Origin: Flavobacteriaceae bacterium PS02334
GTDB lineage: Bacteria; Bacteroidota; Bacteroidia; Flavobacteriales; Flavobacteriaceae
DNA: 64,000 bases
Direction of reading: 5' to 3'
NCBI GenBank assembly: GCA_029959295.1
Contig: JASCOH010000004.1
Coordinates: 62,001-126,000, forward strand
The position numbers and the translations under genes are program-made. The notes beneath the pieces are model-generated. The model was given only the letters and a program-made list of their open reading frames with translations, did no database searches and had not been told where the DNA came from. Of this stretch, positions 1 to 64,000 are shown in pieces (the first letter of the stretch is position 1; every line of letters begins with the position of its first letter).

Positions 1-605
1 TTCCAAATCTTCCGGACTTTGAAAATTATAAAAGTGGCTTAAATAGTTCTGTAGAAACCATTTTCTCAGACTTACCCAAACTTCAATCTGGTACTGGCGT
101 AGATAAATTTACAAATTATTCATCAACTACTAATAAATATTTAACCGATTCTTATATCAGAAATGGTATCGACATACTTACCCAGCATATAGCTCGCCCA
201 CATTCAATTCAAGATAAGAAAATCTATGAAATCGCAGTTAATAAATGGAATGATGAAACAGAACGACTTAACTACAATGATTTACCGGAAAATTTAAAAA
301 CACACAAGAACAGAACCTCATTTACAGATCGTTTTAAAGTAGTTGCTAATAACGTTAATGCGTCACACACCGTTGTTGCACACATAGCCAAAGATGGCCA
401 CCATTATATCCATCCAGACATTGAACAAAACCGATCAATTAGTGTTAGAGAAGCTGCCAGGCTACAGTCTTTTCCCGATGATTTCTATTTCGAAGGTGTA
501 AAAGAAGGCGCAAATAGAACAGCTGCTTTTAAACAGATTGGAAATGCTGTACCGCCTTTAATGGCAAATGTGATAGCTAATGAATTAAAGAAGATATTAT
601 GTTAG
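1..605 (+). CDS. DNA (cytosine-5) methyltransferase, C-terminal part (gene runs off the left edge)
   Basis: The frame is open from the left edge (first full codon at 3) to a TAG at 603-605, giving the last 200 residues of a C5-cytosine DNA methyltransferase. This enzyme moves a methyl group from S-adenosylmethionine to cytosine in a specific DNA site. Near the end are [13 protein letters not shown] (motif IX region with the RLQxFP signature) and QIGNAVPP (motif X), in the usual order and spacing. The catalytic PCQ and ENV motifs must lie left of the window, so activity cannot be judged. The ~140 residues before motif IX would include the target-recognition region. The 3' end overlaps the next gene by 7 bp (599-605), indicating one transcription unit. 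Base composition is AT-rich, as in the next two genes. Assignment is from motifs; target site is unknown. Confidence 0.9.
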
Positions 606-2791
606 ATGTAAACTCAAGCAATGGTTTTTTCAAAATCCGACCAGCAGCAAGGATAATAAACACAATCGGGAGCGATCTTATTGGGGACACCTATGCAGCA
701 TTAGTTGAACTTGTTAAAAACTCTTATGATGCCGATGCTTCTTTCGTAAGTATAGTTTTTGACTATAAAACATTAGGAAATGAAAAAGCATTATGTATCA
801 ATATTTCTGACGATGGGCATGGTATGAGTTTTGATACGGTAATTAATAAATGGCTAGTACCTGCAACTAATGATAAATTAACTAGGAAACTTAGCCCCAC
901 AAAAAATCGTCTATTTCAAGGCAGAAAAGGAATAGGAAGATTTGCTGCCTCGATATTGGGGCAGGAGATGACAATGACATCTATAGATGAAACTGGCGAA
1001 AAATCTACAACAGTAATTGATTGGAGAGTGTTTGAAGAAGATGGATATCTTGAAAATGTTGAGCTATTAGTTGAAAAGACAAAAACTAATAATCCTTGTG
1101 GTACTACAATAGAAATAGTAGCAAAAGATGAAGAAGATAGTTTTAAAATATCAGTTTGGGATAAAAACTCGATAGATAATTTAATTAACGAGTTAAGAAA
1201 ATTAATCTCTCCGTTTAAAGATTTCGAAGATGATAAATTCTCAATTAATTTGTCTTTCACTAATTGCCCGATTGAAACATATAACAACACAAATTTTAAT
1301 ATAGAAACTTATCCTATTGTCGAGTTATATGATTATAGAATTTATGGCGTAATTGACAAAACTGGTAATTTCAAATTAACTTACGAGAATAACATTACTG
1401 ATGTTGTACAAATTGAGAATTTAAATGGTCATTATAAATTAGAAGGTGGCGGAAAATATTGTGGAAACTTAATCATAGATTTTAGAGTTTTTGACAGAGA
1501 ACCGGAAGCTATTGAAAATTTAATAAACAAAGGCCTTATTGATCCTGTTTCTAAAAAGTTTGCCGGCAAAAATGAAGCTAGAAAAATGCTCAATGAAGTT
1601 TATGGTGTAAATATTTACAAAAATCTTTTCAGAATAAGACCATATGGCAATGGTGGAATTGACTGGTTAGACCTTGACAAAGACAGAATTCAAAATTTCA
1701 CACTAAAAATCAGTAACAACCAAGTAGTTGGGTTCATAACAATTGAGCCCGAAGAATTTTCAAATTTGGAAGAAAAGAGTGCTAGAGACGGATTAAAGGA
1801 AAATGAATACTATATAGGATTAAAGGAACTTGCAAAAAAATCCTTGAAAGAATTAGAATTAAGGAGATTAATTTTTAGGGAAAGAAGCCTAAAAAGCAGA
1901 AAAGCAAGGACTACAATTAATGATAGCATACAAAATTTATTTAGTTTTTCTGACTTATCTAAAAATATTGAATTGAGATTGGAACAATTTAATGTTGATA
2001 AAGAAAAAATATCACAAATATCTAAGATCCTTAAGAATGAAGAAGAAAGCAAAACAGAATTGCTAGAGGACATACAGAAAACTATTGCAATTTATCAAGG
2101 TCAAGCAACCCTCGGTAAAATTGTAAGCTTTATATTACATGAAGGTAGGAAACCAATACAATTCTTCAATACAGAAGCAAATGTAATTGAGAGATATTTA
2201 AAACATTTTAGAGCATCAAAAGATATAGAGTTATTAGATTATCTAGATGAGAGTGCCAAAGGAATAAGAAGAAATAGCAAGCTTATATCCGACTTATTCA
2301 AAAGAATAAATCCATTAGCTACACAAAAAAGGGGAAACAAAACAGACTTTCAAATACTAGAAGTTATAGAAAATTCTCGTAAAATTTTTGAAAGCACAAT
2401 GAAAGATTATGGCATTAATATAAATGTCGATTGTGATAAATCTGCAAAAATTTATGGATGGGAAGAGGATTTATTTACATGCATTACAAATTTATTAGAG
2501 AACAGTATCTATTGGCTAAATCTAACAAATGTAAAGGATAAATCAATTTCTATATCTGTATATGAAAATTTAGATATAATAACAATAGACTTTACAGATA
2601 ATGGTCCAGGTCTAACTAAATTAGAGATTGAGAGTGAAATAATATTTGAACCCGGATATTCGAAAAAGAATAATGGAACAGGACTAGGGCTGGCAATTGC
2701 AGGTGAAGCTGTAGAAAGATTGAATGGAAAATTGACAGCAAGGCAAGTTGATAAAGGAGTGTATTTTCAAATAGAAATTAATAAAAAATGA
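599..2791 (+). CDS. Dual GHKL ATPase: MORC/Hsp90-like N-terminus fused to histidine-kinase-like C-terminus
   Basis: 730 residues with two separate GHKL ATP-binding modules. The N-terminal one has [11 protein letters not shown] (residues 37-47), DDGHGM (71-76) and GRKGIGRFA (108-116), the pattern of MORC/paraMORC and Hsp90-type ATPases. A middle region of ~300 residues with little recognisable sequence follows. A predicted coiled-coil stretch (~405-500) leads to a DHp-like helix with FILHEGRKP, where His514 is a candidate phosphoacceptor. The C-terminal catalytic module has NLLENS (631-636), DNGPGL (667-672) and GTGLGL (693-698), as in histidine kinases. No signal peptide or membrane segment is visible, so it is probably cytosolic. 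It overlaps the methyltransferase gene by 7 bp and the receiver-protein gene by 4 bp (ATGA). Prokaryotic MORC-like ATPases are known from restriction-modification neighbourhoods; a role here in sensing or restriction with a phosphorelay output is inference. Confidence 0.85.
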
Positions 2792-3900
2792 TGGAATTAA
2801 AACTACTAATTGTTGAGGATGACCCAGAAGCTATTACAGCATATGAAAGGGACATAAGTTCTTTTAATCTAGGAAGCCCCGTAAAAATATCTCAAACTAT
2901 TATTTCTGACAAAAATAATGCTATTGAAATTTTGAAAGGGAAAGATATTTCATTTGATGCTGCGATTGTTGATCTTAAGCTAGACACAATGGATAATCCA
3001 GACGAGGAATATTCAGGAAATGAAGTTTTAAGAATCATTAAAGGGAATATTAGATTTCCTGTATTTGTAATTACGGGTACACCACAACATATCGCAGAGG
3101 ATTTAAAAGATGAAAGTAGTTTTTTTAAAATTAAAGTTCGAGGAGAAGAGGACAATCATCTAGAACAATTAGTAAGTATCTATAACACAGGAATTACTAA
3201 GATTTTAGGTAAGTCAGGACAGATAGAAGGTTATCTCAGTACTATATTTTGGAAACATCTTGCAATATCAATGGATTCTTGGATTTCTGATACATCTAGG
3301 TCTGCAGAACAAAAAGAAAAATCATTATTACGATACACTCTTCTCCACATGCAAGAGTATATTGATGAAGAAATTGAAAAATATCATCCTAATGAATTTT
3401 ATATTTCCGCTCCCATTAAAAAAAATATTTTTACAGGTGATGTATTAATTTATGAAAACAATAGATTTATAGTTCTTACCCCCTCTTGCGATATTGTATT
3501 GCGAGGTGATGGTACTAGAAACACAACAATGATTTTATTATGCCAAATAGAACCTCTTTCAATAGCTATTTCAAATTTCAATTTATTAGGTGCTGATACA
3601 GGAGACAATAATGAAAACAAGAAAAAATTAAACAGATTTATTGAGAACAATGGAAAGCAAAATTTTCATTTTATTCCTAAAACTAATGTTATTGAAGCGG
3701 GGCTAATTAATTTCCAAAAAAAGAGAACAATACCCGAGAGCGATATAAATAAATTGATAGAAGATGGTGTAGTCGTTAGAATTGCAACGATATCGGCACC
3801 TTTTTTAAAAGACATTATTTCTAGATATTCCAATTACTATTCTAGGCAAGGAGCACCTGATTTTAATACTTCCGAAATATACAGTTCCTTATTCAAATAG
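2788..3900 (+). CDS. Response-regulator receiver protein with uncharacterised C-terminal domain
   Basis: 370 residues. The N-terminal ~125 residues form a CheY-like receiver: acidic pair Asp11-Asp12, phosphoacceptor Asp62 in AIVDLKLD, Thr96 in VFVITGTP, and a Lys at ~116. The receiver has an unusually long loop after the phosphoacceptor. The remaining ~245 residues are not a winged-helix, HTH or cyclase output domain that I recognise. They include FIVLTPSCDIV around residues 228-238 and a C-terminal ISAPFLKDIISRYSNYYSR segment. The start codon overlaps the stop of the GHKL/kinase gene (ATGA at 2788-2791), so the two are almost certainly co-translated and the kinase-like module is the likely partner. 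The gene ends the operon; no intrinsic terminator is evident immediately after it. The receiver call is strong; the function of the C-terminal half is unknown. Confidence 0.85.
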   Translation: MMELKLLIVEDDPEAITAYERDISSFNLGSPVKISQTIISDKNNAIEILKGKDISFDAAIVDLKLDTMDNPDEEYSGNEVLRIIKGNIRFPVFVITGTPQHIAEDLKDESSFFKIKVRGEEDNHLEQLVSIYNTGITKILGKSGQIEGYLSTIFWKHLAISMDSWISDTSRSAEQKEKSLLRYTLLHMQEYIDEEIEKYHPNEFYISAPIKKNIFTGDVLIYENNRFIVLTPSCDIVLRGDGTRNTTMILLCQIEPLSIAISNFNLLGADTGDNNENKKKLNRFIENNGKQNFHFIPKTNVIEAGLINFQKKRTIPESDINKLIEDGVVVRIATISAPFLKDIISRYSNYYSRQGAPDFNTSEIYSSLFK

Positions 3901-4066
3901 TTTAAGATTTAACGAATAGACAAAATTTAAAGAAAGTTAAATAAATGATTGTTTAAGATTTTCCTTTAAAAACAAACTTTACTAACTGACGACAGCACCA
4001 ACCAAACTTTCTAAAAGCTGTCTTCACAACTTTCTAAAAGCAATTACCGACTTCTGCTTTCATCCG

Positions 4067-4197
4067 CATCTTTTAACTAAGGATGCACCTGTCCCATTAG
4101 ACAAGCTAATAGAAGCTTACAATGTGAAAAAGAAAAGCTCTACGAAAGATTATTGCAGGTAGAAAAAGACAAAGTTGCATATCTTGAAAAATATTAA
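4067..4197 (+). pseudogene. Remnant of an XRE-type regulator C-terminus, frameshifted
   Basis: One frame from 4067 reads LLTKDAPVPLDKLIEAY and then runs into a TAG at 4160-4162. The overlapping frame from 4120 continues as QCEKEKLYERLL and VEKDKVAYLEKY to a TAA at 4195-4197. Joined, they resemble the linker and coiled-coil tail common in XRE-family repressor-like proteins of Bacteroidota. The helix-turn-helix part is absent and the join needs a small deletion near 4118-4122. It is therefore read as a decayed fragment. The family assignment rests on my memory of such tails and is tentative. Confidence 0.45.
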
Positions 4198-4217
4198 AAG
4201 AAAAACAAACAAAAATA

Positions 4218-4304
4218 GGCGTTCACAGCCTCTTTTTTGTTCACATCATTCACAGATTATCTAAGGATAGTGAATGTATAAGACATAGATAGTGTATGAA
4301 CGCC
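4218..4304. repeat. Nested inverted repeat
   Basis: GGCGTTCA (4218-4225) is matched by TGAACGCC (4297-4304). Inside them, CATTCAC (4247-4253) is matched by GTGAATG (4270-4276), and the loop carries TATC/GATA. It lies between the accessory operon and the convergent chromosomal genes. It could be the end of a small mobile element, a recombination site or a weak terminator; nothing in the sequence decides. Confidence 0.5.
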
Positions 4305-4314
4305 ACTTTCTAAA

Positions 4315-4350
4315 CAAAAAAAGCTCCCAGAATAAATCCCAAGAGCTTTC
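4315..4350 (-). terminator. Intrinsic terminator of the DJ-1/PfpI gene
   Basis: Read on the minus strand, an AAAGCTC/GAGCTTT stem (4343-4349 with 4320-4326) is followed by a T run (complement of 4316-4322). It sits ~27 bp past the stop codon of the 4377-5045 gene. Confidence 0.7.
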
Positions 4351-4376
4351 AAAAATTACTTTCCAACACAGCAGTT

Positions 4377-5045
4377 TTAAGCCTCTAAAATACCTATCAT
4401 TTTTGCAGCAACACCTTTAGCCGAAGCTGGATTTTGGCCTGTGACAAGGTTCCCGTCTGCAATGCTGTTGGCTTCCCATGGAGTGGCACCATGAAATATC
4501 GCGCCCTGATTCACTAAGGCAGTTTCCAGTTCAAAAGGCACATCCTTTTTAGCATAATTATCTTCTTCCTCATTAGTGAAAGAGGCAATATTTTTTCCGT
4601 CAACAAGATAAGAGCCGTCACTTAATTTCACATTCAGCAAAGATACCGGACCGTGACAAACCGCACCTACAACCGCATTACGCTCATAAGTTTCCTTGAT
4701 AACTTGTTTAAGCAGTGGATTTTCTGCCATATCTACCATAGGAGCCAAACCGCCCGGAATAAAGATGGCGTCATAAATACCAGTAGCCACATCTGAAAGT
4801 TTGCTTGCTTTTTGCATCGCTTCCCAGCCTTTCCCAACAAGAAACGAAAGATTATCCGGGTCATTTGCTAAATTAAGAGCATCAAGATAAGGCGTATCTC
4901 CCGTCAAGCTTGCAAAGTCAATCTGATAGCCCTTGCTGTCAAATTCTGCATAAGGATGGGCTACTTCAGGTAAAAAAGTACCTGTTCTTCTATTATTTGG
5001 GCCAATCGCATTGGCATTCGAAACGATAATTAAAACTTTTTTCAT
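4377..5045 (-). CDS. DJ-1/PfpI-family protein (Hsp31-like, class I glutamine amidotransferase fold)
   Basis: 222 residues, the usual length for single-domain Hsp31-like members of the DJ-1/PfpI family. These act as chaperones, glyoxalase III-like enzymes or deglycases on damaged carbonyl compounds. The nucleophilic elbow is GAVCHGP with Cys130-His131. Glu27 in FLPEVAHP is at the place of the conserved Glu that pairs with the Cys, and the PGG turn is at 97-99. The N-terminal KKVLIIVSN strand has no signal peptide, so it is cytosolic. It lies 34 bp downstream of the ABM monooxygenase gene on the same strand, so the two are probably co-transcribed as a small reactive-species response unit. The exact substrate cannot be told from sequence. 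Confidence 0.9.
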   Translation of the reverse strand: MKKVLIIVSNANAIGPNNRRTGTFLPEVAHPYAEFDSKGYQIDFASLTGDTPYLDALNLANDPDNLSFLVGKGWEAMQKASKLSDVATGIYDAIFIPGGLAPMVDMAENPLLKQVIKETYERNAVVGAVCHGPVSLLNVKLSDGSYLVDGKNIASFTNEEEDNYAKKDVPFELETALVNQGAIFHGATPWEANSIADGNLVTGQNPASAKGVAAKMIGILEA

Positions 5046-5079
5046 GATTTCTGATTTTTATATTTTAGTATTTTAGTAT

Positions 5080-5370
5080 TTACAAGAGTCTTTTCACAAT
5101 GGTTACTTCACGAATTTCCAGATGGGGAATGATTTCATCGACCACAGTCTTCTGATAATGTTCTGAGTTTTTATGTGCTTCTACAGCGTCAGCGTCAGTA
5201 TAACGTTCGTGCAATAGCAATTCGTTAGGGTCATTTTCCGATTGGTAAATCGCATAAAAAAGGTTTCCTTTTTCCTTTTTGGTCATTTCTGCCAGAGTCG
5301 GCAGCAGTTTTAAAATCCGTGCTGTTTCTGATTCCTTGATTTTCCATTTTACGATAAGTTCTTTTTCCAT
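5080..5370 (-). CDS. Antibiotic-biosynthesis-monooxygenase (ABM) domain protein, putative quinol monooxygenase
   Basis: 96 residues, a single ABM ferredoxin-like fold as in YgiN-type quinol monooxygenases. The pattern is typical: an N-terminal strand LIVKWKIK, a long helix, KGNLFYAIY, then ELLLHERYTDADAVEAHKNS and a C-terminal strand. Such proteins are usually homodimers acting on quinones or similar small aromatic compounds, without a cofactor. It is upstream of the DJ-1 gene in the same direction with a 34-bp gap, and downstream of a Crp/Fnr gene with a 165-bp gap. A shared role in quinone or aldehyde detoxification is inference from these neighbours. Confidence 0.85.
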   Translation of the reverse strand: MEKELIVKWKIKESETARILKLLPTLAEMTKKEKGNLFYAIYQSENDPNELLLHERYTDADAVEAHKNSEHYQKTVVDEIIPHLEIREVTIVKRLL

Positions 5371-5535
5371 GATTTGTATGTTTTAAACTTGCTGATTAAT
5401 ACACTACAAATTTCCGGCAGTTTTATCAGATAAAAATTGATGTATGGTAATTTCGAAAGGATAACAACAAGACATGAGAATTCTTATCCCTAAACATAAT
5501 AGTCGGGATAGTGCTTATCAATAAAATAAGGAATA

Positions 5536-6114
5536 TTATTCGTGGGCGAGTTCCGCTCTAACCCTGCTCAGGCTTTCGGGAGTGATGCCCAAGTAAGAAG
5601 CAAGATGATAATTCTTAATATTCGTCTCAATATTTGGATAAGCCTTGAGAAAGCTTTTGTATTTCTCTTTTGCCGACATCGCCAGATCTGACAATATCCT
5701 CTTTTGGAAGCTGGCAAAAAAGCGCTCCATCTTAATCCTGAAAAAAGTTTCAACACCAGGCACTTCGGCATACAAAACCTCCATGCTTTCTTTTGAGATT
5801 TTATAAACGACCGCATCCTGCACGCACTCAATGTTTAGTATTGCCAAGCCTCCGGTAAAAAACGCCGTATAATCGCTGATCCACCAGTCATTTACCGCAA
5901 ACTGAATCGTATGTTCTTTTCCAGAAGCATCAATAAAATAAGTCCGTAAGCATCCGCTGTAAACATAATATTGAGAAGGAACAGATTGTCCCGCATTTAA
6001 AATGACATCGCCTCTTTTTACAGAAACCTCTTCAAATTTTGATGTGGCATTTTCCAGCTGGATTTGGGAAAAGGCAATTCCTTTAAAAATATCTTTTATG
6101 GTAAAGTTTTGCAT
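5536..6114 (-). CDS. Crp/Fnr-family transcriptional regulator
   Basis: 192 residues. Residues ~20-110 form a cyclic-nucleotide-binding-type jelly roll (GDVILNAGQSVPSQYYVYSG, then FIDASGKEHTIQFA). The C-terminus is a winged helix with ASYLGITPESLSRVRAEL as the recognition helix region. The phosphate-binding RxS motif of true cAMP receptors is not seen, which is usual for the small Crp-like regulators of Bacteroidota, and no Fnr-type Cys cluster is present. It is encoded upstream of the ABM and DJ-1 genes on the same strand. This makes those genes, or its own promoter, plausible targets, but no binding site could be identified. Confidence 0.88.
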   Translation of the reverse strand: MQNFTIKDIFKGIAFSQIQLENATSKFEEVSVKRGDVILNAGQSVPSQYYVYSGCLRTYFIDASGKEHTIQFAVNDWWISDYTAFFTGGLAILNIECVQDAVVYKISKESMEVLYAEVPGVETFFRIKMERFFASFQKRILSDLAMSAKEKYKSFLKAYPNIETNIKNYHLASYLGITPESLSRVRAELAHE

Positions 6115-6248
6115 AAGATGTACTATTGAGTGCTTAAAAATAGAACTTTTTTATAGTATATATAAATCAGGAAAAGCCAAAATTATCAATGAAGATGCAT
6201 TTTAGGCAGGAAAAAACTTCCATCACGGAACTAACCTCCCAGTTTTCA

Positions 6249-7001
6249 CTATTTTTCAAGAAGCAGCAATCCTACAATTCCCAAAACATTCCGCTCGCTT
6301 TTCAACAGCACAAGCTCCTCGCCCGCTATATTTAAAAACCGAACAGACAGCAATGCCATTAAAATTCCGTCGCCTTTCGGCGGATGGGCATCTAAAATCA
6401 AATCTTCCGTTAGGGCAGTTCCATCGGGCAGAAGACAGCAGTCACTTATAGAAATCACAGCATCAGGAATATCAAAATCCATACGGATCAAAATAAATTG
6501 CACCGCTGCATAGGTTGCTCCGTTAGGAAAAAGAACAGGCTTTTTATTTGCAGAAATACTTAACCTTCCTTCTTCCAGAAAGACAGAAGGCTTGGAAACC
6601 AAAACATTTCCTAAAGAACAATTGCGGTTAAACTGAAAAGATTTCAAGATTTCCTGGCCTTCTTCCGTAGGCAAACCCAACCTTGCATTTCGCTGTCCGG
6701 AAGGAGAAATGGTGTCCAGATTTTTCAATTGCACCAGCATCGACTGAATCCAGTTATAGCTATATTGGTCAGGAATTGCAGCTAAAAAAGGTTGCAGAAG
6801 ATTTTTCAGCACAGAAGCCTGCTTGGCGCATCGTCCAAATTCGCTCCCAAGATGGCGCGTTTTTTCATATCGGGATTCACTCTTGATACGCGCTCCATCA
6901 AAACCGCCTTTGTTCTGCACGATATCTTTTCCATTCCGGCGGTAGAAAATTTTGCCGTCGAGCAGTCCTTTTATTTTGATAATGCCAACATTTAGCGCCA
7001 T
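6249..7001 (-). CDS. Uncharacterised conserved protein (Bacteroidota-type family)
   Basis: 250 residues, no signal peptide or membrane segment. The first ~120 residues show a pattern I have seen in hypothetical proteins of Flavobacteriia: IIKIKGLLDGKIFYRRNGK, then NKGGFDGARI, then RHLGSEFGRCAKQASVLKNL and a KNLDTISPSGQRNARLGL stretch. The second half is beta-rich with no recognised motif. The gene stands alone, 134 bp upstream of the Crp/Fnr gene start on the same strand. Function is unknown; the family memory is not backed by a search. Confidence 0.7.
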   Translation of the reverse strand: MALNVGIIKIKGLLDGKIFYRRNGKDIVQNKGGFDGARIKSESRYEKTRHLGSEFGRCAKQASVLKNLLQPFLAAIPDQYSYNWIQSMLVQLKNLDTISPSGQRNARLGLPTEEGQEILKSFQFNRNCSLGNVLVSKPSVFLEEGRLSISANKKPVLFPNGATYAAVQFILIRMDFDIPDAVISISDCCLLPDGTALTEDLILDAHPPKGDGILMALLSVRFLNIAGEELVLLKSERNVLGIVGLLLLEK

Positions 7002-7410
7002 ATTTGTATGGTTTAGAATTAATAATTAGGCTTTTAAGGCAAACAGCACATTCGAATATATTTTTAAATAACTCTGAAATAAATAATATATTGCTTGCGT
7101 TTTAAACAAACTTCAAAGCAGTATTTCCTCCCTCAAAAATCATTTTCTCTTTTGCACCATAGCGCATCTATACCATGTCTATAGCGCACTTGCTTGCTAT
7201 TTAAGGTTACCCAAAGCCCTACTTAAAGCGCACCAAAGTGCAACCAGCCCCGAAAGTACTTTAAAGGCAAAGGCAAGGCCATTGCAACATCCCTTATGCG
7301 GCATAGTACCGCTAGATTATTTTCCTTAATTTTAAATTGCAAAAAAGCCTGCATCTCAACGCAACCTTTCCTATTATTCTTCTTCTTATCTTTGAATAAA
7401 ATAATCTCTG
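7002..7410. other. Divergent intergenic region upstream of the TPR/HTH gene
   Basis: 409 bp between divergent genes. Near its right end is a -7 element TATCTTTG (7387-7394), 16 bp before the ATG at 7411. Short GCGCA-containing repeats occur around 7160-7230 without clear symmetry. I see no gene or RNA in it. Confidence 0.5.
7387..7394 (+). promoter_or_regulatory. Bacteroidota -7 promoter element TATCTTTG
   Basis: Matches TAnnTTTG exactly, 16 bp upstream of the start codon of the TPR/HTH gene. No good -33 TTTG is seen at the usual distance. Confidence 0.5.
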
Positions 7411-9075
7411 ATGCACAAAAAAGCCTGCCGTTTCAAGTTCCTTTTCTTTTCGTTCTTGTTGTGCTTTTTCGTGATTTCAACAACCAATGCCAACTCGATA
7501 AAGCATTGCGATTCCTTGATCCAGTCAGGAATCGATGCCATGTGGAAGAAAGACCACGTGAAATCTCTAGAACTTTTAACCCAGGCTAAAAACCTTGCAG
7601 AGAAAAACCGCTGGTACAAGCAGTTATTTCTGGCCACCAACAATATCGGCGCCAACTATTACACCATGCTCGATTATGGCGAAGCGCTCAACTATTACCT
7701 CGAAAGCTATACCATCGCTGTTAAGAATCTAGAGCCAAAATATGAAATGGTCGTGCTCAACAACATCGCTATTTTATATTCCAAGGAGAAGAATTATGAC
7801 AAGGCAAACGAGTATTTCCAGAAAGCTTATGACATAGCCGTAGAGAACAAAGACACCATCAAAATCGGATTGTATGCCATGAATCTGGGCAATGTTGCCA
7901 ATGAAACCGGAGACTTGAAGAAAGCAAGGAATTATTTCACCCGGTCACTTCCTAATCTAGATTCACAGCCGCAGCTTTTGATTCTGTCCAAGATTGCCAT
8001 TGCTGAAAACGACCTGCTCCAAGGAAATGTCAAGCAGGCAAGAACTATTGCAGAGAACCTCTTAAACACTACAAAAGATTTAGAATACAATGACATCGGG
8101 ATTTCCCTTTCCCAAATCATAGCAAAAAGCCACCTCAAAGAAAACAATCTCGAACTTGCAGCGCTCTATGCAAACAAGATTTTTGACAGAAAGCCCAACT
8201 TCGAAACCAAGATCGCAGTATTCCAGTTGCTTTCCGAAATCTATTATGCCCAAAAATCATACAGCCTGGCACTTGCCGCAAAAGATTCAATTATCAAGAC
8301 AGAAGGCAAACTTAACGAAATCAAAAACGGAAGAGTATTTGAAAATAGCCGTGTGAAATTCGAGATCGAGAACTACAAAAACGAGATCGCCCTCAAGGAA
8401 TCCAAGATTGGCGCAGAGCGAAAGCTCTTCTATTTGATAATCGCAGTCATTTTTATCATTGTCTTTTTCATAGTGCTGACGTTGAGAAACCGCTCGATCA
8501 AACACAAACAGCGCAAGCTCATTGCAGAAAGAAATGAGCAGATTGTCACTTTAGAACTAGAAAAAGAAAAGAGCGACAACCTGCTGTTAGAGAAAATGCT
8601 CAAGGAAAAAGAAACGTGCGCCTTATTAGAACAAGAACGGTTGAAGAACGAAATCGAACTAAAAAACAGGAAGCTTTCTGCAAAGGCATTGTATCTTTCC
8701 GGCAGAAATGAATTGATTGAAGAGACCTTGCAGACGCTCTCAAAATTACCCGAAATTTCAAAAGACGCCGCATTGGTCGCCCATATAAAAACCCTAAAAA
8801 GCCATCTCAAGACAGAAGACGAATGGGACAGTTTCATTACGCACTTTGAAGAAGTCAACCAGCATTTCTTAAATAACCTGAAGGCAAAGCATCCAAAACT
8901 GAATTCAAACGACATTAGATTCCTTTCTTACATCTACATGAATCTAAGCACGAAGGAAATTTCCTCGATGCTGAACATTACTGCCGACGCATGCCGCAAA
9001 AGAAAAGAAAGAATCACCTCTAGAATGGAATTACCACACGACACAAACCTATACGATTACCTGTCAGCATTTTAA
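7411..9075 (+). CDS. Membrane-tethered TPR regulator with C-terminal LuxR-like HTH
   Basis: 554 residues. An N-terminal hydrophobic segment (FLFFSFLLCFFVIST) looks like a signal peptide. Residues ~30-330 are tetratricopeptide repeats (for example NIAILYSKEKNYDKANEYF). A single transmembrane helix is at ~338-358 (LIIAVIFIIVFFIVLTL). A coiled coil (~365-445) follows, and a C-terminal helix-turn-helix around 505-550 (SNDIRFLSYIYMNLSTKEIS, then MLNITADACRKRKERI). The layout puts the TPRs in the periplasm and the HTH in the cytoplasm, a one-component sensor design common in Bacteroidota. It is followed 109 bp later by a T9SS beta-propeller protein gene on the same strand, which may be a target or simply a neighbour. 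The ligand is unknown. Confidence 0.85.
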   Translation: MHKKACRFKFLFFSFLLCFFVISTTNANSIKHCDSLIQSGIDAMWKKDHVKSLELLTQAKNLAEKNRWYKQLFLATNNIGANYYTMLDYGEALNYYLESYTIAVKNLEPKYEMVVLNNIAILYSKEKNYDKANEYFQKAYDIAVENKDTIKIGLYAMNLGNVANETGDLKKARNYFTRSLPNLDSQPQLLILSKIAIAENDLLQGNVKQARTIAENLLNTTKDLEYNDIGISLSQIIAKSHLKENNLELAALYANKIFDRKPNFETKIAVFQLLSEIYYAQKSYSLALAAKDSIIKTEGKLNEIKNGRVFENSRVKFEIENYKNEIALKESKIGAERKLFYLIIAVIFIIVFFIVLTLRNRSIKHKQRKLIAERNEQIVTLELEKEKSDNLLLEKMLKEKETCALLEQERLKNEIELKNRKLSAKALYLSGRNELIEETLQTLSKLPEISKDAALVAHIKTLKSHLKTEDEWDSFITHFEEVNQHFLNNLKAKHPKLNSNDIRFLSYIYMNLSTKEISSMLNITADACRKRKERITSRMELPHDTNLYDYLSAF

Positions 9076-9184
9076 TACTTCCCAATCACAATTTGTCCAA
9101 GGAGATGTCACACTATGTCCGCTCTTATTTTTTGATTAGAGTATTATTTTTTGGAAAATTGCTACTAACAAAAAACAACTCATT

Positions 9185-11488
9185 ATGAAAAAAATTACAT
9201 TCCTCTTGTCGATGTTGGCAAGCTGTGCGATGCAGTCCCAAATCACCTATGAAGCGGCAAAAGATTTCGGAAAATTAGAAGACATGACGTATGACTTAAC
9301 CGTTCAGAATAAAATCTATGCGCTTACCCAAGGAAATCATATCGTTGTTTCTTCCGACAATGGTGCGACTTGGTCTCTGAAATATTCTTTTCCAAACACT
9401 GGGGCTTGGCTTACCGATTTAAAACTAAAGGCAAATACATTGAGCTTTGTGGTTAGAAACTCAGGCATGGCAACCGATGGAATATACATTCTGAACAATG
9501 CTGACAATGCGGTTATCCGCCACATCCCGATTCCAAATCCTGAAGACTTTTCTACTATTATTTCTTATGATTTGTCTGACGCCACAGGAAACACAGTAAT
9601 TGCGCACACTTCTTATTCTGAAGGCTTTACTGCCCGCACAAAAATCTTCATCTCAAAAGATGCAGGCACAAGTTGGCAGTTAATTTATTTTAGCGCTGAC
9701 AATGATAATGTGCATGCAAATAATGTAGCGATCAGCCCATTAGAAAGCAACAAATTATTCATCGCAAGATCATTAGGACCTGACGGTGTCAATGGTGGCT
9801 TATTGATTTCAACAGATGGCGGTTTGACTTTTACAGAAAATCTTGCCGGAATTGCGTTAGATCCAATCGCTTTTAACCCAACGAATGGCAACGATATCTT
9901 GATTGGAACAGGAATCAGCTTCGGCGTTACGCCAGAAGGCCTTTACCGTTCTTCAAATGGCGGCACAACTTGGACGCTCGTACCAATTACTTGGACCGAC
10001 CAGACTTTAAACAGCATCAATAAAATAGCTTTTCATCCTACAGCGGCAAACAATATTATTTTATTAGAAGAGAATGAGATTGCAAAATCAACAGATGGCG
10101 GAGCGACTTGGTCAAATATCGTTTATCCTGAATATTCAACATCTTATTATTATGGCTTGAATGCCTCTTACAATCCGTCAAATCCAAACCAAATTGCCAT
10201 CACTACCGATTTATTTCCACAGATGTCTAATGACGGAGGAACTACTTTGACTCAAATCCAAGCTCCTTTTTATAATATCATAAGTGTTGCCCATGCTAAG
10301 AACAGCACTGCAAAACATTTGTTTTATGGAAGCAATGGCGGGCGTCTGCATAAAAATCTGACCGCCGGCACCACTTCAATTTTTAATCCAGAACCTCCCA
10401 CAACGTTTAATCCGAAAAAGAATTATATCGTTGCTGACCAAAATATACCAGGAAGAACTTTCACTTATGCTTCCATGGGATTCTTTGGCGGAAATTTAGT
10501 TTTAAGCAATGATTATGGCGCAACTACAACCGTTTTAACTACTGCTTTCGCGGATGACATTCAAGAACTTATCGTAGATCCTAATAATTCTAATGTGATT
10601 TATGTAGCTTTCAGGTCTGGAGAAAATGGCACGTTACAAAAAATCAACTTTACAGATCTTGACAACATCACCGTGGAAGATATTGTAACTCCTGAAATTG
10701 ATGAGTTTGGTTCTGGTGCGATTACCGGAGTAGCAGTTACGCAAGGAAACAGCAATGAGATCTTCATTTCAAAAAGCGCTAAATTCTTCAAATCAACTGA
10801 TGGCGGTGTTACTTGGGTAGAAAAAATGAACGGCTTGTCAATTAACCAAGGATCAGATTTGATCTGGGATATGCAAAGAAACCCGATCAATCCTAATCAT
10901 TTTACTGTTGCCACAAACGCTGGGGTTTTCTCAACTTCAAATGCTGGTGAAAACTGGACAAGCATTTTATCAGGCGTTGACGCTAAAAGAATTACCTACT
11001 CGCCTGCAAACGATGGCGTGATGGTGGTTTCCCTTTTTTCTACTATATCCCAAGACACTTCAATAAAATATACGGCTGACGCTGGACAAACTTGGTCAGA
11101 AGTTACTCCTGCGCAATTGAACTATATTAATTCTTATTCGATGGCGTATGATTTCGACGGAAATAACATCAATGCTTATATCGCAACTACTGATTTAGGA
11201 GTATTGAAATACACGATTGAAAATGTAACTTTAGGCGTAAGTAATCCAAATGCTAACGCTGACGCAATTTCAATTTACCCAAATCCGGCTTCCAATCAAT
11301 TACATGTTGCTGCAACCGGAAATGCTTTTGAAATCAAAAACACGTTGATCTACACATTGACTGGACAAAAAGTTCTAGAAAGCAATGCCTCAACTATTGA
11401 TATTTCAAGATTAAATACTGGAATTTATATCGTAAATGTAGTAACTGACAATGGCGCAATCCACACTCAGAAGCTTATCAAAAAATAG
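9185..11488 (+). CDS. Secreted BNR/sialidase-type beta-propeller protein with T9SS type A sorting domain
   Basis: 767 residues. A signal peptide MKKITFLLSMLASCAMQSQ precedes a long array of Asp-box/BNR-like repeats (SSDNGATWS, SKDAGTSWQ, STDGGLTF, SSNGGTTWT, STDGGATWS, STDGGVTWV, TSNAGENWT, TADAGQTWS). These build beta-propellers of the sialidase/VPS10 type. The last ~80 residues (from ISIYPNPASNQLHV to GAIHTQKLIKK) are a type A C-terminal T9SS sorting signal, so it should be exported and anchored or released at the cell surface. No sialidase arginine triad or FRIP motif was identified, so enzymatic activity is not claimed. An intrinsic terminator follows at 11506-11541. Confidence 0.9.
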   Translation: MKKITFLLSMLASCAMQSQITYEAAKDFGKLEDMTYDLTVQNKIYALTQGNHIVVSSDNGATWSLKYSFPNTGAWLTDLKLKANTLSFVVRNSGMATDGIYILNNADNAVIRHIPIPNPEDFSTIISYDLSDATGNTVIAHTSYSEGFTARTKIFISKDAGTSWQLIYFSADNDNVHANNVAISPLESNKLFIARSLGPDGVNGGLLISTDGGLTFTENLAGIALDPIAFNPTNGNDILIGTGISFGVTPEGLYRSSNGGTTWTLVPITWTDQTLNSINKIAFHPTAANNIILLEENEIAKSTDGGATWSNIVYPEYSTSYYYGLNASYNPSNPNQIAITTDLFPQMSNDGGTTLTQIQAPFYNIISVAHAKNSTAKHLFYGSNGGRLHKNLTAGTTSIFNPEPPTTFNPKKNYIVADQNIPGRTFTYASMGFFGGNLVLSNDYGATTTVLTTAFADDIQELIVDPNNSNVIYVAFRSGENGTLQKINFTDLDNITVEDIVTPEIDEFGSGAITGVAVTQGNSNEIFISKSAKFFKSTDGGVTWVEKMNGLSINQGSDLIWDMQRNPINPNHFTVATNAGVFSTSNAGENWTSILSGVDAKRITYSPANDGVMVVSLFSTISQDTSIKYTADAGQTWSEVTPAQLNYINSYSMAYDFDGNNINAYIATTDLGVLKYTIENVTLGVSNPNANADAISIYPNPASNQLHVAATGNAFEIKNTLIYTLTGQKVLESNASTIDISRLNTGIYIVNVVTDNGAIHTQKLIKK

Positions 11489-11505
11489 TTTTTAGCATGC
11501 CCTTG

Positions 11506-11541
11506 AAAGCTGCATTCCTTAATTGGTCTGCAGCTTTTTTT
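11506..11541 (+). terminator. Intrinsic terminator of the beta-propeller gene
   Basis: AAAGCTGCA and TGCAGCTTT form the stem, followed by a run of T. It starts 17 bp after the stop codon. Confidence 0.8.
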
Positions 11542-11589
11542 ATGGCAAAAATTTAAGGTTTGGCGCTTTACAATTTCATAATGCTTTAT

Positions 11590-11597
11590 TAACTTTG
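11590..11597 (+). promoter_or_regulatory. -7 promoter element TAACTTTG for the cupin gene
   Basis: Exact TAnnTTTG match 50 bp before the start at 11647; a weak CTTTA lies 19 bp upstream in the -33 place. Confidence 0.5.
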
Positions 11598-11646
11598 TTT
11601 AGAACGGATCCCTGAGTACCATTATTTATTTATAAATATTTGTAGT

Positions 11647-12519
11647 ATGCCATTACAATTAACTGAAATTGAGCGCGTAAAAACCATCTCAAAAGAAGAA
11701 TTTTATAGAAATTATGTAGTAAAACAAAAACCTTTGGTCATAGAAAAATTGACTGAAGATTGGCCAGCTTATGAAAAATGGAAGCTGGACTACATAAAAA
11801 ATATCGCCGGAGAAAAGGAAGTGCCTTTATACGACGACCGTCCGGTGACGCACAAAGATGGTTTTAATGAAGCCCACGCCAAGATGAAAATGGCAGATTA
11901 TATTGACCTTTTGCAGTCAAAACCTACCAATTACCGCATTTTTCTCTATAATTTGATGCAACAGGTTCCTTCGTTGAAATTAGACTTTAAATGGCCTGAT
12001 ATTGGCTTGCGATTGGTAAAACAGCTTCCGATGCTTTTCTTCGGAGGCGAGAATTCTAAGGTTTTCATCCATTATGATATCGACTATTCTAATATTTTGC
12101 ATTTTCATTTCCATGGAAAAAAGCAGTGCATTTTATTTGCTCCAGACCAGACGCCTTATCTGTATAAAGTGCCGCATGCGCTGATTTCTAGAGAAGATAT
12201 TGATTTTGACAATCCAGATTTAGAAAAATGGCCCGCCTTAAAACAGGCAAAAGGCTTGATCTGCAATCTTGAACATGGCGAAATGCTTTATATGCCGGAA
12301 GGCTATTGGCATTATATGAAATACCTGACTCCTGGATTTTCGATGAGCTTACGCGCATTTCCAAGGAAGATTGGCAATTTGGGCAAAGCCGCCTATAATA
12401 TTTTTGTCATGCGCAATTTTGACAACCTGATGCGAAAGTGGAAAGGCCAGCATTGGATTGACTACAAAAACGAACAGGCAATTGTAAGGACGCACAAAAA
12501 TCTAAACATAGTTCCATAA
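11647..12519 (+). CDS. Cupin-like/JmjC-type protein (putative Fe(II)/2-oxoglutarate oxygenase)
   Basis: 290 residues resembling the cupin-like (FIH/JMJD5-type) family. The N-terminus has the characteristic KEEFYRNYVVKQKPLVIE opening. The probable metal site is HYDIDYSNILHFHFHGKKQ (His at ~142 and Asp at ~144 in an HxD pattern) with a distal His in YMPEGYWHYMKYL. Known members hydroxylate proteins or small molecules; the substrate here is not predictable. No signal peptide. It stands alone between two T9SS cargo genes and shares a bidirectional terminator with the convergent giant gene. Confidence 0.85.
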   Translation: MPLQLTEIERVKTISKEEFYRNYVVKQKPLVIEKLTEDWPAYEKWKLDYIKNIAGEKEVPLYDDRPVTHKDGFNEAHAKMKMADYIDLLQSKPTNYRIFLYNLMQQVPSLKLDFKWPDIGLRLVKQLPMLFFGGENSKVFIHYDIDYSNILHFHFHGKKQCILFAPDQTPYLYKVPHALISREDIDFDNPDLEKWPALKQAKGLICNLEHGEMLYMPEGYWHYMKYLTPGFSMSLRAFPRKIGNLGKAAYNIFVMRNFDNLMRKWKGQHWIDYKNEQAIVRTHKNLNIVP

Positions 12520-12553
12520 AAAAAATCCCAGCGCAATTGCTGGGATTTTTTGT
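12518..12553. terminator. Bidirectional intrinsic terminator
   Basis: AAAAAATCCCAGC and GCTGGGATTTTTT flank a short loop, with A and T runs on both sides. It serves the cupin gene (+) and the giant T9SS gene (-). Confidence 0.88.
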
Positions 12554-12575
12554 TTTAACTAGGATTCTCTTTTTC

Positions 12576-15500
12576 TTATTTCAATATAATTTTTCTAGTA
12601 GTCTGCATTCCGTTTTCTAAGTATACTTTCACAATCAGCGCTTGCTGGCTTGCGATAACTTCCTGAACACGGAATTCATTTGCATTTACCTTTTTATTTT
12701 CATAGATATTTCTTCCAAGGATATCATAAATCGCTATGCTTTGGATGTTTTCCAATGTAGATCTTACGATAATTGCTTTGTCTTTTACACCAACCGTCAA
12801 GTTGTTATTGATAGCCTCAAAATCTGGATTGCCCAATGTTTCTGAAGTATATCTAAGAACAAATCTGGTATTGAAAGTTCCAACAGCTGATGTAAATTCA
12901 TAGTCAGATGCTTTCAAATCATGGATAATATTCAAAGCTTTATCTTCTAAATAGATATTTTGATCGGTGAATGTTCCGTCAAACTTGGCAAGGCTGATTT
13001 TCAATGTTCCTGCCATAGTGGTTTTATACCCCAAATCTACAATATCAGCATCGTTGAAAGGCAATGCCCTTCCTTGAATGCTGAGGTTCTTTTGAGATGC
13101 GATTGAATATAATGTAACTGCATTTCCGCCGAAAACTTCTCCGTCGAAACTGCGATCTAGTTCATTTGTCGCTCCATCGATATATCCAACCAAAGCTTGG
13201 TTGAATCCATTTTGTGCATTTGTCAAGTTCAACCATATTCTGTGCTTTTCTGCAGCAGCTTGAGGCGTATTTCCTGTTCTCAAGAACTGTGAATTGTGCA
13301 GCGCTACTCTCATGCCGTTGTTGAACGTCGCGTTTCCGTTAGCATTTCCTTTTACGAAGAATGACTGACCGGCAGCGATATATCCGTCATAGGTAACTGC
13401 GCTTGAAGTTCCCGTACCTCCAACAGCGTTGTAAACGGCGTAATCATTTGGTGCATATCCATAAAATCCATCTTGATTCGGAACCGGATCTAACGGCGTA
13501 TTGTGCGTCCAGACATAAATAGTTCCTTCCAATTGAGGATTGATTGACGAAGCCAAGAATTTATCTGCATGGATGGCAGAAGGGTAAGGATTTCCGAGCA
13601 AATTCCACTTTTCTTGTGTAGCGTGTCCTGCAACCGGAATGGTTACAGCGCCATTATGAGCTTCTCCTGAGAAATTTCCTGTAAATTCAGATGGCGCAAG
13701 AGGATTTGTTGAAAAAGTCTGCGGGGCTCTGACAATATAACCGATGCCTTTTTCCATATTTGAAGTTTTCAAAACATTTACCCAGTCTTGGAAATCAGTA
13801 TCCCATCTGAAATATTTATCGGCAAGCGTGTTTGGAGAAAGCGCTCCCAAAGTTTGAGAAGCAACCGGAGATGACCAATAGGTATAATCATAACGGTACA
13901 TCGGTTTTGCAATTCTTTCCATGGCAATCGCATTACCGCTATTTACTGCGTTATCGCAAACTTGAACAAGGCTTCCGTTGTTTTTTATGGTAAAGATTCC
14001 ATTGTTTACAAATCCGTATTCAACCTTGATGTAACTTTCATCGCTGATCGTAATATTACCGCTATTTGTCAAGCTTCTTGCTGAAAAACTGCCTGAAACA
14101 GAAGTATTATAAAGTCCATTGATGACAACATCTTTTGTACTCTCTGGAAGACCTCCAACCCAATTCGTTCCGTCCCAAGTTACAGTGCCTTGCGAGCCAA
14201 AAACATTAACTGCGTTTGTCGCTGCATAACATGTCACTGTGTTTTCTCTTACTTGCGCATAAAATTGGTAGTGCTCTAAACCTGCTAAAGATGCTATTGT
14301 CAATGTTGCTGTAGTTGCGCCTGTATAAACACCGCCGTCAGCCAATTCTGTCCAAGCTGTTTGGCTCGGCGTGCTGACAAACCATTGATATACTAATGGA
14401 TTTCCGCCTGCAAAACCTTCTGTTGCTGCAACAGTTAAAACTGCTGCTCCGCATTTGTCTGAGAAAGTTGGCTGTTGTGTAATTACTGGAAGATTTTCTG
14501 AGATTGTAGGCGCTATTCCTGTACCAAAACACTCATTAGCTTCTATGGTTACAATTGTCCAATCTGCACTATTATAAGTCGTTTTTGGTGCAAGTGCTGT
14601 TATTTTTCTTTTTAGATAATATCCAACACGATTTGATCCAGCAACGTCATCAATTATTGTTCCGCTACTAGTTCTCAACTGAAAACCATCGGCTGCATTA
14701 TAACCTCCATCTATTGTTCCATGTCCAGTTGAAGCTGGAGTAGCGCATTGATTTGTACCAGTTACTTTTATAATTGCAATTCCTCCAGAAGGTATTGTTC
14801 CTGAAATAGTTGCATAATTTACAAAATCGTTATTACTATAAGTACCAGCTCTGAAAATTCTATAATTAGAAAGATTTTTTGAAGTTGGCGTTCCATTAAA
14901 TATAGAAATATATCCGCCATTTCCGCCATTTTCATCATATACTTCATAAATAAGAAGATCAGAAGGAACTCCTGTACCGTTTTCACATCCTGAAGACAGA
15001 TTGTGAATTACATTAAAAGTCGTTGAAGCCGTACAGCCCTGTGCATTTGTAGTTACAAGATTTCCTGCTGTAGCACCTGCTGGAACTACGACTTTTATCT
15101 CTGTTGTAGAAACTGGAGTTACCGTTGCAGACACACCATTAAATGTAGCTGTTGCGCCAATAAGGTTTCCTGCTGTTGCCGTAACCGTAACTACTGTTGC
15201 AACCGGACCAGAGTTTGGCACGACAGTATTTGTTGCAGTTGCACAAGTTCCTGTACCTTGAATTAAAAAAGTATAAGGATTTTCATTACCTGTCAAATCA
15301 TTATTTGCAATTGAAACAACAGCTGTTCGAACACCCGATAAAGTAGGCGTAAATGTAATTTTAAAATTAGATGTACTTCCTGAGGCAATAGAACTTGCAG
15401 GATATTGCGTTATTGAAAAATCACCAGGATTTGTTCCTCCGATGCTAATCGTCGGAGTACCGCTTAAAAGCAATGTGCTTAACCCTACGTTTCCAATTGT

Positions 15501-18500
15501 ATATTCTTTTTCTTGGCCTACACCAATATTTTGTGATGCAAAAAGAGTGAAATTTAACGGCTGTGCCACTGTGCTGCCACTAACGATATTTTGGCTATTT
15601 GCTTTTACATAAATTTCTGCACCTGCTGGCTGTGTAATATTTAGTGTATAATCTTCTACTTCACCGTCAAAAAGAGTTTCACAAGGAGTCGCTACATCAC
15701 TATATTTTGTACTAACCCTCATTCTGATATTTCCTGATTGTGCGCTTGTAGGTACAGCTACATTTAGAGGTGATAGTGATGTAAGTCCGTCTGTTACATT
15801 TGTTGCAGAACCTAAATCATAAGATTCACCAGCAGAAAATGTTCCATTTCTATCCCAGTCTATCCAAACTTTAGTCTGAACTGTGAAATTTCCATCAGTA
15901 TTTACTTTAACTGATAAATCATAACCTTCCCCTTTATTTAATGTGGTACTAATAGAAGTGTAGTCTTGATAAGGCAGTGTTTTTCCACTGTTATTATTTA
16001 TAGTATTAAAACTAACATTTGTAATACTTGTATTTGCGTCCATATTACCTTCAGAAAGGCAATAAGTGATAGTAGGGGTTGCACAAATCGAAACTCCTTG
16101 AGTCCAAGTCGTTCCTCTTAGCACAAAAACCTTAAAGCAATATTGTGTATCATTTAACAAACCTGTTATTGCTTTTGAAGTTGCAGTTCCTTTATAAACC
16201 ACTTGATTTGCGCTTGCATACACGTCATTTGCAGTATATGCTGAACCATCTCCAGAAGGTGTAAAAGTTACAGCACCTTGATTTGCCACAATTAAAACTT
16301 GGTCATAACATGTTGGGCTATTCCAATTTAAAGTAACTTTTTCAGAAGCTACAGTAGCCGCTAAATTTCTAACATCATCTTGGGCAACACCTGCAGTAAT
16401 TCTTGACGCTGCAGAGCCAGAAGCCCAATTGGTCAAATTTTCTCCAACATAAGGGAAAACTGCAAAAGAATAAGTTTCATTTTCAACTAATCCAGTAATG
16501 ATTGCTGAAAGACTGTTTCCTTTATAAACAACTTTTCCTAAAGTGGCGGGATTCGCTGAAGTTGCAGTTGCAAAATCTAAATTTGCATTATATGTATTGG
16601 CGCTATTCTTTGTCCCCGTTGGTAAAGTTCCTCCTTGAATAGCAAAAACGACATACCCTGTTGGCGTTGTTCCTGATACTGGCGCTGCCCATGAAAGCGT
16701 TACACCATTATCTGTGAAACAACCTTGAAAAGCCGTTGCATCATTAGGCTGTGAATTTGTCAAAGTCAAAGTTCCTACACTAGAAGCTGTAGGTCCGCAT
16801 GAATTGGTAACTAAACATTTATAGCGATAGCCGTTCATCTCTTCTGAAGTAGCTGATGTAACATAACTTGCACTATTAGCACCTGAAATGTCTGACCAAT
16901 TAGTTCCTCCATCAATAGACAATTGCCATTGGTAAGTAACCGTTCCTGATGCTGCAGAAGCAACAACTGTAAAAGTTTTTGGTGCCGGAATAACAACACT
17001 TGTGCTATTTGGCTGTGTCGTTAAGCTTGGAACATTTGATATCGTTATGCTTTGGGTTTTGACCGCAGACCAGCAATTGCCATTAAAACTACGTACATGC
17101 ACATTTCCAGTTGCAGCTACATTATAAGGACTGCTTACAGGACTTGTTGTAGCAGTTCCTGTTGCGCTTGTTTGCCAGTAATATACATTTCCATCTGTAC
17201 TTTCACCTGTCGCAAAATTATAGCTCACTGTTGCTGTCCCACAAGAAGTAACTGGGGTAAATGTTCCTTGAGGCGTCGCTGGCAATGCATTTACAGTTCT
17301 AGCTCCAGAAACATCAGATTTAGCTGAAGGGCATGGTGAAGCGCCTGAAACTATTGCATAATAATAAAAAGTCCCTAATTCGCTATTTGAAGGCGTAAAA
17401 CTAGCAGAATTTGTTCCCACCGTCACATCATCTCCTGCAGTAGCATTGCTGTTATCTGTAGATTTATACCATTGATAAGATAATGAAGTTCCGGTTCCAA
17501 CAATAGAAAGCGCAGTAAAAGAGGCTCCTTGACAAATACTAACGGCTCCAGTATTTGGTTGTGTCGTAATATTTACTGGTTGATTAATTACCACTGCATA
17601 AGCCGCAGTTGCACCAGCTGACCAAGCTCCAGCTTTATTTGCTCTTACATAATAATTTCCACCTGTTGTAACTAAAAGCGTTCCTGTTGCATTATTCGCC
17701 GTTGAAGTTCCTGTCGCTGAAGTTTGCCAATAATAAGTCTCTCCGCCAGGAATTGTTCCTGTATAAGTAAGCGTTGTTGAACTGCAGGCAGGCGTTGTTC
17801 CAGAAATTGTTCCCGATGGATTTGCCGGAATATCAGTTCCTGTTCCCTGAATTGCAAAAGTATAAGGGTTTTTAGTGCTGTCGTTGTTAGCAATCGTTAT
17901 TGTTGCTGTTCTTGTTCCTGTTGCGCTTGGGTCAAAAGTAACTTGAAAAGTTGTGCTTCCTGCTGCGGCAACGCTTGTCGCAGGAATTGCTGTTACTGCA
18001 AAATCAGCAGCATTTGTTCCTGAAATAATCGCATAAGGAGAACTTCCTGTCAAGCTCAAGGCGTCGCTACCTGTATTTTGAATCGTAAAGGTTCTTACAA
18101 TTGTTCCTGTAGTAATATCTTGGCTTCCGAAATCAGTATGATTAGCAGTTGAAGGCGTAGTGCTTCCGTTTGTGATATTTGCAGCATTTCCTTGAAGATT
18201 CATGTTTGGGGCAACTGTTGTACCCGTTCCTTGTATTGCGAATGTATAAGGATTTTCATCGCTGTCATTGTTCGCAATACTGATAGTTGCATTTTTTACT
18301 CCTATAGCATTAGGATCAAAAGTGATTTGAAAAGTAGTATTTCCAGATGTCGCTACTGGTGTTGCAGGAAAAGTTGTAGCCGTAAAATCACTAGAATTGG
18401 CACCTGAAATTGCAACAATTGGAGTTCCTGACAAATTCAAATCAGCAGTACCTGTATTTTGAATTGTAAAAGTTCTTACGATAGATCCCGAAGTAATATC

Positions 18501-19076
18501 TTGATTGCCAAAATCTGTGTAATTTGTGCTAGATACCGTTGTTGCGCCATTTATTATATTAGTAGAATTACCTTGTAAATTTATTTCTGGAGCTGAAACA
18601 GCTGCTGTACCTTTAATTTCAACAGAAAACAATCTTGCTCCTGCACTTGCACTAGCATTTGGAGCTGTTATTCTTATTTTAGCTGATGAATAACTGTAGG
18701 GAAGATTTATAACTGGATTTGATCGTGTACTTGTTGTATGCAAATTTGAACCTACTTGGCTCCATGCGGTACCATTCCAATATTCAATTTTAATGTCATC
18801 AGAATGACTTACTATTGTTCCAAATGATTCAAGAGATAGTGTTATTGTAATTCCTGTATACTGAGAAAAATTCATGCTAGGAGACTCTAAACTCTTACCT
18901 GAAAGCATTTTCCAATAATCTGTACCAGAATTATTCATATCCGCATTTATAACCCAACCTGAATTTCCACTCGGCGTATTTCGAGTTGGAAGAGATAATT
19001 TTGGAATAATATTAACCTGCCCAAAAGCATTCCCAATACCAAAAACCAATAAAATTAATAGTAAAATTTTCTTCAT
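12576..19076 (-). CDS. Giant multidomain T9SS surface protein (choice-of-anchor D, Ig-like, FN3, GEVED domains)
   Basis: 2166 residues. Signal peptide [19 protein letters not shown]. Order: an N-terminal beta-sandwich (~20-155); two ~120-residue choice-of-anchor D repeats (~160-410); Ig-like segments (~415-770); fibronectin type III-like segments (~775-1000); a region ending in [10 protein letters not shown] (~1005-1145); a third anchor D repeat; an IPT/TIG-like segment ([14 protein letters not shown]); a lamin-tail-like domain (~1365-1510); more Ig-like sequence. The C-terminal ~550 residues hold [18 protein letters not shown] and GYIVRAPQ, then the sorting tail ending in TRKIILK. This tail resembles what is catalogued as a type C T9SS sorting region. 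It is probably an adhesin or matrix protein on the cell surface; no catalytic domain was found. The C-terminal module is shared with the 20465-24388 protein. Confidence 0.88.
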
Positions 19077-19139
19077 AAAAATATCATTTAAAATTGTCCC
19101 CTGTGCCTTATTTATGGCGTCTTTTTAAAATGCACTGCG

Positions 19140-19147
19140 CAAAAGTA
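19140..19147 (-). promoter_or_regulatory. -7 promoter element TACTTTTG of the giant T9SS gene
   Basis: On the minus strand the complement of 19140-19147 reads TACTTTTG, an exact TAnnTTTG match, leaving a leader of roughly 57 bases before the start codon at 19076. The -33 region is weak. Confidence 0.5.
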
Positions 19148-19182
19148 ATGCTCTAACGTTACCTTAACATTAAATTGGCAAA

Positions 19183-19253
19183 AAAATCGTTGAAAGGTAA
19201 ATAAAATCGTTGAAATACATATCTGAAATTTGTAAGAAATTAAATAAAATCGT
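19183..19253. repeat. Direct repeats AAAATCGTTGAAA upstream of the giant T9SS gene
   Basis: AAAATCGTTGAAA occurs at 19183-19195 and 19203-19215, exactly 20 bp apart (about two helical turns). A shorter AAAATCGT is at 19246-19253. They lie just upstream of the minus-strand -7 element, where an activator or repressor could bind. Confidence 0.55.
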
Positions 19254-19687
19254 AATAAATATGTTAACACCTTATTTTAAAGGCTTTTTAAATGCCCTAC
19301 TATAATAATGCCAAAATTTATTAAATAAAATTAACATTACCCTAAAAAACAGTGCTTTAGGAATATAAATCCAATACAGATTTTGATAAAAAACTAGAAG
19401 TTTGGAAGTTGAAAAATTCTGAATTTGATGCAGTAGAAGTTTTCATTGCTGAAGTAAGAATCGCTATAAAGAATTTGCAGATTCTGTTTACATTTGATTT
19501 TGGCATACTATTCTATTTAAAATTATTAAATCGCTGTTTGGAAAATACTTGTGCAAACCTACATATTTATTTTTAGAATTTTAAAATGCACATTTGTTTT
19601 CTTAGAAATTAAAATTCCAGAAATCTATTTTTGTAATTTTATTCCACTCGAATGCCTTATTTTTGAATAAAGTTTGAAATTAGCACC

Positions 19688-20167
19688 ATGTCAAAAGAAT
19701 ATCCAACAGTAAACGAAGCCATCCAAAAATTAGAAAATTATTGTGCTTATCAAGAGCGCTGTCATGAAGAAGTTGTTCAAAAACTGCGAACCTTAAAAAT
19801 GACTCCTGACGAAATCGATAGTATTGTAGTTCAATTAATTACAGATAACTTCTTAAATGAAGAACGTTTTGCCTGCTCTTTCGCGAGAGGAAAACATCGC
19901 ATAAAGCACTGGGGAAAAGTTCGAATTATTCGCGAATTGCAATTGCGCCATATTTCAAAATACAATATCGACAAAGCACTGAAGGAAATCGACAGTTCAG
20001 AATATCTGGAGAATTTCCACCTTTTGGCAGAAAAAAATTGGGAGGCTATTGCCGAAACCAATCTGTTGAAAAAGAAAAAAAAGTGGTGCGACTTTCTCTT
20101 CAGAAAAGGATTTGAAAATAATTTAGTCTATGAAAAGCTTCAAGATTTGACTTCAAAAACAACTTGA
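19688..20167 (+). CDS. recX: Regulatory protein RecX
   Basis: 159 residues, normal for RecX, which binds RecA filaments and limits recombination and SOS activity. The three-helix RecX repeats are visible: a first repeat with CHEEVVQKLRTLKMTPDEID, a second with FLNEERFACSFARGKHRIKHW (the conserved DexxFA...R..W signature), and a third with LRHISKYNIDKAL. It is not next to recA here. It sits between the two giant T9SS genes and is transcribed on its own from a TATTTTTG element at 19658-19665. Confidence 0.92.
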   Translation: MSKEYPTVNEAIQKLENYCAYQERCHEEVVQKLRTLKMTPDEIDSIVVQLITDNFLNEERFACSFARGKHRIKHWGKVRIIRELQLRHISKYNIDKALKEIDSSEYLENFHLLAEKNWEAIAETNLLKKKKKWCDFLFRKGFENNLVYEKLQDLTSKTT

Positions 20168-20464
20168 AACACACGAATTTCTTTTCAAAAATTGCAGGAT
20201 GCAACACCTATAAATTGCATTTTTCATAATTTACTGTAAATCAGTGATGAAAATCTTATATAAAAAATAAAGTTTTTACACAATTTCCATGTTTTGTATT
20301 ATTTTTCTTTCATTTTTTACGAAAACGTTTTCGTAAAAACATGCAGTTCGTCGATTAAATTTACCGTTCATCGAAAAGTTGGAAAATAGGGAATCTAAAG
20401 TTTCATAGGAAGGAGTAAGTGAATTTACATTTGCTTAACAAAACTAAAAAAGAAGTTTTTCCCC
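20168..20464. promoter_or_regulatory. Upstream region of the 1307-residue T9SS gene, with palindrome and promoter element
   Basis: A perfect 26-bp palindrome is centred on AACGTT at 20314-20339. A -7 element TACATTTG is at 20426-20433, 32 bp before the start codon at 20465, with a TTTC about 21 bp upstream of it as a possible -33. No gene is seen. Confidence 0.55.
20314..20339. promoter_or_regulatory. Perfect 26-bp palindrome, LacI-type operator-like
   Basis: Each half is 13 bases; the core reads ACGAAAACGTTTTCGT. A central CG with A/T-rich arms is typical of LacI-family operators. It is about 100 bp upstream of the -7 element, a position more suited to activation or looping than to simple blocking. 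No LacI-family gene is in the window. Confidence 0.6.
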
Positions 20465-23400
20465 ATGAAAAAAATCATCTTACTCCTGCTATTATTATTA
20501 CCTTTTTTTGGATTTTCACAAACTGATTTAGTAAAATGGACTGGTCTAACACCTGATGGATCCAATACCTCGATTACACCGACTTTATCAAATCCAAACA
20601 TTATTGCTACGATATCTGGAACAGATTTCGCTCTAAACTGGTCAGGGTTCGAAGGCTATAACTGGACAACAGATACACAGTTAAATTCAAACAAATATAT
20701 CCAGATGGCAATTTCGCCAAAGACAGGTTATAAAATAAATCTGAAACAAGTACGTTTTGCATACAGCAAAGTCGATGATGCTAATGGATGTAAAAAATTT
20801 CAGGTAAGATTCTCAAAAAACCCATCTTTCCCATCAAACGGAACATCATTATTAGCAGAAACTACAACATTGGCAGGAAGCAATAATGTATCTATTAATT
20901 TTCCTACAAACACAACAATATCCTCAACTGAAACTGTTTATGTGCGTATTTATGCTTACAACAGAACTGTGAACGGTTGGTCAGGCGTTCCTTTTCAACT
21001 ACGTCACAAAGCCAACGCTAATAGTAATGAAGCTTATTATTTTCCAACATTTAATGGAACAATAACTTCTAATTGCACGATAGCAGGTGACGAAACAACT
21101 TTTGGAACTAATAGTTGGATAGGTTATGTATATGACAATGCTACTGATACAGCTACTCCACCTGTAGCACCTTTTGCTACCGCAAATTACAAAGGATATG
21201 TAACAGAGAATGAATTATTTGACCGTGATTCAGATACAGGAAATTTCACAGGATTGACAACTCAATTATGCGGAACTTATAATGATAACTTTGCTGTTCG
21301 CTATAAAATGAGAAAAAACTTCCCGGCTGGTACTTATGTATTTACAGTTGGAGGTGACGACGGATACAGATTAAAAGTAGGAAATACTACAGTAATTGAT
21401 AATTTTGTGCTTCACAGCTATGTTACAAGTACTTCAACAGCTATAACACTTAGCGGCAACACTGATTTGACCCTTGAGTATTTTGAAGACATGACGCATT
21501 CAAGAGTTTCTTTCTCTTACACTTACACACCATGTGTTACTCTGACTGCTCCAACAGGAATTGTACAATCTGCAGCGACAACAACTTGTACGACTGGCGA
21601 TAGCGTAGTATTGACTGCACAAGGCGGAACACCGGCAGGAACTACTTACCAATGGGGAACTGGTTCTGTCGCAGGAACAAATCCAATCGCTGGAGAAACT
21701 GGAGCTTCAATAACTGTAAGCCCAACTACAGCTACAACTTACTGGGTAAGAAGATTCAGCAATGATGCTTGTGCTACTTATTCAACAATAGCAACAACAA
21801 CTGTAACTCCAAGAGATAGAAATATTTCTGGAACAGGAGAATGGATCGGATATGTTTATTCAAACTACACAAATAACGCTGTAACTCCAGCCGTTAATGA
21901 CGCGAATTACAGGGGATATGTAACTGAAAATGCAATTTTTGACAGAAATGCAGGAAATGGGCCATTCGTAGGTAGAGAGACTTACCTTTGCAATGCACCT
22001 TCAGAAAGATTCTTCGTAAGATATAAAATGACTTTGAACCTTAACGCTGATATCTACAACTTTACGGTAGGTGGTGATGACGGTTACAGATTATACATTG
22101 ATGGTGTTTTAACAACTATCAACAACTGGAACGAGCACAGCTATACATCAAACTCAATAACAAAAACTTTTGCTACTGCTGGAGCACATACTTTCATATT
22201 AGAATATTATAACGGACCAACAACTTCTCACGTTTCATTCACTTACAATAAAAGAGAAGGTGATCCGACTGAATTTGGCAACAACGTTTGGAATGTATAC
22301 GGTTATAATGAAGAAAACATTGATATCGATGCAAATGCTTCAAGCTATGCTGGATATTTCGTTGATCCATCATTAGGAATCAACTCAGAAGACAGATGGG
22401 CAAAAACAGTATCTCCTTCTGCAGCAGTTACAAACGGAGTTACTGGCGCAACAGGATGGGCTGGCGGACAAATTGGTGCTGACAACTTTACGGTTGTTCA
22501 CAAAAGAAAAGGTTTCCCTTGCGGTCTTTACCAATTAAAAATGGACAAATGGGATGACGCTGTGAAAATTTACCTTGACGGAACACTTATCTTTAATGTA
22601 AACGGATATAATAATAATGCCAATACAATCGTTGGAAACTACTATTTGAATTCTGAATCAAAAATGGAAGTTCGCTTGAGAGAAGGTGGTGGTGATGCTT
22701 ATGTAAAAATGACATTGACTGACAAACCAAGCATCTATACAAGTGCTGGATGGAGTGCAACTCCAGAAAACACATCAGTAGTCGTAAGCGACAATTTATC
22801 ATTGACAACTAATCTAAATGTATGTTCATGTACAGTTAAAGCTGGAAAAAAATTAGTTATCAATGCAAATGCAGCTTTGAATGTAATGGAAAATGTAGTT
22901 GTTGAAAGCACAGGAAACATCTTCGTGAAAAACACAGGGTCTCTTGTTCAAATAAAAGACAATGCAACTTTCACAGGCGACGTAAACTCTTTCACTATGG
23001 AAAGAAATACAACTCCAATGATTATCTATGATTTCACATATTGGTCATCTCCAGTTGTAGCACAAAATTTAAAAACATTCTCTCCATTGACATTGGCTGA
23101 CAAATATTATAGCTTTAACGGAACAGGATGGGTAGTTGAAAATGCAAATACCACAAGCATGACTCCTGGTAAAGGATATATCATCAGAGCGCCACAAGGT
23201 TGGAATAACACGATCACAAATGGCGGAACGAGCAACGGTAACTCTTATGTAGACGGAACTTTTGCCGGAGGTACTTTCCAAGGAGTTTTCAAAGGAAAAG
23301 CAAATGCAGGAGACATAAACGTGCCAATTTTAGGAACTTCAGGATCTTCAAACTTAATAGGAAATCCTTATTCTTCTCCTGTAAGCGTAACTGAATTCAT

Positions 23401-24388
23401 GAAAGTGAACACCGGAAAAATAGACGGTAACTTTTATTTCTGGACACACAAGACTCGTGTTTCTAATACTCCAAATCAAAGCGGCAATTACAGCTACAGC
23501 TCTCAAGATTATGCAGTTTACAATAAAACTGGAGGAGTTGCAACTAGCCCAATTGCTAAAAAACCTGATGGAAATATCGCAGCAGGCCAAGGATTTTTTG
23601 TAAACACGACAACAACTGGTGGAAATATAGTATTCAAAAACAGCATGCGTGTTACAGGTACTGACAGAAATTCTGATTTCTTCAGAAATGGAAACACCGT
23701 TCAAACTACAGAAGAAGACAACAGATATTGGATAAGTCTTGCAAATGCAGATGGTCTTTACAGCGAATTCCTTTTAGGATATGTTGACGGAGCTACAAAC
23801 AGCATCGATGAGAGCTATGACGGCGTGACTTATTCTTCAGGAAGCGTAATGCTTTACACAGTAATCAGCGATAACAAATTGGCAATCCAAGGCCGTCAAT
23901 ATCCTTTTGCCACAACTGATGCAGTTCCTGTTGGATACAAAGTGGCAACTGCCGGACAGTACACAATTAGCATCAACAGAAAAGATGGTCTTTTTGAAAA
24001 CCAAGCGATTTATCTTTTTGACAAAACGACAAATGAATACCATGATTTGACAGCTGGTGATTTCACATTCACTTCAACAGCCGGAACTTTTGACAACCGT
24101 TTTGAAATGCGCTATGTGAACGAAACATTAGGTGTTGATACGCCAATCGTTTCTAATTCTGATATCGTAGTTTACAAATCAGGAAACCAAATCGAAGTAA
24201 AAGCGAAGAATTTTATCATCGACGGAGTTCAAGTATATGACATCACTGGAAAAAGCCTTTTCTCTAAAAAAGGAATTGACAACAGCGAATTCAGCACATC
24301 TGGCTTGAACATCGCAACACAAGTGGTGATCGTGAAAGTAACTTTAGACAACAACCAAACGGTTTCTAAAAAAGTAATAATGAACTAG
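20465..24388 (+). CDS. Giant T9SS surface protein with PA14-like repeats
   Basis: 1307 residues. Signal peptide MKKIILLLLLLLPFFGFSQ. After an N-terminal beta domain (~20-200), two PA14-like modules occur at ~205-358 and ~455-600, each with SWIGYVYD/EWIGYVYS, a KGYVTEN/RGYVTEN motif and FTVGGDDGYRL. An Ig-like spacer lies between them, and a third related module (~605-755) has WNVYGYNEENIDI. PA14 domains often bind carbohydrates. The C-terminal ~500 residues (SLVQIKDNATF, YWSSPVVAQ, GKGYIIRAPQ, to NQTVSKKVIMN) match the C-terminus of the 2166-residue protein and carry the T9SS sorting region. Probable surface adhesin or glycan-binding protein. A terminator follows at 24410-24443. Confidence 0.88.
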   Translation: MKKIILLLLLLLPFFGFSQTDLVKWTGLTPDGSNTSITPTLSNPNIIATISGTDFALNWSGFEGYNWTTDTQLNSNKYIQMAISPKTGYKINLKQVRFAYSKVDDANGCKKFQVRFSKNPSFPSNGTSLLAETTTLAGSNNVSINFPTNTTISSTETVYVRIYAYNRTVNGWSGVPFQLRHKANANSNEAYYFPTFNGTITSNCTIAGDETTFGTNSWIGYVYDNATDTATPPVAPFATANYKGYVTENELFDRDSDTGNFTGLTTQLCGTYNDNFAVRYKMRKNFPAGTYVFTVGGDDGYRLKVGNTTVIDNFVLHSYVTSTSTAITLSGNTDLTLEYFEDMTHSRVSFSYTYTPCVTLTAPTGIVQSAATTTCTTGDSVVLTAQGGTPAGTTYQWGTGSVAGTNPIAGETGASITVSPTTATTYWVRRFSNDACATYSTIATTTVTPRDRNISGTGEWIGYVYSNYTNNAVTPAVNDANYRGYVTENAIFDRNAGNGPFVGRETYLCNAPSERFFVRYKMTLNLNADIYNFTVGGDDGYRLYIDGVLTTINNWNEHSYTSNSITKTFATAGAHTFILEYYNGPTTSHVSFTYNKREGDPTEFGNNVWNVYGYNEENIDIDANASSYAGYFVDPSLGINSEDRWAKTVSPSAAVTNGVTGATGWAGGQIGADNFTVVHKRKGFPCGLYQLKMDKWDDAVKIYLDGTLIFNVNGYNNNANTIVGNYYLNSESKMEVRLREGGGDAYVKMTLTDKPSIYTSAGWSATPENTSVVVSDNLSLTTNLNVCSCTVKAGKKLVINANAALNVMENVVVESTGNIFVKNTGSLVQIKDNATFTGDVNSFTMERNTTPMIIYDFTYWSSPVVAQNLKTFSPLTLADKYYSFNGTGWVVENANTTSMTPGKGYIIRAPQGWNNTITNGGTSNGNSYVDGTFAGGTFQGVFKGKANAGDINVPILGTSGSSNLIGNPYSSPVSVTEFMKVNTGKIDGNFYFWTHKTRVSNTPNQSGNYSYSSQDYAVYNKTGGVATSPIAKKPDGNIAAGQGFFVNTTTTGGNIVFKNSMRVTGTDRNSDFFRNGNTVQTTEEDNRYWISLANADGLYSEFLLGYVDGATNSIDESYDGVTYSSGSVMLYTVISDNKLAIQGRQYPFATTDAVPVGYKVATAGQYTISINRKDGLFENQAIYLFDKTTNEYHDLTAGDFTFTSTAGTFDNRFEMRYVNETLGVDTPIVSNSDIVVYKSGNQIEVKAKNFIIDGVQVYDITGKSLFSKKGIDNSEFSTSGLNIATQVVIVKVTLDNNQTVSKKVIMN

Positions 24389-24409
24389 TAATATTTTTTT
24401 TATAATAGA

Positions 24410-24443
24410 AAATCCCACAAGCAATTTGTTTGTGGGATTTTTG
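24410..24443 (+). terminator. Intrinsic terminator of the 1307-residue T9SS gene
   Basis: AAATCCCACAA (24410-24420) pairs with TTGTGGGATTT (24430-24440), followed by T residues. Confidence 0.85.
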
Positions 24444-24572
24444 CTTTTAGCTACTATATAAAATCCTTGAAAAGCTTTGCTGAAAAAATAGACAGAATGA
24501 ATTATTAGGATTTAAAAACGACTTTTTCCTCATTTTAATAAAATCTTTAGAATTTAAGGGAAATTTTATTGC

Positions 24573-24580
24573 TAAATTTG
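24573..24580 (+). promoter_or_regulatory. -7 promoter element TAAATTTG, start-deciding
   Basis: Exact TAnnTTTG match. Transcription would begin near 24587, after the upstream in-frame ATG at 24569, so the ATG at 24614 is the better start for the AI-2E-type transporter. Confidence 0.55.
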
Positions 24581-24613
24581 AGTAGCAACCTCCAATTTAA
24601 CAAAACCAAAAGC

Positions 24614-25705
24614 ATGACAACCACCAAACTACCACCTTATGTAAAGGCCGTTTTTATTTCATTATTGATCATCATTATCATATTTTTCATGATAATGGCC
24701 AAGCAAATTTTGGTACCGCTTCTGGTTTCAGGCTACATCGCCATGCTGATGACTTCGTTTTGCAACCGCTTAGAGCGCTTCAAATTACCGAGATCTTTAA
24801 GCGCTTTCATTGCTTTGCTTTTAATTATAATGCTGATCGGCGGCATTCTTTTCTTCATATTCATCCAACTCAAAGGATTCACCAACGACGTAGAAGCCAA
24901 CATTGGCGAAAACCTAAATAAATTTGCAATCAAGATAAACGCCTGGTTTGACAGCACATTAGGTTTTGATATCGGCATGGGAAATGGTTTTGAAATCGAA
25001 AAGATCGTAGCCATGATTGAATCTGGAAATACGAATATTTCAGAACTTCTGATGATGACTTTAGGCACTTTATCCAATATAATTTTGCTCCCTGTTTTTA
25101 TATTTTTTCTTTTAATTTATAGAGATCATTTACTTGTTTTCGTAACCAAGGTTTTTGAAAAACAGCGAAACAAAGTCTTGATGGAACACATCGTTTCCAT
25201 CAGAAGAATTGTCCACGCTTATATTGTTGGAGCCGGAAAAGTAATGCTTATTTTAGGAATCGTGAATACCGCAGTCCTTTTTGCTTTGGGAATCAAGCAC
25301 GCCATATTCTTCGGAATGATTGCCGGCCTGCTGAATATCATTCCTTATGTCGGTCCGTTTATGGGTGCCTTGATGCCTTTCTTTTTTGCACTTTTGACAA
25401 AAGACAGCCTGTTTTATCCTTTTGCCGTAGTCGTTTCTTTCACGCTGATTCAATTTGCCGAAAGCAGTTTCCTTACGCCAAAAATCACAGGAGCCAATGT
25501 TAGCCTGAATGCTTTTATAACCTTTTTAGGATTATTGATCGGAGGCGCAATTTGGGGAGTAGTCGGTATGATTTTGATAATCCCGACAATTGCCATCTTG
25601 AAAAAACTATTCGAGCTGAGCCCTGATACCGAACCTTACGCCTATCTGTTCGGAGAGGAAGATTCGCACTGGTTCAAGCGTAGAAAACCCAAGGCTGAAG
25701 CGTAG
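24614..25705 (+). CDS. AI-2E-family (TqsA/PerM-like) membrane transporter
   Basis: 363 residues from the ATG at 24614. An earlier in-frame ATG at 24569 lies on the -7 element and is rejected. Hydrophobic segments: two N-terminal ones (AVFISLLIIIIIFFMIMA; LSAFIALLLIIMLIGGILFF), a long amphipathic region (~100-160), then about five to six segments in the C-terminal half (ILLPVFIFFLLIYR, VMLILGIVNTAVLFALGI, then FFGMIAGLLNIIPYVGPFMG). The PYVGP motif is characteristic of this family. Members export autoinducer-2, other small molecules or ions. The C-terminus (ELSPDTEPYAYLFGE) is cytosolic. It is converged on by the ammonium transporter gene 39 bp away with no obvious terminator between. Confidence 0.9.
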   Translation: MTTTKLPPYVKAVFISLLIIIIIFFMIMAKQILVPLLVSGYIAMLMTSFCNRLERFKLPRSLSAFIALLLIIMLIGGILFFIFIQLKGFTNDVEANIGENLNKFAIKINAWFDSTLGFDIGMGNGFEIEKIVAMIESGNTNISELLMMTLGTLSNIILLPVFIFFLLIYRDHLLVFVTKVFEKQRNKVLMEHIVSIRRIVHAYIVGAGKVMLILGIVNTAVLFALGIKHAIFFGMIAGLLNIIPYVGPFMGALMPFFFALLTKDSLFYPFAVVVSFTLIQFAESSFLTPKITGANVSLNAFITFLGLLIGGAIWGVVGMILIIPTIAILKKLFELSPDTEPYAYLFGEEDSHWFKRRKPKAEA

Positions 25706-25744
25706 CCAGTCTGCAATGCTATAGAAATTTTTTACTAAAAAGAG

Positions 25745-27085
25745 CTACTGATGATATTCCCCGTGCTGTGAAAGGTCAAGTCCCATGTCTTCAGATTCTT
25801 CGGCAACACGAAGCGGAATAAACCAATTCGTAAGCCTGAAAAGAAAGTAAGCTCCGAAGAAAGTAAACGCAGAAACTAAAACCAAAGCCATCATGTGGTG
25901 TGCAAAAACCGACCAGCCGCCATGAAGAAGGCTTGCATTTTCGCCTTGTGCAAAAATAGCAGTCAAGATCATTCCGGTGATACCGCCGACGCCGTGACAG
26001 GCAAAGACATCAAGCGTATCGTCGATTTCTTTTAGCTTTTTCCAATAGAGCATTCGGTTGGAGATTATTGCTGCTGCAAAACCAAAGAACATGCTCTTCG
26101 GGATAGAAACAAATCCGGCTGCGGGAGTAATGGCTACAAGTCCAACGACCGCGCCAATGCAAGCTCCCAAAGCAGAAACCTTTCTACCGTTAATTCTATC
26201 AAAGAAAACCCAAGTGAGCATTGCCGAAGCAGAAGCCACGGTTGTTGTGGCAAAAGCCATCGCGGCAGTTCCGTTGGCGACCAAGGCAGAACCCGCATTG
26301 AAACCAAACCATCCAAACCAAAGCATTCCAGTTCCCAATAGCACGAAAGGAATGTTGGCAGGAATGTGCTCGCTGTTTTTTCTTTTCCCTAAAACCAGCA
26401 CGCCGGCAATTGCGGCGAAGCCAGCTGACATGTGCACTACAGTTCCTCCTGCGAAATCTTTCACTCCGAAATAAGTTCCTAACAATCCCTCTGGATGCCA
26501 CACCATGTGACAAAGCGGGGTGTAGATACAAAGGGTAAACAAACAAATAAACAAAAGAAATGAAATAAATCGGATGCGTTCCGCAAGAGCTCCTGTAATA
26601 ATAGCTGGGGTTATGACTGCAAATTTCATCTGAAAAAGCGCAAATAATATAAAAGGTATAGTCGGCGCCATTTTTGCATGAGGCAATTCGCCGACATAGT
26701 CGAAAAACGCAAAACTTCTTGGGTCGCCAATGAGGCCATAATGCTGGCCGTTAATTGTGATCCCTAATGAATCTCCGAAGGAAAGGCTGAAACCAACAAC
26801 AACCCACAAAAGCCCGATAACGCCCAGGCAGATGAAACTTTTTAGCATCGTGGAGATTACATTTTTCTTTCCCACCATTCCTCCATAGAAAAAAGAAAGT
26901 CCGGGTGTCATGAGCAACACTAGGCAAGAAGCTGTCAAAAGCCAAGCAGTATCTGCCGCACTAATAGCGTCTGTGGTGTTAAATCCTTTGGTAACTTCTG
27001 GCGTTTTGGTTTCCCAAAAAAGTCCGGCTATTGAAACAATAGCTATAATTACAAATGAACTGATCCAGCGTTTCTCAATTTTCAT
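25745..27085 (-). CDS. amt: Ammonium transporter (Amt family)
   Basis: 446 residues from the ATG at 27085. An upstream in-frame ATG at 27127 overlaps the -7 element and so cannot be in the mRNA. About 11 transmembrane segments plus an N-terminal hydrophobic stretch. The Amt signature region is DFAGGTVVHMSAGFAAIAG with one of the twin pore histidines; the second is in FACHGVGGITG. MTPGLSFFYGGMVGKKN is the conserved first-helix motif. It takes up ammonium or ammonia across the inner membrane. Unlike in many bacteria no glnK (PII) gene is adjacent. Only weak pairing is seen past its stop codon at 25745. Confidence 0.93.
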   Translation of the reverse strand: MKIEKRWISSFVIIAIVSIAGLFWETKTPEVTKGFNTTDAISAADTAWLLTASCLVLLMTPGLSFFYGGMVGKKNVISTMLKSFICLGVIGLLWVVVGFSLSFGDSLGITINGQHYGLIGDPRSFAFFDYVGELPHAKMAPTIPFILFALFQMKFAVITPAIITGALAERIRFISFLLFICLFTLCIYTPLCHMVWHPEGLLGTYFGVKDFAGGTVVHMSAGFAAIAGVLVLGKRKNSEHIPANIPFVLLGTGMLWFGWFGFNAGSALVANGTAAMAFATTTVASASAMLTWVFFDRINGRKVSALGACIGAVVGLVAITPAAGFVSIPKSMFFGFAAAIISNRMLYWKKLKEIDDTLDVFACHGVGGITGMILTAIFAQGENASLLHGGWSVFAHHMMALVLVSAFTFFGAYFLFRLTNWFIPLRVAEESEDMGLDLSQHGEYHQ

Positions 27086-27124
27086 ATTTAATAAAAAATA
27101 ATTCTTACCCCTGTTTTTATAGGG

Positions 27125-27132
27125 CAAATTTA
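27125..27132 (-). promoter_or_regulatory. -7 promoter element TAAATTTG of amt, start-deciding
   Basis: On the minus strand the complement of 27125-27132 reads TAAATTTG. Transcription would begin near 27118, leaving a ~33-base leader before the ATG at 27085. Confidence 0.55.
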
Positions 27133-27295
27133 ACTTAAAAACTATTTATATTATTCGCAACCCCTATATATTTTAGTTTTAAAAATTATTTTTAAATTAT
27201 TTACAAAGCTGACCCATCATTTAAAGACGGGTCTTGCTAAATCAGAAAAAAATGATGCCAATCAGTGACAATTCTGCTAAATATTTTCTTCTCAC

Positions 27296-27329
27296 AAAAA
27301 AAGCCTTTCATCATCTGAAAGGCTTTTTC
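27296..27329 (-). terminator. Intrinsic terminator of the DUF6261-like gene
   Basis: AAAAAGCCTTTCA and TGAAAGGCTTTTT flank a TCATC loop. It lies just past the stop codon at 27339 and is flanked by A and T runs on both sides. Confidence 0.85.
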
Positions 27330-27338
27330 TAATGCAAA

Positions 27339-28055
27339 CTATTTATCATTACCTTTTCGCCTGGCAATAATGTCGCTGTAATAGCTGCGACTGGTGTTTA
27401 AAATATTGAGCGTTTCTATAAAAAAAGGCGTGTTCTTTCTTTTTGCCATCACAAAAACATATTCGGCCAAGTCTTTATAAGTATTGAGGATTCTCTTGCG
27501 AAGCGCTTTTGTATCAAAAACCTCAGTGTTGGTAATTCCCGTGGAGCGCGTGCTGAAAAGCCTTTTAAATTCATTGTTTGCATTTTTCAAAGCTAAAATA
27601 TGCGGCTCCAACCCTAATGTTATAGCTGCGCCAATGAAATTCGGCCCTCTCAACTCTTCTACATAGTTATCAAGAGCAAGGCTTTCTGCCTCAAAGTTCA
27701 TCTTTTCTACCTTCCTATATGTTTTCTGAAGAGTCATCAATAAAGCATATGCCTCTTTTTCTGCATTGTCGTCTGCATATCTAAAAACATTTACAGCATT
27801 GCGCAGCGTTATTACTTTTTTATCGCGAATACCGTCAAGTCGCAATAATTCTTCAGATTCTGCTCTAGCTTGAATCTGCATTAAAGCTTTGCTGTAAGTG
27901 CTCGATTGCGTTTTTAAATCTTCAAATAAGGCATTGAACTCAGGGTCTTGGTTTGCTTCTAATGTCGAATTTCCGAAGTCTGTCAGCAACCTGACGATGA
28001 ACTGCCCTGATTCAACATAGTGCAATTGGCTTGTGTTTAATTTCTTTAATATCAT
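27339..28055 (-). CDS. DUF6261-like helical protein
   Basis: 238 residues from the ATG at 28055 (MILKKLNTSQLHYVESGQF). The 20 extra residues from an ATG at 28115 are AT-rich codons unlike the family and are left out. The protein is almost entirely alpha-helical with no signal peptide, membrane segment or catalytic motif. The pattern of a short N-terminal strand, long helices, ITLGLEPHILALKNANNEFK and a C-terminal helical bundle fits the DUF6261 proteins frequent in Bacteroidota genomes. Function is unknown for the family. Expressed alone, with its own terminator. Confidence 0.7.
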   Translation of the reverse strand: MILKKLNTSQLHYVESGQFIVRLLTDFGNSTLEANQDPEFNALFEDLKTQSSTYSKALMQIQARAESEELLRLDGIRDKKVITLRNAVNVFRYADDNAEKEAYALLMTLQKTYRKVEKMNFEAESLALDNYVEELRGPNFIGAAITLGLEPHILALKNANNEFKRLFSTRSTGITNTEVFDTKALRKRILNTYKDLAEYVFVMAKRKNTPFFIETLNILNTSRSYYSDIIARRKGNDK

Positions 28056-28176
28056 GTGCTTATAATTAAAATTTAGATTCAAATATATAAAAATATAACA
28101 CACGCTTGCAATCAAGTGATTTTATTGCGGCTAAATAGTGTACTTTAAAATAAGAAAAGATTCAAAAGCCTTCAAA

Positions 28177-28372
28177 AAAGCTACAAGTAGCTGTCAATCG
28201 CGGTGAATTGCTTCTTGAAAACTTCAAGAGGCAAAAAAACATAGTTGACAGCTCCAAGTAAACTTACTTTAGGCTGTCAACTGCAGTGAATTGCTTCTAG
28301 AAAGTTGCAAGAAGCAAAAAAACATAGTTGACGGCTTCAAGTAAGTTTACTTGGAGCTGTCAACTGCAATTT
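28177..28372. repeat. 83-bp tandem repeat with two conserved hairpins per unit
   Basis: The sequence GCTGTCAA recurs at 28190, 28273 and 28356, an exact 83-bp period. There are two complete units and a partial third. Hairpin A pairs TTGCTTCTTGAA (28208-28219) with TTCAAGAGGCAA (28223-28234); in unit 2 it pairs TTGCTTCT (28291-28298) with AGAAGCAA (28310-28317). Hairpin B pairs GTTGACAGC (28244-28252) with GCTGTCAAC (28273-28281). In unit 2 (28327-28364) 18 base pairs can form with only a 2-base loop. Differences between the copies largely keep the pairing, as expected if the RNA or cruciform structure matters. Confidence 0.75.
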
Positions 28373-28445
28373 TCAGCGTGTCTTTTTTTAAAAATGATAA
28401 AAAGCAGTAAAGTCGCCCTTGTATTTATTACAGCTTATTGAAATA

Positions 28446-28472
28446 AAAAACAGGACTGATGCGTCCTGTTTT
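28446..28472 (-). terminator. Intrinsic terminator of the exported-protein operon
   Basis: AAAACAGGAC and GTCCTGTTTT flank a TGATGC loop, with a T run on the minus strand. It lies just past the stop codon at 28476. Confidence 0.82.
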
Positions 28473-28475
28473 CTG

Positions 28476-28877
28476 TTATTCATTTTTTACTGTGATTGTT
28501 ATTTCTTCATTGAATTTATATTCGCCTTTTTTAAAAATTTCTTTGTTTGGCAAAACAATTTCATAGGTGTAGATGCCTTTTGACAGTTCAAAAACGCATT
28601 CTTTTCCGTCTTTTTGGATTACCAGTTCTTTTTTCTGAACATTGCCTTCTTCATCTTTGCCAGTTAGGCTGAAAGTTATTTTTTCTGTAAGCTTGTTTTT
28701 TATACAGACGCTTTCAACAATTTTAGAATCAGATGATTTGGTTTCACTCTTCCCATTCTTGAAAAATGATAGCCCATTTACTAATACTTCGCCAGCTTTT
28801 AATGTTTTATCAAAGTCAGATTGGGAATACACTGAAGAAGAAAAAATCAGAAGAAAAATTATAATTCTAGTTTTCAT
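28476..28877 (-). CDS. Small exported protein of unknown function
   Basis: 133 residues. A signal peptide ending near VYSQS precedes a mainly beta-strand protein (for example KITFSLTGKDEEGNVQKKEL and GIYTYEIVLPNKEIFKKGEY), suggesting an Ig-like or small beta-sandwich domain. No catalytic residues, lipobox or sorting domain was seen. It is the last gene of a three-gene unit with the thioredoxin-like and 146-residue exported proteins. It starts 10 bp after the stop of the thioredoxin-like gene. Function is not assigned. Confidence 0.72.
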   Translation of the reverse strand: MKTRIIIFLLIFSSSVYSQSDFDKTLKAGEVLVNGLSFFKNGKSETKSSDSKIVESVCIKNKLTEKITFSLTGKDEEGNVQKKELVIQKDGKECVFELSKGIYTYEIVLPNKEIFKKGEYKFNEEITITVKNE

Positions 28878-28887
28878 TTAGTTTTCA

Positions 28888-29448
28888 TTAATGCTGTCCC
28901 TGATTAGAATTATCTTCTATAACCTTGCTAAGCTTTTCCATATTTACTTCATTGTCACTGCTTCTGTAAAGCACTTTTTTATTTTTAATCACTGCGATAT
29001 ATGGTATTTGTTCGGAAGAAACTTTAAACAATGAGCTTTTTACATAGTAGTCAATGAAATCAATATTAGAATAAATACTATCTCTATTTGCGAAATGACT
29101 AAGAGTAATATCATGAGATTTAAGAAATTCATTTTTACTAATAATTTTCTTGCACTTAAGTGTGTCTTTTTCAGTTGAAAGAGTGAAAAATTGTACATCC
29201 TTATCTTCAAATTGCTTGCTTAAGCTATCAAGTTCTGGCAAACTTTCTATACAGGGCTTACACCAAGAAGCCCAAAGGTCAACTACAATTAATTTGTCAG
29301 AATTATAAATCTTATAAAAATCACTTTGATAATAGCTATTTGCTGTGTTTTCATCTTGATTAAATTTAATTTCGGTTTTGCCTATCGCAAAAAAGATAAT
29401 TAGGACAATTAAGAATATCAAAAGTACAGTAACAATAATTTTTTTCAT
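28888..29448 (-). CDS. Membrane-anchored TlpA-like thioredoxin-fold protein
   Basis: 186 residues. An N-terminal hydrophobic segment (IIVTVLLIFLIVLIIFFAIG) acts as an uncleaved anchor or signal. It is followed by a thioredoxin fold with WASWCKPC at 59-66 (Cys63 and Cys66) and a cis-Pro region around SSEQIPYIAVI. This is the layout of TlpA/ResA-type periplasmic thiol-disulfide reductases. The middle gene of a three-gene minus-strand unit: 31 bp after the 146-residue exported protein and 10 bp before the 133-residue one. Its neighbours have few cysteines except the 146-residue protein, whose WWCRKF, AGCEY and LICF cysteines could be a substrate (inference). Confidence 0.87.
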   Translation of the reverse strand: MKKIIVTVLLIFLIVLIIFFAIGKTEIKFNQDENTANSYYQSDFYKIYNSDKLIVVDLWASWCKPCIESLPELDSLSKQFEDKDVQFFTLSTEKDTLKCKKIISKNEFLKSHDITLSHFANRDSIYSNIDFIDYYVKSSLFKVSSEQIPYIAVIKNKKVLYRSSDNEVNMEKLSKVIEDNSNQGQH

Positions 29449-29479
29449 AAGTAATAATTATTAAGATATTAAATTACGC

Positions 29480-29920
29480 CTATTTTATTTTCTCTAAAAT
29501 CACTTCTAAATATGTTTCATCATCAAAAGTTACAATTTTATTTTTTTCAGGTTTCACCATCCATTTTGCACCTTCAATCTCCTCAGGATTAATTTTAGTT
29601 ACTATTACAGATTCAATTTGCTTTGAGGAAATTTTGCCTGAACTGCTTTCAATCAATTCGCTAGTTTTAATATAGCCTGTCGCATGTGCTGTACCGTCCT
29701 TTTCAAATGTAGCATTAAAACCACCATAACCATTCGGCTGAAAGCATATTAGTACCTCTGTTGATATTGAGATATATTCACATCCAGCAGTAATAGTAAA
29801 TTTTCTACACCACCATCCTTTTTTTCCTTGTATTTGATTTACGACATCTGTTTTCGTCTGTGAAAATGAATTTTGAGAAAATACTACCATAGCAAATATG
29901 CTAAATAAAAATGTTTTCAT
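29480..29920 (-). CDS. Small exported protein of unknown function with conserved-looking cysteines
   Basis: 146 residues. Signal peptide MKTFLFSIFAMVVFSQNSFS. The mature part is beta-rich with Trp-Trp-Cys (GWWCRKF), AGCEYIS and EVLICFQPNGYG, giving three cysteines near the N-terminus. The overall size and strand pattern would fit a lipocalin-like barrel, but no motif proves it. First gene of the three-gene unit that is divergent from the XRE regulator gene. A TTCTCGAGAA palindrome (29966-29975) lies in its upstream region. Confidence 0.7.
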   Translation of the reverse strand: MKTFLFSIFAMVVFSQNSFSQTKTDVVNQIQGKKGWWCRKFTITAGCEYISISTEVLICFQPNGYGGFNATFEKDGTAHATGYIKTSELIESSSGKISSKQIESVIVTKINPEEIEGAKWMVKPEKNKIVTFDDETYLEVILEKIK

Positions 29921-29965
29921 ATTAAAATAATTTAAATTTATTAGTAATTGTTTTAAAAAAAATAT

Positions 29966-29975
29966 TTCTCGAGAA
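29966..29975. promoter_or_regulatory. Perfect palindrome TTCTCGAGAA in the divergent promoter region
   Basis: Ten-base perfect dyad between the divergent exported-protein operon and the XRE gene; a candidate operator. A second partial dyad, GGAA-N7-TTCC, lies at about 30018-30032. Confidence 0.35.
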
Positions 29976-30053
29976 TTTTTGTTAAAGCAAATTTGAAGAC
30001 AATTAACTTACCATTTAGGAAAAAAACATTCCAAAAAGGAAAATTTAAAATAT

Positions 30054-30085
30054 TTTGATTTAAATAAGTTAAATTTTTATATTAG
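30054..30085 (+). promoter_or_regulatory. Promoter of the XRE gene
   Basis: TTTG (30054-30057), 20 bp spacer, TATATTAG (30078-30085), one mismatch to TAnnTTTG. Transcription would start near 30092, giving a very short leader before the ATG at 30101. Confidence 0.5.
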
Positions 30086-30100
30086 CTAAAAATATAAGCC

Positions 30101-30501
30101 ATGAAAATAGGAGATAAACTACAATTGCTAAGAAAACTTAAAGGCCTAACACAAGAAGAATTTGCAGTATTGTTAAATATGGAAAGAAGGTCTTATGCGA
30201 ATCTTGAAAACAACTCTACCAAAATTGATGTTTCCAGAATGACTCAAATCGCAAAAATTTATGGCATAGAACTAGAAGAATTATTGAGCTTTGACGAGAA
30301 GAGCGTGTTTGACAAGTGCTTCAATAAAAATGTTGAGGATTTTTTTCGGTAGAAAAAATCAAACTAGCTACATCTAGTGAAGAGCGTGAATTTTTTATAG
30401 AACAAATCAAATTTTTAGTTGATTCCTTTAATGAAGAAAGAAAAGTGTTTCTAGAAGCAATTGTTAATTTGAAAAATACAATTGAAAATATTACTCAATA
30501 G
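30101..30501 (+). CDS. XRE-family HTH regulator with a -1 frameshift (or broken) C-terminal part
   Basis: The first frame (30101-30352, 83 residues) is a complete XRE helix-turn-helix: IGDKLQLLRKLKGLTQEEFA, then LLNMERRSYANLENNSTKID. It stops at 30350-30352. The -1 frame continues as VEKIKLATSSEEREF and NEERKVFLEAIVNLKN to a TAG at 30499-30501, a coiled-coil tail usual for such regulators. The frames meet at seven T residues (30340-30346) placed as T TTT TTT, a canonical slippery heptamer. The full product would be about 133 residues. Either ribosomes shift here, or one T was lost and the gene makes only the short form; the sequence alone cannot decide. It is divergent from the exported-protein operon, its likely target. 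Confidence 0.7.
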
Positions 30502-30522
30502 CTTGCCAAAGAAATATGCCTC

Positions 30523-31218
30523 ATGAAACACATGAAAAACCTTTTTGTTTTACTCTTAATCTTTACTTCCTTGAAACTATTCAGCCAGAAAAAGCCGGCA
30601 ATGGATTGGCCCAACTTACAGAAATATGCAACCGAAAACGAAAGCTTAGGAACAGCAGTTGCCAAAAACAGAATTGTCTGGATGGGCGATTCGATTACGG
30701 AATTCTGGATTGCAACAGACGGTGATTTCTTCAAAAACAAGCCTTATATCAATCGCGGTATCAGTGGCCAGACGACTTCGCAAATGCTACTTCGCTTTCG
30801 CCAGGATGTCATCAACTTAAAGCCTGAAATGGTAGTAATCCTTGCCGGAATCAATGATATTGCTGAAAACACAGGTCCGATTTCATTAGAGAATATCTTA
30901 GGGAATATTACATCTATGGCTGAATTAGCAAAGGCCAACAACATTAAGGTGGTGCTGTCATCGGTATTGCCTGCGAATAAATTTCCGTGGCGGCCTGATT
31001 TGCAACCTGCCGATAAGGTGATTCAATTGAACACGATGCTTCAAAAATATTGCAAGGATAACAATCTTGCCTACATCGATTATTATTCAAAAATGGCAGA
31101 CAGCGAAAAAGGATTGGACGTGAAATTCACCAATGACGGCGTTCACCCAACCCTTTCTGGATATAAAATAATGGAGCCTTTGGCAGAAGAAGCTATAGCA
31201 AAAGCGAAGAAAAACTAA
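30523..31218 (+). CDS. SGNH/GDSL-type esterase, exported
   Basis: 231 residues with an N-terminal signal peptide (LFVLLLIFTSLKLFSQK). All SGNH blocks are present: GDSITE with Ser57 (block I), ISGQTTSQ with the Gly (II), AGINDI with the Asn (III), and DGVHPTLSGY with the catalytic Asp-His (V). These hydrolases remove acyl or acetyl groups from lipids or glycans; periplasmic or secreted location suggests carbohydrate or lipid deacylation. An ATG nine bases later (MKNLFVLL) is an equally plausible start. It overlaps the convergent esterase gene by 4 bp, with no terminator between. Confidence 0.9.
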   Translation: MKHMKNLFVLLLIFTSLKLFSQKKPAMDWPNLQKYATENESLGTAVAKNRIVWMGDSITEFWIATDGDFFKNKPYINRGISGQTTSQMLLRFRQDVINLKPEMVVILAGINDIAENTGPISLENILGNITSMAELAKANNIKVVLSSVLPANKFPWRPDLQPADKVIQLNTMLQKYCKDNNLAYIDYYSKMADSEKGLDVKFTNDGVHPTLSGYKIMEPLAEEAIAKAKKN

Positions 31219-32141
31219 TCGCAGAAACCATAAGATTCTGCCTCTTTTGGCGCTTTCTTGCCAGTTTTGAAAATCGTGTGCTGCTTCACTTTTCTGCCTG
31301 CAAGAATATCATTTAAGAAGGTCAAGATATAAGACTGGTCTTTCTCAAAAAGCGTCCCGCTGTATTCGTGGCCGCCGTTGCAATAAGTGAAAAGCGAAAC
31401 AGAGCCGTTCATCTGCATGACGTGCTTGTAGATCGAATAAGAGCCAAAAAGCATTAGCCAATTGCTGGAATTTGTCTTGCAGAGATGGTGCGCCGCAGTT
31501 CCATAAGGCACGGTCACGTCGCCGCTGCCATGAAAAAAAAGCATCGGAATCAGGTTTTTTTCTGTAATTAAATTCAAGTCCATGATGGCACCTGCGCCTG
31601 AAACCAGTCCGGCATATTTGAAGTCTTTCGGAAGCGTATTTTTAGCATACAAATTCATTGTCTTGAAATCCCAAAAAGCGGTGTGAAGCACCGTTTCGGC
31701 ACCCGCGCTTGAACCGGCAATAAAAATCTTATCAGGATCAATATTGTATTTCTTGGCGTTTTTTATAAAGAAGGAAGTAGCCAGCCACAAGTCATTAGCA
31801 CCGTGCTGAAATGCTTTTATTTTATCAGAAAGCACGCCGTCACAGCCAAATTTTTTCCCTTTTACATATAATGTATACGTGATCGTGGCCGTTGCAAAAC
31901 CGTTTCCTGATAAATATTTGCAAATGCTGTGTCCCGATTCTCTTTCGCCTCCCGAAAAACCGCCACCATGCACATAAAGCACCAAAGGCAACTTGCTTTT
32001 TGAATCTGATTTCTCAGGAAGAAACAAATCTAAGTCTAATTTCAGGGTATCATTTTGGAAATAAGTAAGCGTCGTCATCTGCTGTGCAAAAGCAATCTGA
32101 ACCGCAAAAAAGAAAATTGTGCTAAGTAAAATCTTTTTCAT
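31215..32141 (-). CDS. Exported alpha/beta-hydrolase esterase (carboxylesterase-like)
   Basis: 308 residues. Signal peptide MKKILLSTIFFFAVQIAFAQ. The oxyanion-hole motif is HGGGFSGG (58-65), the nucleophile elbow is GSSAG with Ser145, and the likely catalytic acid and His are in the C-terminal quarter (FFHGSGDVTVPYG and CNGGHEYSG). The HGGG pattern places it with hormone-sensitive-lipase or feruloyl-esterase-like enzymes, so an ester substrate from lipids or plant glycans is plausible. Its last 4 bp overlap the SGNH esterase gene on the other strand, so two exported esterases are arranged tail to tail. Confidence 0.88.
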   Translation of the reverse strand: MKKILLSTIFFFAVQIAFAQQMTTLTYFQNDTLKLDLDLFLPEKSDSKSKLPLVLYVHGGGFSGGERESGHSICKYLSGNGFATATITYTLYVKGKKFGCDGVLSDKIKAFQHGANDLWLATSFFIKNAKKYNIDPDKIFIAGSSAGAETVLHTAFWDFKTMNLYAKNTLPKDFKYAGLVSGAGAIMDLNLITEKNLIPMLFFHGSGDVTVPYGTAAHHLCKTNSSNWLMLFGSYSIYKHVMQMNGSVSLFTYCNGGHEYSGTLFEKDQSYILTFLNDILAGRKVKQHTIFKTGKKAPKEAESYGFCD

Positions 32142-32204
32142 CTGTGGTAGGTTTTTGGGGTTTTTGAACTCTAATTTAATTCTTTTTTAGCACAAATTCA
32201 AGAG

Positions 32205-33176
32205 CTAAAACGACTTTGTTATTGAATTGACGATCATTTCGGCATGAATTCTAGAATTTTCAATAAACCATTTCTGCGTCTCCATTCCACCGCAAACGAC
32301 GCCAGCGAGATAAAGTCCTTTCACGTTAGTTTCCATAGTTTCAGGATTGTATTCAGGAACTTTTAAGTCATCCTCAGAAAGATGAATGCCCATTGCCGTG
32401 AGGAATTCTAAGTTTGGACGATAGCCTGTAAGCGCTAAAACAAAATCATTTTCAAGCGTAATTTTTCCTTCGGGCGTAGTAATTTCCACTTCATTTTCTC
32501 GAATTTCAATAAGTTCAGATTCAAAATAAGCCTTGATGCTTCCTTCGGCAATTCTATTTTCAATGTCGGGCTTTGCCCAATATTTTACGCGCTTGTTGAT
32601 TTCATTTTTTCGGATAACCATCGTCACTTGAGCGCCTTTTCGATAACATTCTAAAGCCGCATCGACAGAAGAGTTATTCGCACCGACAACCAGAATCTTG
32701 CGGAAAGCATATTCATGGGCTTCTTTGTAATAATGGCTGACTTTCGGCAAATCTTCACCAGGAATATCCATGTATAAAGGAATATCATAAAATCCGGTAG
32801 CAATAATTATAGTAGAACTTGAATAGATTTTCTTGTCGGTAATGACTTCAAAAGAATTGTCGTTCTGTTTCAGCACACTTTTCACATTTTCAAACAGGTT
32901 GATGTTGAAATTAAAGTAGCGGTGAATGTTGCGATAATATTCTAAAGCTTCTTGGCGTCCAGGTTTTGGCGCAATACAATTAAAAGGAATGTCGCCAATT
33001 TCAAGCCGTTCTGCTGTAGAAAAAAAAGTCATATATAACGGATAATTGAAAATGCTGTTTACCAAAGCTCCCTTTTCAAGAATCAGATAGTTTAGGTTTT
33101 TCTTTTGTGCTTCAATCGCGCAAGCCAAGCCGATTGGGCCGCCGCCGACAATTATCAGGTCGTATTTTGTATTCAT
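32205..33176 (-). CDS. ypdA: YpdA-type NAD(P)/FAD oxidoreductase, putative bacillithiol disulfide reductase
   Basis: 323 residues. An FAD-binding Rossmann start DLIIVGGGPIGLACAIEA and a second nucleotide-binding motif (KILVVGANNSSVDAALECYR) are clear. The family-typical segment ILEKGALVNSIFNYP, followed by MTFFSTAERLEIGDIPF, matches YpdA. YpdA reduces bacillithiol disulfide with NADPH, working with bacilliredoxins in redox balance. There is no CxxC redox pair, as expected for this family. No bacillithiol synthesis genes are in the window. Monocistronic, with dispersed inverted repeats upstream (33218-33291). Confidence 0.9.
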   Translation of the reverse strand: MNTKYDLIIVGGGPIGLACAIEAQKKNLNYLILEKGALVNSIFNYPLYMTFFSTAERLEIGDIPFNCIAPKPGRQEALEYYRNIHRYFNFNINLFENVKSVLKQNDNSFEVITDKKIYSSSTIIIATGFYDIPLYMDIPGEDLPKVSHYYKEAHEYAFRKILVVGANNSSVDAALECYRKGAQVTMVIRKNEINKRVKYWAKPDIENRIAEGSIKAYFESELIEIRENEVEITTPEGKITLENDFVLALTGYRPNLEFLTAMGIHLSEDDLKVPEYNPETMETNVKGLYLAGVVCGGMETQKWFIENSRIHAEMIVNSITKSF

Positions 33177-33217
33177 AGTAAAAAGTTTGCCTCGGGATTA
33201 TTTATGAGGAAAAATTA

Positions 33218-33291
33218 CCGCAGATTCGCAGATTTATAAAGAGAAGTTTCATTCATTACAAATATTTTAATAAAAAATCTGCGAATCTGCG
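33218..33291. repeat. Inverted dispersed repeat, CGCAGATTCGCAGATTT family
   Basis: CGCAGATTCGCAGATTT at 33219-33235 is matched exactly in reverse at 33275-33291 (17 bp). The same 17-mer family recurs at 52111-52130 and 52248-52266, so this is a dispersed element. It lies between the CYTH and ypdA genes. Confidence 0.75.
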
Positions 33292-33319
33292 ATAACTTCC
33301 AACACAATCTGCAGTCGTT

Positions 33320-33790
33320 TTATTTCCAGTTTTTATATGGATTGTTGCTCAAATAAGCGTTGTAATATCTTTCGTCATTGGTTACTTCTTTGCCGAGCCA
33401 AGTAGGTTTTTCAAAAGATTCTTCTTCTGAATTTAATTCAATTTCAGCAACGACAAGGCCTTCGTTATCGCCAAAAAATTCGTCTACTTCATAGGTATGA
33501 TTTCCAACTTCTACTTCGTAGCGAATTTTGTCGATGACACCGCTTTCGCATAATTTTAGTAAATTCTTGGCATCGACAAGAGCGATTTCAGTTTCCCATT
33601 CAAAACGTGACATTCCGGTCTCGTTTCCTTTTCCTTTGATGGTTACAAAACCTATTTCGCCTTTGATTCTGACCCGAACCGTGCGTTCTGGATGGCTGTT
33701 TAAGTAGCCCTGGGCAATGTGATTTTTATGTAAGGCTTCCGACTTGAAAGCATCGGAAGTGACGAGAAATTTTCTTTCGATCTCCAGCAT
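33320..33790 (-). CDS. CYTH-domain protein (triphosphate tunnel metalloenzyme family)
   Basis: 156 residues, one CYTH domain. The N-terminus LEIERKFLV has the ExExK signature (Glu3, Glu5, Lys7). Charged residues lining the tunnel are visible in TVRVRIKGEIGFVTIKGKG, RYEVEVGNHTYEVDEFFGDN and VAEIEL. Single-domain bacterial CYTH proteins mostly hydrolyse inorganic triphosphate or act on other nucleoside triphosphates; a class IV adenylate cyclase role is possible but less likely. Cytosolic, apparently monocistronic. Confidence 0.92.
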   Translation of the reverse strand: MLEIERKFLVTSDAFKSEALHKNHIAQGYLNSHPERTVRVRIKGEIGFVTIKGKGNETGMSRFEWETEIALVDAKNLLKLCESGVIDKIRYEVEVGNHTYEVDEFFGDNEGLVVAEIELNSEEESFEKPTWLGKEVTNDERYYNAYLSNNPYKNWK

Positions 33791-33874
33791 ATTATGATAT
33801 TTTTAAGCAACGAATTTACGGATTAATGCGCCTCAATTCGTATTTTTACAGTTAAAGCTTAAGCTACTTCCCTC

Positions 33875-35956
33875 ATGAAATTTAAAAAAACAAAGCCAAA
33901 ACTTTCCGCGACTTCCTTTTTAAGCCATTATTTTGATGAAAGTCAGCTTTGGATTCAAGCGAATGATGAAATTGAATTATTAGTACAGTTTGTAGAAATA
34001 ATCCGTCCGATAAAACCTAAAACCACTATTGTTCTTGACATCAGCGAAATTTTAGATTTCCTAAAAAAGAATGATTTTATACGATTGCAGCTTTCTTATT
34101 ATCTGAAGAAATTGCTTCTCAACAAAAAATTCAACAAATTTCTTTCTGATGCCGGAATCCTTCAAGACGTGGATTTTATTTTCGAGGTAAGGAAGAGGCT
34201 TTTTTCAAAACTGCTTCCCTTCCAGCCTAAAAAAGATTCGCTGGAATATGTCTTGAACCAAGTTTTTTATAAAGATACCGATGCCATTTGGGTCAATAAG
34301 ATTCCGTTTTCACAATTGGAAGAATTGCACGATCTCTTGCTTTTCAGCTCAATTTATGAAACCGCAAAAGAAGATTCTGTCCTCTCAGAATTGTTGCTTT
34401 CCATGAACATTATCACGCAGAGAATCAGTGGCCGCGCGATGGAAACCGACGTAATCAAAATGGTTCCTGAATATGACAATCTCGACAGTCCGTTTGTGGC
34501 TTTTGAGAAAGAACTGCACCAGATTGATGACCGCATTCGAAATGCTGAAAACGAGCATTACATCACTTCTTCCGACTTGTTCTACAAACAGCTTTTGATC
34601 TTGCACAAGCAGTGTATTGATTTTGTGGAAAAGGCATTTACAAACACTTCGAAATATGGAATTTCGCTTCGCGTAAACCAGAATCTGCTACGCATAAGAC
34701 AGCAATTGCACCGATTGAAAGTGCTGATTCCTGTTTTAGTCGTGGACAATGAAGAAAGCAAAAAGCGCAACGGAATTCATCTCGCTTTAAAGCTTATAAA
34801 ATACAATTGCTACAAAAATAATGTTCGTGATCTGGTCAGTGAAAGTACCCAACTTTTATCGTATGAAGTCACGCAACATACTGCAAAGACTGGTGAAAAA
34901 TATATCACCGAAAGCAAATCTGAATATTTTAAAATGTTCAAGGCCGCTTTGGGAGGCGGTTTGATCGTAGGAATTCTTTGCATCATAAAAGTGCTCTTGG
35001 GAAAAATCCATACCAGTGATTTTGGGCACGCTTTTTTATACAGCATGAATTATTCCTTAGGTTTTATCGCTATTTATCTCTGCGGTTTTACTTTGGCGAC
35101 AAAACAGCCAGCAATGACCGCTTCGGCGTTGATTCGCGCGTTGGAACAAGGGATGAAAAAACAGGGGAAACCTTCGGAAAAACATTATGCTTTTGCCGTT
35201 TTGTTTGCTAGGGTTTTCCGTTCGCAGTTTATTGCTTTTGTGGGGAACGTGATTATGGCTTTCCCTGTTTCCCTGTTTGGAATTTGGCTTATTGACTACA
35301 CTTTTGAATATAATATTGCGGCTTCAAAATGGACAAAATTACTGACTGATTTGAGTCCGATTCATTCGCCGGCAATTTTTCACGCTGCGATTGCTGGAAT
35401 TTTTCTTTTCTTGTCAGGAATTATCTCCGGAAGTATTGCCAACAGAGACAAACACGGCCAAGTTTACTATAGAATTCAAGAACATCCGTTGCTGAAGAAA
35501 AGTTTTGGGAAAGAAAAGACGAAGAAATTTGCAGAAATTTATGAAAAGAAATGGGCTGGCGTGATTTCAAATTTTTGGTTCGGAATTTTCATGGGTTCGA
35601 CGGCTTCCATCGGATTATTTTTCGGATTAGATTTAGATATCCGCCACATTACTTTTGCCAGCGGCAATCTGGCGTTGGGTATGTATGGCGGAGATTTCAT
35701 GATGTCGATGAAATATGTAACTTGGGGGATTATAGGCATCGGCGTAATCGGATTGGTGAATTTCTTGGTAAGTTTTGCACTATCATTAGGACTCGCTTTT
35801 CGTTCAAGAAATATTCCGTTGATGGAAATCCGCTACATTATTTCTTCAATCTGGCAACATTTTAAGTTCAAGCCGATGAGCTTCTTTTTTCCTTCAGAAA
35901 GCAAATACAAATCAGATATTGAGAAAATTTATCTGACTTCAGGAGAGAAAAAATAA
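33875..35956 (+). CDS. SpecificRecomb (Gcr-like) family membrane protein
   Basis: 693 residues. It resembles the family named site-specific recombinase (Gcr-like). The N-terminal ~340 residues are soluble and helical. The C-terminal half has about six hydrophobic segments, for example ALGGGLIVGILCIIKVLLG, SLGFIAIYLCGFTLA, IAFVGNVIMAFPVSLFGIWL and GIIGIGVIGLVNFLVSFALS. I see none of the catalytic signatures of serine or tyrosine recombinases. The family name goes back to an old functional report; an integral membrane protein is what the sequence shows, so a true recombinase role is doubtful. It is followed 61 bp later by a promoter element for dinB on the same strand. Confidence 0.8.
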   Translation: MKFKKTKPKLSATSFLSHYFDESQLWIQANDEIELLVQFVEIIRPIKPKTTIVLDISEILDFLKKNDFIRLQLSYYLKKLLLNKKFNKFLSDAGILQDVDFIFEVRKRLFSKLLPFQPKKDSLEYVLNQVFYKDTDAIWVNKIPFSQLEELHDLLLFSSIYETAKEDSVLSELLLSMNIITQRISGRAMETDVIKMVPEYDNLDSPFVAFEKELHQIDDRIRNAENEHYITSSDLFYKQLLILHKQCIDFVEKAFTNTSKYGISLRVNQNLLRIRQQLHRLKVLIPVLVVDNEESKKRNGIHLALKLIKYNCYKNNVRDLVSESTQLLSYEVTQHTAKTGEKYITESKSEYFKMFKAALGGGLIVGILCIIKVLLGKIHTSDFGHAFLYSMNYSLGFIAIYLCGFTLATKQPAMTASALIRALEQGMKKQGKPSEKHYAFAVLFARVFRSQFIAFVGNVIMAFPVSLFGIWLIDYTFEYNIAASKWTKLLTDLSPIHSPAIFHAAIAGIFLFLSGIISGSIANRDKHGQVYYRIQEHPLLKKSFGKEKTKKFAEIYEKKWAGVISNFWFGIFMGSTASIGLFFGLDLDIRHITFASGNLALGMYGGDFMMSMKYVTWGIIGIGVIGLVNFLVSFALSLGLAFRSRNIPLMEIRYIISSIWQHFKFKPMSFFFPSESKYKSDIEKIYLTSGEKK

Positions 35957-36012
35957 CTCAAATTCGCAGCATAGAAATTTGTGAATTAGTGGCAAATTTT
36001 ATTGTTTTCAAT

Positions 36013-36020
36013 TACATTTG
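36013..36020 (+). promoter_or_regulatory. -7 promoter element TACATTTG of dinB
   Basis: Exact TAnnTTTG match. It overlaps the upstream in-frame ATG at 36018, so the dinB start is taken at 36057. Confidence 0.55.
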
Positions 36021-36056
36021 GAATTAGAATCAGCACTACTTTTTCTAGGGAGATTT

Positions 36057-37139
36057 ATGCAGGAGATTATTCAAAATCGGAAAATTATTCACGTAGACAT
36101 GGATGCTTTTTATGCGTCTGTAGAACAAATGGACAATCCTGAACTTCGGGGAAAACCGATTGCTGTTGGCGGTGGAGAAAATCGCGGTGTTGTTGCGGCG
36201 GCGAGTTATGAAGCTAGGAAATTTGGCGTGAGAAGTGCGATAAGCGGTTATTTAGCAAAGAAAAATTGTCCAGAATTAATTTTCGTGCGTCCCAGGTTTG
36301 AGCGCTATCGAGAAATTTCGGTAAAGATTCAGAAGATTTTTCGGGATTATACTGATTTGGTCGAGCCGCTTTCATTGGACGAAGCTTATCTTGATGTAAC
36401 CGAAAATAAAAAGGGAAATCCGAGCGCAACTTTGATTGCTCAAGAAATCAGGAAACGCATTTTTGATGAAGTCGGCTTGACTGCTTCTGCAGGAATTTCT
36501 ATCAATAAATTTATCGCAAAAGTGGCTTCAGATTTCAACAAGCCAAACGGACAAAAAACGGTAAATCCAGATGAAGTTTTAGCTTTTTTGGAAGAACTTC
36601 CGATTCGAAAATTTTATGGCGTTGGAAAAGTGACGACTGACAAAATGTATCATTTGGGAATTTTTACCGGAAAAGACTTGAAAGAAAAAAGCTTGGAATT
36701 TTTGGTAAAGCATTTCGGAAAATCTGGCGCTTTCTATTATCATGTCGTCAGAGGAATACACAACAGCGCCGTCAAGCCGGAAAGAATTGCAAAATCTGTT
36801 GGTGCCGAACATACTTTTGACGAAAATTTGTCTTCTGAAATTTTCATGATGGAACGACTTGAAGATATTGCGGTAACATTAGAAAGAAGATTAAAAAAAC
36901 ATGGAATTGCAGGAAAGACAGTTACTTTAAAAATAAAATACAGCGATTTCACCCAGCAAACCCGAAGCAAAACGATGCCTTATTTTATCGCAGACAAAAG
37001 CTTGATTCTGGAAGTTGCCAAAGAATTGCTTTACCAAGAGAAGATGAAAGATTCTGTGCGACTGCTAGGCATTTCACTCGGAAATCTTAACACAGAAGTT
37101 AAAAAAATTGTTGTCGTACAGCTGAAATTTGATTTCTAA
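36057..37139 (+). CDS. dinB: DNA polymerase IV (Y-family translesion polymerase)
   Basis: 360 residues from the ATG at 36057, which follows GGGAGATTT; the earlier ATG at 36018 lies on the promoter element. Y-family motifs are intact: HVDMDAFYASVE (first catalytic Asp), PLSLDEAYLDVT (Asp-Glu pair), SAGISINKFIAKVASDFNKP, and the little-finger region. It copies past damaged bases with low fidelity. The C-terminus (VVQLKFDF) resembles a short beta-clamp-binding tail, but a clear QLxLF motif is not present. No LexA-like box was recognised upstream. Confidence 0.93.
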   Translation: MQEIIQNRKIIHVDMDAFYASVEQMDNPELRGKPIAVGGGENRGVVAAASYEARKFGVRSAISGYLAKKNCPELIFVRPRFERYREISVKIQKIFRDYTDLVEPLSLDEAYLDVTENKKGNPSATLIAQEIRKRIFDEVGLTASAGISINKFIAKVASDFNKPNGQKTVNPDEVLAFLEELPIRKFYGVGKVTTDKMYHLGIFTGKDLKEKSLEFLVKHFGKSGAFYYHVVRGIHNSAVKPERIAKSVGAEHTFDENLSSEIFMMERLEDIAVTLERRLKKHGIAGKTVTLKIKYSDFTQQTRSKTMPYFIADKSLILEVAKELLYQEKMKDSVRLLGISLGNLNTEVKKIVVVQLKFDF

Positions 37140-37182
37140 TATTTATATCTGGGTTAAATTTTTTTTGCTTTAATAATATATT

Positions 37183-37190
37183 TATATTTG
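37183..37190 (+). promoter_or_regulatory. -7 promoter element TATATTTG of the PAS gene
   Basis: Exact TAnnTTTG match 17 bp before the start codon at 37207; a TTTG lies ~15 bp upstream, shorter than the usual spacing. Confidence 0.45.
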
Positions 37191-37206
37191 TTAAAATTTA
37201 TGCCAA

Positions 37207-37722
37207 ATGACTGATCTCGACGACTATGACAATGCCTTCGCGCGCTATTCCAAATCCATGGAAAATAAAACCATGCCGCTACACTCTTGGGATTTATTCA
37301 GCAGTTATTTTGACAAACTGAAAGCTTCTATTTTTGACGGAGGCCAATTAAAATTACTTTCAAAAAACAATAATTGGGTTGACGATTGGGATTTTACTGC
37401 AGCGCTTCAAAAAGAAAATGTAATTGTCGTTACCGATGCCGATCTCAATATTGTCTTTGCTTCCCAAAATATTATTGAAATGACGGGCTATTCTTCAGAG
37501 GAAATCTTAGGCAAAAATCCAAAAATATTTCAAGGAAAAGAGACTTCACTTTTAGAACGCAAAGCCATCCGCGAAGCGATAAGTTCGCATAAACCTTTTG
37601 ACAAGAGAATCATAAATTATAAAAAAAATGGCGAAGCTTATATTTGTCAAATCAAGGGTTTTCCTATTTTTAATAGTAAAAATGAGTTGGTGAATTTTGT
37701 GGCTTTTGAGAAAGCGGCATAA
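37207..37722 (+). CDS. Stand-alone PAS protein, LOV-like but lacking the photoactive cysteine
   Basis: 171 residues. The first ~65 residues are poorly conserved; residues ~70-171 are a PAS domain (VIVVTDADLNIVFASQNIIE, then MTGYSSEEILGKNPKIFQG). The GKNPKIFQG segment aligns with the GRNCRFLQG flavin-binding motif of LOV domains, but the cysteine that forms the flavin adduct is replaced by Pro. The following KAIREAISSHKPFDKRIINY and KNGEAYICQIKGFPIF also match LOV proteins. No output domain is attached, so it may work through protein contacts. Flavin binding cannot be judged from sequence. Confidence 0.87.
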   Translation: MTDLDDYDNAFARYSKSMENKTMPLHSWDLFSSYFDKLKASIFDGGQLKLLSKNNNWVDDWDFTAALQKENVIVVTDADLNIVFASQNIIEMTGYSSEEILGKNPKIFQGKETSLLERKAIREAISSHKPFDKRIINYKKNGEAYICQIKGFPIFNSKNELVNFVAFEKAA

Positions 37723-37752
37723 AAAAACCTCCTGTTTCCAGAAGGCCTTTTA
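37721..37752. terminator. Bidirectional intrinsic terminator (imperfect)
   Basis: AAAACCTCCTG and CAGAAGGCCTTTT pair with one mismatch and a small bulge, flanked by A and T runs, between the convergent PAS and Bax-inhibitor-like genes. Confidence 0.6.
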
Positions 37753-37767
37753 TATAATCTTATTGAA

Positions 37768-38535
37768 TTAATTTCTGCTAGAAAGCTTTGAAAGCAATCT
37801 CAAAAATTCGATATATAGCCAAACTAAAGTAATCATCAATCCCATGGCGCCAAACCATTCCATGTATTTTGGAAGGCGGTTTTTCGCTCCTTTTTCAATC
37901 ATGTCGAAGTCTAAGAACAAGTTTAAAGCTGCGATAATAATTACCACGACACTGATTCCAACGCTCATCAATGAATTGTCATAATGAACTGCTCTAAAAC
38001 TCGTAAACATTGACAAAAGCCAAGAAACTAAATAATAAGTTGCTACCGCTAAAGTTGCAGCAATGACAACCGACTTGAATTGCTCGGTCACTTTTACGAT
38101 TTGATATTTGTACAATCCAAAGCAAACCAAAAAGGTTACAAAAGTTGCTCCAACTGCTTTAATTACGATTCCGGGATACATTGCTTCAAAAACCGCAGAA
38201 ATTCCTCCGATGAACAAACCTTCAAACAAAGCATATGCTGGCGCTAAATAAGTGGAAAGATGCGGCTTGAAAGAAGAAACCAGCACTAAAATAAATCCGA
38301 TAACAGCACCGCCAATTGCAAAAGGAAGCGGATTTGTTCCGTTAAATGCCATGTACCAAGTCAGGGAAGCTGTCGCCAAAAGAAGCAAAAGCATCACAAA
38401 ACTTTTGTTGATCGTTCCTGAAACCGTCATTTCTTGATCATAAGATATCAATGTAGAATCTTGCTGATAAGCATGCGCTGTCGGCTTGCTGAAAGACTTA
38501 TTTCCTAAAAACGGATTGTTCGATTTAAAATTCAT
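37768..38535 (-). CDS. Bax inhibitor-1/YccA-family membrane protein
   Basis: 255 residues with about seven hydrophobic segments, for example FVMLLLLLATASLTWYMAF, FAIGGAVIGFILVLVSSF, AVFEAMYPGIVIKAVGATFV and MSVGISVVVIIIAALNLFLD. The charged LDFDMIEKG segment before the last helices is typical of the TMBIM/YccA family, which forms pH-sensitive calcium leak channels or modulates membrane proteases. The N-terminal ~45 residues are soluble. It has its own strong promoter (38559-38591) right after the pyk terminator. Confidence 0.9.
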   Translation of the reverse strand: MNFKSNNPFLGNKSFSKPTAHAYQQDSTLISYDQEMTVSGTINKSFVMLLLLLATASLTWYMAFNGTNPLPFAIGGAVIGFILVLVSSFKPHLSTYLAPAYALFEGLFIGGISAVFEAMYPGIVIKAVGATFVTFLVCFGLYKYQIVKVTEQFKSVVIAATLAVATYYLVSWLLSMFTSFRAVHYDNSLMSVGISVVVIIIAALNLFLDFDMIEKGAKNRLPKYMEWFGAMGLMITLVWLYIEFLRLLSKLSSRN

Positions 38536-38558
38536 TGCTTCTGTATTTATAAGTTGTT

Positions 38559-38591
38559 CAAATATAATTTTTCTTTTGCTGTTATCCCAAA
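38559..38591 (-). promoter_or_regulatory. Promoter of the Bax-inhibitor-like gene
   Basis: On the minus strand: TTTG (complement of 38588-38591), 21 bp spacer, TATATTTG (complement of 38559-38566). Both elements fit the Bacteroidota consensus. Confidence 0.7.
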
Positions 38592-38602
38592 AATTGTTCC
38601 AT

Positions 38603-38639
38603 AAAAAAATCCGTCAGCAGAAACCGACGGATTTTTTTT
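38603..38639 (-). terminator. Intrinsic terminator of pyk
   Basis: AAAATCCGTC and GACGGATTTT form the stem with A and T runs; about 20 bp past the pyk stop codon at 38659. Confidence 0.88.
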
Positions 38640-38658
38640 GTTTTATAATTCATCAAGG

Positions 38659-40089
38659 TTACTCGATTTCAGAAACTCTCAAAGTGTTTACCATTCCTTT
38701 GTCAACCACCGGCATTGCTGCAAGATTGATCAAGAAATCACCTTTTTCAACATATCCTTTTTGTCTTGCAATTTCGTTCACGTCAGTCACAGTGTCGTCA
38801 GTGCTTACGAATTTGTCATAGAAATAAGAATTAACTCCCCAAAGAAGGCTCAACTGCGTCAAGATTCTTTTGTTTGAAGTGAAAACCAAGATGTGCGATT
38901 GCGGTCTCCAAGCTGAAATTTGAAACGCAGTATAACCGCTGTTTGTCAAAGTACAGATTGCTTTTGCCTTGATTACGTTTGCCATCAAAGCAGCGTGGTG
39001 ACAAATTGATTTAGTAATAAATCTTTTTGTTCTCACTTGTGGCGTATTTTGAGGTACTTGAATCAGCGGAGAATCTTCTACTGCTTCAATGATTTGTGTC
39101 ATTTTTTCGATAACTTGAACTGGATAATTTCCAACAGAAGTTTCTCCTGAAAGCATAACCGCATCAGCACCGTCCATAACAGAGTTGGCAACGTCATTCA
39201 CTTCTGCACGTGTCGGCGTCAAGCTTGTGATCATTGTTTCCATCATCTGCGTAGCGATAATTACCGGAATTCTAGCCGTTTTAGCTCTCTGAACCAATTT
39301 CTTTTGGATCAACGGAACTTCTTGCGCTGGAATTTCAACACCAAGATCTCCACGGGCAACCATCAAACCGTCGCAGAAGGCTACGATTTTATCGATGTTT
39401 TCAACACCTTCTGGTTTTTCGATTTTAGCAATAATCGGAATTTTATAGCTTGAATGTTTTGAAATCAAATCTTGCAATTCCATTAAATCTTCAGCATTTC
39501 TCACGAAAGAAAGTGCGATCCAATCTACTTGGCTTTCAATTGCAAAAAGCGCGTCACGGATATCTTTTTCAGTCAAAGCCGGAAGCGAAACTTTTGTATT
39601 TGGCAAGTTTACTCCTTTTTTAGATTTTAAAGGACCGCCTTGGATAACTTTACAAACTACTTCTGAAACGCCGTTAGTTTCTAAAGCTTCGAACATTAAC
39701 TTACCATCATCCAAAAGGATTTTTTCTCCTGGCTTAACATCCGCTGGAAACTGCTTGTAGTTCATGTAAACTCTTTCAGCCGTTCCTGGAATATCGTCTG
39801 CCGTTTGAAAAGTAATGATGTCGCCTGGGCTAACCACTACGTCTTCTTTCATCACGCCAACACGCAATTTTGGTCCTTGCAAGTCAGCAAGAATTGCAGT
39901 ATTGTATCCAAATTCTTCATTCAATTCGCGAATCATGTCGATTCTTGCCTTCACATCGGTGTAATCTGCGTGAGAAAAGTTAATTCTAAATACATTAACT
40001 CCTGCTTCAATCATATCCTTTAGGACAGGTTTTGTGCTGCAAGCGGGGCCTAATGTAGCTACAATTTTCGTTTTTTTATTTGTCAACAT
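38659..40089 (-). CDS. pyk: Pyruvate kinase
   Basis: 476 residues. It catalyses the last step of glycolysis, phosphoenolpyruvate plus ADP to pyruvate plus ATP. Clear motifs: KTKIVATLGPACSTKPVLKD at the N-terminus, FRINFSHADY, the active-site segment IPIIAKIEKPEGVENIDKI with the catalytic Lys, and GLMVARGDLGVEIP. The C-terminal regulatory domain is complete (ICTLTNSGYTAFQISAWRP). It starts 3 bp after the stop codon of the IPExxxVDY gene, so the two form an operon. Confidence 0.96.
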   Translation of the reverse strand: MLTNKKTKIVATLGPACSTKPVLKDMIEAGVNVFRINFSHADYTDVKARIDMIRELNEEFGYNTAILADLQGPKLRVGVMKEDVVVSPGDIITFQTADDIPGTAERVYMNYKQFPADVKPGEKILLDDGKLMFEALETNGVSEVVCKVIQGGPLKSKKGVNLPNTKVSLPALTEKDIRDALFAIESQVDWIALSFVRNAEDLMELQDLISKHSSYKIPIIAKIEKPEGVENIDKIVAFCDGLMVARGDLGVEIPAQEVPLIQKKLVQRAKTARIPVIIATQMMETMITSLTPTRAEVNDVANSVMDGADAVMLSGETSVGNYPVQVIEKMTQIIEAVEDSPLIQVPQNTPQVRTKRFITKSICHHAALMANVIKAKAICTLTNSGYTAFQISAWRPQSHILVFTSNKRILTQLSLLWGVNSYFYDKFVSTDDTVTDVNEIARQKGYVEKGDFLINLAAMPVVDKGMVNTLRVSEIE

Positions 40090-40092
40090 TTA

Positions 40093-40581
40093 TTAAAAAA
40101 TTAAGTTGTTTTTCGATTTTATAGTGTCAGGAACTACTTCATAAACGGTTGTAATCCTGTCAATTTTATTTAGCTTTTGTAAAATTTCTTCCTTATTGAA
40201 AGTGCTGCAGTTATTTTCAATTTTCAAAAAATAATCTACTTTTTTCAACTCCGGAAGAAGATATACTTTGGTTGAGATTTCTACATCTTTATCCAAGAAA
40301 AGATTGTTTCCTCGGCTCGTTTTGTGAATCGTAATCTCGTTTTTATTTTGGATCAAGCTCCAGCAAATATCTTTTGAGTCATCATTAAAGCTGAACTTAG
40401 CGAACATAGCTTCTCCTTCTCGAGTTTTAATCCCGATTTCCTCTTTACTTCTACTCAATAAAATTGGTAATTGCTGGTTGATGAAGAAAGCCAATCTAAA
40501 GTCTTCCAATGAAGTATGTATAGCGAAAAGTTCGTAATCTACTTCATCAAATTCGTCAAGACTTAACTTATGGATGCCCAT
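40093..40581 (-). CDS. IPExxxVDY-family protein
   Basis: 162 residues. The N-terminal LDEFDEVDYELFAIHTSLED matches the IPExxxVDY family, small cytosolic proteins of Flavobacteriia that are usually encoded just upstream of pyruvate kinase, as here. Further family features are RLAFFINQQLPILLSRSK and a Phe/Trp-rich middle. No enzyme motif is seen. The consistent link to pyk suggests a role tied to that enzyme or its expression, which is inference. An inverted repeat (40593-40630) overlaps its presumed promoter. Confidence 0.85.
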   Translation of the reverse strand: MGIHKLSLDEFDEVDYELFAIHTSLEDFRLAFFINQQLPILLSRSKEEIGIKTREGEAMFAKFSFNDDSKDICWSLIQNKNEITIHKTSRGNNLFLDKDVEISTKVYLLPELKKVDYFLKIENNCSTFNKEEILQKLNKIDRITTVYEVVPDTIKSKNNLIF

Positions 40582-40592
40582 ATTGAAATTAA

Positions 40593-40630
40593 ATAAGTCG
40601 TAAATATAGCTATAAATATTGACGACTTAT
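40593..40630. promoter_or_regulatory. Inverted repeat ATAAGTCGT upstream of IPExxxVDY-pyk
   Basis: ATAAGTCGT (40593-40601) pairs with ACGACTTAT (40622-40630); the loop holds a second A/T dyad. On the minus strand a TATATTTA element (one mismatch to TAnnTTTG) falls inside the loop, so the dyad could be an operator for the operon. Confidence 0.5.
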
Positions 40631-40695
40631 ATAAAAAATACGTACCTTAACGTTAATTTATCAACGAAAACGATATAGTTTTAAGATATTTACAT

Positions 40696-41436
40696 TTACT
40701 TATTATCAATTTTTTGCTGAAATGCAAAATAAGCTCTTTGGGAAGCTTTTTCTTCCGCTTTCTTTTTTGAAGTTGCTCTTGCTTTCGCAATGACTTTATT
40801 GTCTATGCTTAATTTTACGCCAAATAATCTTTCTCCACCGATTCCGTTATCTTCAAAAACGTCATAGTGAAAAGTTCTTTTTTCTTTTTGGCACCATTCA
40901 ATCAAAAGGCTTTTATAACTGATTACTTTTCCTTCTAATTTAGCAATATCAACATAAGGCGCAATCACTCTTTTTTGGATAAATTTCTCGCAATAAGCAT
41001 AACCTCTATCCAAATAAATAGCGCCAACTAAAGCTTCAAAGATATTTCCATGGATGTTTTCTCCAAAATGTTGCACTGGAACTTTGCTTTCAATAAATCG
41101 AATCAAATCCAAATCGCGTCCCAATTCATTCAAATGCTCGCGACTCACAATTTTAGAACGCATTTTAGTCAAATAGCCTTCATCTCCAGACGGCACCTTA
41201 TTAAAAAGATGCGCTGCAATTACAGAACTCAGCATCGCATCGCCGAGGAATTCCAAGCGTTCATAATTGACCGCATTTCCGTCAGAATCAAGCTTGTTTG
41301 AAGAGCGATGCGTGAACGCTCTTCGGTAACATTCTAGGTTTAAGGGCTTAAACCCTAGTATTTTTTGAACATCAGCAAAAAAAATCCCGTCTTCTGGAGA
41401 ACGGGAATTTGTAAATATTTTTCTGATTATACTCAT
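40696..41436 (-). CDS. rnc: Ribonuclease III
   Basis: 246 residues. The signature NYERLEFLGDAML carries the catalytic Glu and Asp, and HGNIFEALVGAIYLD carries the second metal-site Glu. A C-terminal double-stranded RNA-binding domain follows (YKSLLIEWCQKEKRTFHYDV, then KARATSKKKAEEKASQRAYF). It cuts double-stranded RNA in rRNA and mRNA processing. It begins 8 bp after the fabF stop codon, so it is in the acpP-fabF-rnc cluster, a common arrangement. Confidence 0.96.
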   Translation of the reverse strand: MSIIRKIFTNSRSPEDGIFFADVQKILGFKPLNLECYRRAFTHRSSNKLDSDGNAVNYERLEFLGDAMLSSVIAAHLFNKVPSGDEGYLTKMRSKIVSREHLNELGRDLDLIRFIESKVPVQHFGENIHGNIFEALVGAIYLDRGYAYCEKFIQKRVIAPYVDIAKLEGKVISYKSLLIEWCQKEKRTFHYDVFEDNGIGGERLFGVKLSIDNKVIAKARATSKKKAEEKASQRAYFAFQQKIDNK

Positions 41437-41444
41437 CTGAAATA

Positions 41445-42698
41445 TTAAAGGTCTAATTTTTTAACCAAAACACAAGCGTTGTGTCCGCCAAAACCAAAAG
41501 TATTGCTCATCACTACTTTCATATCTCTTTTTTGAGCCTTGTTGAAAGTAAAGTTTAATTTAGAGTCAATGTTTTCGTCATCCGTAAAGTGGTTGATCGT
41601 CGGAGGAACAATTCCGTGTTTGATCGATAAAATACAAGAAATCGTTTCGATAGCTCCTGCAGCACCTAATAAGTGACCTGTCATAGATTTCGTAGAATTC
41701 AAGTTCAATTTGTAAGCGTGTTCGCCGAAAACATGCTGAATCGCTTTTGATTCTGCAATGTCACCAAGAGGCGTTGAAGTTCCGTGCATATTTACACCGT
41801 CAACATCTTCTGGTTTCAAGCCTGCATCTCTCAAGCAATATTGCATTACGTTTTTAGCACCCAAACCTTCTGGATGCGGCGCCGTAATGTGATGCGCGTC
41901 AGCAGACATTCCGCCTCCGCCAATTTCACAATAAATCGTTGCGCCACGAGCAATCGCATGTTCGTATTCTTCAAGAATTAAAGCTCCAGCACCTTCACCA
42001 AGAACAAAACCTTCGCGGTCTTTATCCATCGGTCTTGAAGCTGTTTTTGGATCATCGTTTCTTGTTGATAAAGCGTGCATTGCATTAAATCCGCCCATTC
42101 CGGCAATAGTCACCGCAGCTTCTGAACCGCCAGTCACCATTACGTCTGCGTGATTTAATCTGATATAATTGAAAGCATCGATCATTGCATTTGTAGAAGA
42201 CGCGCACGCAGAAACTGTCGTGAAGTTTGGTCCTCTGAATCCATATTTAATTGAAATATGTCCGCCTGCAATATCGGCAATCATTTTTGGAATAAAGAAA
42301 GGATTGAATTTTGGAACACCGCTTCCTTTGGTAAAATCCATAACTTCTTGCTGGAAAGTTTCAAGGCCTCCGATTCCAGAACCCCAGATAACTCCAACTC
42401 TGTCTTTATCTAATTTGTCAAAATCAAAATTTGCGTCTTTAACGGCCTCTTCTGATGAAACCATTGCATATTGCGCATAGCGGTCCATTTTTCGGGCTTC
42501 TTTTCTTTCTATAAAATCTTCTACATTAAAGTTTTTGAGCTCGCATGCAAATTTAGTTTTGAAATGAGTAGTATCAAAATAGGTTATCGGCGCAGCACCG
42601 CTAACACCGTTGATCAGACCGTTCCAATATTCTTGAACGTTATTTCCAATCGGCGTCAAAGCACCTAAACCAGTTACTACAACTCTCCTTAATTTCAT
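41445..42698 (-). CDS. fabF: 3-oxoacyl-ACP synthase II
   Basis: 417 residues. Catalytic Cys in TTVSACASSTNAMIDA, His residues in VNMHGTSTPLGDIAES and STKSMTGHLLGAAGAIE, and the N-terminal RRVVVTGLGALTPIGN are all intact. It condenses malonyl-ACP with acyl-ACP in fatty acid elongation. It is downstream of acpP (178 bp, with a terminator-like hairpin between) and upstream of rnc (8 bp). Confidence 0.97.
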   Translation of the reverse strand: MKLRRVVVTGLGALTPIGNNVQEYWNGLINGVSGAAPITYFDTTHFKTKFACELKNFNVEDFIERKEARKMDRYAQYAMVSSEEAVKDANFDFDKLDKDRVGVIWGSGIGGLETFQQEVMDFTKGSGVPKFNPFFIPKMIADIAGGHISIKYGFRGPNFTTVSACASSTNAMIDAFNYIRLNHADVMVTGGSEAAVTIAGMGGFNAMHALSTRNDDPKTASRPMDKDREGFVLGEGAGALILEEYEHAIARGATIYCEIGGGGMSADAHHITAPHPEGLGAKNVMQYCLRDAGLKPEDVDGVNMHGTSTPLGDIAESKAIQHVFGEHAYKLNLNSTKSMTGHLLGAAGAIETISCILSIKHGIVPPTINHFTDDENIDSKLNFTFNKAQKRDMKVVMSNTFGFGGHNACVLVKKLDL

Positions 42699-42831
42699 AC
42701 TTAAAATTTTATAGTTATAATTTATATAAAAAATACCCGTGCTTTCTTCTTAGTCATAAAAAAGAGACAGGGGTATTGCATAATTGTGTCTTAGTGATTG
42801 ATGGCAATCAAATTCTTTTGTTTTAAAAAAT

Positions 42832-42872
42832 AATAACTCCCGTGAACTCATAAGAATGCACGGGATGTTATT
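42832..42872 (-). terminator. Terminator-like hairpin between acpP and fabF
   Basis: AATAACTCCCGTG (42832-42844) pairs with CACGGGATGTTATT (42859-42872) with one bulged base, followed on the minus strand by a T run (complement of 42825-42830). It directly follows the acpP stop codon. Partial termination here would give more acpP than fabF mRNA. Confidence 0.75.
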
Positions 42873-42876
42873 GTTA

Positions 42877-43113
42877 TTATTTTTTTGCTTCTTCTATGTA
42901 AGAAATTGCTTGACCTACAGTAGCAATGTTTTCAGCTTGGTCGTCTGGAATTTGAATATCAAATTCTTTTTCGAATTCCATAATAAGCTCAACAGTGTCT
43001 AATGAATCAGCTCCTAAATCATTTGTGAAGCTAGCTTCTGTTACAACTTCGTTTTCGTCAACACCTAATTTGTCTACGATAATCGCTTTTACTCTTGATG
43101 CAATGTCTGACAT
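42877..43113 (-). CDS. acpP: Acyl carrier protein
   Basis: 78 residues, standard ACP. The phosphopantetheine attachment Ser is in [19 protein letters not shown]. It carries growing acyl chains between fatty acid synthesis enzymes. First gene of acpP-fabF-rnc. A -7 element TATTTTTG (minus strand, complement of 43144-43151) lies ~30 bp upstream of the start. Confidence 0.97.
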
Positions 43114-43143
43114 AATCTTTTAATTTTTGAATTTAATTGTTGG

Positions 43144-43151
43144 CAAAAATA
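43144..43151 (-). promoter_or_regulatory. -7 promoter element TATTTTTG of acpP
   Basis: Exact TAnnTTTG match on the minus strand, 31 bp upstream of the acpP ATG; no convincing -33. Confidence 0.5.
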
Positions 43152-43288
43152 AAAAACTTTATTTTAAAACCACGTTTTAGTTGATAAATGTGAGTACTAA
43201 TTTAAAAAAAATATTTCACAAAGGCTTCCAAAATTTATTTATTATCATTTATTATTCTTTTTTTTGTGGAGAATTTAAAGATTGCCTA

Positions 43289-43852
43289 ATGAAAAAAATC
43301 ATACTATTTGCTTCGGGTTCGGGTTCAAACGCTGAAAATATCATCAAATATTTCCAGCAGAAAAAGACAGCTGAAGTAGTAGCCGTTTTTTCAAATAATC
43401 CGAATGCAAAAGTGCTCGAAAAAGCCTCAAATCTTCAAGTTTCGACCTATGTTTTCACAAAAGAAGAACTAAATAGCGGAAAAGTCTTGCAGAAAACTAA
43501 CGAATTTCGTCCTGACTTGATCGTCTTGGCAGGATTTCTATTAAAATTTCCCGAAGATATTGTTGCGGCCTATCCCAATAAAATTGTCAATATCCATCCA
43601 GCACTCCTTCCGAAATATGGAGGCAAAGGAATGTATGGCATGAACGTTCACCGAACTATTTTAGAAAATAAAGACTCTCATTCTGGCATAAGCATTCATT
43701 TTGTCAATGAAAATTATGACGAAGGCGCCCTGATTTTTCAAGCCGATGTATTGGTAAATGAGTGCCAAACTGCAGAAGAAATTGCAGTGAAAGTGCAAGA
43801 ATTAGAACATATTCATTTTCCTCAAGTCATTGAAAAAATAATCACAAAATAG
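43289..43852 (+). CDS. purN: Phosphoribosylglycinamide formyltransferase
   Basis: 187 residues from the ATG at 43289, which gives the family N-terminus KKIILFASGSGSNAENII. The frame is open upstream to an ATG at 43181, but those 36 residues are unlike the family and overlap the acpP promoter area. The catalytic region NIHPALLPKYGGKGMYG and HRTILENKDSHSGISIHFV contain the active-site Asn-His and the conserved glycines. It formylates GAR in purine synthesis with 10-formyltetrahydrofolate. No other pur genes are adjacent. Confidence 0.95.
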   Translation: MKKIILFASGSGSNAENIIKYFQQKKTAEVVAVFSNNPNAKVLEKASNLQVSTYVFTKEELNSGKVLQKTNEFRPDLIVLAGFLLKFPEDIVAAYPNKIVNIHPALLPKYGGKGMYGMNVHRTILENKDSHSGISIHFVNENYDEGALIFQADVLVNECQTAEEIAVKVQELEHIHFPQVIEKIITK

Positions 43853-43973
43853 ACTTTTTAGGCTAGCTTAGATTTTTAAACGTGTGAGATTACCACATTG
43901 TCTAGAATAAATTTTAAGTTTTCAATCAAGTCTTGCGGTCTAAAAATCCAAATAGTCTAACAATCTTCAAAAA

Positions 43974-44453
43974 ATGTCTCACCAAGTTCACATTTACACA
44001 GACGGCGCTGCTAAAGGAAATCCAGGCCCTGGAGGTTATGGCGTCGTCATGGAATTAGTAGGTTCTCCTTATAAAAAAGAATTTTATGAAGGTTTTCGGC
44101 TGACAACAAATAACCGGATGGAACTTTTGGCTGTAATCGTGGGCCTAGAAAAATTAAAAACCGCAGGAACAACGGTTTTAGTAATTTCTGATTCTAAATA
44201 TGTTGTAGATTCTGTCTCCAAAGGCTGGGTTTTCGGCTGGGAGAAAAAAGGCTACAAAGACAAAAAAAATCCTGATTTATGGAAACGTTTCCTAATTATT
44301 TACAGACAGCACAAAGTAGATTTTAAATGGATAAAAGGCCACAATAATCATCCGCAGAACGAACGTTGTGATCAATTGGCAGTCATGGCTTCTGCTCAAC
44401 CGCAACTTTCTGTTGATGCTTTTTATGAAAAAGAAGTTGCAAAAAACAACTAG
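43974..44453 (+). CDS. rnhA: Ribonuclease HI
   Basis: 159 residues. Catalytic acidic residues are all present: Asp in IYTDGAAKGNPGPGGYG, Glu in TTNNRMELLAVIVGL, Asp in LVISDSKYVVDSVSKGW and the C-terminal Asp in NERCDQLA. WIKGHNNHPQNERCD holds the His loop. It degrades RNA in RNA-DNA hybrids. Monocistronic, 121 bp after purN. Confidence 0.96.
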   Translation: MSHQVHIYTDGAAKGNPGPGGYGVVMELVGSPYKKEFYEGFRLTTNNRMELLAVIVGLEKLKTAGTTVLVISDSKYVVDSVSKGWVFGWEKKGYKDKKNPDLWKRFLIIYRQHKVDFKWIKGHNNHPQNERCDQLAVMASAQPQLSVDAFYEKEVAKNN

Positions 44454-44592
44454 CAATTCTGATATTTTCTCTAAAAATATAGTAAAAAGAATCTATTTTT
44501 AAGAAATTTTTACAACACATAAGCATTTCATTATAAGTAAGTTTCATTTTTATTGTATAACTTTACTTACCAACCTATTAAAATGCTATGAC

Positions 44593-45954
44593 ATGAAAAC
44601 TACACTACAATTTTTAATGCTTTTTATCTGCAATGCGATGCTTTCGCAGACCGTTGCCATACAATCTTTTGCCACAGGATTGACAAGTCCCTTGGAAATT
44701 GTGAACGCCGGAGACAATCGTCTTTTTGTCGTTGAACAAGACGGAAAAATCAAAATCGTAAACGCAAATGGTACTGTAAATGCCACTCCTTTTTTAAATA
44801 TTACATCGTTAATTATAAGTGGCGGCGAACAAGGATTGCTCGGCCTTGCTTTTCATCCTGATTATCCAGGAAATGGTTATTTCTATGTAAATTATACAAA
44901 TACGGCAGGAAATACTGTGATTGCGAGATATACCGTTTCTTCTGATGCAAATATTGCAAATGCTTCAAGTGCGCAGATTTTACTGACAATTCCCCAGCCC
45001 GCTTCAAACCATAATGGAGGAACTTTGCGTTTTGGTCCAGACGGGTACTTATATATAGGAATGGGTGACGGCGGTGGCGCAGGAGATACCGGAAACAGAG
45101 CTCAAAACATCAATGAATTATTAGGAAAAATGTTGAGAATTGATGTAAATACAGGTTCTCCATATGGAATTCCTGCTGGAAATCCTTATGCGGGATCGAC
45201 GCCTGGAGCAGATGAGATTTGGGCAATCGGACTCAGAAATCCTTGGAAATTCTCGTTTGACCAAAACGGATTTCTATGGATTGCAGATGTTGGGCAAAGC
45301 CAAGTTGAAGAAATCAACAAACAGCCGTCAACAAGCGCCGGACTGAATTATGGCTGGAGATGTTATGAAGGAAACAGCCCTTATAACACAACAGGCTGTG
45401 GCGCGATGAACACAATGACTTTTCCGATTTCGCAGTACACACACTCTAACGGATGCTCGATTACAGGCGGTTATTTTTATGCAGGAAGTGCTTACCCAAA
45501 TTTCGTCGGCAATTATTTCTTTGCCGATTATTGCAGAAATAGAATTGGCCGTGTAAATTCATCTGGAACAATTACTTATTCAGCTACTTTTTCTGGATCT
45601 AACAATTTCACGACTTTTGGACAAAATTTAAACGGCGAATTGTTTATCGCTTCAAGCGCAGGAAATATTTACAGAGTAATTGATTCTTCACTAAGTGCAA
45701 ATGATTTTGCGGTAAACGGATTCAAAATGTATCCAAATCCGGCAGGAGAAAGAGTGGAAATTTCTAGCACAAATAATCTGACTTTGTCACAATTTTCTGT
45801 AGTTGATTTATCTGGAAAAATTTTATTACAACAGCCTCTAGAAAACACAAATCAACATACAATCGACGTGAGCTCGCTTCAAACAGGACTTTATATAGTA
45901 AAACTGCAAGATGCTTCAGGGAAAATTTTTACTTCTAAATTGGATATAAAATAG
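44593..45954 (+). CDS. Secreted PQQ-dependent sugar dehydrogenase-like (glucose/sorbosone dehydrogenase) protein with T9SS sorting domain
   Basis: 453 residues. Signal peptide TLQFLMLFICNAMLSQ. Residues ~20-360 form a glucose/sorbosone dehydrogenase six-bladed propeller: GLTSPLEIVNAGDNRLFVVE, GGEQGLLGLAFHPDYPGNG, NHNGGTLRFGPDGYLYIGMG and GLRNPWKFSFD. The catalytic His of this family corresponds to the NHNGG His. The final ~80 residues, beginning NGFKMYPNPAGERVEI and ending SGKIFTSKLDIK, are a type A T9SS sorting signal. It probably oxidises sugars outside the cell, or acts as a soluble aldose-binding propeller; PQQ binding was not confirmed. Followed by a strong bidirectional terminator. Confidence 0.92.
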   Translation: MKTTLQFLMLFICNAMLSQTVAIQSFATGLTSPLEIVNAGDNRLFVVEQDGKIKIVNANGTVNATPFLNITSLIISGGEQGLLGLAFHPDYPGNGYFYVNYTNTAGNTVIARYTVSSDANIANASSAQILLTIPQPASNHNGGTLRFGPDGYLYIGMGDGGGAGDTGNRAQNINELLGKMLRIDVNTGSPYGIPAGNPYAGSTPGADEIWAIGLRNPWKFSFDQNGFLWIADVGQSQVEEINKQPSTSAGLNYGWRCYEGNSPYNTTGCGAMNTMTFPISQYTHSNGCSITGGYFYAGSAYPNFVGNYFFADYCRNRIGRVNSSGTITYSATFSGSNNFTTFGQNLNGELFIASSAGNIYRVIDSSLSANDFAVNGFKMYPNPAGERVEISSTNNLTLSQFSVVDLSGKILLQQPLENTNQHTIDVSSLQTGLYIVKLQDASGKIFTSKLDIK

Positions 45955-45969
45955 TTTCAAATTTTAAAC

Positions 45970-46009
45970 AAAAAAGGCTCAAAGCGATGATTGCTTTGAG
46001 CCTTTTTTT
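45970..46009. terminator. Bidirectional intrinsic terminator
   Basis: AAAAAGGCTCAAAGC and GCTTTGAGCCTTTTT with a 7-base loop, between the convergent sugar dehydrogenase and OmpA-family genes. Confidence 0.93.
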
Positions 46010-46060
46010 ATTTACATAGAATTTTTCAGTGCCTCAGTACCTAAAACCTTAACACTTATC

Positions 46061-47020
46061 TTACAAATCATTCAACATTTTAGAAATCTCATCTAATTTC
46101 GGAGTCAAGATAATCTCGATTCTTCTATTTTTTGCTTTTCCTTCAGCTGTTTCATTTGGAACCAATGGCGCAAATTCTCCACGTCCTGCAGCCGTCAGAT
46201 TCTTTTTGTCGATTGCTTTATTTTCTGCCAAGATATTTACGATTGCAGTGGCGCGTTTTGTTGACAAATCCCAGTTGTCAACGATTTGACCAGTTCCTCC
46301 ATAAGGCACGTTATCTGTGTGGCCTTCGATCAAAACTGAAATATCTGGATTTACGCCCAACACTTTTCCAACTTCCACAACCGCGCGTTTTCCTTCAGTT
46401 CCAACAGCCCAAGATCCTGAACCAAAAAGCAGTTTGTTTTCCATAGAAACATACACTTTTCCGTTTTTTTGCTCCACCGTAAGTCCTTTTCCTTCAAAAC
46501 TATTTAATGCTTTTGAAAGGGTTTCTTTCAGTTTTTTCATGCTCGCTTCTTTTGCTGCAATCATTCCTTCCAACTCGTCCACTCTTGAAGAACGTTCTTT
46601 CAATTCAGACTGAAGTTTGTTCAAACGCTCTTGTTCTGCTGACAAAGCTTTTTCCTTTGCCTCTAACTGCGCTAACAATTCACGGTTTTTCTTCATGTTT
46701 GTATCTAAAGCATCGCCGCTATTTTTCTCTAAAGCGTTGTAAGATGATTTTAGCGTATTTAAATTTGCGTTTGCAGCAGCATAATCAGCAGCAAGTTTGT
46801 CTCTTTCTGCCTTCAATTTATCCAATTGCGATTTTAAATCTTTGCTTTCAATGTCTAATTGGTTTTTTGTTTTTGTCAAATCACCATTTTCATCAGAAAG
46901 ACTTCTATTTTCCTTTTTTAAATTGGCATATTTGTTTTCTAAATCCTTGTAAACTTTTGATGACACGCAAGATGTTGTCAAGGCAAGGGCTAATAATCCG
47001 AGTGAAACTCTTTTAATCAT
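46061..47020 (-). CDS. OmpA-family outer-membrane lipoprotein with coiled coil
   Basis: 319 residues. A lipoprotein signal with lipobox ...LTTSC (Cys at ~18) is followed by a long coiled coil (~25-175, heptad-like KKENRSLSDENGDLTKTKNQ). A C-terminal OmpA peptidoglycan-binding domain contains ISVLIEGHTDNVPYGG, NWDLSTKRATAIVNIL and RRIEIILTP. It would anchor the outer membrane to the cell wall. No N-terminal beta-barrel is present. Monocistronic. Confidence 0.93.
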   Translation of the reverse strand: MIKRVSLGLLALALTTSCVSSKVYKDLENKYANLKKENRSLSDENGDLTKTKNQLDIESKDLKSQLDKLKAERDKLAADYAAANANLNTLKSSYNALEKNSGDALDTNMKKNRELLAQLEAKEKALSAEQERLNKLQSELKERSSRVDELEGMIAAKEASMKKLKETLSKALNSFEGKGLTVEQKNGKVYVSMENKLLFGSGSWAVGTEGKRAVVEVGKVLGVNPDISVLIEGHTDNVPYGGTGQIVDNWDLSTKRATAIVNILAENKAIDKKNLTAAGRGEFAPLVPNETAEGKAKNRRIEIILTPKLDEISKMLNDL

Positions 47021-47070
47021 GATTTTGAATTTTGTTTTCTTTTTTTGTTCCTAAAATATAATATGTTCAT

Positions 47071-47832
47071 CTAATCGATTTCTACTAAAACCGGACAATG
47101 GTCAGAATGTTTCGCATCTGCCAAAATCACAGCTCTCGTCAACCGATTTTCAATGGGCTGGCTCGCCAAAATATAATCAATTCTCCAACCTTTATTGTTT
47201 CCTCGTGCGCCGGCGCGGTAACTCCACCAAGTGTAATTGTGCGGTTCTTTATTAAAATGGCGGAACGAATCGATGAATCCGTTTTTCATAAAAATATCAA
47301 GCCAGCTTCTTTCTTGAGGCAAAAATCCAGAAACTTTTGCATTTCTGATCGGATCGTGAATGTCAATTGCTTCGTGGCAAATGTTGTAATCGCCGCAGAT
47401 CAGCAAGTTCGGAATTTCCTTTCTCAGTTCATGGACATAATTTTGAAAATCATCCATAAACATAAATTTGTGATCTAAACGAGCAATATTCGTGCCTGAC
47501 GGAAGATATAAGCTCATTACCGAAAAGTCATCATAATCAACGCGAAGATTTCTTCCTTCAAAATCCATGTGTTCGATTCCAGTGCCGTAAACCACTTTGT
47601 TTGGTTTGGTTTTGCATAAAACAGCAACACCGCTGTAACCTTTTTTTTGTGCCGGAAACCAATAGTTATAAGGATAGCCCGCATTTGCAAATTCTTCTAA
47701 CGGAATCTGTTCAGGCGTAGCTTTTATTTCTTGAAGACAAATGATATCGGGATTCGCCTGCTGCAACCATTCGAGAAAACCTTTTGTGATTGCGGCGCGT
47801 ATTCCGTTGACATTGTAGGAGATAATTCTCAT
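47071..47832 (-). CDS. xth: Exodeoxyribonuclease III / AP endonuclease
   Basis: 253 residues of the endonuclease/exonuclease/phosphatase fold. Active-site segments: YNVNGIRAAITKGF, ICLQEIKATPEQIP (metal Glu), GDYNICHEAIDIHDP (Asp-Asn) and DAKHSDHCPVLVEID (Asp-His). RIDYILAS is also present. It repairs abasic sites and trims 3' ends. It is divergent from the OlsF-like gene; a TACTTTTG element on the minus strand (complement of 47856-47863) is a likely -7. Confidence 0.95.
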   Translation of the reverse strand: MRIISYNVNGIRAAITKGFLEWLQQANPDIICLQEIKATPEQIPLEEFANAGYPYNYWFPAQKKGYSGVAVLCKTKPNKVVYGTGIEHMDFEGRNLRVDYDDFSVMSLYLPSGTNIARLDHKFMFMDDFQNYVHELRKEIPNLLICGDYNICHEAIDIHDPIRNAKVSGFLPQERSWLDIFMKNGFIDSFRHFNKEPHNYTWWSYRAGARGNNKGWRIDYILASQPIENRLTRAVILADAKHSDHCPVLVEID

Positions 47833-47942
47833 TTCGCTTAAATTTTTGACTTTTTCAAAAGTAAGTAAAAAAAGATTACAACCTAAAGCAAAATCTATGC
47901 GCTCGAATGACGAAAAAAATGACCGTGTTAATGCAATTTTGT

Positions 47943-47950
47943 TATCTTTG
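47943..47950 (+). promoter_or_regulatory. -7 promoter element TATCTTTG of the OlsF-like gene
   Basis: Exact TAnnTTTG match, 27 bp before the ATG at 47977. Confidence 0.5.
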
Positions 47951-47976
47951 TTTCTTGCACAAAAACAAAAAAATAA

Positions 47977-49785
47977 ATGGGTTTAGTCACCGCTAAAGAA
48001 GTTGCAAAGGCAATAAACACTGATAAATATGGAGTTTTAGGAACTTTTTCAGGCTGGCTGCTAATGAAGATTCTTAAAATTTCTACTTTAAATAAAATCT
48101 ACGACAGGAACAAACATTTGAAAGATGTGGTATTCCTGAATGCGATATTGGACGAATTTCAGATAAAATTTGAGATTCCCGAAGAAGATTTAAAACGTTT
48201 GCCAAAAGACGGCGCATATATTACGATTTCCAATCATCCGCTTGGAGGGATTGACGGTATTTTACTATTAAAATTGATGCTGGAAAGAGAACCAAATTTC
48301 AAGATCATAGCCAATTTCCTTTTGCATAGAATTGATCCGATGAAACCTTATATAATGCCGGTAAATCCTTTTGAGACGCACAAAGACGCCAAATCGAGCG
48401 TTGTAGGAATCAAGGAAACCTTGCGCCATTTAAGCGATGGAAAACCATTGGGAATGTTTCCTGCTGGAGAAGTTTCTACTTATAAAGATGGAAAATTAGT
48501 TGTAGACAAACCTTGGGAGGAAGGCGCAATCAAGCTGATTAAAAAAGCAAAAGTTCCTGTGGTTCCTATTTATTTCCATGCAAAAAACAGCCGCTTGTTT
48601 TATTTCTTATCCAAGCTGAACGATACTTTAAGAACGGCAAAACTTCCGTCAGAATTATTGACCCAGAAAGACCGCGTGATCAAAGTAAGAATCGGTAAAG
48701 CGATTTCTGTCAACGAGCAAAATGAATATGAGGCAATTGAAGAATATTCTGAATTTTTAAGAAGAAAAACCTACATGCTGGCAAATCCTTTTGAAAAGGA
48801 AACGAAGCTTCTAGATACTTCAAATTTAAAAATCCCGAGAAGCCCGAAACAAATTGCAATGCCGGCGAACCATGACAAAATTGTAATGGAAGTAGATGCC
48901 TTGAGAAGCACCGACTGTCGTTTATTGCAAAGCAAAAATTACGAAGTTTTCTTTACGGAAGCCAATAAAATTCCGAATGTTTTGCATGAAATCGGAAGAC
49001 TTCGTGAAATCACTTTTCGTGAAGTCGGCGAAGGAACGAATGAATCTTTAGATTTAGACCGTTTTGACAAATATTACCACCACATGTTTTTGTGGGACGA
49101 TGATACCAAGCAGATTGCGGGCGCTTATCGAATGGGATTGGGTTCAGAAATTTATCCAAAATATGGAATCGACGGATTTTATCTGCAAGAACTTTTCCGT
49201 TTTGAACCAGAATTGCACGACATGATGAGCAAATCTATTGAAATGGGACGCGCTTTCATTACTAAAGATTTCCAACAAAAACCAATGCCCTTATTTTTGC
49301 TTTGGAAGGGAATTATGCATACTACTTTGCGTTATCCTGAGCATAAATATTTGATTGGCGGCGTGAGTATCAGCAATCAATTTTCAGATTTTTCAAAATC
49401 GCTGATGATTGAATTCATGAAATCGCACTATTATGATCCTTATATTGCGCAATATGTGCATCCGAAGAAAGAATTTAAAGTGAAATTGAAAGACGCCGAT
49501 AAAGATTTTATCTTCGATGAAGCTGAAGCCGACTTGAACAAATTTGACAAAATCATTGATGAACTAGAACCAGGAAGCTTGCGTTTGCCCGTTTTAATCA
49601 AAAAATATATCAAGCAGAATGCCAGAGTTGTCGCTTTCAATGTCGATCCGCTTTTCAACAATGCCGTAGATGGATTAATGTATATCAGAATTGCAGATAT
49701 TCCCGAAAGCACGATGAAACCTGTCATGGAAGAATTTCAGGCAGAACTCGAACGAAAGCTTACTGAAAAAGGCGAAAAACTATAA
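47977..49785 (+). CDS. olsF: Bifunctional acyltransferase, OlsF-like (ornithine/amino-acid lipid synthesis)
   Basis: 602 residues with two acyltransferase halves. The N-terminal ~290 residues are PlsC-like: ISNHPLGGIDG with the catalytic His-Asp, MFPAGEVSTYKDG and VPVVPIYFHAKNSR. The C-terminal ~290 residues are a GNAT-type N-acyltransferase (EIGRLREITFREVGEGTNES, KQIAGAYRMGLGSEIYP, SIEMGRAFITKDFQ). This is the layout of OlsF, which N-acylates ornithine with an acyl-ACP and then O-acylates it, giving ornithine or glycine lipids of the outer membrane without phosphate. Substrate amino acid is not predictable. A bidirectional terminator follows. Confidence 0.82.
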   Translation: MGLVTAKEVAKAINTDKYGVLGTFSGWLLMKILKISTLNKIYDRNKHLKDVVFLNAILDEFQIKFEIPEEDLKRLPKDGAYITISNHPLGGIDGILLLKLMLEREPNFKIIANFLLHRIDPMKPYIMPVNPFETHKDAKSSVVGIKETLRHLSDGKPLGMFPAGEVSTYKDGKLVVDKPWEEGAIKLIKKAKVPVVPIYFHAKNSRLFYFLSKLNDTLRTAKLPSELLTQKDRVIKVRIGKAISVNEQNEYEAIEEYSEFLRRKTYMLANPFEKETKLLDTSNLKIPRSPKQIAMPANHDKIVMEVDALRSTDCRLLQSKNYEVFFTEANKIPNVLHEIGRLREITFREVGEGTNESLDLDRFDKYYHHMFLWDDDTKQIAGAYRMGLGSEIYPKYGIDGFYLQELFRFEPELHDMMSKSIEMGRAFITKDFQQKPMPLFLLWKGIMHTTLRYPEHKYLIGGVSISNQFSDFSKSLMIEFMKSHYYDPYIAQYVHPKKEFKVKLKDADKDFIFDEAEADLNKFDKIIDELEPGSLRLPVLIKKYIKQNARVVAFNVDPLFNNAVDGLMYIRIADIPESTMKPVMEEFQAELERKLTEKGEKL

Positions 49786-49787
49786 AT

Positions 49788-49820
49788 AAAAAATCCCAAG
49801 AGAACTTCTTGGGATTTTTT
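49788..49820. terminator. Bidirectional intrinsic terminator
   Basis: AAAAAATCCCAAGA and TCTTGGGATTTTTT with a short loop, between the OlsF-like gene and the convergent DUF2752 gene. Confidence 0.9.
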
Positions 49821-50292
49821 ATTTCCAGATGGATTGTCTTAAAATATCCTCCATGCTGTTTTCTTTTATGAAATAAATGAGTCTTGCGAGGTGATACATG
49901 ATTAAAACAAATCCTAAAGTATAAGCCAGTTTTTTGCTATAAAAAATGCTGTTGAAATATTCTTTTTTGGTAATAATTTCTGCGGAAAGTATTCCAATTA
50001 CTGCAAAACAGAACAAAAATACGAATGGGCCAAAAAGATGATAATAAAAACTTTTGGCTAGATCTCCTTCATATAAATAAACCAAAGACTTGGTAATGCC
50101 GCAACCTGGGCAAGGAAAACCTGTAAGCATCTTAAACGGACACAAAGATTGATCAGTTTCAAGATGATTATGGTCATTATGAAGCATCAAAAAAAACGGA
50201 ATTACCAGCGTCAATAAAGCGCCGATAATTCCGAAGATTTTTAATTGTAATTTTTTATTATTTGTATAATTTATTGATATCACCCTGAACAA
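49819..50292 (-). CDS. DUF2752-family small membrane protein
   Basis: 157 residues with three to four hydrophobic segments (KIFGIIGALLTLVIPFFLML, PFVFLFCFAVIGILSA, LAYTLGFVLIMYHLARLIYF). The DUF2752 hallmark CPFKMLTGFPCPGCGITKS is present, a Cys-rich turn between the first two helices. Function is unknown. The ATG at 50292 lies inside the preceding gene (35-bp overlap); a later non-ATG start is possible. It follows the DUF4234-like gene, and the two seem to form a small membrane-protein operon. Confidence 0.85.
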   Translation of the reverse strand: MFRVISINYTNNKKLQLKIFGIIGALLTLVIPFFLMLHNDHNHLETDQSLCPFKMLTGFPCPGCGITKSLVYLYEGDLAKSFYYHLFGPFVFLFCFAVIGILSAEIITKKEYFNSIFYSKKLAYTLGFVLIMYHLARLIYFIKENSMEDILRQSIWK

Positions 50293-50632
50293 TCATTGCG
50301 GCAACCATTGGAAACAAGAAACCTAAGATTAATAATAATGTTGATTGATCTTTTCCTTGTTCACCAGTTCTTTCATAGACTTTTGGCAAACCTTCTTTGC
50401 CAGCCAAATAATAAAAATATAGATTTACAGGCAAGCAACATCCTGAAAAGATGGCTATTGGCTGTGAAATAACTTCTCTTTGCGCGACTGCATTGATAAC
50501 TTGCGCCACTTTAATATTCCAGTAAATCAAGTAAAGTCCACAAGTCACAACTCCTAATAATAATACAACAATTGGATCTACTTTAAATTCTGGAATATCT
50601 CCAAAATAATTGTCCGGTTTTTCTAAGTCCAT
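50258..50632 (-). CDS. DUF4234-like small membrane protein
   Basis: 124 residues from the ATG at 50632 (MDLEKPDNYF); an ATG at 50671 would add 13 unlikely residues. Hydrophobic segments are VVLLLGVVTCGLYLIYW, IAIFSGCCLPVNLYFYYLAG and LLLILGFLFPMVAAMIVQGD. The GLYLIYWNIKVAQVIN segment resembles the start of DUF4234 proteins. CCLPVN and QGDINKLY at the C-terminus are also in keeping. Overlaps the DUF2752 gene by 35 bp on the same strand. Function unknown. Confidence 0.7.
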   Translation of the reverse strand: MDLEKPDNYFGDIPEFKVDPIVVLLLGVVTCGLYLIYWNIKVAQVINAVAQREVISQPIAIFSGCCLPVNLYFYYLAGKEGLPKVYERTGEQGKDQSTLLLILGFLFPMVAAMIVQGDINKLYK

Positions 50633-50726
50633 TCTAAATGTTTTTGTGTTTATAATTTCTAAAATTAACAAAATATTTAAAATTACAACTTAATTCTATT
50701 AAAAAATATAGAATTATTTTAAATAT

Positions 50727-52094
50727 TTAATCAATCGGCTCCCAAAGTTCAATCTTATTCCCTTCCAAATCAAGTATAGCACCAAAATTACCATAATCGA
50801 AACTTTGCATTTCACCTAAAACTTGAACTCCTTCTTTTTTTAATTTCTGAAGCAGACTTTCAAGATTTTCAACTCTGAAATTTTGCATAAATTCTTTTTT
50901 TGAAGGTTCAAAATAATCCGTATCGCTTTTAAATGGCGACCATTGCGTGGAACCATTTTCTCCTTCATCATTTTTCCATGAAAAAGTACAGCCATAATCA
51001 TTTGTATTTAAGCCGAGATGCTTTTTATACCAGTTTCTAAGTTCTGCAGGATTTTCAGCTTTGAAGAAAAATCCGCCGATTCCAGTGACTCGTTTTTCTT
51101 CTTTTTCAATCAGATTCTCGCCAAAATAAAGCGCTTTGATTTTATCTACAATTGTTTCTGCTAATTTTACGTGGCTTTCAAAAGTCCATCCAGCAATATG
51201 CGGAGAAAGAATTACTTTATCACATTCTAGCAAATATTGAAAAGCTTCAGGAATTTTATCTGATTCAAAAAGTGTTTCAAAAGATAGTTTTTCATATTCT
51301 AAAACATCCAAACCGGCGCCTAGAATTTTTCCAGATTTTAAGGCTTCCACCAAATCTGAAGTCACGACATTTTTTCCTCTGGAAGTATTGATGAGCCAAA
51401 ACGGTTTTGCAAAAGCATTGATATAATTCGAATCAATTAATTTATCAGTTTCTGGAGTCCATGGAATATGAAGGCTTAAAACGTCAGATTTTTTTTGTAA
51501 TTCTTCTAAAGAAACCTGTTTTGCATTTGCATCGCCAACATTTTCTTTGATATCATGACATAAAACTTCTACATCAAAACCTCGAAGTTTTTTGGCAAAA
51601 GATTTTCCCATATTTCCATAGCCTATGATTCCTACAGTTTTGCCATCTAGTTCATAGCCTCGATTTTTTTCACGGTTCCAATGTCCTGATCGAATTTCTT
51701 TGTCAGCTTGATTTAGCTTGTTGAAAAGCGACAAAAGCATCCCGAGAGAATGTTCAGCGACAGCATTTCGGTTTCCTTCTGGCGCTGCGATTAGGGCAAT
51801 ATTTTTGATTTCGGCATAATCGGTGTCAATGCTTTCCAATCCAGCACCAACTCTTGCTATAAATTGCAGATTTGTGGCTTTGTCTAAAAAGGTCTTGTCG
51901 ATATTGAAACGGCTTCTGATTACAATTCCGTGATAGTCGTGGATTTTAGCTTCGATTTCTTCTTTTGTAGATTTGAAATCTTCATGATTTGTGAATCCTG
52001 CTTCTTGCAATTGTTCCATCATGATTGGATTATTGCTGTCGATGTGGAGAATTTTTATAGCTGTTGGGATCATTTTTGGATGAATTTCTTTCAA
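50727..52094 (-). CDS. D-2-hydroxyacid dehydrogenase fused to a VOC (glyoxalase-like) domain
   Basis: 455 residues. Residues 1-334 are a D-isomer-specific 2-hydroxyacid dehydrogenase of the SerA type: KTVGIIGYGNMGKSFA (NAD-binding, ~152-167), Arg239 in INTSRGKN, Glu at 267/269, and catalytic His299 in SPHIAGW. It lacks the C-terminal ACT domain of many SerA enzymes. Residues 335-455 are a complete VOC domain (RVTGIGGFFFKAENPAELRN to AILDLEGNKIELWEPID). The join at ~51092 is EEKRVTG, where a separate VOC gene would begin MKRVTG. Loss of a stop and a start codon between two neighbouring genes explains the fusion. I know each part as a separate protein; the fused form is unusual. Confidence 0.85.
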   Translation of the reverse strand: MKEIHPKMIPTAIKILHIDSNNPIMMEQLQEAGFTNHEDFKSTKEEIEAKIHDYHGIVIRSRFNIDKTFLDKATNLQFIARVGAGLESIDTDYAEIKNIALIAAPEGNRNAVAEHSLGMLLSLFNKLNQADKEIRSGHWNREKNRGYELDGKTVGIIGYGNMGKSFAKKLRGFDVEVLCHDIKENVGDANAKQVSLEELQKKSDVLSLHIPWTPETDKLIDSNYINAFAKPFWLINTSRGKNVVTSDLVEALKSGKILGAGLDVLEYEKLSFETLFESDKIPEAFQYLLECDKVILSPHIAGWTFESHVKLAETIVDKIKALYFGENLIEKEEKRVTGIGGFFFKAENPAELRNWYKKHLGLNTNDYGCTFSWKNDEGENGSTQWSPFKSDTDYFEPSKKEFMQNFRVENLESLLQKLKKEGVQVLGEMQSFDYGNFGAILDLEGNKIELWEPID

Positions 52095-52391
52095 CCAAAT
52101 TTAGAGAAAAGACTGCAGATTCGCAGATTTATTTTTAATTATGAGTCGCTTTTAGGACACAGATGACACAGATTTTAAAAATTTCTAAAATCCGTGTAAT
52201 CTGTGTCCAAATAATTACGATTTTGTTTCCATAAAGTTTAAAGAAAAGACCGCAGATTCGCAGATTTATTTTTTTATAATACTATGAAAATGAAACGCGG
52301 ATTTAAGCGGATTGTACGGATACCGCGGATTTCTATTTTTATAAAATTTGATTTACAAAGTAAGAATCAGCGAAAATCAGCGTTCAAAAAA
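52095..52391. repeat. Intergenic cluster of dispersed repeats
   Basis: Four elements in 297 bp. (1) and (3): AGAAAAGACYGCAGATTC extended to CGCAGATTTATTTTT, at 52103-52140 and 52240-52277 in the same orientation. (2): GGACACAGATGACACAGA (52155-) inverted with AATCCGTGTAATCTGTGTCC (to 52208), 21 of 23 bases paired. (4): CGGATTT-type repeats at 52295-52332. Elements 1 and 3 belong to the same family as the inverted pair at 33218-33291. No gene lies here. Confidence 0.75.
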
Positions 52392-53753
52392 TTAAAATCC
52401 TAAAATCAATTTTGCGATTGAAAAGTAAATCAAAATCCCGCAAATATCATTGCTTGTAGTAATAAACGGACCTGTTGCCAAAGCGGGATCAATTCCAAAT
52501 CGGTTCAATAACAGCGGTACAAATGTTCCTATTAAAGAAGCGATTACAATTACAGAAATCAAGGAAACAGTCACTGTTATTCCTAAATTTATATCAACGC
52601 TGAGCAAAAAATGGCTTCCTGCAAAAAGAATTGTCGCTAAAATAACGCCATTCAGCAAACTCAAAGAAACTTCTTTAATCAAACGATTCCAAAGCGAACC
52701 GCTGATCGTGTTATTTGCCAAACCTTGAACAATAATTGCAGAAGATTGCACGCCGACATTTCCAGCCATTGCGGCGATAAGTGGCGTAAAGAAGAAAAGT
52801 TCGCCGTGTTTTTCCATAGCTCCTTCAAAAAGCCCGAGCATTTTTACCGAAATAAAGCCGCCTAAAAGTGCCAAAACCAACCACGGAAGTCGCGCTTTTG
52901 TCAGTTCTAAAATGCTGTCATCGGCTTCAACGTCTTGCGAGATACCGGCCGCTAACTGGTAATCTTTATCAGCTTCGTCCTTGATCACATCGACGATATC
53001 ATCAATGGTAATTCTTCCGACCAAACGGCCCAACTCATCTACAACAGGAATGGCTTCCAAGTCATATTTTTGCATAATTCGGGCCACTTCAACGTCTTCG
53101 GTATCAACGCGAACATAATCCACTTTTGGAATATAAACGTCGCTGATCGGTGTTTTTGTAGAAGTTGTCAATAAATCTTTCAGCGAAAGCCTTCCTTTCA
53201 AGCGATTTTCATCATCTACAACATATATAGAATGTACTCTGGAAATATTTTCTGCCTGAATGCGCATTTCTTTGACACAAGTCAAAACATTCCAGTTTTC
53301 ATTGACGCTAACGAGCTCCTTTCCCATCAAACCGCCAGCAGTATCTTCGTCATAACGCAACAAATCAACAATGTCTTTGGCGTGTTCAACGTCGTTCAGC
53401 TCCGAGATTACCTCGTTTTTAATTTGGGTAGAAAGTTCCCCGATAATGTCTGCCGCGTCATCGGTGTCCAACTCGTCAAGCTCTTCGGCAATTTCTTTTG
53501 GCGAAAGCCTGCTCAAGATATTCTCGCGCAAATCATCTTCTAATTCAAGAAGAATTTCTGCGGTTTTTTCACTGTCTAAGACCTTGAAAATGTAAGTCGC
53601 CTCGTCAAAATCAAGCTCATCAAGGATTTCAGCAATATCAGCGTGGTGCATATCGTTCAGCAAAACTTCCAATTGCTTGTCGTTTTTGCTTTCGATTAAT
53701 TCTTCAATTTCAAGAATAAGCTCCTTACTGATTTTAAACTGCATCGGCCTCAA
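52392..53753 (-). CDS. mgtE: Magnesium transporter MgtE
   Basis: 453 residues. An N-terminal acidic helical domain (~1-115, [20 protein letters not shown]) is followed by two CBS domains (~120-250; [36 protein letters not shown]). Five transmembrane helices then follow, with the pore motif [19 protein letters not shown]. It moves Mg2+ into the cell, gated by Mg2+ binding to the cytosolic part. The start is either 53753 or the ATG at 53744; both overlap the 3' end of rsmA (20 or 11 bp), so the two are translationally coupled. Confidence 0.95.
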
Positions 53754-54513
53754 TTTTTTGTGTTAGTTCGATAAATTGCTGGAAATCCAACTGCTCCGGA
53801 CGGAGGTCAAAGATAGTGTCTTCTCTCAAATTATCCGAAAGATTCATCGATTTTAAGCTGTTTCGAAGCGTTTTTCTTCGTTGTTGGAAACCTGTTTTTA
53901 CCACCGTAAAAAATAATTTTTCACTGCAAGGAAGTGTGAAATTTTCTTTTCTTCGCAAACGCAAAACACCTGATTTCACTTTTGGCGGCGGATTAAAAAC
54001 GTGTTCGTGAACCGTGAACAAATATTCAGCTTCGTAAAACGCTTGCACTAAAACAGATAAGATTCCATAAGCTTTTGTACCTTTCTTTTCGCAAATTCTT
54101 TCTGCTACTTCTTTTTGAAACATTCCCGAAAATTCCGGAATTTGGTTTCTCAATTCTAAAGCCCTAAAAACAATCTGTGTAGAAATATTATAAGGGAAAT
54201 TTCCGATGATGGCGAATTGCTTTCCTTCGAAAATTTCATTGATATTGTATTTCAAAAAATCCTTGGAAATGATATGATCATGCAATTTTGGATAATTTGC
54301 ATTCAGATAATCTACTGATTCATTATCAATTTCAATAACGTAAGTCGTAGTGGGTTTATCCAATAAATACTTGGTCAAGACACCCATTCCTGGCCCGATT
54401 TCCAAAATATTTTCATAGCCTTCAAGACTCAAAGTGTCGGCAATGTCTTTTGCAATGCTTTCGTCATTCAAGAAATGCTGTCCAAGATGCTTCTTGGCTT
54501 TTACCTTTTCCAT
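53734..54513 (-). CDS. rsmA: 16S rRNA (adenine1518/1519-N6)-dimethyltransferase
   Basis: 259 residues. [20 protein letters not shown] opens the family, [18 protein letters not shown] is the SAM-binding motif and [15 protein letters not shown] is the catalytic NxPY-type motif. It dimethylates two adjacent adenines near the 3' end of 16S rRNA. Upstream of and overlapping mgtE. A fragment of a dispersed repeat lies in its upstream spacer (54539-54564). Confidence 0.96.
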
Positions 54514-54538
54514 TTTATTTTGGATTTAAGATTTAGGA

Positions 54539-54564
54539 TTTTCCCTCGACTGCGCTGGGGTGAC
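54539..54564. repeat. Fragment of a dispersed repeat
   Basis: TTCCCTCGACTGCGCTGGGG is markedly GC-richer than its surroundings and resembles the arms of hairpin repeats I have seen in Flavobacteriia intergenic DNA. The second arm is missing, so it is probably a decayed copy. Confidence 0.35.
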
Positions 54565-54603
54565 TAAATCATTATCTAATTTTCTAATTATCCAATTGGC
54601 TAA

Positions 54604-54924
54604 TTAAACCGATTTGTGTTCACAGATAAATTCAAGTTCTGTTCTAAAAGAAAGCATTTTATCTCCGAATAATTTTTGGCTTTCTTCACGAAGTTTTGGC
54701 GCATCTTCGGCATAATATTTCTGCAAAGTTTCGTGTGAATCAGTGTAGAATTGTACAGAATAGGTTTTTCCGCCCATTTGTTCTTCTACTAAAACTTTTA
54801 CCAAATGTGCTTTTGTAAATTTTCCAGTGGCCAAAACGTCTGGAATATGCGTGTGCTGCATCCAGTGAATCCATTCGTCGTGAGCAGAATCGTCGATATT
54901 TGTAGTTACGTTGTAGATTATCAT
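54604..54924 (-). CDS. DUF4286-family protein
   Basis: 106 residues, a ferredoxin-like alpha/beta fold. IIYNVTTNIDDSAHDEWIHW, then HIPDVLATGKFTKAHLVKVL and TYSVQFYTDSHETLQKYYAE match DUF4286 (dimeric alpha-beta barrel-like) proteins. No catalytic residue is known for the family. It lies between the TPR gene and rsmA on the same strand with short spacers. Confidence 0.85.
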   Translation of the reverse strand: MIIYNVTTNIDDSAHDEWIHWMQHTHIPDVLATGKFTKAHLVKVLVEEQMGGKTYSVQFYTDSHETLQKYYAEDAPKLREESQKLFGDKMLSFRTELEFICEHKSV

Positions 54925-54976
54925 ATTCTTTTGGATTATTCGATTGCTCGATTATTAGATTTTAGAATTCATAACT

Positions 54977-56758
54977 CTAAAGATTCGCATCGCCTCGCAA
55001 CTGCCTGAATTTTTTTCTGGCATCGACAAAATAAATGCTGTCTTCATGTTCAAAGAGAATTTTTTCATAAAGCGGTTTCGCCTTCTCCGGATCTTTTAAT
55101 TTTTCATTATAGATTTCAGCTGAAAAATATAACGCTTCGTCTACATAAATTCCGTCTTTGTGGTGATCGATGATACTTTGAAATTGCGTTAACGCGGAAG
55201 GGAAATCGCCCATTTTTTGATAGGTTTGCCCGATTCGCAATAACGTTTCATCTTCAATTTCTTGGCCTTTGTAATCTTTTAAAATCGATTGGAATTGCGC
55301 CAAAGCTTCTGTGTTTTTATTCTGATACAAAAGATAATCGCCTCGGGCAAATTTCTTCAGTCCGACTTGTGTTGAATCGGCAACAGTATTGTCATTTATT
55401 AAAAGAAATAATTCCAAAGCATCATTTGCAATTAATTGTGTCGACGCTGATTTTAGTTCTTTAAACTGCTTCAAAGCCCATTCAAAATCGGTTTTGAAGT
55501 AACTGGTTTTTGCCGCTTTCAAACTTGCTTCATGGCCGATAACGTCGTTCTTCAAATCTTCCTCGATTTGAGAATAGTAAATCAGAGCTTGGTTGAATTT
55601 TTCTTCGTATAAAAGAATATCCGCCAATTCCATCTTGACGTCAGCGGTTTGGTATTTATTTAAAGGAAGCTCCAGCGAACGTTTTAAAATTGTTTTTCCG
55701 CCTTCAGGATTTTTCATGTTGAAGGTTTCAAAATGTGCCTGAAGTATTTGCAAGGACAAGCTATACGGGCTAACTCCGAATTCCTTAATCAATTTCTCTA
55801 ATTCCAATTTTAGCGTAGAATAATTTTTTTCCTGCGCTTTCTGAATCTTGAAATCCATCAGATAATAATTGGATAAAATCCTCAAATCGATGTCCTGAGT
55901 ATTTTCTAAAACAAAGGCAAAAATCTCCTGCGCTGTTTCTTCATCGCTTTCTTCCAAAGCCATTTGCCCAAGATTTACTATGCCTGACAGCGATTCTTGC
56001 TCTCTTCTGTAAATTGCTTTTTCTTGAATAAAAGCCTTTAAATATTCTTTCTGCTGTACAAAAAACCAGCTTAAAAATTGATTCCAAAAAATATCTTGGT
56101 TTTTCTGCGCCCTGACCAAAAGCGATTTTCGAAGCGAATCGCTGAAGCTGGTTTCTTTAGATTCTTCGGTCATAAATCGCGACAGCTGATTCTGAACCAT
56201 AATCAGCGTGCTCGGATTTTCAAAAGCTTCATCTAAAAAAGTGTCAATCATTAAATCGGTTTTTCCCTGCTGTCCATAAATCACTGCCAATTGAAAATTG
56301 AATTTCATTCTTGGTTCTAATTTTACCGCAATTTTATAAGCTTCAACGGCATAGTCAAGCAATACTTTTTTCTCAAAAGCATTGGCAACCAAATACACAT
56401 AATTCGGAACTTCTTTTATTTTTTCAAGCGCTTCATTGTAGTATTTTGTGGCTTTGGCTTGATTTTTTTGCAATTGGTAATTATACCCAAGTTCTACATA
56501 AAGATTCGCCATCGGCGACCTTTTTATCTGGTCTTCAAGTAAAATTTGCGCTTTGTCATATTGCTTCAATTGCTGGTAAGATTCCACCAATTTTTGAAAA
56601 TACAAACTGTTTCCGGGCTGATTTTTTACAAGTGTTTCGAAACTTATAATTGCCTTTTCAAAATCTCCTTTGTCAAAATAATTCATCGCCAATTGCTCGT
56701 TTTGTGAGAAAACGGTAAGGGAGAAAAATAGACTTAAAAAGAGAAATATTTTTTTCAT
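54977..56758 (-). CDS. Exported tetratricopeptide-repeat protein
   Basis: 593 residues. Signal peptide MKKIFLFLSLFFSLTVFSQ, then TPR motifs along the whole length (AMNYFDKGDFEKAIISFETL, NYQLQKNQAKATKYYNEAL, and C-terminal TYQKMGDFPSALTQFQSII). It is a periplasmic or surface scaffold; the TPRs bind partner proteins. No enzyme domain or T9SS sorting signal was seen. It is the first gene of a minus-strand group with DUF4286, rsmA and mgtE. Confidence 0.87.
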   Translation of the reverse strand: MKKIFLFLSLFFSLTVFSQNEQLAMNYFDKGDFEKAIISFETLVKNQPGNSLYFQKLVESYQQLKQYDKAQILLEDQIKRSPMANLYVELGYNYQLQKNQAKATKYYNEALEKIKEVPNYVYLVANAFEKKVLLDYAVEAYKIAVKLEPRMKFNFQLAVIYGQQGKTDLMIDTFLDEAFENPSTLIMVQNQLSRFMTEESKETSFSDSLRKSLLVRAQKNQDIFWNQFLSWFFVQQKEYLKAFIQEKAIYRREQESLSGIVNLGQMALEESDEETAQEIFAFVLENTQDIDLRILSNYYLMDFKIQKAQEKNYSTLKLELEKLIKEFGVSPYSLSLQILQAHFETFNMKNPEGGKTILKRSLELPLNKYQTADVKMELADILLYEEKFNQALIYYSQIEEDLKNDVIGHEASLKAAKTSYFKTDFEWALKQFKELKSASTQLIANDALELFLLINDNTVADSTQVGLKKFARGDYLLYQNKNTEALAQFQSILKDYKGQEIEDETLLRIGQTYQKMGDFPSALTQFQSIIDHHKDGIYVDEALYFSAEIYNEKLKDPEKAKPLYEKILFEHEDSIYFVDARKKFRQLRGDANL

Positions 56759-56853
56759 TTTAGTTTAATGTCAAGGAGATAACAATGTACTAATATAACA
56801 ATTTTCGTGCTGAATTAGTACATTGCTACATTAAACTATTGGTTAATTATACC

Positions 56854-58125
56854 TTAATTTATGATATCAAATCCAGTATATTTACGCAGAACTTCTGGAA
56901 TCACAATTCCTTCCGGAGTTTGGTAATTTTCAAGGATTCCTGCTAAAACACGTGGCAATGCCAATGAACTTCCGTTTAAAGTGTGTGCCAAATGGTTTTT
57001 TCCGTCTTTGTCTTTGAAACGCAATTTCAATCTGTGAGATTGGAAAGTTTCGAAATTTGAAACCGAACTGATTTCCAGCCAGCGGTCTTGTGCCGTTGAA
57101 AATACTTCGAAATCATAAGTCATTGCTGATGCAAAACCCATATCTCCACCGCAAAGTCTCAAGATTCTATAAGGCAATTTCAATTCGTTTAAGATACCGC
57201 GAACGTGTTCTACCATTCCTTCCAAAGCTTCATAAGACTTGTCAGGATGTTCCACACGCACGATTTCCACTTTGTCAAATTGGTGCAAACGGTTCAAACC
57301 GCGAACGTGAGCGCCATAAGAACCTGCTTCTCTACGGAAACAAGGCGTATAGGCTGTTGCCAAAACCGGCAATTCATTTTCATGCAAAAGCACGTCTCTG
57401 AATAAATTTGTAACTGGAACTTCCGCTGTTGGAATCAAGTACAAATCGTCTGTTTTGTCGTGGTACATTTGCCCTTCTTTGTCAGGCAATTGTCCAGTTC
57501 CATAAGCTGATGCTTCGTTTACCAAATGTGGCACTTGGTATTCTTGATAACCTGCGTCGGTATTTTTATCTAAGAAATAAGTAATTAAAGCACGTTGCAG
57601 CTTCGCTCCTTTTCCTTTATAAACAGGGAAACCAGCGCCTGTGATTTTATTTCCTAATTCAAAATCGATGATGTCATATTTTTTAACCAATTCCCAGTGA
57701 GGAAGCGCGCCTTCGTGCAAAACCGGAATTTCTCCTTCTTGCAAAGTCGTCAAATTATCCTCTGGTGTTTTTCCTTCTGGAACTAAATCTGCTGGAAGAT
57801 TTGGCAAAAGATAAAGCTGTTCAGTCAGTTCATTGGTGTAAACCTCTAATTTCTCAGACAAATCTTTGCTTTTTTCTTTCAGCAGAACATTTTTCTGCTT
57901 CAAGATTTCTGCTTTAGATTTCTCGCCAGACTTCATCAATTCGCCGATGTCTTTGGATAGCTTGTTTGATTCCGACAAAATACTGTCCATTTCAGCTTGT
58001 GTTGCTCTTCTTTTTTCGTCGAGCTGCACTGCCTGTTCAACAATAGATTTGGCATCCATATTTCTTTTTGCCAAAGCTTTAAGGACTTTTTCCTGATTTT
58101 CTCTGATAAACGCTATCTGTAACAT
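56854..58125 (-). CDS. serS: Serine--tRNA ligase
   Basis: 423 residues. An N-terminal coiled-coil arm (~1-110) that contacts the tRNA precedes the class II catalytic domain: motif 2 TPCFRREAGSYGAHVRGLNR, LEISSVSNFETFQSHRLKLR, and motif 3 NGSSLALPRVLAGILENYQ. It charges tRNA-Ser with serine. A promoter is visible at 58149-58180. Divergent from the M1 peptidase gene. Confidence 0.97.
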   Translation of the reverse strand: MLQIAFIRENQEKVLKALAKRNMDAKSIVEQAVQLDEKRRATQAEMDSILSESNKLSKDIGELMKSGEKSKAEILKQKNVLLKEKSKDLSEKLEVYTNELTEQLYLLPNLPADLVPEGKTPEDNLTTLQEGEIPVLHEGALPHWELVKKYDIIDFELGNKITGAGFPVYKGKGAKLQRALITYFLDKNTDAGYQEYQVPHLVNEASAYGTGQLPDKEGQMYHDKTDDLYLIPTAEVPVTNLFRDVLLHENELPVLATAYTPCFRREAGSYGAHVRGLNRLHQFDKVEIVRVEHPDKSYEALEGMVEHVRGILNELKLPYRILRLCGGDMGFASAMTYDFEVFSTAQDRWLEISSVSNFETFQSHRLKLRFKDKDGKNHLAHTLNGSSLALPRVLAGILENYQTPEGIVIPEVLRKYTGFDIIN

Positions 58126-58148
58126 TATACTTGGTTTTTATAAGGAAG

Positions 58149-58180
58149 CAAATTTAGTGAAAAAAGGTTCAAAATCGCAA
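58149..58180 (-). promoter_or_regulatory. Promoter of serS
   Basis: On the minus strand: TTG (complement of 58178-58180), 21 bp spacer, TAAATTTG (complement of 58149-58156). Confidence 0.65.
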
Positions 58181-58238
58181 GGTTATAGCAAACTAACTAT
58201 ATCGCATAATTTGTGATAAATCTTCGTATAAATTAACA

Positions 58239-58268
58239 TTTGTTATAATACATTATTACTTACATTTG
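58239..58268 (+). promoter_or_regulatory. Promoter of the M1 peptidase gene
   Basis: TTTG (58239-58242), 18 bp spacer, TACATTTG (58261-58268). The transcript would begin near 58275, giving a leader of about ten bases before the ATG at 58286. Confidence 0.6.
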
Positions 58269-58285
58269 AAAAATTTTTCTTGATT

Positions 58286-60202
58286 ATGAAAAACCTATAC
58301 TTTATTATTACATTATTCTCGGTAAGCATTGGTTTTGCCCAAAGCCCATCTTCCAAAAATAGTCAGATTGCTGAATCTGAAAGAAAGTCTGCTTCAAAAT
58401 TGATGCGTGTTATTACAAATCCAAATACTGCAAATTACGATGTAACTTACCACAGGCTGAAACTTGCGGTGAATCCGGCAAATTATTATATTTCTGGAGA
58501 TGTCACGACTTATTTTAAGGCAAAGCAAAACATGAATTCGGTTACTTTTGACTTTACTGATGAACTGGCCGTAAGTTCGGTAAAGCAACGTGGCACCAAT
58601 TTAACTTTCACACAAAATGGAACAAATGAATTGGTAATTAACTTGCCGGCGACGCAAAACACGAACGTTTTAGATTCCTTGACAATTGTTTATGCCGGTG
58701 CTCCGCCTTCTGACAGCGATGGATTTAACACTTATACGCATGCGGGAACTCCAGGACTTTATACTTTGTCAGAGCCTTTCGGTGCTAGAGATTGGTGGCC
58801 TTGCAAGCAAGATTTGAATGATAAAATTGACAAAATTGACGTTTATATTACAGCTCCTTCGCAATACACAAGTGTTTCAAACGGCTTGCAATTGAGCGCA
58901 GTTACGACCACTGGCACAAAAACGACTCACTTTCGTCATGGGTATCCGATTCCAGCTTATTTAGTTGCCATTGCTGTTACGAATTACAATATTTTCACGC
59001 AGCAAGCCGGAACTGCACCGCACACTTTTCCTATCGTAAATTATCTTTATCCAGAAAATCAGGCGACAAACCAGACAAATTTAGCGGCGACAGTGCCGAT
59101 CATGAATTTATACGAGCAATTGTTTGAAACTTATCCTTTTGCTAGTGAAAAGTACGGCCATGCCCAATGTGCTTTTGGAGGCGGAATGGAACACACGACG
59201 GTTTCTTTCATGGGCGGTTTTGATCGAAATTTAATTGCTCATGAACTTGGACACCAATGGTTTGGGGACAAAATAACTTGCGGAAGCTGGAATGATATCT
59301 GGCTAAACGAAGGTTTTGCGACTTATTTATCAGGATTGGTTGTAGAAAATCTTGATGGTGAAGATGATTTCATCGCTTGGAAAAACAGCCTTGTCAGCGA
59401 CATTACGGCTTTGCCAAATGGTGCGGTTTATTTAACCGACGATGAAGCTCAAAATTCAGACCGAATTTTCAGCGGAAGACTTTCTTATAATAAAGGAGCG
59501 ATGGTTGCCAATATGTTGCGCTTTAAATTAGGAGATGCCGTTTTCTTTCAAGGTATGAAAAACTATTTGGCTGATCCAAATTTAGCTTACGGATATGCAA
59601 CTACAGAAAATCTAAAAGCACATTTGTCTACCGCGTCAGGAATGGATTTGACAGAATTTTTCAATGACTGGGTTTATGGCCAAGGTTTTCCGACTTACAC
59701 AATTACTGCTCAAAATTGGGGCGCAGGATTGGCAAGATTTACAGTAAACCAAACACGTTCTTCTAACACGGTAAGCTTTTTTGAAATGCCTCTTCCTGTT
59801 CGAGTTTTTGGAGCTGGCGTCCAGCAAGCTGATATTATTTTAGACAATACTTCAAACGGACAAGTTTTTATAAAAAATGTTCCATTCGTAGTGACTAGCA
59901 TTGCTTTCAATCCGAAATCTGATATTATTTCTAGAAACAGCACAGCCACTTTGGGAACAGAAAATTTTCAATTGGCTTCCGCCGTAAAATTATATCCAAA
60001 TCCGGCTTCACAGACGTTGCATTTAGAATTATCAAATGGTGTTTCTATGGAAAAAGCTGTTTTTTACAACGCTTTAGGACAAGTCATCAAAGAAGCTAAA
60101 ACTGAAACTACCTGGGATATTTCAGCACTTCCGACAGGCGTAAATTTCATTAAGATTTTTACAGATTCTGGCGTGAAACAGATGAAATTTATAAAATCAT
60201 AA
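58286..60202 (+). CDS. Secreted M1-family aminopeptidase with T9SS sorting domain
   Basis: 638 residues from the ATG at 58286 (MKNLYFIITLFS); an ATG two codons earlier is possible. Signal peptide ends near GFAQS. The M1 exopeptidase motif appears as GGGMEHTTVSF instead of the usual GAMEN, and the zinc site HELGHQWFGD (His319, Glu320, His323) with Glu342 in LNEGFATYLSG is intact. The family-typical Tyr is in SGRLSYNKGAMVANML. The final ~75 residues, starting KLYPNPASQTLHLEL and ending DSGVKQMKFIKS, are a type A T9SS signal. It trims N-terminal amino acids from peptides outside the cell. It is shorter than PepN because the C-terminal helical domain is missing. Confidence 0.93.
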   Translation: MKNLYFIITLFSVSIGFAQSPSSKNSQIAESERKSASKLMRVITNPNTANYDVTYHRLKLAVNPANYYISGDVTTYFKAKQNMNSVTFDFTDELAVSSVKQRGTNLTFTQNGTNELVINLPATQNTNVLDSLTIVYAGAPPSDSDGFNTYTHAGTPGLYTLSEPFGARDWWPCKQDLNDKIDKIDVYITAPSQYTSVSNGLQLSAVTTTGTKTTHFRHGYPIPAYLVAIAVTNYNIFTQQAGTAPHTFPIVNYLYPENQATNQTNLAATVPIMNLYEQLFETYPFASEKYGHAQCAFGGGMEHTTVSFMGGFDRNLIAHELGHQWFGDKITCGSWNDIWLNEGFATYLSGLVVENLDGEDDFIAWKNSLVSDITALPNGAVYLTDDEAQNSDRIFSGRLSYNKGAMVANMLRFKLGDAVFFQGMKNYLADPNLAYGYATTENLKAHLSTASGMDLTEFFNDWVYGQGFPTYTITAQNWGAGLARFTVNQTRSSNTVSFFEMPLPVRVFGAGVQQADIILDNTSNGQVFIKNVPFVVTSIAFNPKSDIISRNSTATLGTENFQLASAVKLYPNPASQTLHLELSNGVSMEKAVFYNALGQVIKEAKTETTWDISALPTGVNFIKIFTDSGVKQMKFIKS

Positions 60203-60217
60203 TTATATATTTACTCA

Positions 60218-60254
60218 TAAAAAAGGCTCTGTTATTGAAACAGAGCCTTTTTTT
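60218..60254. terminator. Bidirectional intrinsic terminator
   Basis: AAAAAGGCTCTGTT and AACAGAGCCTTTTT with a 4-6 base loop, between the M1 peptidase and MFS genes. Confidence 0.92.
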
Positions 60255-60266
60255 ATAAATTGAAAT

Positions 60267-61472
60267 CTACTCAATCGCCTTAATTCTACTTACCATTATT
60301 GCAATCAAAACTCCAAAAATTCCGATGAAAGCAAATGAAAATTGCAATCCGAAAGCTTCTGCTATATATCCGATAATTGGCGGTCCCATTAAAAATCCGA
60401 GAAAACTTACGCTAGAAACAATCGTCAACGCTTCACCCGGAGAAACGGTCGTATTTTTTCCTGCTACGCTGTAAACCGTCGGAACCACTGTGGAAACACC
60501 CAAACCAACTAACATAAATGCCAAAGTTGCCGAAATCAAATAAGGCAAAAAAACAGCCGTAAATAATCCTGTGGAAATCATCAGTCCGCTGATTTGAAGG
60601 ACTCGTTTTCTGCCGAATTTTAAGATGAATCGATCACCTAAAAATCTTCCGGAAGCCATCATCACCATGAAGGAAGTGTAGCCTAAAATCACTAACGGCC
60701 CGGGCGCTTTCACGATATCTTTAAAATAAACACCGCTCCAGTCAAACATCACTCCTTCACTTGCCATACAGCAAAATCCGATGACGCCGAGCCAGATCAA
60801 AGCGCTGTCTGGCTTGGTGAAAAATTTCTTTTTTTCTAAAGATTTTTTCTCTTTCGCTTTTATCAAAAATTTGAAATTCAAAAGCATCAAGATGATTACG
60901 ATTCCGAAGGTAATTATGAAATGGATGTAAGGCGAAATATCAAACGCAAGCATTGCCAAACCGATGAAAGCTCCCGTAAATCCTGCCGAACTCCATGCGC
61001 CGTGAAACGATGACATGATGGTTTTTTTGAAAAGATTTTCAGTATAAACACCTTGCGTATTTACTGCGATATTACTCAAGTTTCCGAAAATTCCGAAGAT
61101 AAAAAGCACAGTTGCTAATTGCCAAGGACTTATTGCCAAGCCAATGTTAGTCATGAAAAAAGCATAAAGCGTCAGACAAATCAAAAGAATCCTGTGGCTT
61201 CCGAATCTTGTAACAACTTTTCCAGCAAAAGGCATCGCAAATAATTGCCCAAACGGAATGGCGAATAAAATCGTACCCAAATCGCCTTCGCTCAAATGAA
61301 GCGTAGTTTTCAAATCTGGAATTCGGCTTGCCCAAGTCGCAGAACACAATCCCATCGCAAAATAAAACAGGGAAACCGCCCAGCGAATTCTGTTTAAATA
61401 CGACTGTTTTGCGTGTTTGTAACCTTTTAATTTCGGGCGTGTGTTGAATCTGTTGATGAATCTGAATTCCAT
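60267..61472 (-). CDS. Major facilitator superfamily transporter
   Basis: 401 residues with about 12 transmembrane helices. WAVSLFYFAMGLCSATWASR begins helix 1, and the loop 2-3 region reads IPFGQLFAMPFAGKVVTRFG. SGRFLGDRFILKFGRKRVLQ is the corresponding motif between helices 8 and 9. It resembles the fucose-permease/YbjJ branch of MFS; the substrate (sugar, nucleoside or drug) cannot be told. A dispersed hairpin repeat lies in its upstream spacer. Confidence 0.88.
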   Translation of the reverse strand: MEFRFINRFNTRPKLKGYKHAKQSYLNRIRWAVSLFYFAMGLCSATWASRIPDLKTTLHLSEGDLGTILFAIPFGQLFAMPFAGKVVTRFGSHRILLICLTLYAFFMTNIGLAISPWQLATVLFIFGIFGNLSNIAVNTQGVYTENLFKKTIMSSFHGAWSSAGFTGAFIGLAMLAFDISPYIHFIITFGIVIILMLLNFKFLIKAKEKKSLEKKKFFTKPDSALIWLGVIGFCCMASEGVMFDWSGVYFKDIVKAPGPLVILGYTSFMVMMASGRFLGDRFILKFGRKRVLQISGLMISTGLFTAVFLPYLISATLAFMLVGLGVSTVVPTVYSVAGKNTTVSPGEALTIVSSVSFLGFLMGPPIIGYIAEAFGLQFSFAFIGIFGVLIAIMVSRIKAIE

Positions 61473-61506
61473 AAAAAGTAATCTTGTCTTTGTAGCAAAT
61501 GTTTTG

Positions 61507-61580
61507 TTGTCATTCCGACGAAGGAGGAATCTTCAAAAGAAGCTCAAGCAACAGAGATTCTTCCTTCGTCAGAATGACAA
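61507..61580. repeat. Inverted dispersed repeat (74 bp)
   Basis: TTGTCATTCCGACGAAGGAG (from 61507) is matched in reverse by CTTCCTTCGTCAGAATGACAA (to 61580) with few mismatches, around an unpaired middle of ~20 bp. It lies between the convergent-direction ends of the MFS and alpha/beta-hydrolase genes and looks like a small palindromic mobile or REP-like element. Confidence 0.75.
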
Positions 61581-61590
61581 GATTATGAAA

Positions 61591-62586
61591 CTACTTCTTC
61601 AAAAAATCCAGCACCGGACCAATGAATTTGTCGTAGGCTTCAATGTGAGGCAAATGTCCGACATTTTCTATTTCTACGAGCTGAGAATTCTTGATTTTTT
61701 TCGCTGTTATTTTACCTAATTCAGGATAATTCCCCAATGTTTTCTGAACTTCAGGAGAAGCTTTTCCTTTTCCCAAAGCCGTTCTGTCGCGCTGTCCGAT
61801 GATTAACAATGTCGGCGCTTTTATGTTTTCAAATTCATAAACAACAGGTTGCGTAAAAATCATATCATATGTAATTGCTGCATTTTTGGCAATTGCCGGA
61901 TAATTTTTGTTCAGCGTAAAACTTGCCAAAACGTTTACCCATTTGTCATATTCAGGCTTCCATTTATTGTCATAATAAAATTGCAATTGATACTCTTTTA
62001 TCTTTTGGTAATCTTGCTTTATTTCTGTGGCATACCAGTCGTCTACATTCTGGTAAGGGACTACAGTTTTCCAATCTTCCAAGCCGATTGGGTTTTCAAG
62101 AATTAATTTTTCAACATTTTCAGGATACATTAACGTAAATCTTGTTGCCAGCATTCCTCCCATTGAATGGCCGAGAACATTGACTTTTGAGATCTTTTCT
62201 TTGTCTAAAATTGCTTTTGTATTTTGAGCCAGCAACTGAAAACTATATTGAATGTTTGTGGGTTTTGAAGATTTTCCGAAACCGATTTGATCGGGCATAA
62301 TTACCCGATACCCGGCTTTTGCCAAGTCATTTGCAGTCTGCTCCCAATACATTGCCACGAAATTTTTTCCGTGCAAAAGCAAAACTGTCTTTCCGTTTGG
62401 AGATTTTGGAATTAAATCCATGTAAACCATTTTCAAATCTTGGCCTTGGATTTTTATGGAAATTTCTTTGACCGGAAAAGGATATTTTAAGTTTTCAAGG
62501 CGTTCTCCATAATCTTGAACTTTTTCTTGGGCAAAAACCGAAATACTTGAAGTGAATAAAAACAGAAGCGCAAAATATTTTTTCAT
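61591..62586 (-). CDS. Exported alpha/beta hydrolase
   Basis: 331 residues. Signal peptide MKKYFALLFLFTSSISVFAQ. Alpha/beta-hydrolase landmarks: KTVLLLHGKNFVAMYWEQTA (oxyanion region), VNVLGHSMGGMLATRF with the nucleophile Ser, LLIIGQRDRTALG with the acid Asp, and ENVGHLPHIEA with the catalytic His. The order is that of haloalkane dehalogenase/epoxide hydrolase/esterase-like proteins; the substrate is unknown. Apparently monocistronic and located in the periplasm. Confidence 0.9.
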   Translation of the reverse strand: MKKYFALLFLFTSSISVFAQEKVQDYGERLENLKYPFPVKEISIKIQGQDLKMVYMDLIPKSPNGKTVLLLHGKNFVAMYWEQTANDLAKAGYRVIMPDQIGFGKSSKPTNIQYSFQLLAQNTKAILDKEKISKVNVLGHSMGGMLATRFTLMYPENVEKLILENPIGLEDWKTVVPYQNVDDWYATEIKQDYQKIKEYQLQFYYDNKWKPEYDKWVNVLASFTLNKNYPAIAKNAAITYDMIFTQPVVYEFENIKAPTLLIIGQRDRTALGKGKASPEVQKTLGNYPELGKITAKKIKNSQLVEIENVGHLPHIEAYDKFIGPVLDFLKK

Positions 62587-62776
62587 GGTAGCTAAATTTT
62601 AAAAAAATTCAAGCTTAAATTTAAGACAATTCTGAATTTTAGCTGTTAGCCTTTTGTAAAGTTTAACCATTTCAAATTAATCCCAAAGTTGGAATCAAAA
62701 GATTTTTATTCATAAAGATTGGCTCTGCGCAATGGTTGGGAATGATAACAAAAATGCGAAAAGTTTCTCAGCTAGC

Positions 62777-62847
62777 CCCGATGGTGGCTTTGTTTGAGCT
62801 CTTGTGCCAGCCATAAAAGCTGGCACAAAGCGAGTGCCACCAGCGGG
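62777..62847. repeat. Nested inverted repeat, dispersed-repeat-like
   Basis: Outer arms CCCGATGGTGGC (62777-62788) and GCCACCAGCGGG (62836-62847) pair with one mismatch. Inner arms TTGTGCCAGC (62802-62811) and GCTGGCACAA (62819-62828) pair perfectly around CATAAAA. The element is much GC-richer than its surroundings and has no T run, so it is not an ordinary terminator. Confidence 0.75.
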
Positions 62848-62899
62848 AATTGCGTTTACTGAAAATGCCTGATGTTTCGCTTCAAAAAAATAAAGCGCA

Positions 62900-62930
62900 A
62901 AAAAAATCCCAACCTTTCGATTGGGATTTT
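62900..62930 (-). terminator. Intrinsic terminator of accC
   Basis: AAAATCCCAA (62903-62912) and TTGGGATTTT (62921-62930) form the stem, with a T run on the minus strand; 5 bp past the accC stop codon. Confidence 0.82.
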
Positions 62931-62934
62931 CTAT

Positions 62935-64000
62935 TTATTTAGGATCGTTCATTTTGAAGCTTTCCATGAATTTTGTGGTATAATCTCCAGCCACATAAGC
63001 CGGATCGTCCATTAATTGTCTATGGAAAGGAATCGTGGTTTTGACACCTTCGATTACGAATTCGTCCAAAGCGCGTTTCATTTTGTTGATTGCTTCTTCA
63101 CGAGTTTGCGCAGTTGTAATCAGCTTCGCAATCATGGAATCGTAATTTGGCGGAATCGTGTAACCTGAGTAAACGTGCGTATCTAAACGAACTCCGTGAC
63201 CTCCTGGAGTGTGCAACGTCGTGATTTTTCCTGGTGACGGACGGAAATCGTTGTAAGGATCTTCGGCATTGATTCTGCATTCGATAGCGTGCAATTGTGG
63301 CAAATAATTTTTACCAGAAATTGGCACACCTGCAGCTACTAAAATCTGCTCACGAATTAAGTCATAATCAATTACCTGCTCTGTAATTGGGTGTTCTACT
63401 TGGATACGAGTGTTCATTTCCATGAAGTAGAAATTTCTGTGTTTGTCTACCAAAAATTCTACGGTTCCAGCACCTTCATATTTGATAAATTCTGCAGCTT
63501 TCACGGCAGCTTCTCCCATTTTCAAACGCAAATCGTCTGTCATGAACGGAGAAGGAGTTTCTTCAGTCAGTTTTTGGTGACGTCTTTGAACAGAACAGTC
63601 TCTTTCAGAAAGGTGACAGGCTTTTCCATAAGCATCTCCAACCACTTGGATTTCGATGTGACGAGGCTCTTCAATCAATTTTTCTAGGTACATTCCGTCG
63701 TTTCCGAAAGATGCAGCCGCTTCTTGACGAGCGCTTTCCCAAGCTTTTAAAAGCTCTTCTTCTTTCCAAACTGCTCTCATTCCTTTTCCACCACCACCAG
63801 CTGTTGCTTTAAGCATTACTGGATAGCCAAATTCTTTAGCTAATTTTTTAGTCTGCTCATAAGATTCTAATAAACCTTCTGAACCTGGAATTGTTGGAAC
63901 TCCTGCTGCTTTCATTGTCGCTTTTGCAGAAGCTTTGTCTCCCATTCTGTCAATCATTTCTGGCGAAGCTCCAATGAACTTGATACCGTGTTCTTGACAG
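62935..64000 (-). CDS. accC: Acetyl-CoA carboxylase, biotin carboxylase subunit (5' end beyond the window)
   Basis: About 355 C-terminal residues are visible, and the frame stays open to the right edge (residues [20 protein letters not shown] lead into it), so the N-terminal ~95 residues are missing. ATP-grasp motifs: [17 protein letters not shown] (P-loop-like), [19 protein letters not shown] (catalytic region) and [14 protein letters not shown] with the metal-binding Glu and Asn. It carboxylates the biotin of AccB using ATP and bicarbonate, in the first step of fatty acid synthesis. It is the last gene of its unit, followed by a terminator; accB is expected just beyond the right edge. Confidence 0.95.

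Follow-up and report, generated by a model that had tools for sequence, protein, structure and literature searches.

A two-component-like system of HEF_HK and Response_reg_2 proteins, linked to C5-cytosine methylases and represented by the Pfam families PF19191 and PF19192, was reported from 628 strains in 2021; control of restriction-modification (R-M) systems is raised there as a speculation and the output of the pairs is left unexplained (PMC8011034). ParaMORC GHKL ATPases were described in restriction operons, near DNA cytosine methylases and Vsr, in a text whose available part does not contain the word "receiver" (PMC2292703). According to an excerpt of a further study, HEPN RNase domains are fused to paraMORCs (PMC3710099), so that an effector joined to this kind of ATPase is not without precedent. 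In Shedu VcSduA, a GHKL ATPase domain is proposed to govern an anti-phage effector; here a nuclease is fused to the ATPase, and the available excerpt mentions neither a kinase core nor a receiver (PMC12137116).

The unit analysed here lies at the start of a 64,000-nt stretch (the window) from Flavobacteriaceae bacterium PS02334 (contig JASCOH010000004.1, positions 62,001 to 126,000) and comprises genes for a C5-cytosine DNA methyltransferase (gene 1), a GHKL histidine kinase (gene 2) and a response regulator (gene 3). Compared with the published paraMORCs, it adds a histidine-kinase core and a receiver partner; like VcSduA, it contains a GHKL ATPase domain that may govern an effector. It also resembles the defence two-component system Detocs in its kinase-to-receiver signalling to an effector domain; to our knowledge, Detocs has no DNA methylase and its effector differs from that of the present unit. 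An earlier note, made from the sequence of the window, had considered the arrangement a candidate undescribed defence or restriction system. The three-part plan was published in 2021 (PMC8011034), and the claim holds for a branch missed by PF19191 and PF19192. The kind of unit is known; the branch and its predicted output fold, for which no description was found in the literature searched, are new to that extent.

Relationship to HEF_HK and Response_reg_2 loci

At E 0.01, PF19192 matched none of 57 receiver proteins and PF19191 none of 55 kinases of the window's family, and PF19192 exceeded its cut-off in none of four genomes. Membership in these Pfam families was rejected for lack of model matches, although profile comparisons show homology. 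PF19192 exceeded its cut-off in 6 of 295 genomes of the class, and these six loci were fetched. They encode a methylase of 346–375 aa, a GHKL protein of 967–1002 aa (730 aa in the window) and a receiver-like protein of 528–581 aa (370 aa in the window; one contig-cut at 518 aa), in the same order as in the window. The HEF_HK kinase profile aligned with that of the window family over 671 columns at 100%, and the C-terminal parts of Response_reg_2 proteins over 153 columns at 90.6% with the Cys-Asp motif in register, whereas the receiver halves did not align in the same comparison. HATPase_c_3 and HATPase_c ends, an H-box with His-Glu or His-Asp and a nearby C5 methylase are common to both. Judged by their profiles, the two are sister families built on the same plan.

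Organisation of the unit in the window

The window opens inside the methyltransferase gene, of which the C-terminal 200 aa are encoded at positions 1..605 on the + strand (ORF, Pfam and conserved motifs). The gene is intact in the same assembly, where it encodes 419 aa (locus record L009, positions 16346–17605) and begins 655 bases left of the window. It overlaps gene 2 (599..2791, + strand; a paraMORC-like histidine kinase of 730 aa, by Pfam and conserved residues) by 7 bases, and gene 2 overlaps gene 3 (2788..3900, + strand; 370 aa, by ORF, profiles and predicted structure) by 4 bases. ORFs and Pfam confirmed the three overlapping genes for a methyltransferase, dual-GHKL kinase and receiver protein described in the earlier note. 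Outside the window, a 70-aa Cro/C1-type HTH gene (L009, 16144–16356; HTH_3, 2.6e-16) overlaps the methyltransferase start by 11 bases, so that the operon has four genes. Small HTH genes are typical of R-M operons, in which they encode controller (C) proteins, and the gene found here resembles these in its position directly before the methylase.

The PCQ and ENV positions of the methyltransferase are invariant in 38 aligned homologues, and the best match of the window's enzyme is the HaeIII methylase (7.2e-29). A match of gene 1 to DrmMII (7.7e-80) suggested DISARM, which was provisionally set aside as no helicase or other Drm gene was seen by eye among the neighbouring ORFs. The 4.6-Mb genome holds five C5 methylase genes, too few for one of them to be expected beside a particular gene by chance.

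The G+C content of the three larger genes is 31.3%, lower than in any of 134 equally long stretches nearby (mean 37.4%, sd 1.6), which bears out the AT-richness noted before. The gene debris said to flank the unit was found in part: in the right gap there is a broken tail, similar by eye to the end of an HTH regulator, but the flanking ORFs are intact. Left of the window, where a search for a nuclease or helicase had been suggested, neither was found over 16 kb, the ORFs of at least 100 aa appearing by eye as ordinary chromosomal-looking genes. Likewise, no defence genes were seen by eye among the ORFs beside the unit, and tblastn gave no match to Mza genes there (right flank judged from the ORF list); gene 2 itself matches MzaB only at E 0.057. 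In an empty-site comparison with 40 relatives, the genes on either side of the unit were not found joined in any of them.

Occurrence and gene linkage

A search of genome contigs with gene 3 yielded 62 loci, which by record titles belong to Bacteroidota, Spirochaetota, Acidobacteriota, Bacillota, Pseudomonadota, Campylobacterota, Verrucomicrobiota, Planctomycetota, Actinomycetota and other phyla. Counts refer to loci and not to independent events: L017/L070 and L015/L040 are probably the same records, and L042/L044 and L045/L046 are near-duplicates. A gene 2 homologue adjoins gene 3 in 60 of the 62 loci, which, being found via gene 3, are uninformative on how often gene 2 occurs without gene 3. 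Gene 2 is incomplete in L077 (a 219-base piece), in L059 and L064 (broken) and in L063, L071 and L080 (cut by the contig end); in the two loci without it (L040, L068) the contig ends before its position.

A C5 methylase is nearby in 54 of the 62 loci (53 by tblastn, L065 by Pfam), and L047 has an N6/N4 methylase instead. Where present, the methylase lies within 2.2 kb, except in L070 (4.3 kb, with McrBC in between). Seven loci are without methylase: five are contig-cut (L040, L046, L063, L068, L071), in L077 the kinase gene has decayed, and L035 lacks one. The methylase is located downstream in L055–L060, L072, L079 and L080, and on the opposite strand in L052, L069, L076 and the plasmid-collection records L097 and L099. 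As its position and strand vary and the genes adjoin nevertheless, the genes stay together when their order changes. The unit is real, linked and widespread; adjacency across unrelated genomes, proposed earlier as a check, is clearly present both between genes 2 and 3 and with a methyltransferase.

The spread is patchy: within the class, 3 of 294 other genomes carry gene 3, and 0 of 39 nearer relatives do. In PLSDB, 44 records matched, of which 41 are from Campylobacter; 41 of the 44 were typed as conjugative. One Campylobacter conjugative plasmid was opened and had no restriction enzyme annotated in the 15 kb shown, and an Enterobacter mori plasmid record (L098) had no methylase in the 13 kb fetched. 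Carriage by a phage or virus was rejected, since no homologue was present in viral contigs or phage records.

Conservation of the kinase

By Pfam, gene 2 encodes an N-terminal GHKL ATPase (HATPase_c_3), a middle part, an H-box with His514 and a C-terminal HATPase_c domain; both ATPase models match at the respective ends of 55/55 kinase homologues. The kinase alignment (A4) omits L040, L044, L059, L063, L064, L068, L071, L077 and L080. A further alignment, A5, holds 36 of the 62 loci plus L009 and L016. Among 20 motif positions tested in the 55 homologues, 18 are invariant: His514, Glu37, Asn41, Asp44, Asp71, Gly73, Gly75, Gly108, Lys110, Gly111, Gly113, Asn631, Asn635, Asp667, Gly669, Gly671, Gly693 and Gly697. 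Gly695 is kept in 54, and residue 515, after the H-box His, is Glu in 46 and Asp in 9.

Receiver and output domain

The receiver (REC) domain of gene 3 (residues 1–128, 2788..3171, + strand; conserved residues and predicted structure) was compared in 57 proteins (alignment A3, which omits L040, L041, L059, L064, L068, L077 and L081). The phospho-acceptor Asp62 is invariant, position 96 is Thr in 32 and Ser in 25, and position 11 is Asp in 52. Column 119, tried as the receiver Lys, is not Lys, and the alignment is loose there. In the output domain (residues 194–370, 3367..3900, + strand), the motif L-T-P-x-C-D is kept, with Leu230, Pro232, Cys234 and Asp235 in 57/57 and Thr231 in 55/57 proteins.

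For the full-length gene 3 model, the structure matches listed were receivers, on the N-terminal part, and the output domain was therefore modelled separately. Its fold matches, among those listed, were the toxins MazF/Kid and CcdB, an assignment resting on VIA-align re-alignment of Foldseek-ranked chains. Sequence comparison with PemK/MazF gave 0.7% in hhalign (five PemK proteins, a usable frame being obtained from 5 of 14 PemK loci; 1 of 20 column shuffles scored higher), which ruled out a MazF family member by sequence. The position matched by eye, with no residue-level superposition, to the Arg of the MazF RP motif holds an Arg in 19 of the 57 proteins. The output domain would share its predicted fold with these toxins, but differs from MazF in its own invariant motif, its fusion to a receiver, the lack of sequence similarity and, judged by eye, an Arg position that is not kept. 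It is thus likely that the MazF active site is not conserved here, and toxicity cannot be deduced from the fold. A PDB profile search with the output domain returned nothing informative; in PHROGs, it matched phrog_4575 (unknown function; 7 of 29 members). Four loci with stand-alone output domains were opened, and ORF calling recovered the domain in L132 and L134 and missed it in L133 and L137; Pfam gave nothing informative on the adjacent ORFs.

Kinase core and receiver exchanged together in five loci

Five loci titled Mesocricetibacter, Veillonella, Candidatus Enterococcus, Streptococcus mitis and Haemophilus (L055–L058, L060; the broken L059 was left out) were compared by module. Identities of kinase core (window residues 490–730) and receiver correlate with r = 0.98 over 10 pairs, a descriptive value as the pairs share loci, compared with -0.06 to 0.33 for other module pairs. 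L058 and L060 are 98% identical in the N-terminal half of the kinase, 55% in the core and 50% in the receiver; L055 and L058 share 81% in the output domain and 54% in the receiver. The drop in identity sits just before the phospho-histidine.

Across 37 loci, the receiver correlates with the kinase core at 0.84, with the kinase N-terminal half at 0.85 and with its own output half at 0.74; parts of the methylase track the kinase core weakly (0.33 to 0.46). The corresponding receiver values for 27 closer loci (omitting nine far loci and the near-duplicate L037) are 0.54, 0.52 and 0.28. Bootstrapping the core-minus-output difference gives an interval from -0.03 to 0.57, which includes zero (3.5% at or below zero). 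These wider correlations indicate that receiver and kinase belong together and that the output half is exchanged more freely; it is from the five loci that the core, and not the kinase as a whole, emerges as the receiver's partner. Linkage, with gene 2 beside gene 3 and a C5 methylase near in most loci, and, in five loci, joint exchange of core and receiver strongly support that the genes form one system, as had been proposed.

Genes accompanying the unit in other genomes

Partners were sought by tblastn with few representatives within at most 10 kb on each side and over smaller distances where the contig was short, which means that further nucleases may have escaped detection; families were named by Pfam and PADLOC on single examples. 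Vsr was found in 23 of the 62 loci, McrB-McrC in 4, HaeIII-like genes in 4 (one a fragment), an HhH-GPD glycosylase in 3 and, by Pfam, an AspBHI_N/Mrr_cat endonuclease in L065. MzaB and MzaC are present in 8 loci, of which 6 have MzaB-E and two (L063, L076) MzaB and MzaC only; relatives of genes 2 and 3 share an operon with MzaB-E in several loci, and in L030, L036 and L038 the end of gene 3 and mzaB have 8, 8 and 4 bases in common. None of the queried partners was detected in 26 of the 62 loci, 23 of which have a C5 methylase and some of which lie on short contigs. From this company (Mza, McrBC, HaeIII-like and AspBHI-like genes, plasmids) we infer a possible role in defence.

Among 40 loci with an upstream methylase, searched with three small profiles, 15 have an HTH gene before the methylase, and in 12 of these the two overlap or are at most 3 bases apart; ten examples match HTH models.

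Proposed mechanism and alternatives

The likeliest mechanism, to which we give slightly less than an even chance, is a DNA-modification-sensing phosphorelay with toxin-fold output, similar to R-M with a signal replacing the cut. The methylase would mark host DNA, and the upstream HTH gene, going by these protein families, might time methylase expression like a controller; the HTH gene fits the sensing phosphorelay and leaves its probability unchanged. The gene 2 protein, a MORC-type ATPase before a histidine-kinase core, would read unmarked DNA, as suggested by the DNA-reading domain of two relatives. On recognition, it would autophosphorylate at His514 and pass the phosphate to Asp62 of gene 3, which the invariant residues and the joint domain exchange suggest. 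Phosphorylation may then release or activate the MazF/CcdB-like domain, as its fold hints, and so halt either the invading DNA or the cell that it has infected. Each of these steps, from sensing and phosphotransfer to toxicity and defence, is one that we infer. Several observations weigh against this reading: the output domain has no sequence similarity to PemK/MazF, the position equated by eye with the MazF Arg is mostly not Arg, the receiver follows the kinase core hardly better than the kinase N-terminal half in the 27 closer loci, no viral or phage homologue was found, no defence genes were seen by eye beside the window's own unit, and the EcoRII-N fusion is rare. The stricter version, a restriction system without restriction enzyme in which the MORC-type kinase checks the mark of its own methylase and fires a MazF/CcdB-fold toxin domain via the phosphorelay, is put forward tentatively, with a chance well short of even.

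Kinase and receiver have the usual layout of a regulatory pair, the MazF Arg position, as matched by eye, is not conserved, and PMC8011034 speculates on R-M control. All of this would suit a regulatory signalling system that controls expression or activity of DNA modification or restriction genes and has no effector, the toxin-like fold serving as a binding domain. We consider it unlikely, given the 26 loci without a queried restriction or repair partner and the output fold matches listed, which are toxins. Those 26 loci also count against the idea that the unit serves as an accessory switch for restriction modules next to it (Mza, McrBC, HaeIII-like, AspBHI-like), under which the bare unit of the window would be an orphan or act on unlinked nucleases. 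The overlapping mzaB genes, the other Mza loci and the McrB-McrC, HaeIII-like and AspBHI_N/Mrr_cat genes are what such a switch would predict, but no partner is general and the Campylobacter plasmid opened has no annotated restriction enzyme in the 15 kb shown, which makes it distinctly improbable.

The GHKL protein could itself be the restriction component, as the BbrUII/HgiDII naming implies, with the receiver protein merely tuning it. The NCBIfam model for BbrUII/HgiDII restriction enzymes matches gene 2 at residues 19–172 (2.5e-17), and PADLOC gives REase_II at 1.1e-12. However, the BbrUII/HgiDII match covers the ATPase part only, with 62.7 bits against a curated cut-off of 550, and Pfam detects no nuclease domain in gene 2; we rate this reading as very improbable.

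The toxin-like predicted fold, the occasional DNA-reading domain and the block exchange of core and receiver make of this hitherto unexplained association a mechanism open to testing, in which signalling would take the place of cutting when DNA is without the host's mark. MORC ATPases also act in eukaryotic gene silencing, and a bacterial MORC-type ATPase driving a measurable phosphate signal would therefore give a direct read-out of what such clamps sense. If the stricter version, without a restriction enzyme, is true, the same logic would extend to the HEF_HK / Response_reg_2 loci of the 628 strains, because the output Cys-Asp motif is common to the receiver proteins of the six loci fetched.

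EcoRII-type domain in two relatives

The window's kinase is without an EcoRII-N domain, a rare fusion that occurs at the kinase start in L027 and L049 (2 of 55; 1.1e-17 and 2.7e-20). Residues 17–94 of the L027 kinase match EcoRII structures. EcoRII recognises CCWGG. The methylases beside the two kinases have their best matches in 3lx6/3me5 (5e-83 and 7.1e-103), listed as 'Cytosine-specific methyltransferase', which we take to be Dcm-type enzymes with the same site as EcoRII. If that identity is right, kinase and methylase would read the same site in both loci.

Variants and context of the unit

Coordinates with an L-number are those of the fetched loci, L009 being the window's own. A controller-like 70-aa Cro/C1-type HTH gene overlaps the start of the methylase gene; it lies 644-856 bases before the first base of the window (L009:16144-16356). 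Similar genes were found in 15 of 40 loci checked, that of L009 itself counted in.

Kinase-receiver pairs with an N6/N4 amino-methylase in place of the C5 methylase were located at L135:1178-5899 and L047:12184-13797. At L027:7423-9999 and L049:7258-10014, an EcoRII-N DNA-reading domain is fused N-terminally to the two-ATPase kinase, and the best structural match of the adjoining methylases was 3lx6/3me5. The unit was also detected on a Campylobacter jejuni conjugative plasmid (L097:4786-9251), with kinase and receiver genes on the same strand and dcm on the opposite one.

Both kinase and receiver genes are split into several ORFs in L059:8393-10981 and L064:6045-10486; these broken copies indicate that loss of the unit occurs in addition to gain.

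Output domain outside the usual pair

The gene 3 output domain also occurs as a stand-alone protein, of 186 aa in L132 and 184 aa in L134, in each case as the last member of a compact trio (L132:6054-7613 and L134:5308-6946). Their partners are ORFs of 213-244 aa and about 115 aa, for which no informative Pfam match was obtained; the trio may constitute a separate small system. A 793-aa GHKL kinase relative at L136:4699-8990 has as its neighbour a protein of 637 aa that the output-domain profile matches. A 508-aa ORF lies beside it; outside that ORF, no methylase was identified.

Other features of the window

A broken coding tail (window 3901-4376), by eye resembling the end of an HTH regulator, separates the unit from the gene that follows. 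Two very long ORFs of 2166 aa (12576-19076, minus strand) and 1307 aa (20465-24388, plus strand) appeared on inspection by eye to be secreted-protein-like, both with repeats and with similar C-terminal tails. A 159-aa ORF (19688-20167, plus strand) looked RecX-like by eye, and a second AT-rich patch (28476-29920, minus strand) contains three short ORFs, one of them thioredoxin-like by eye.
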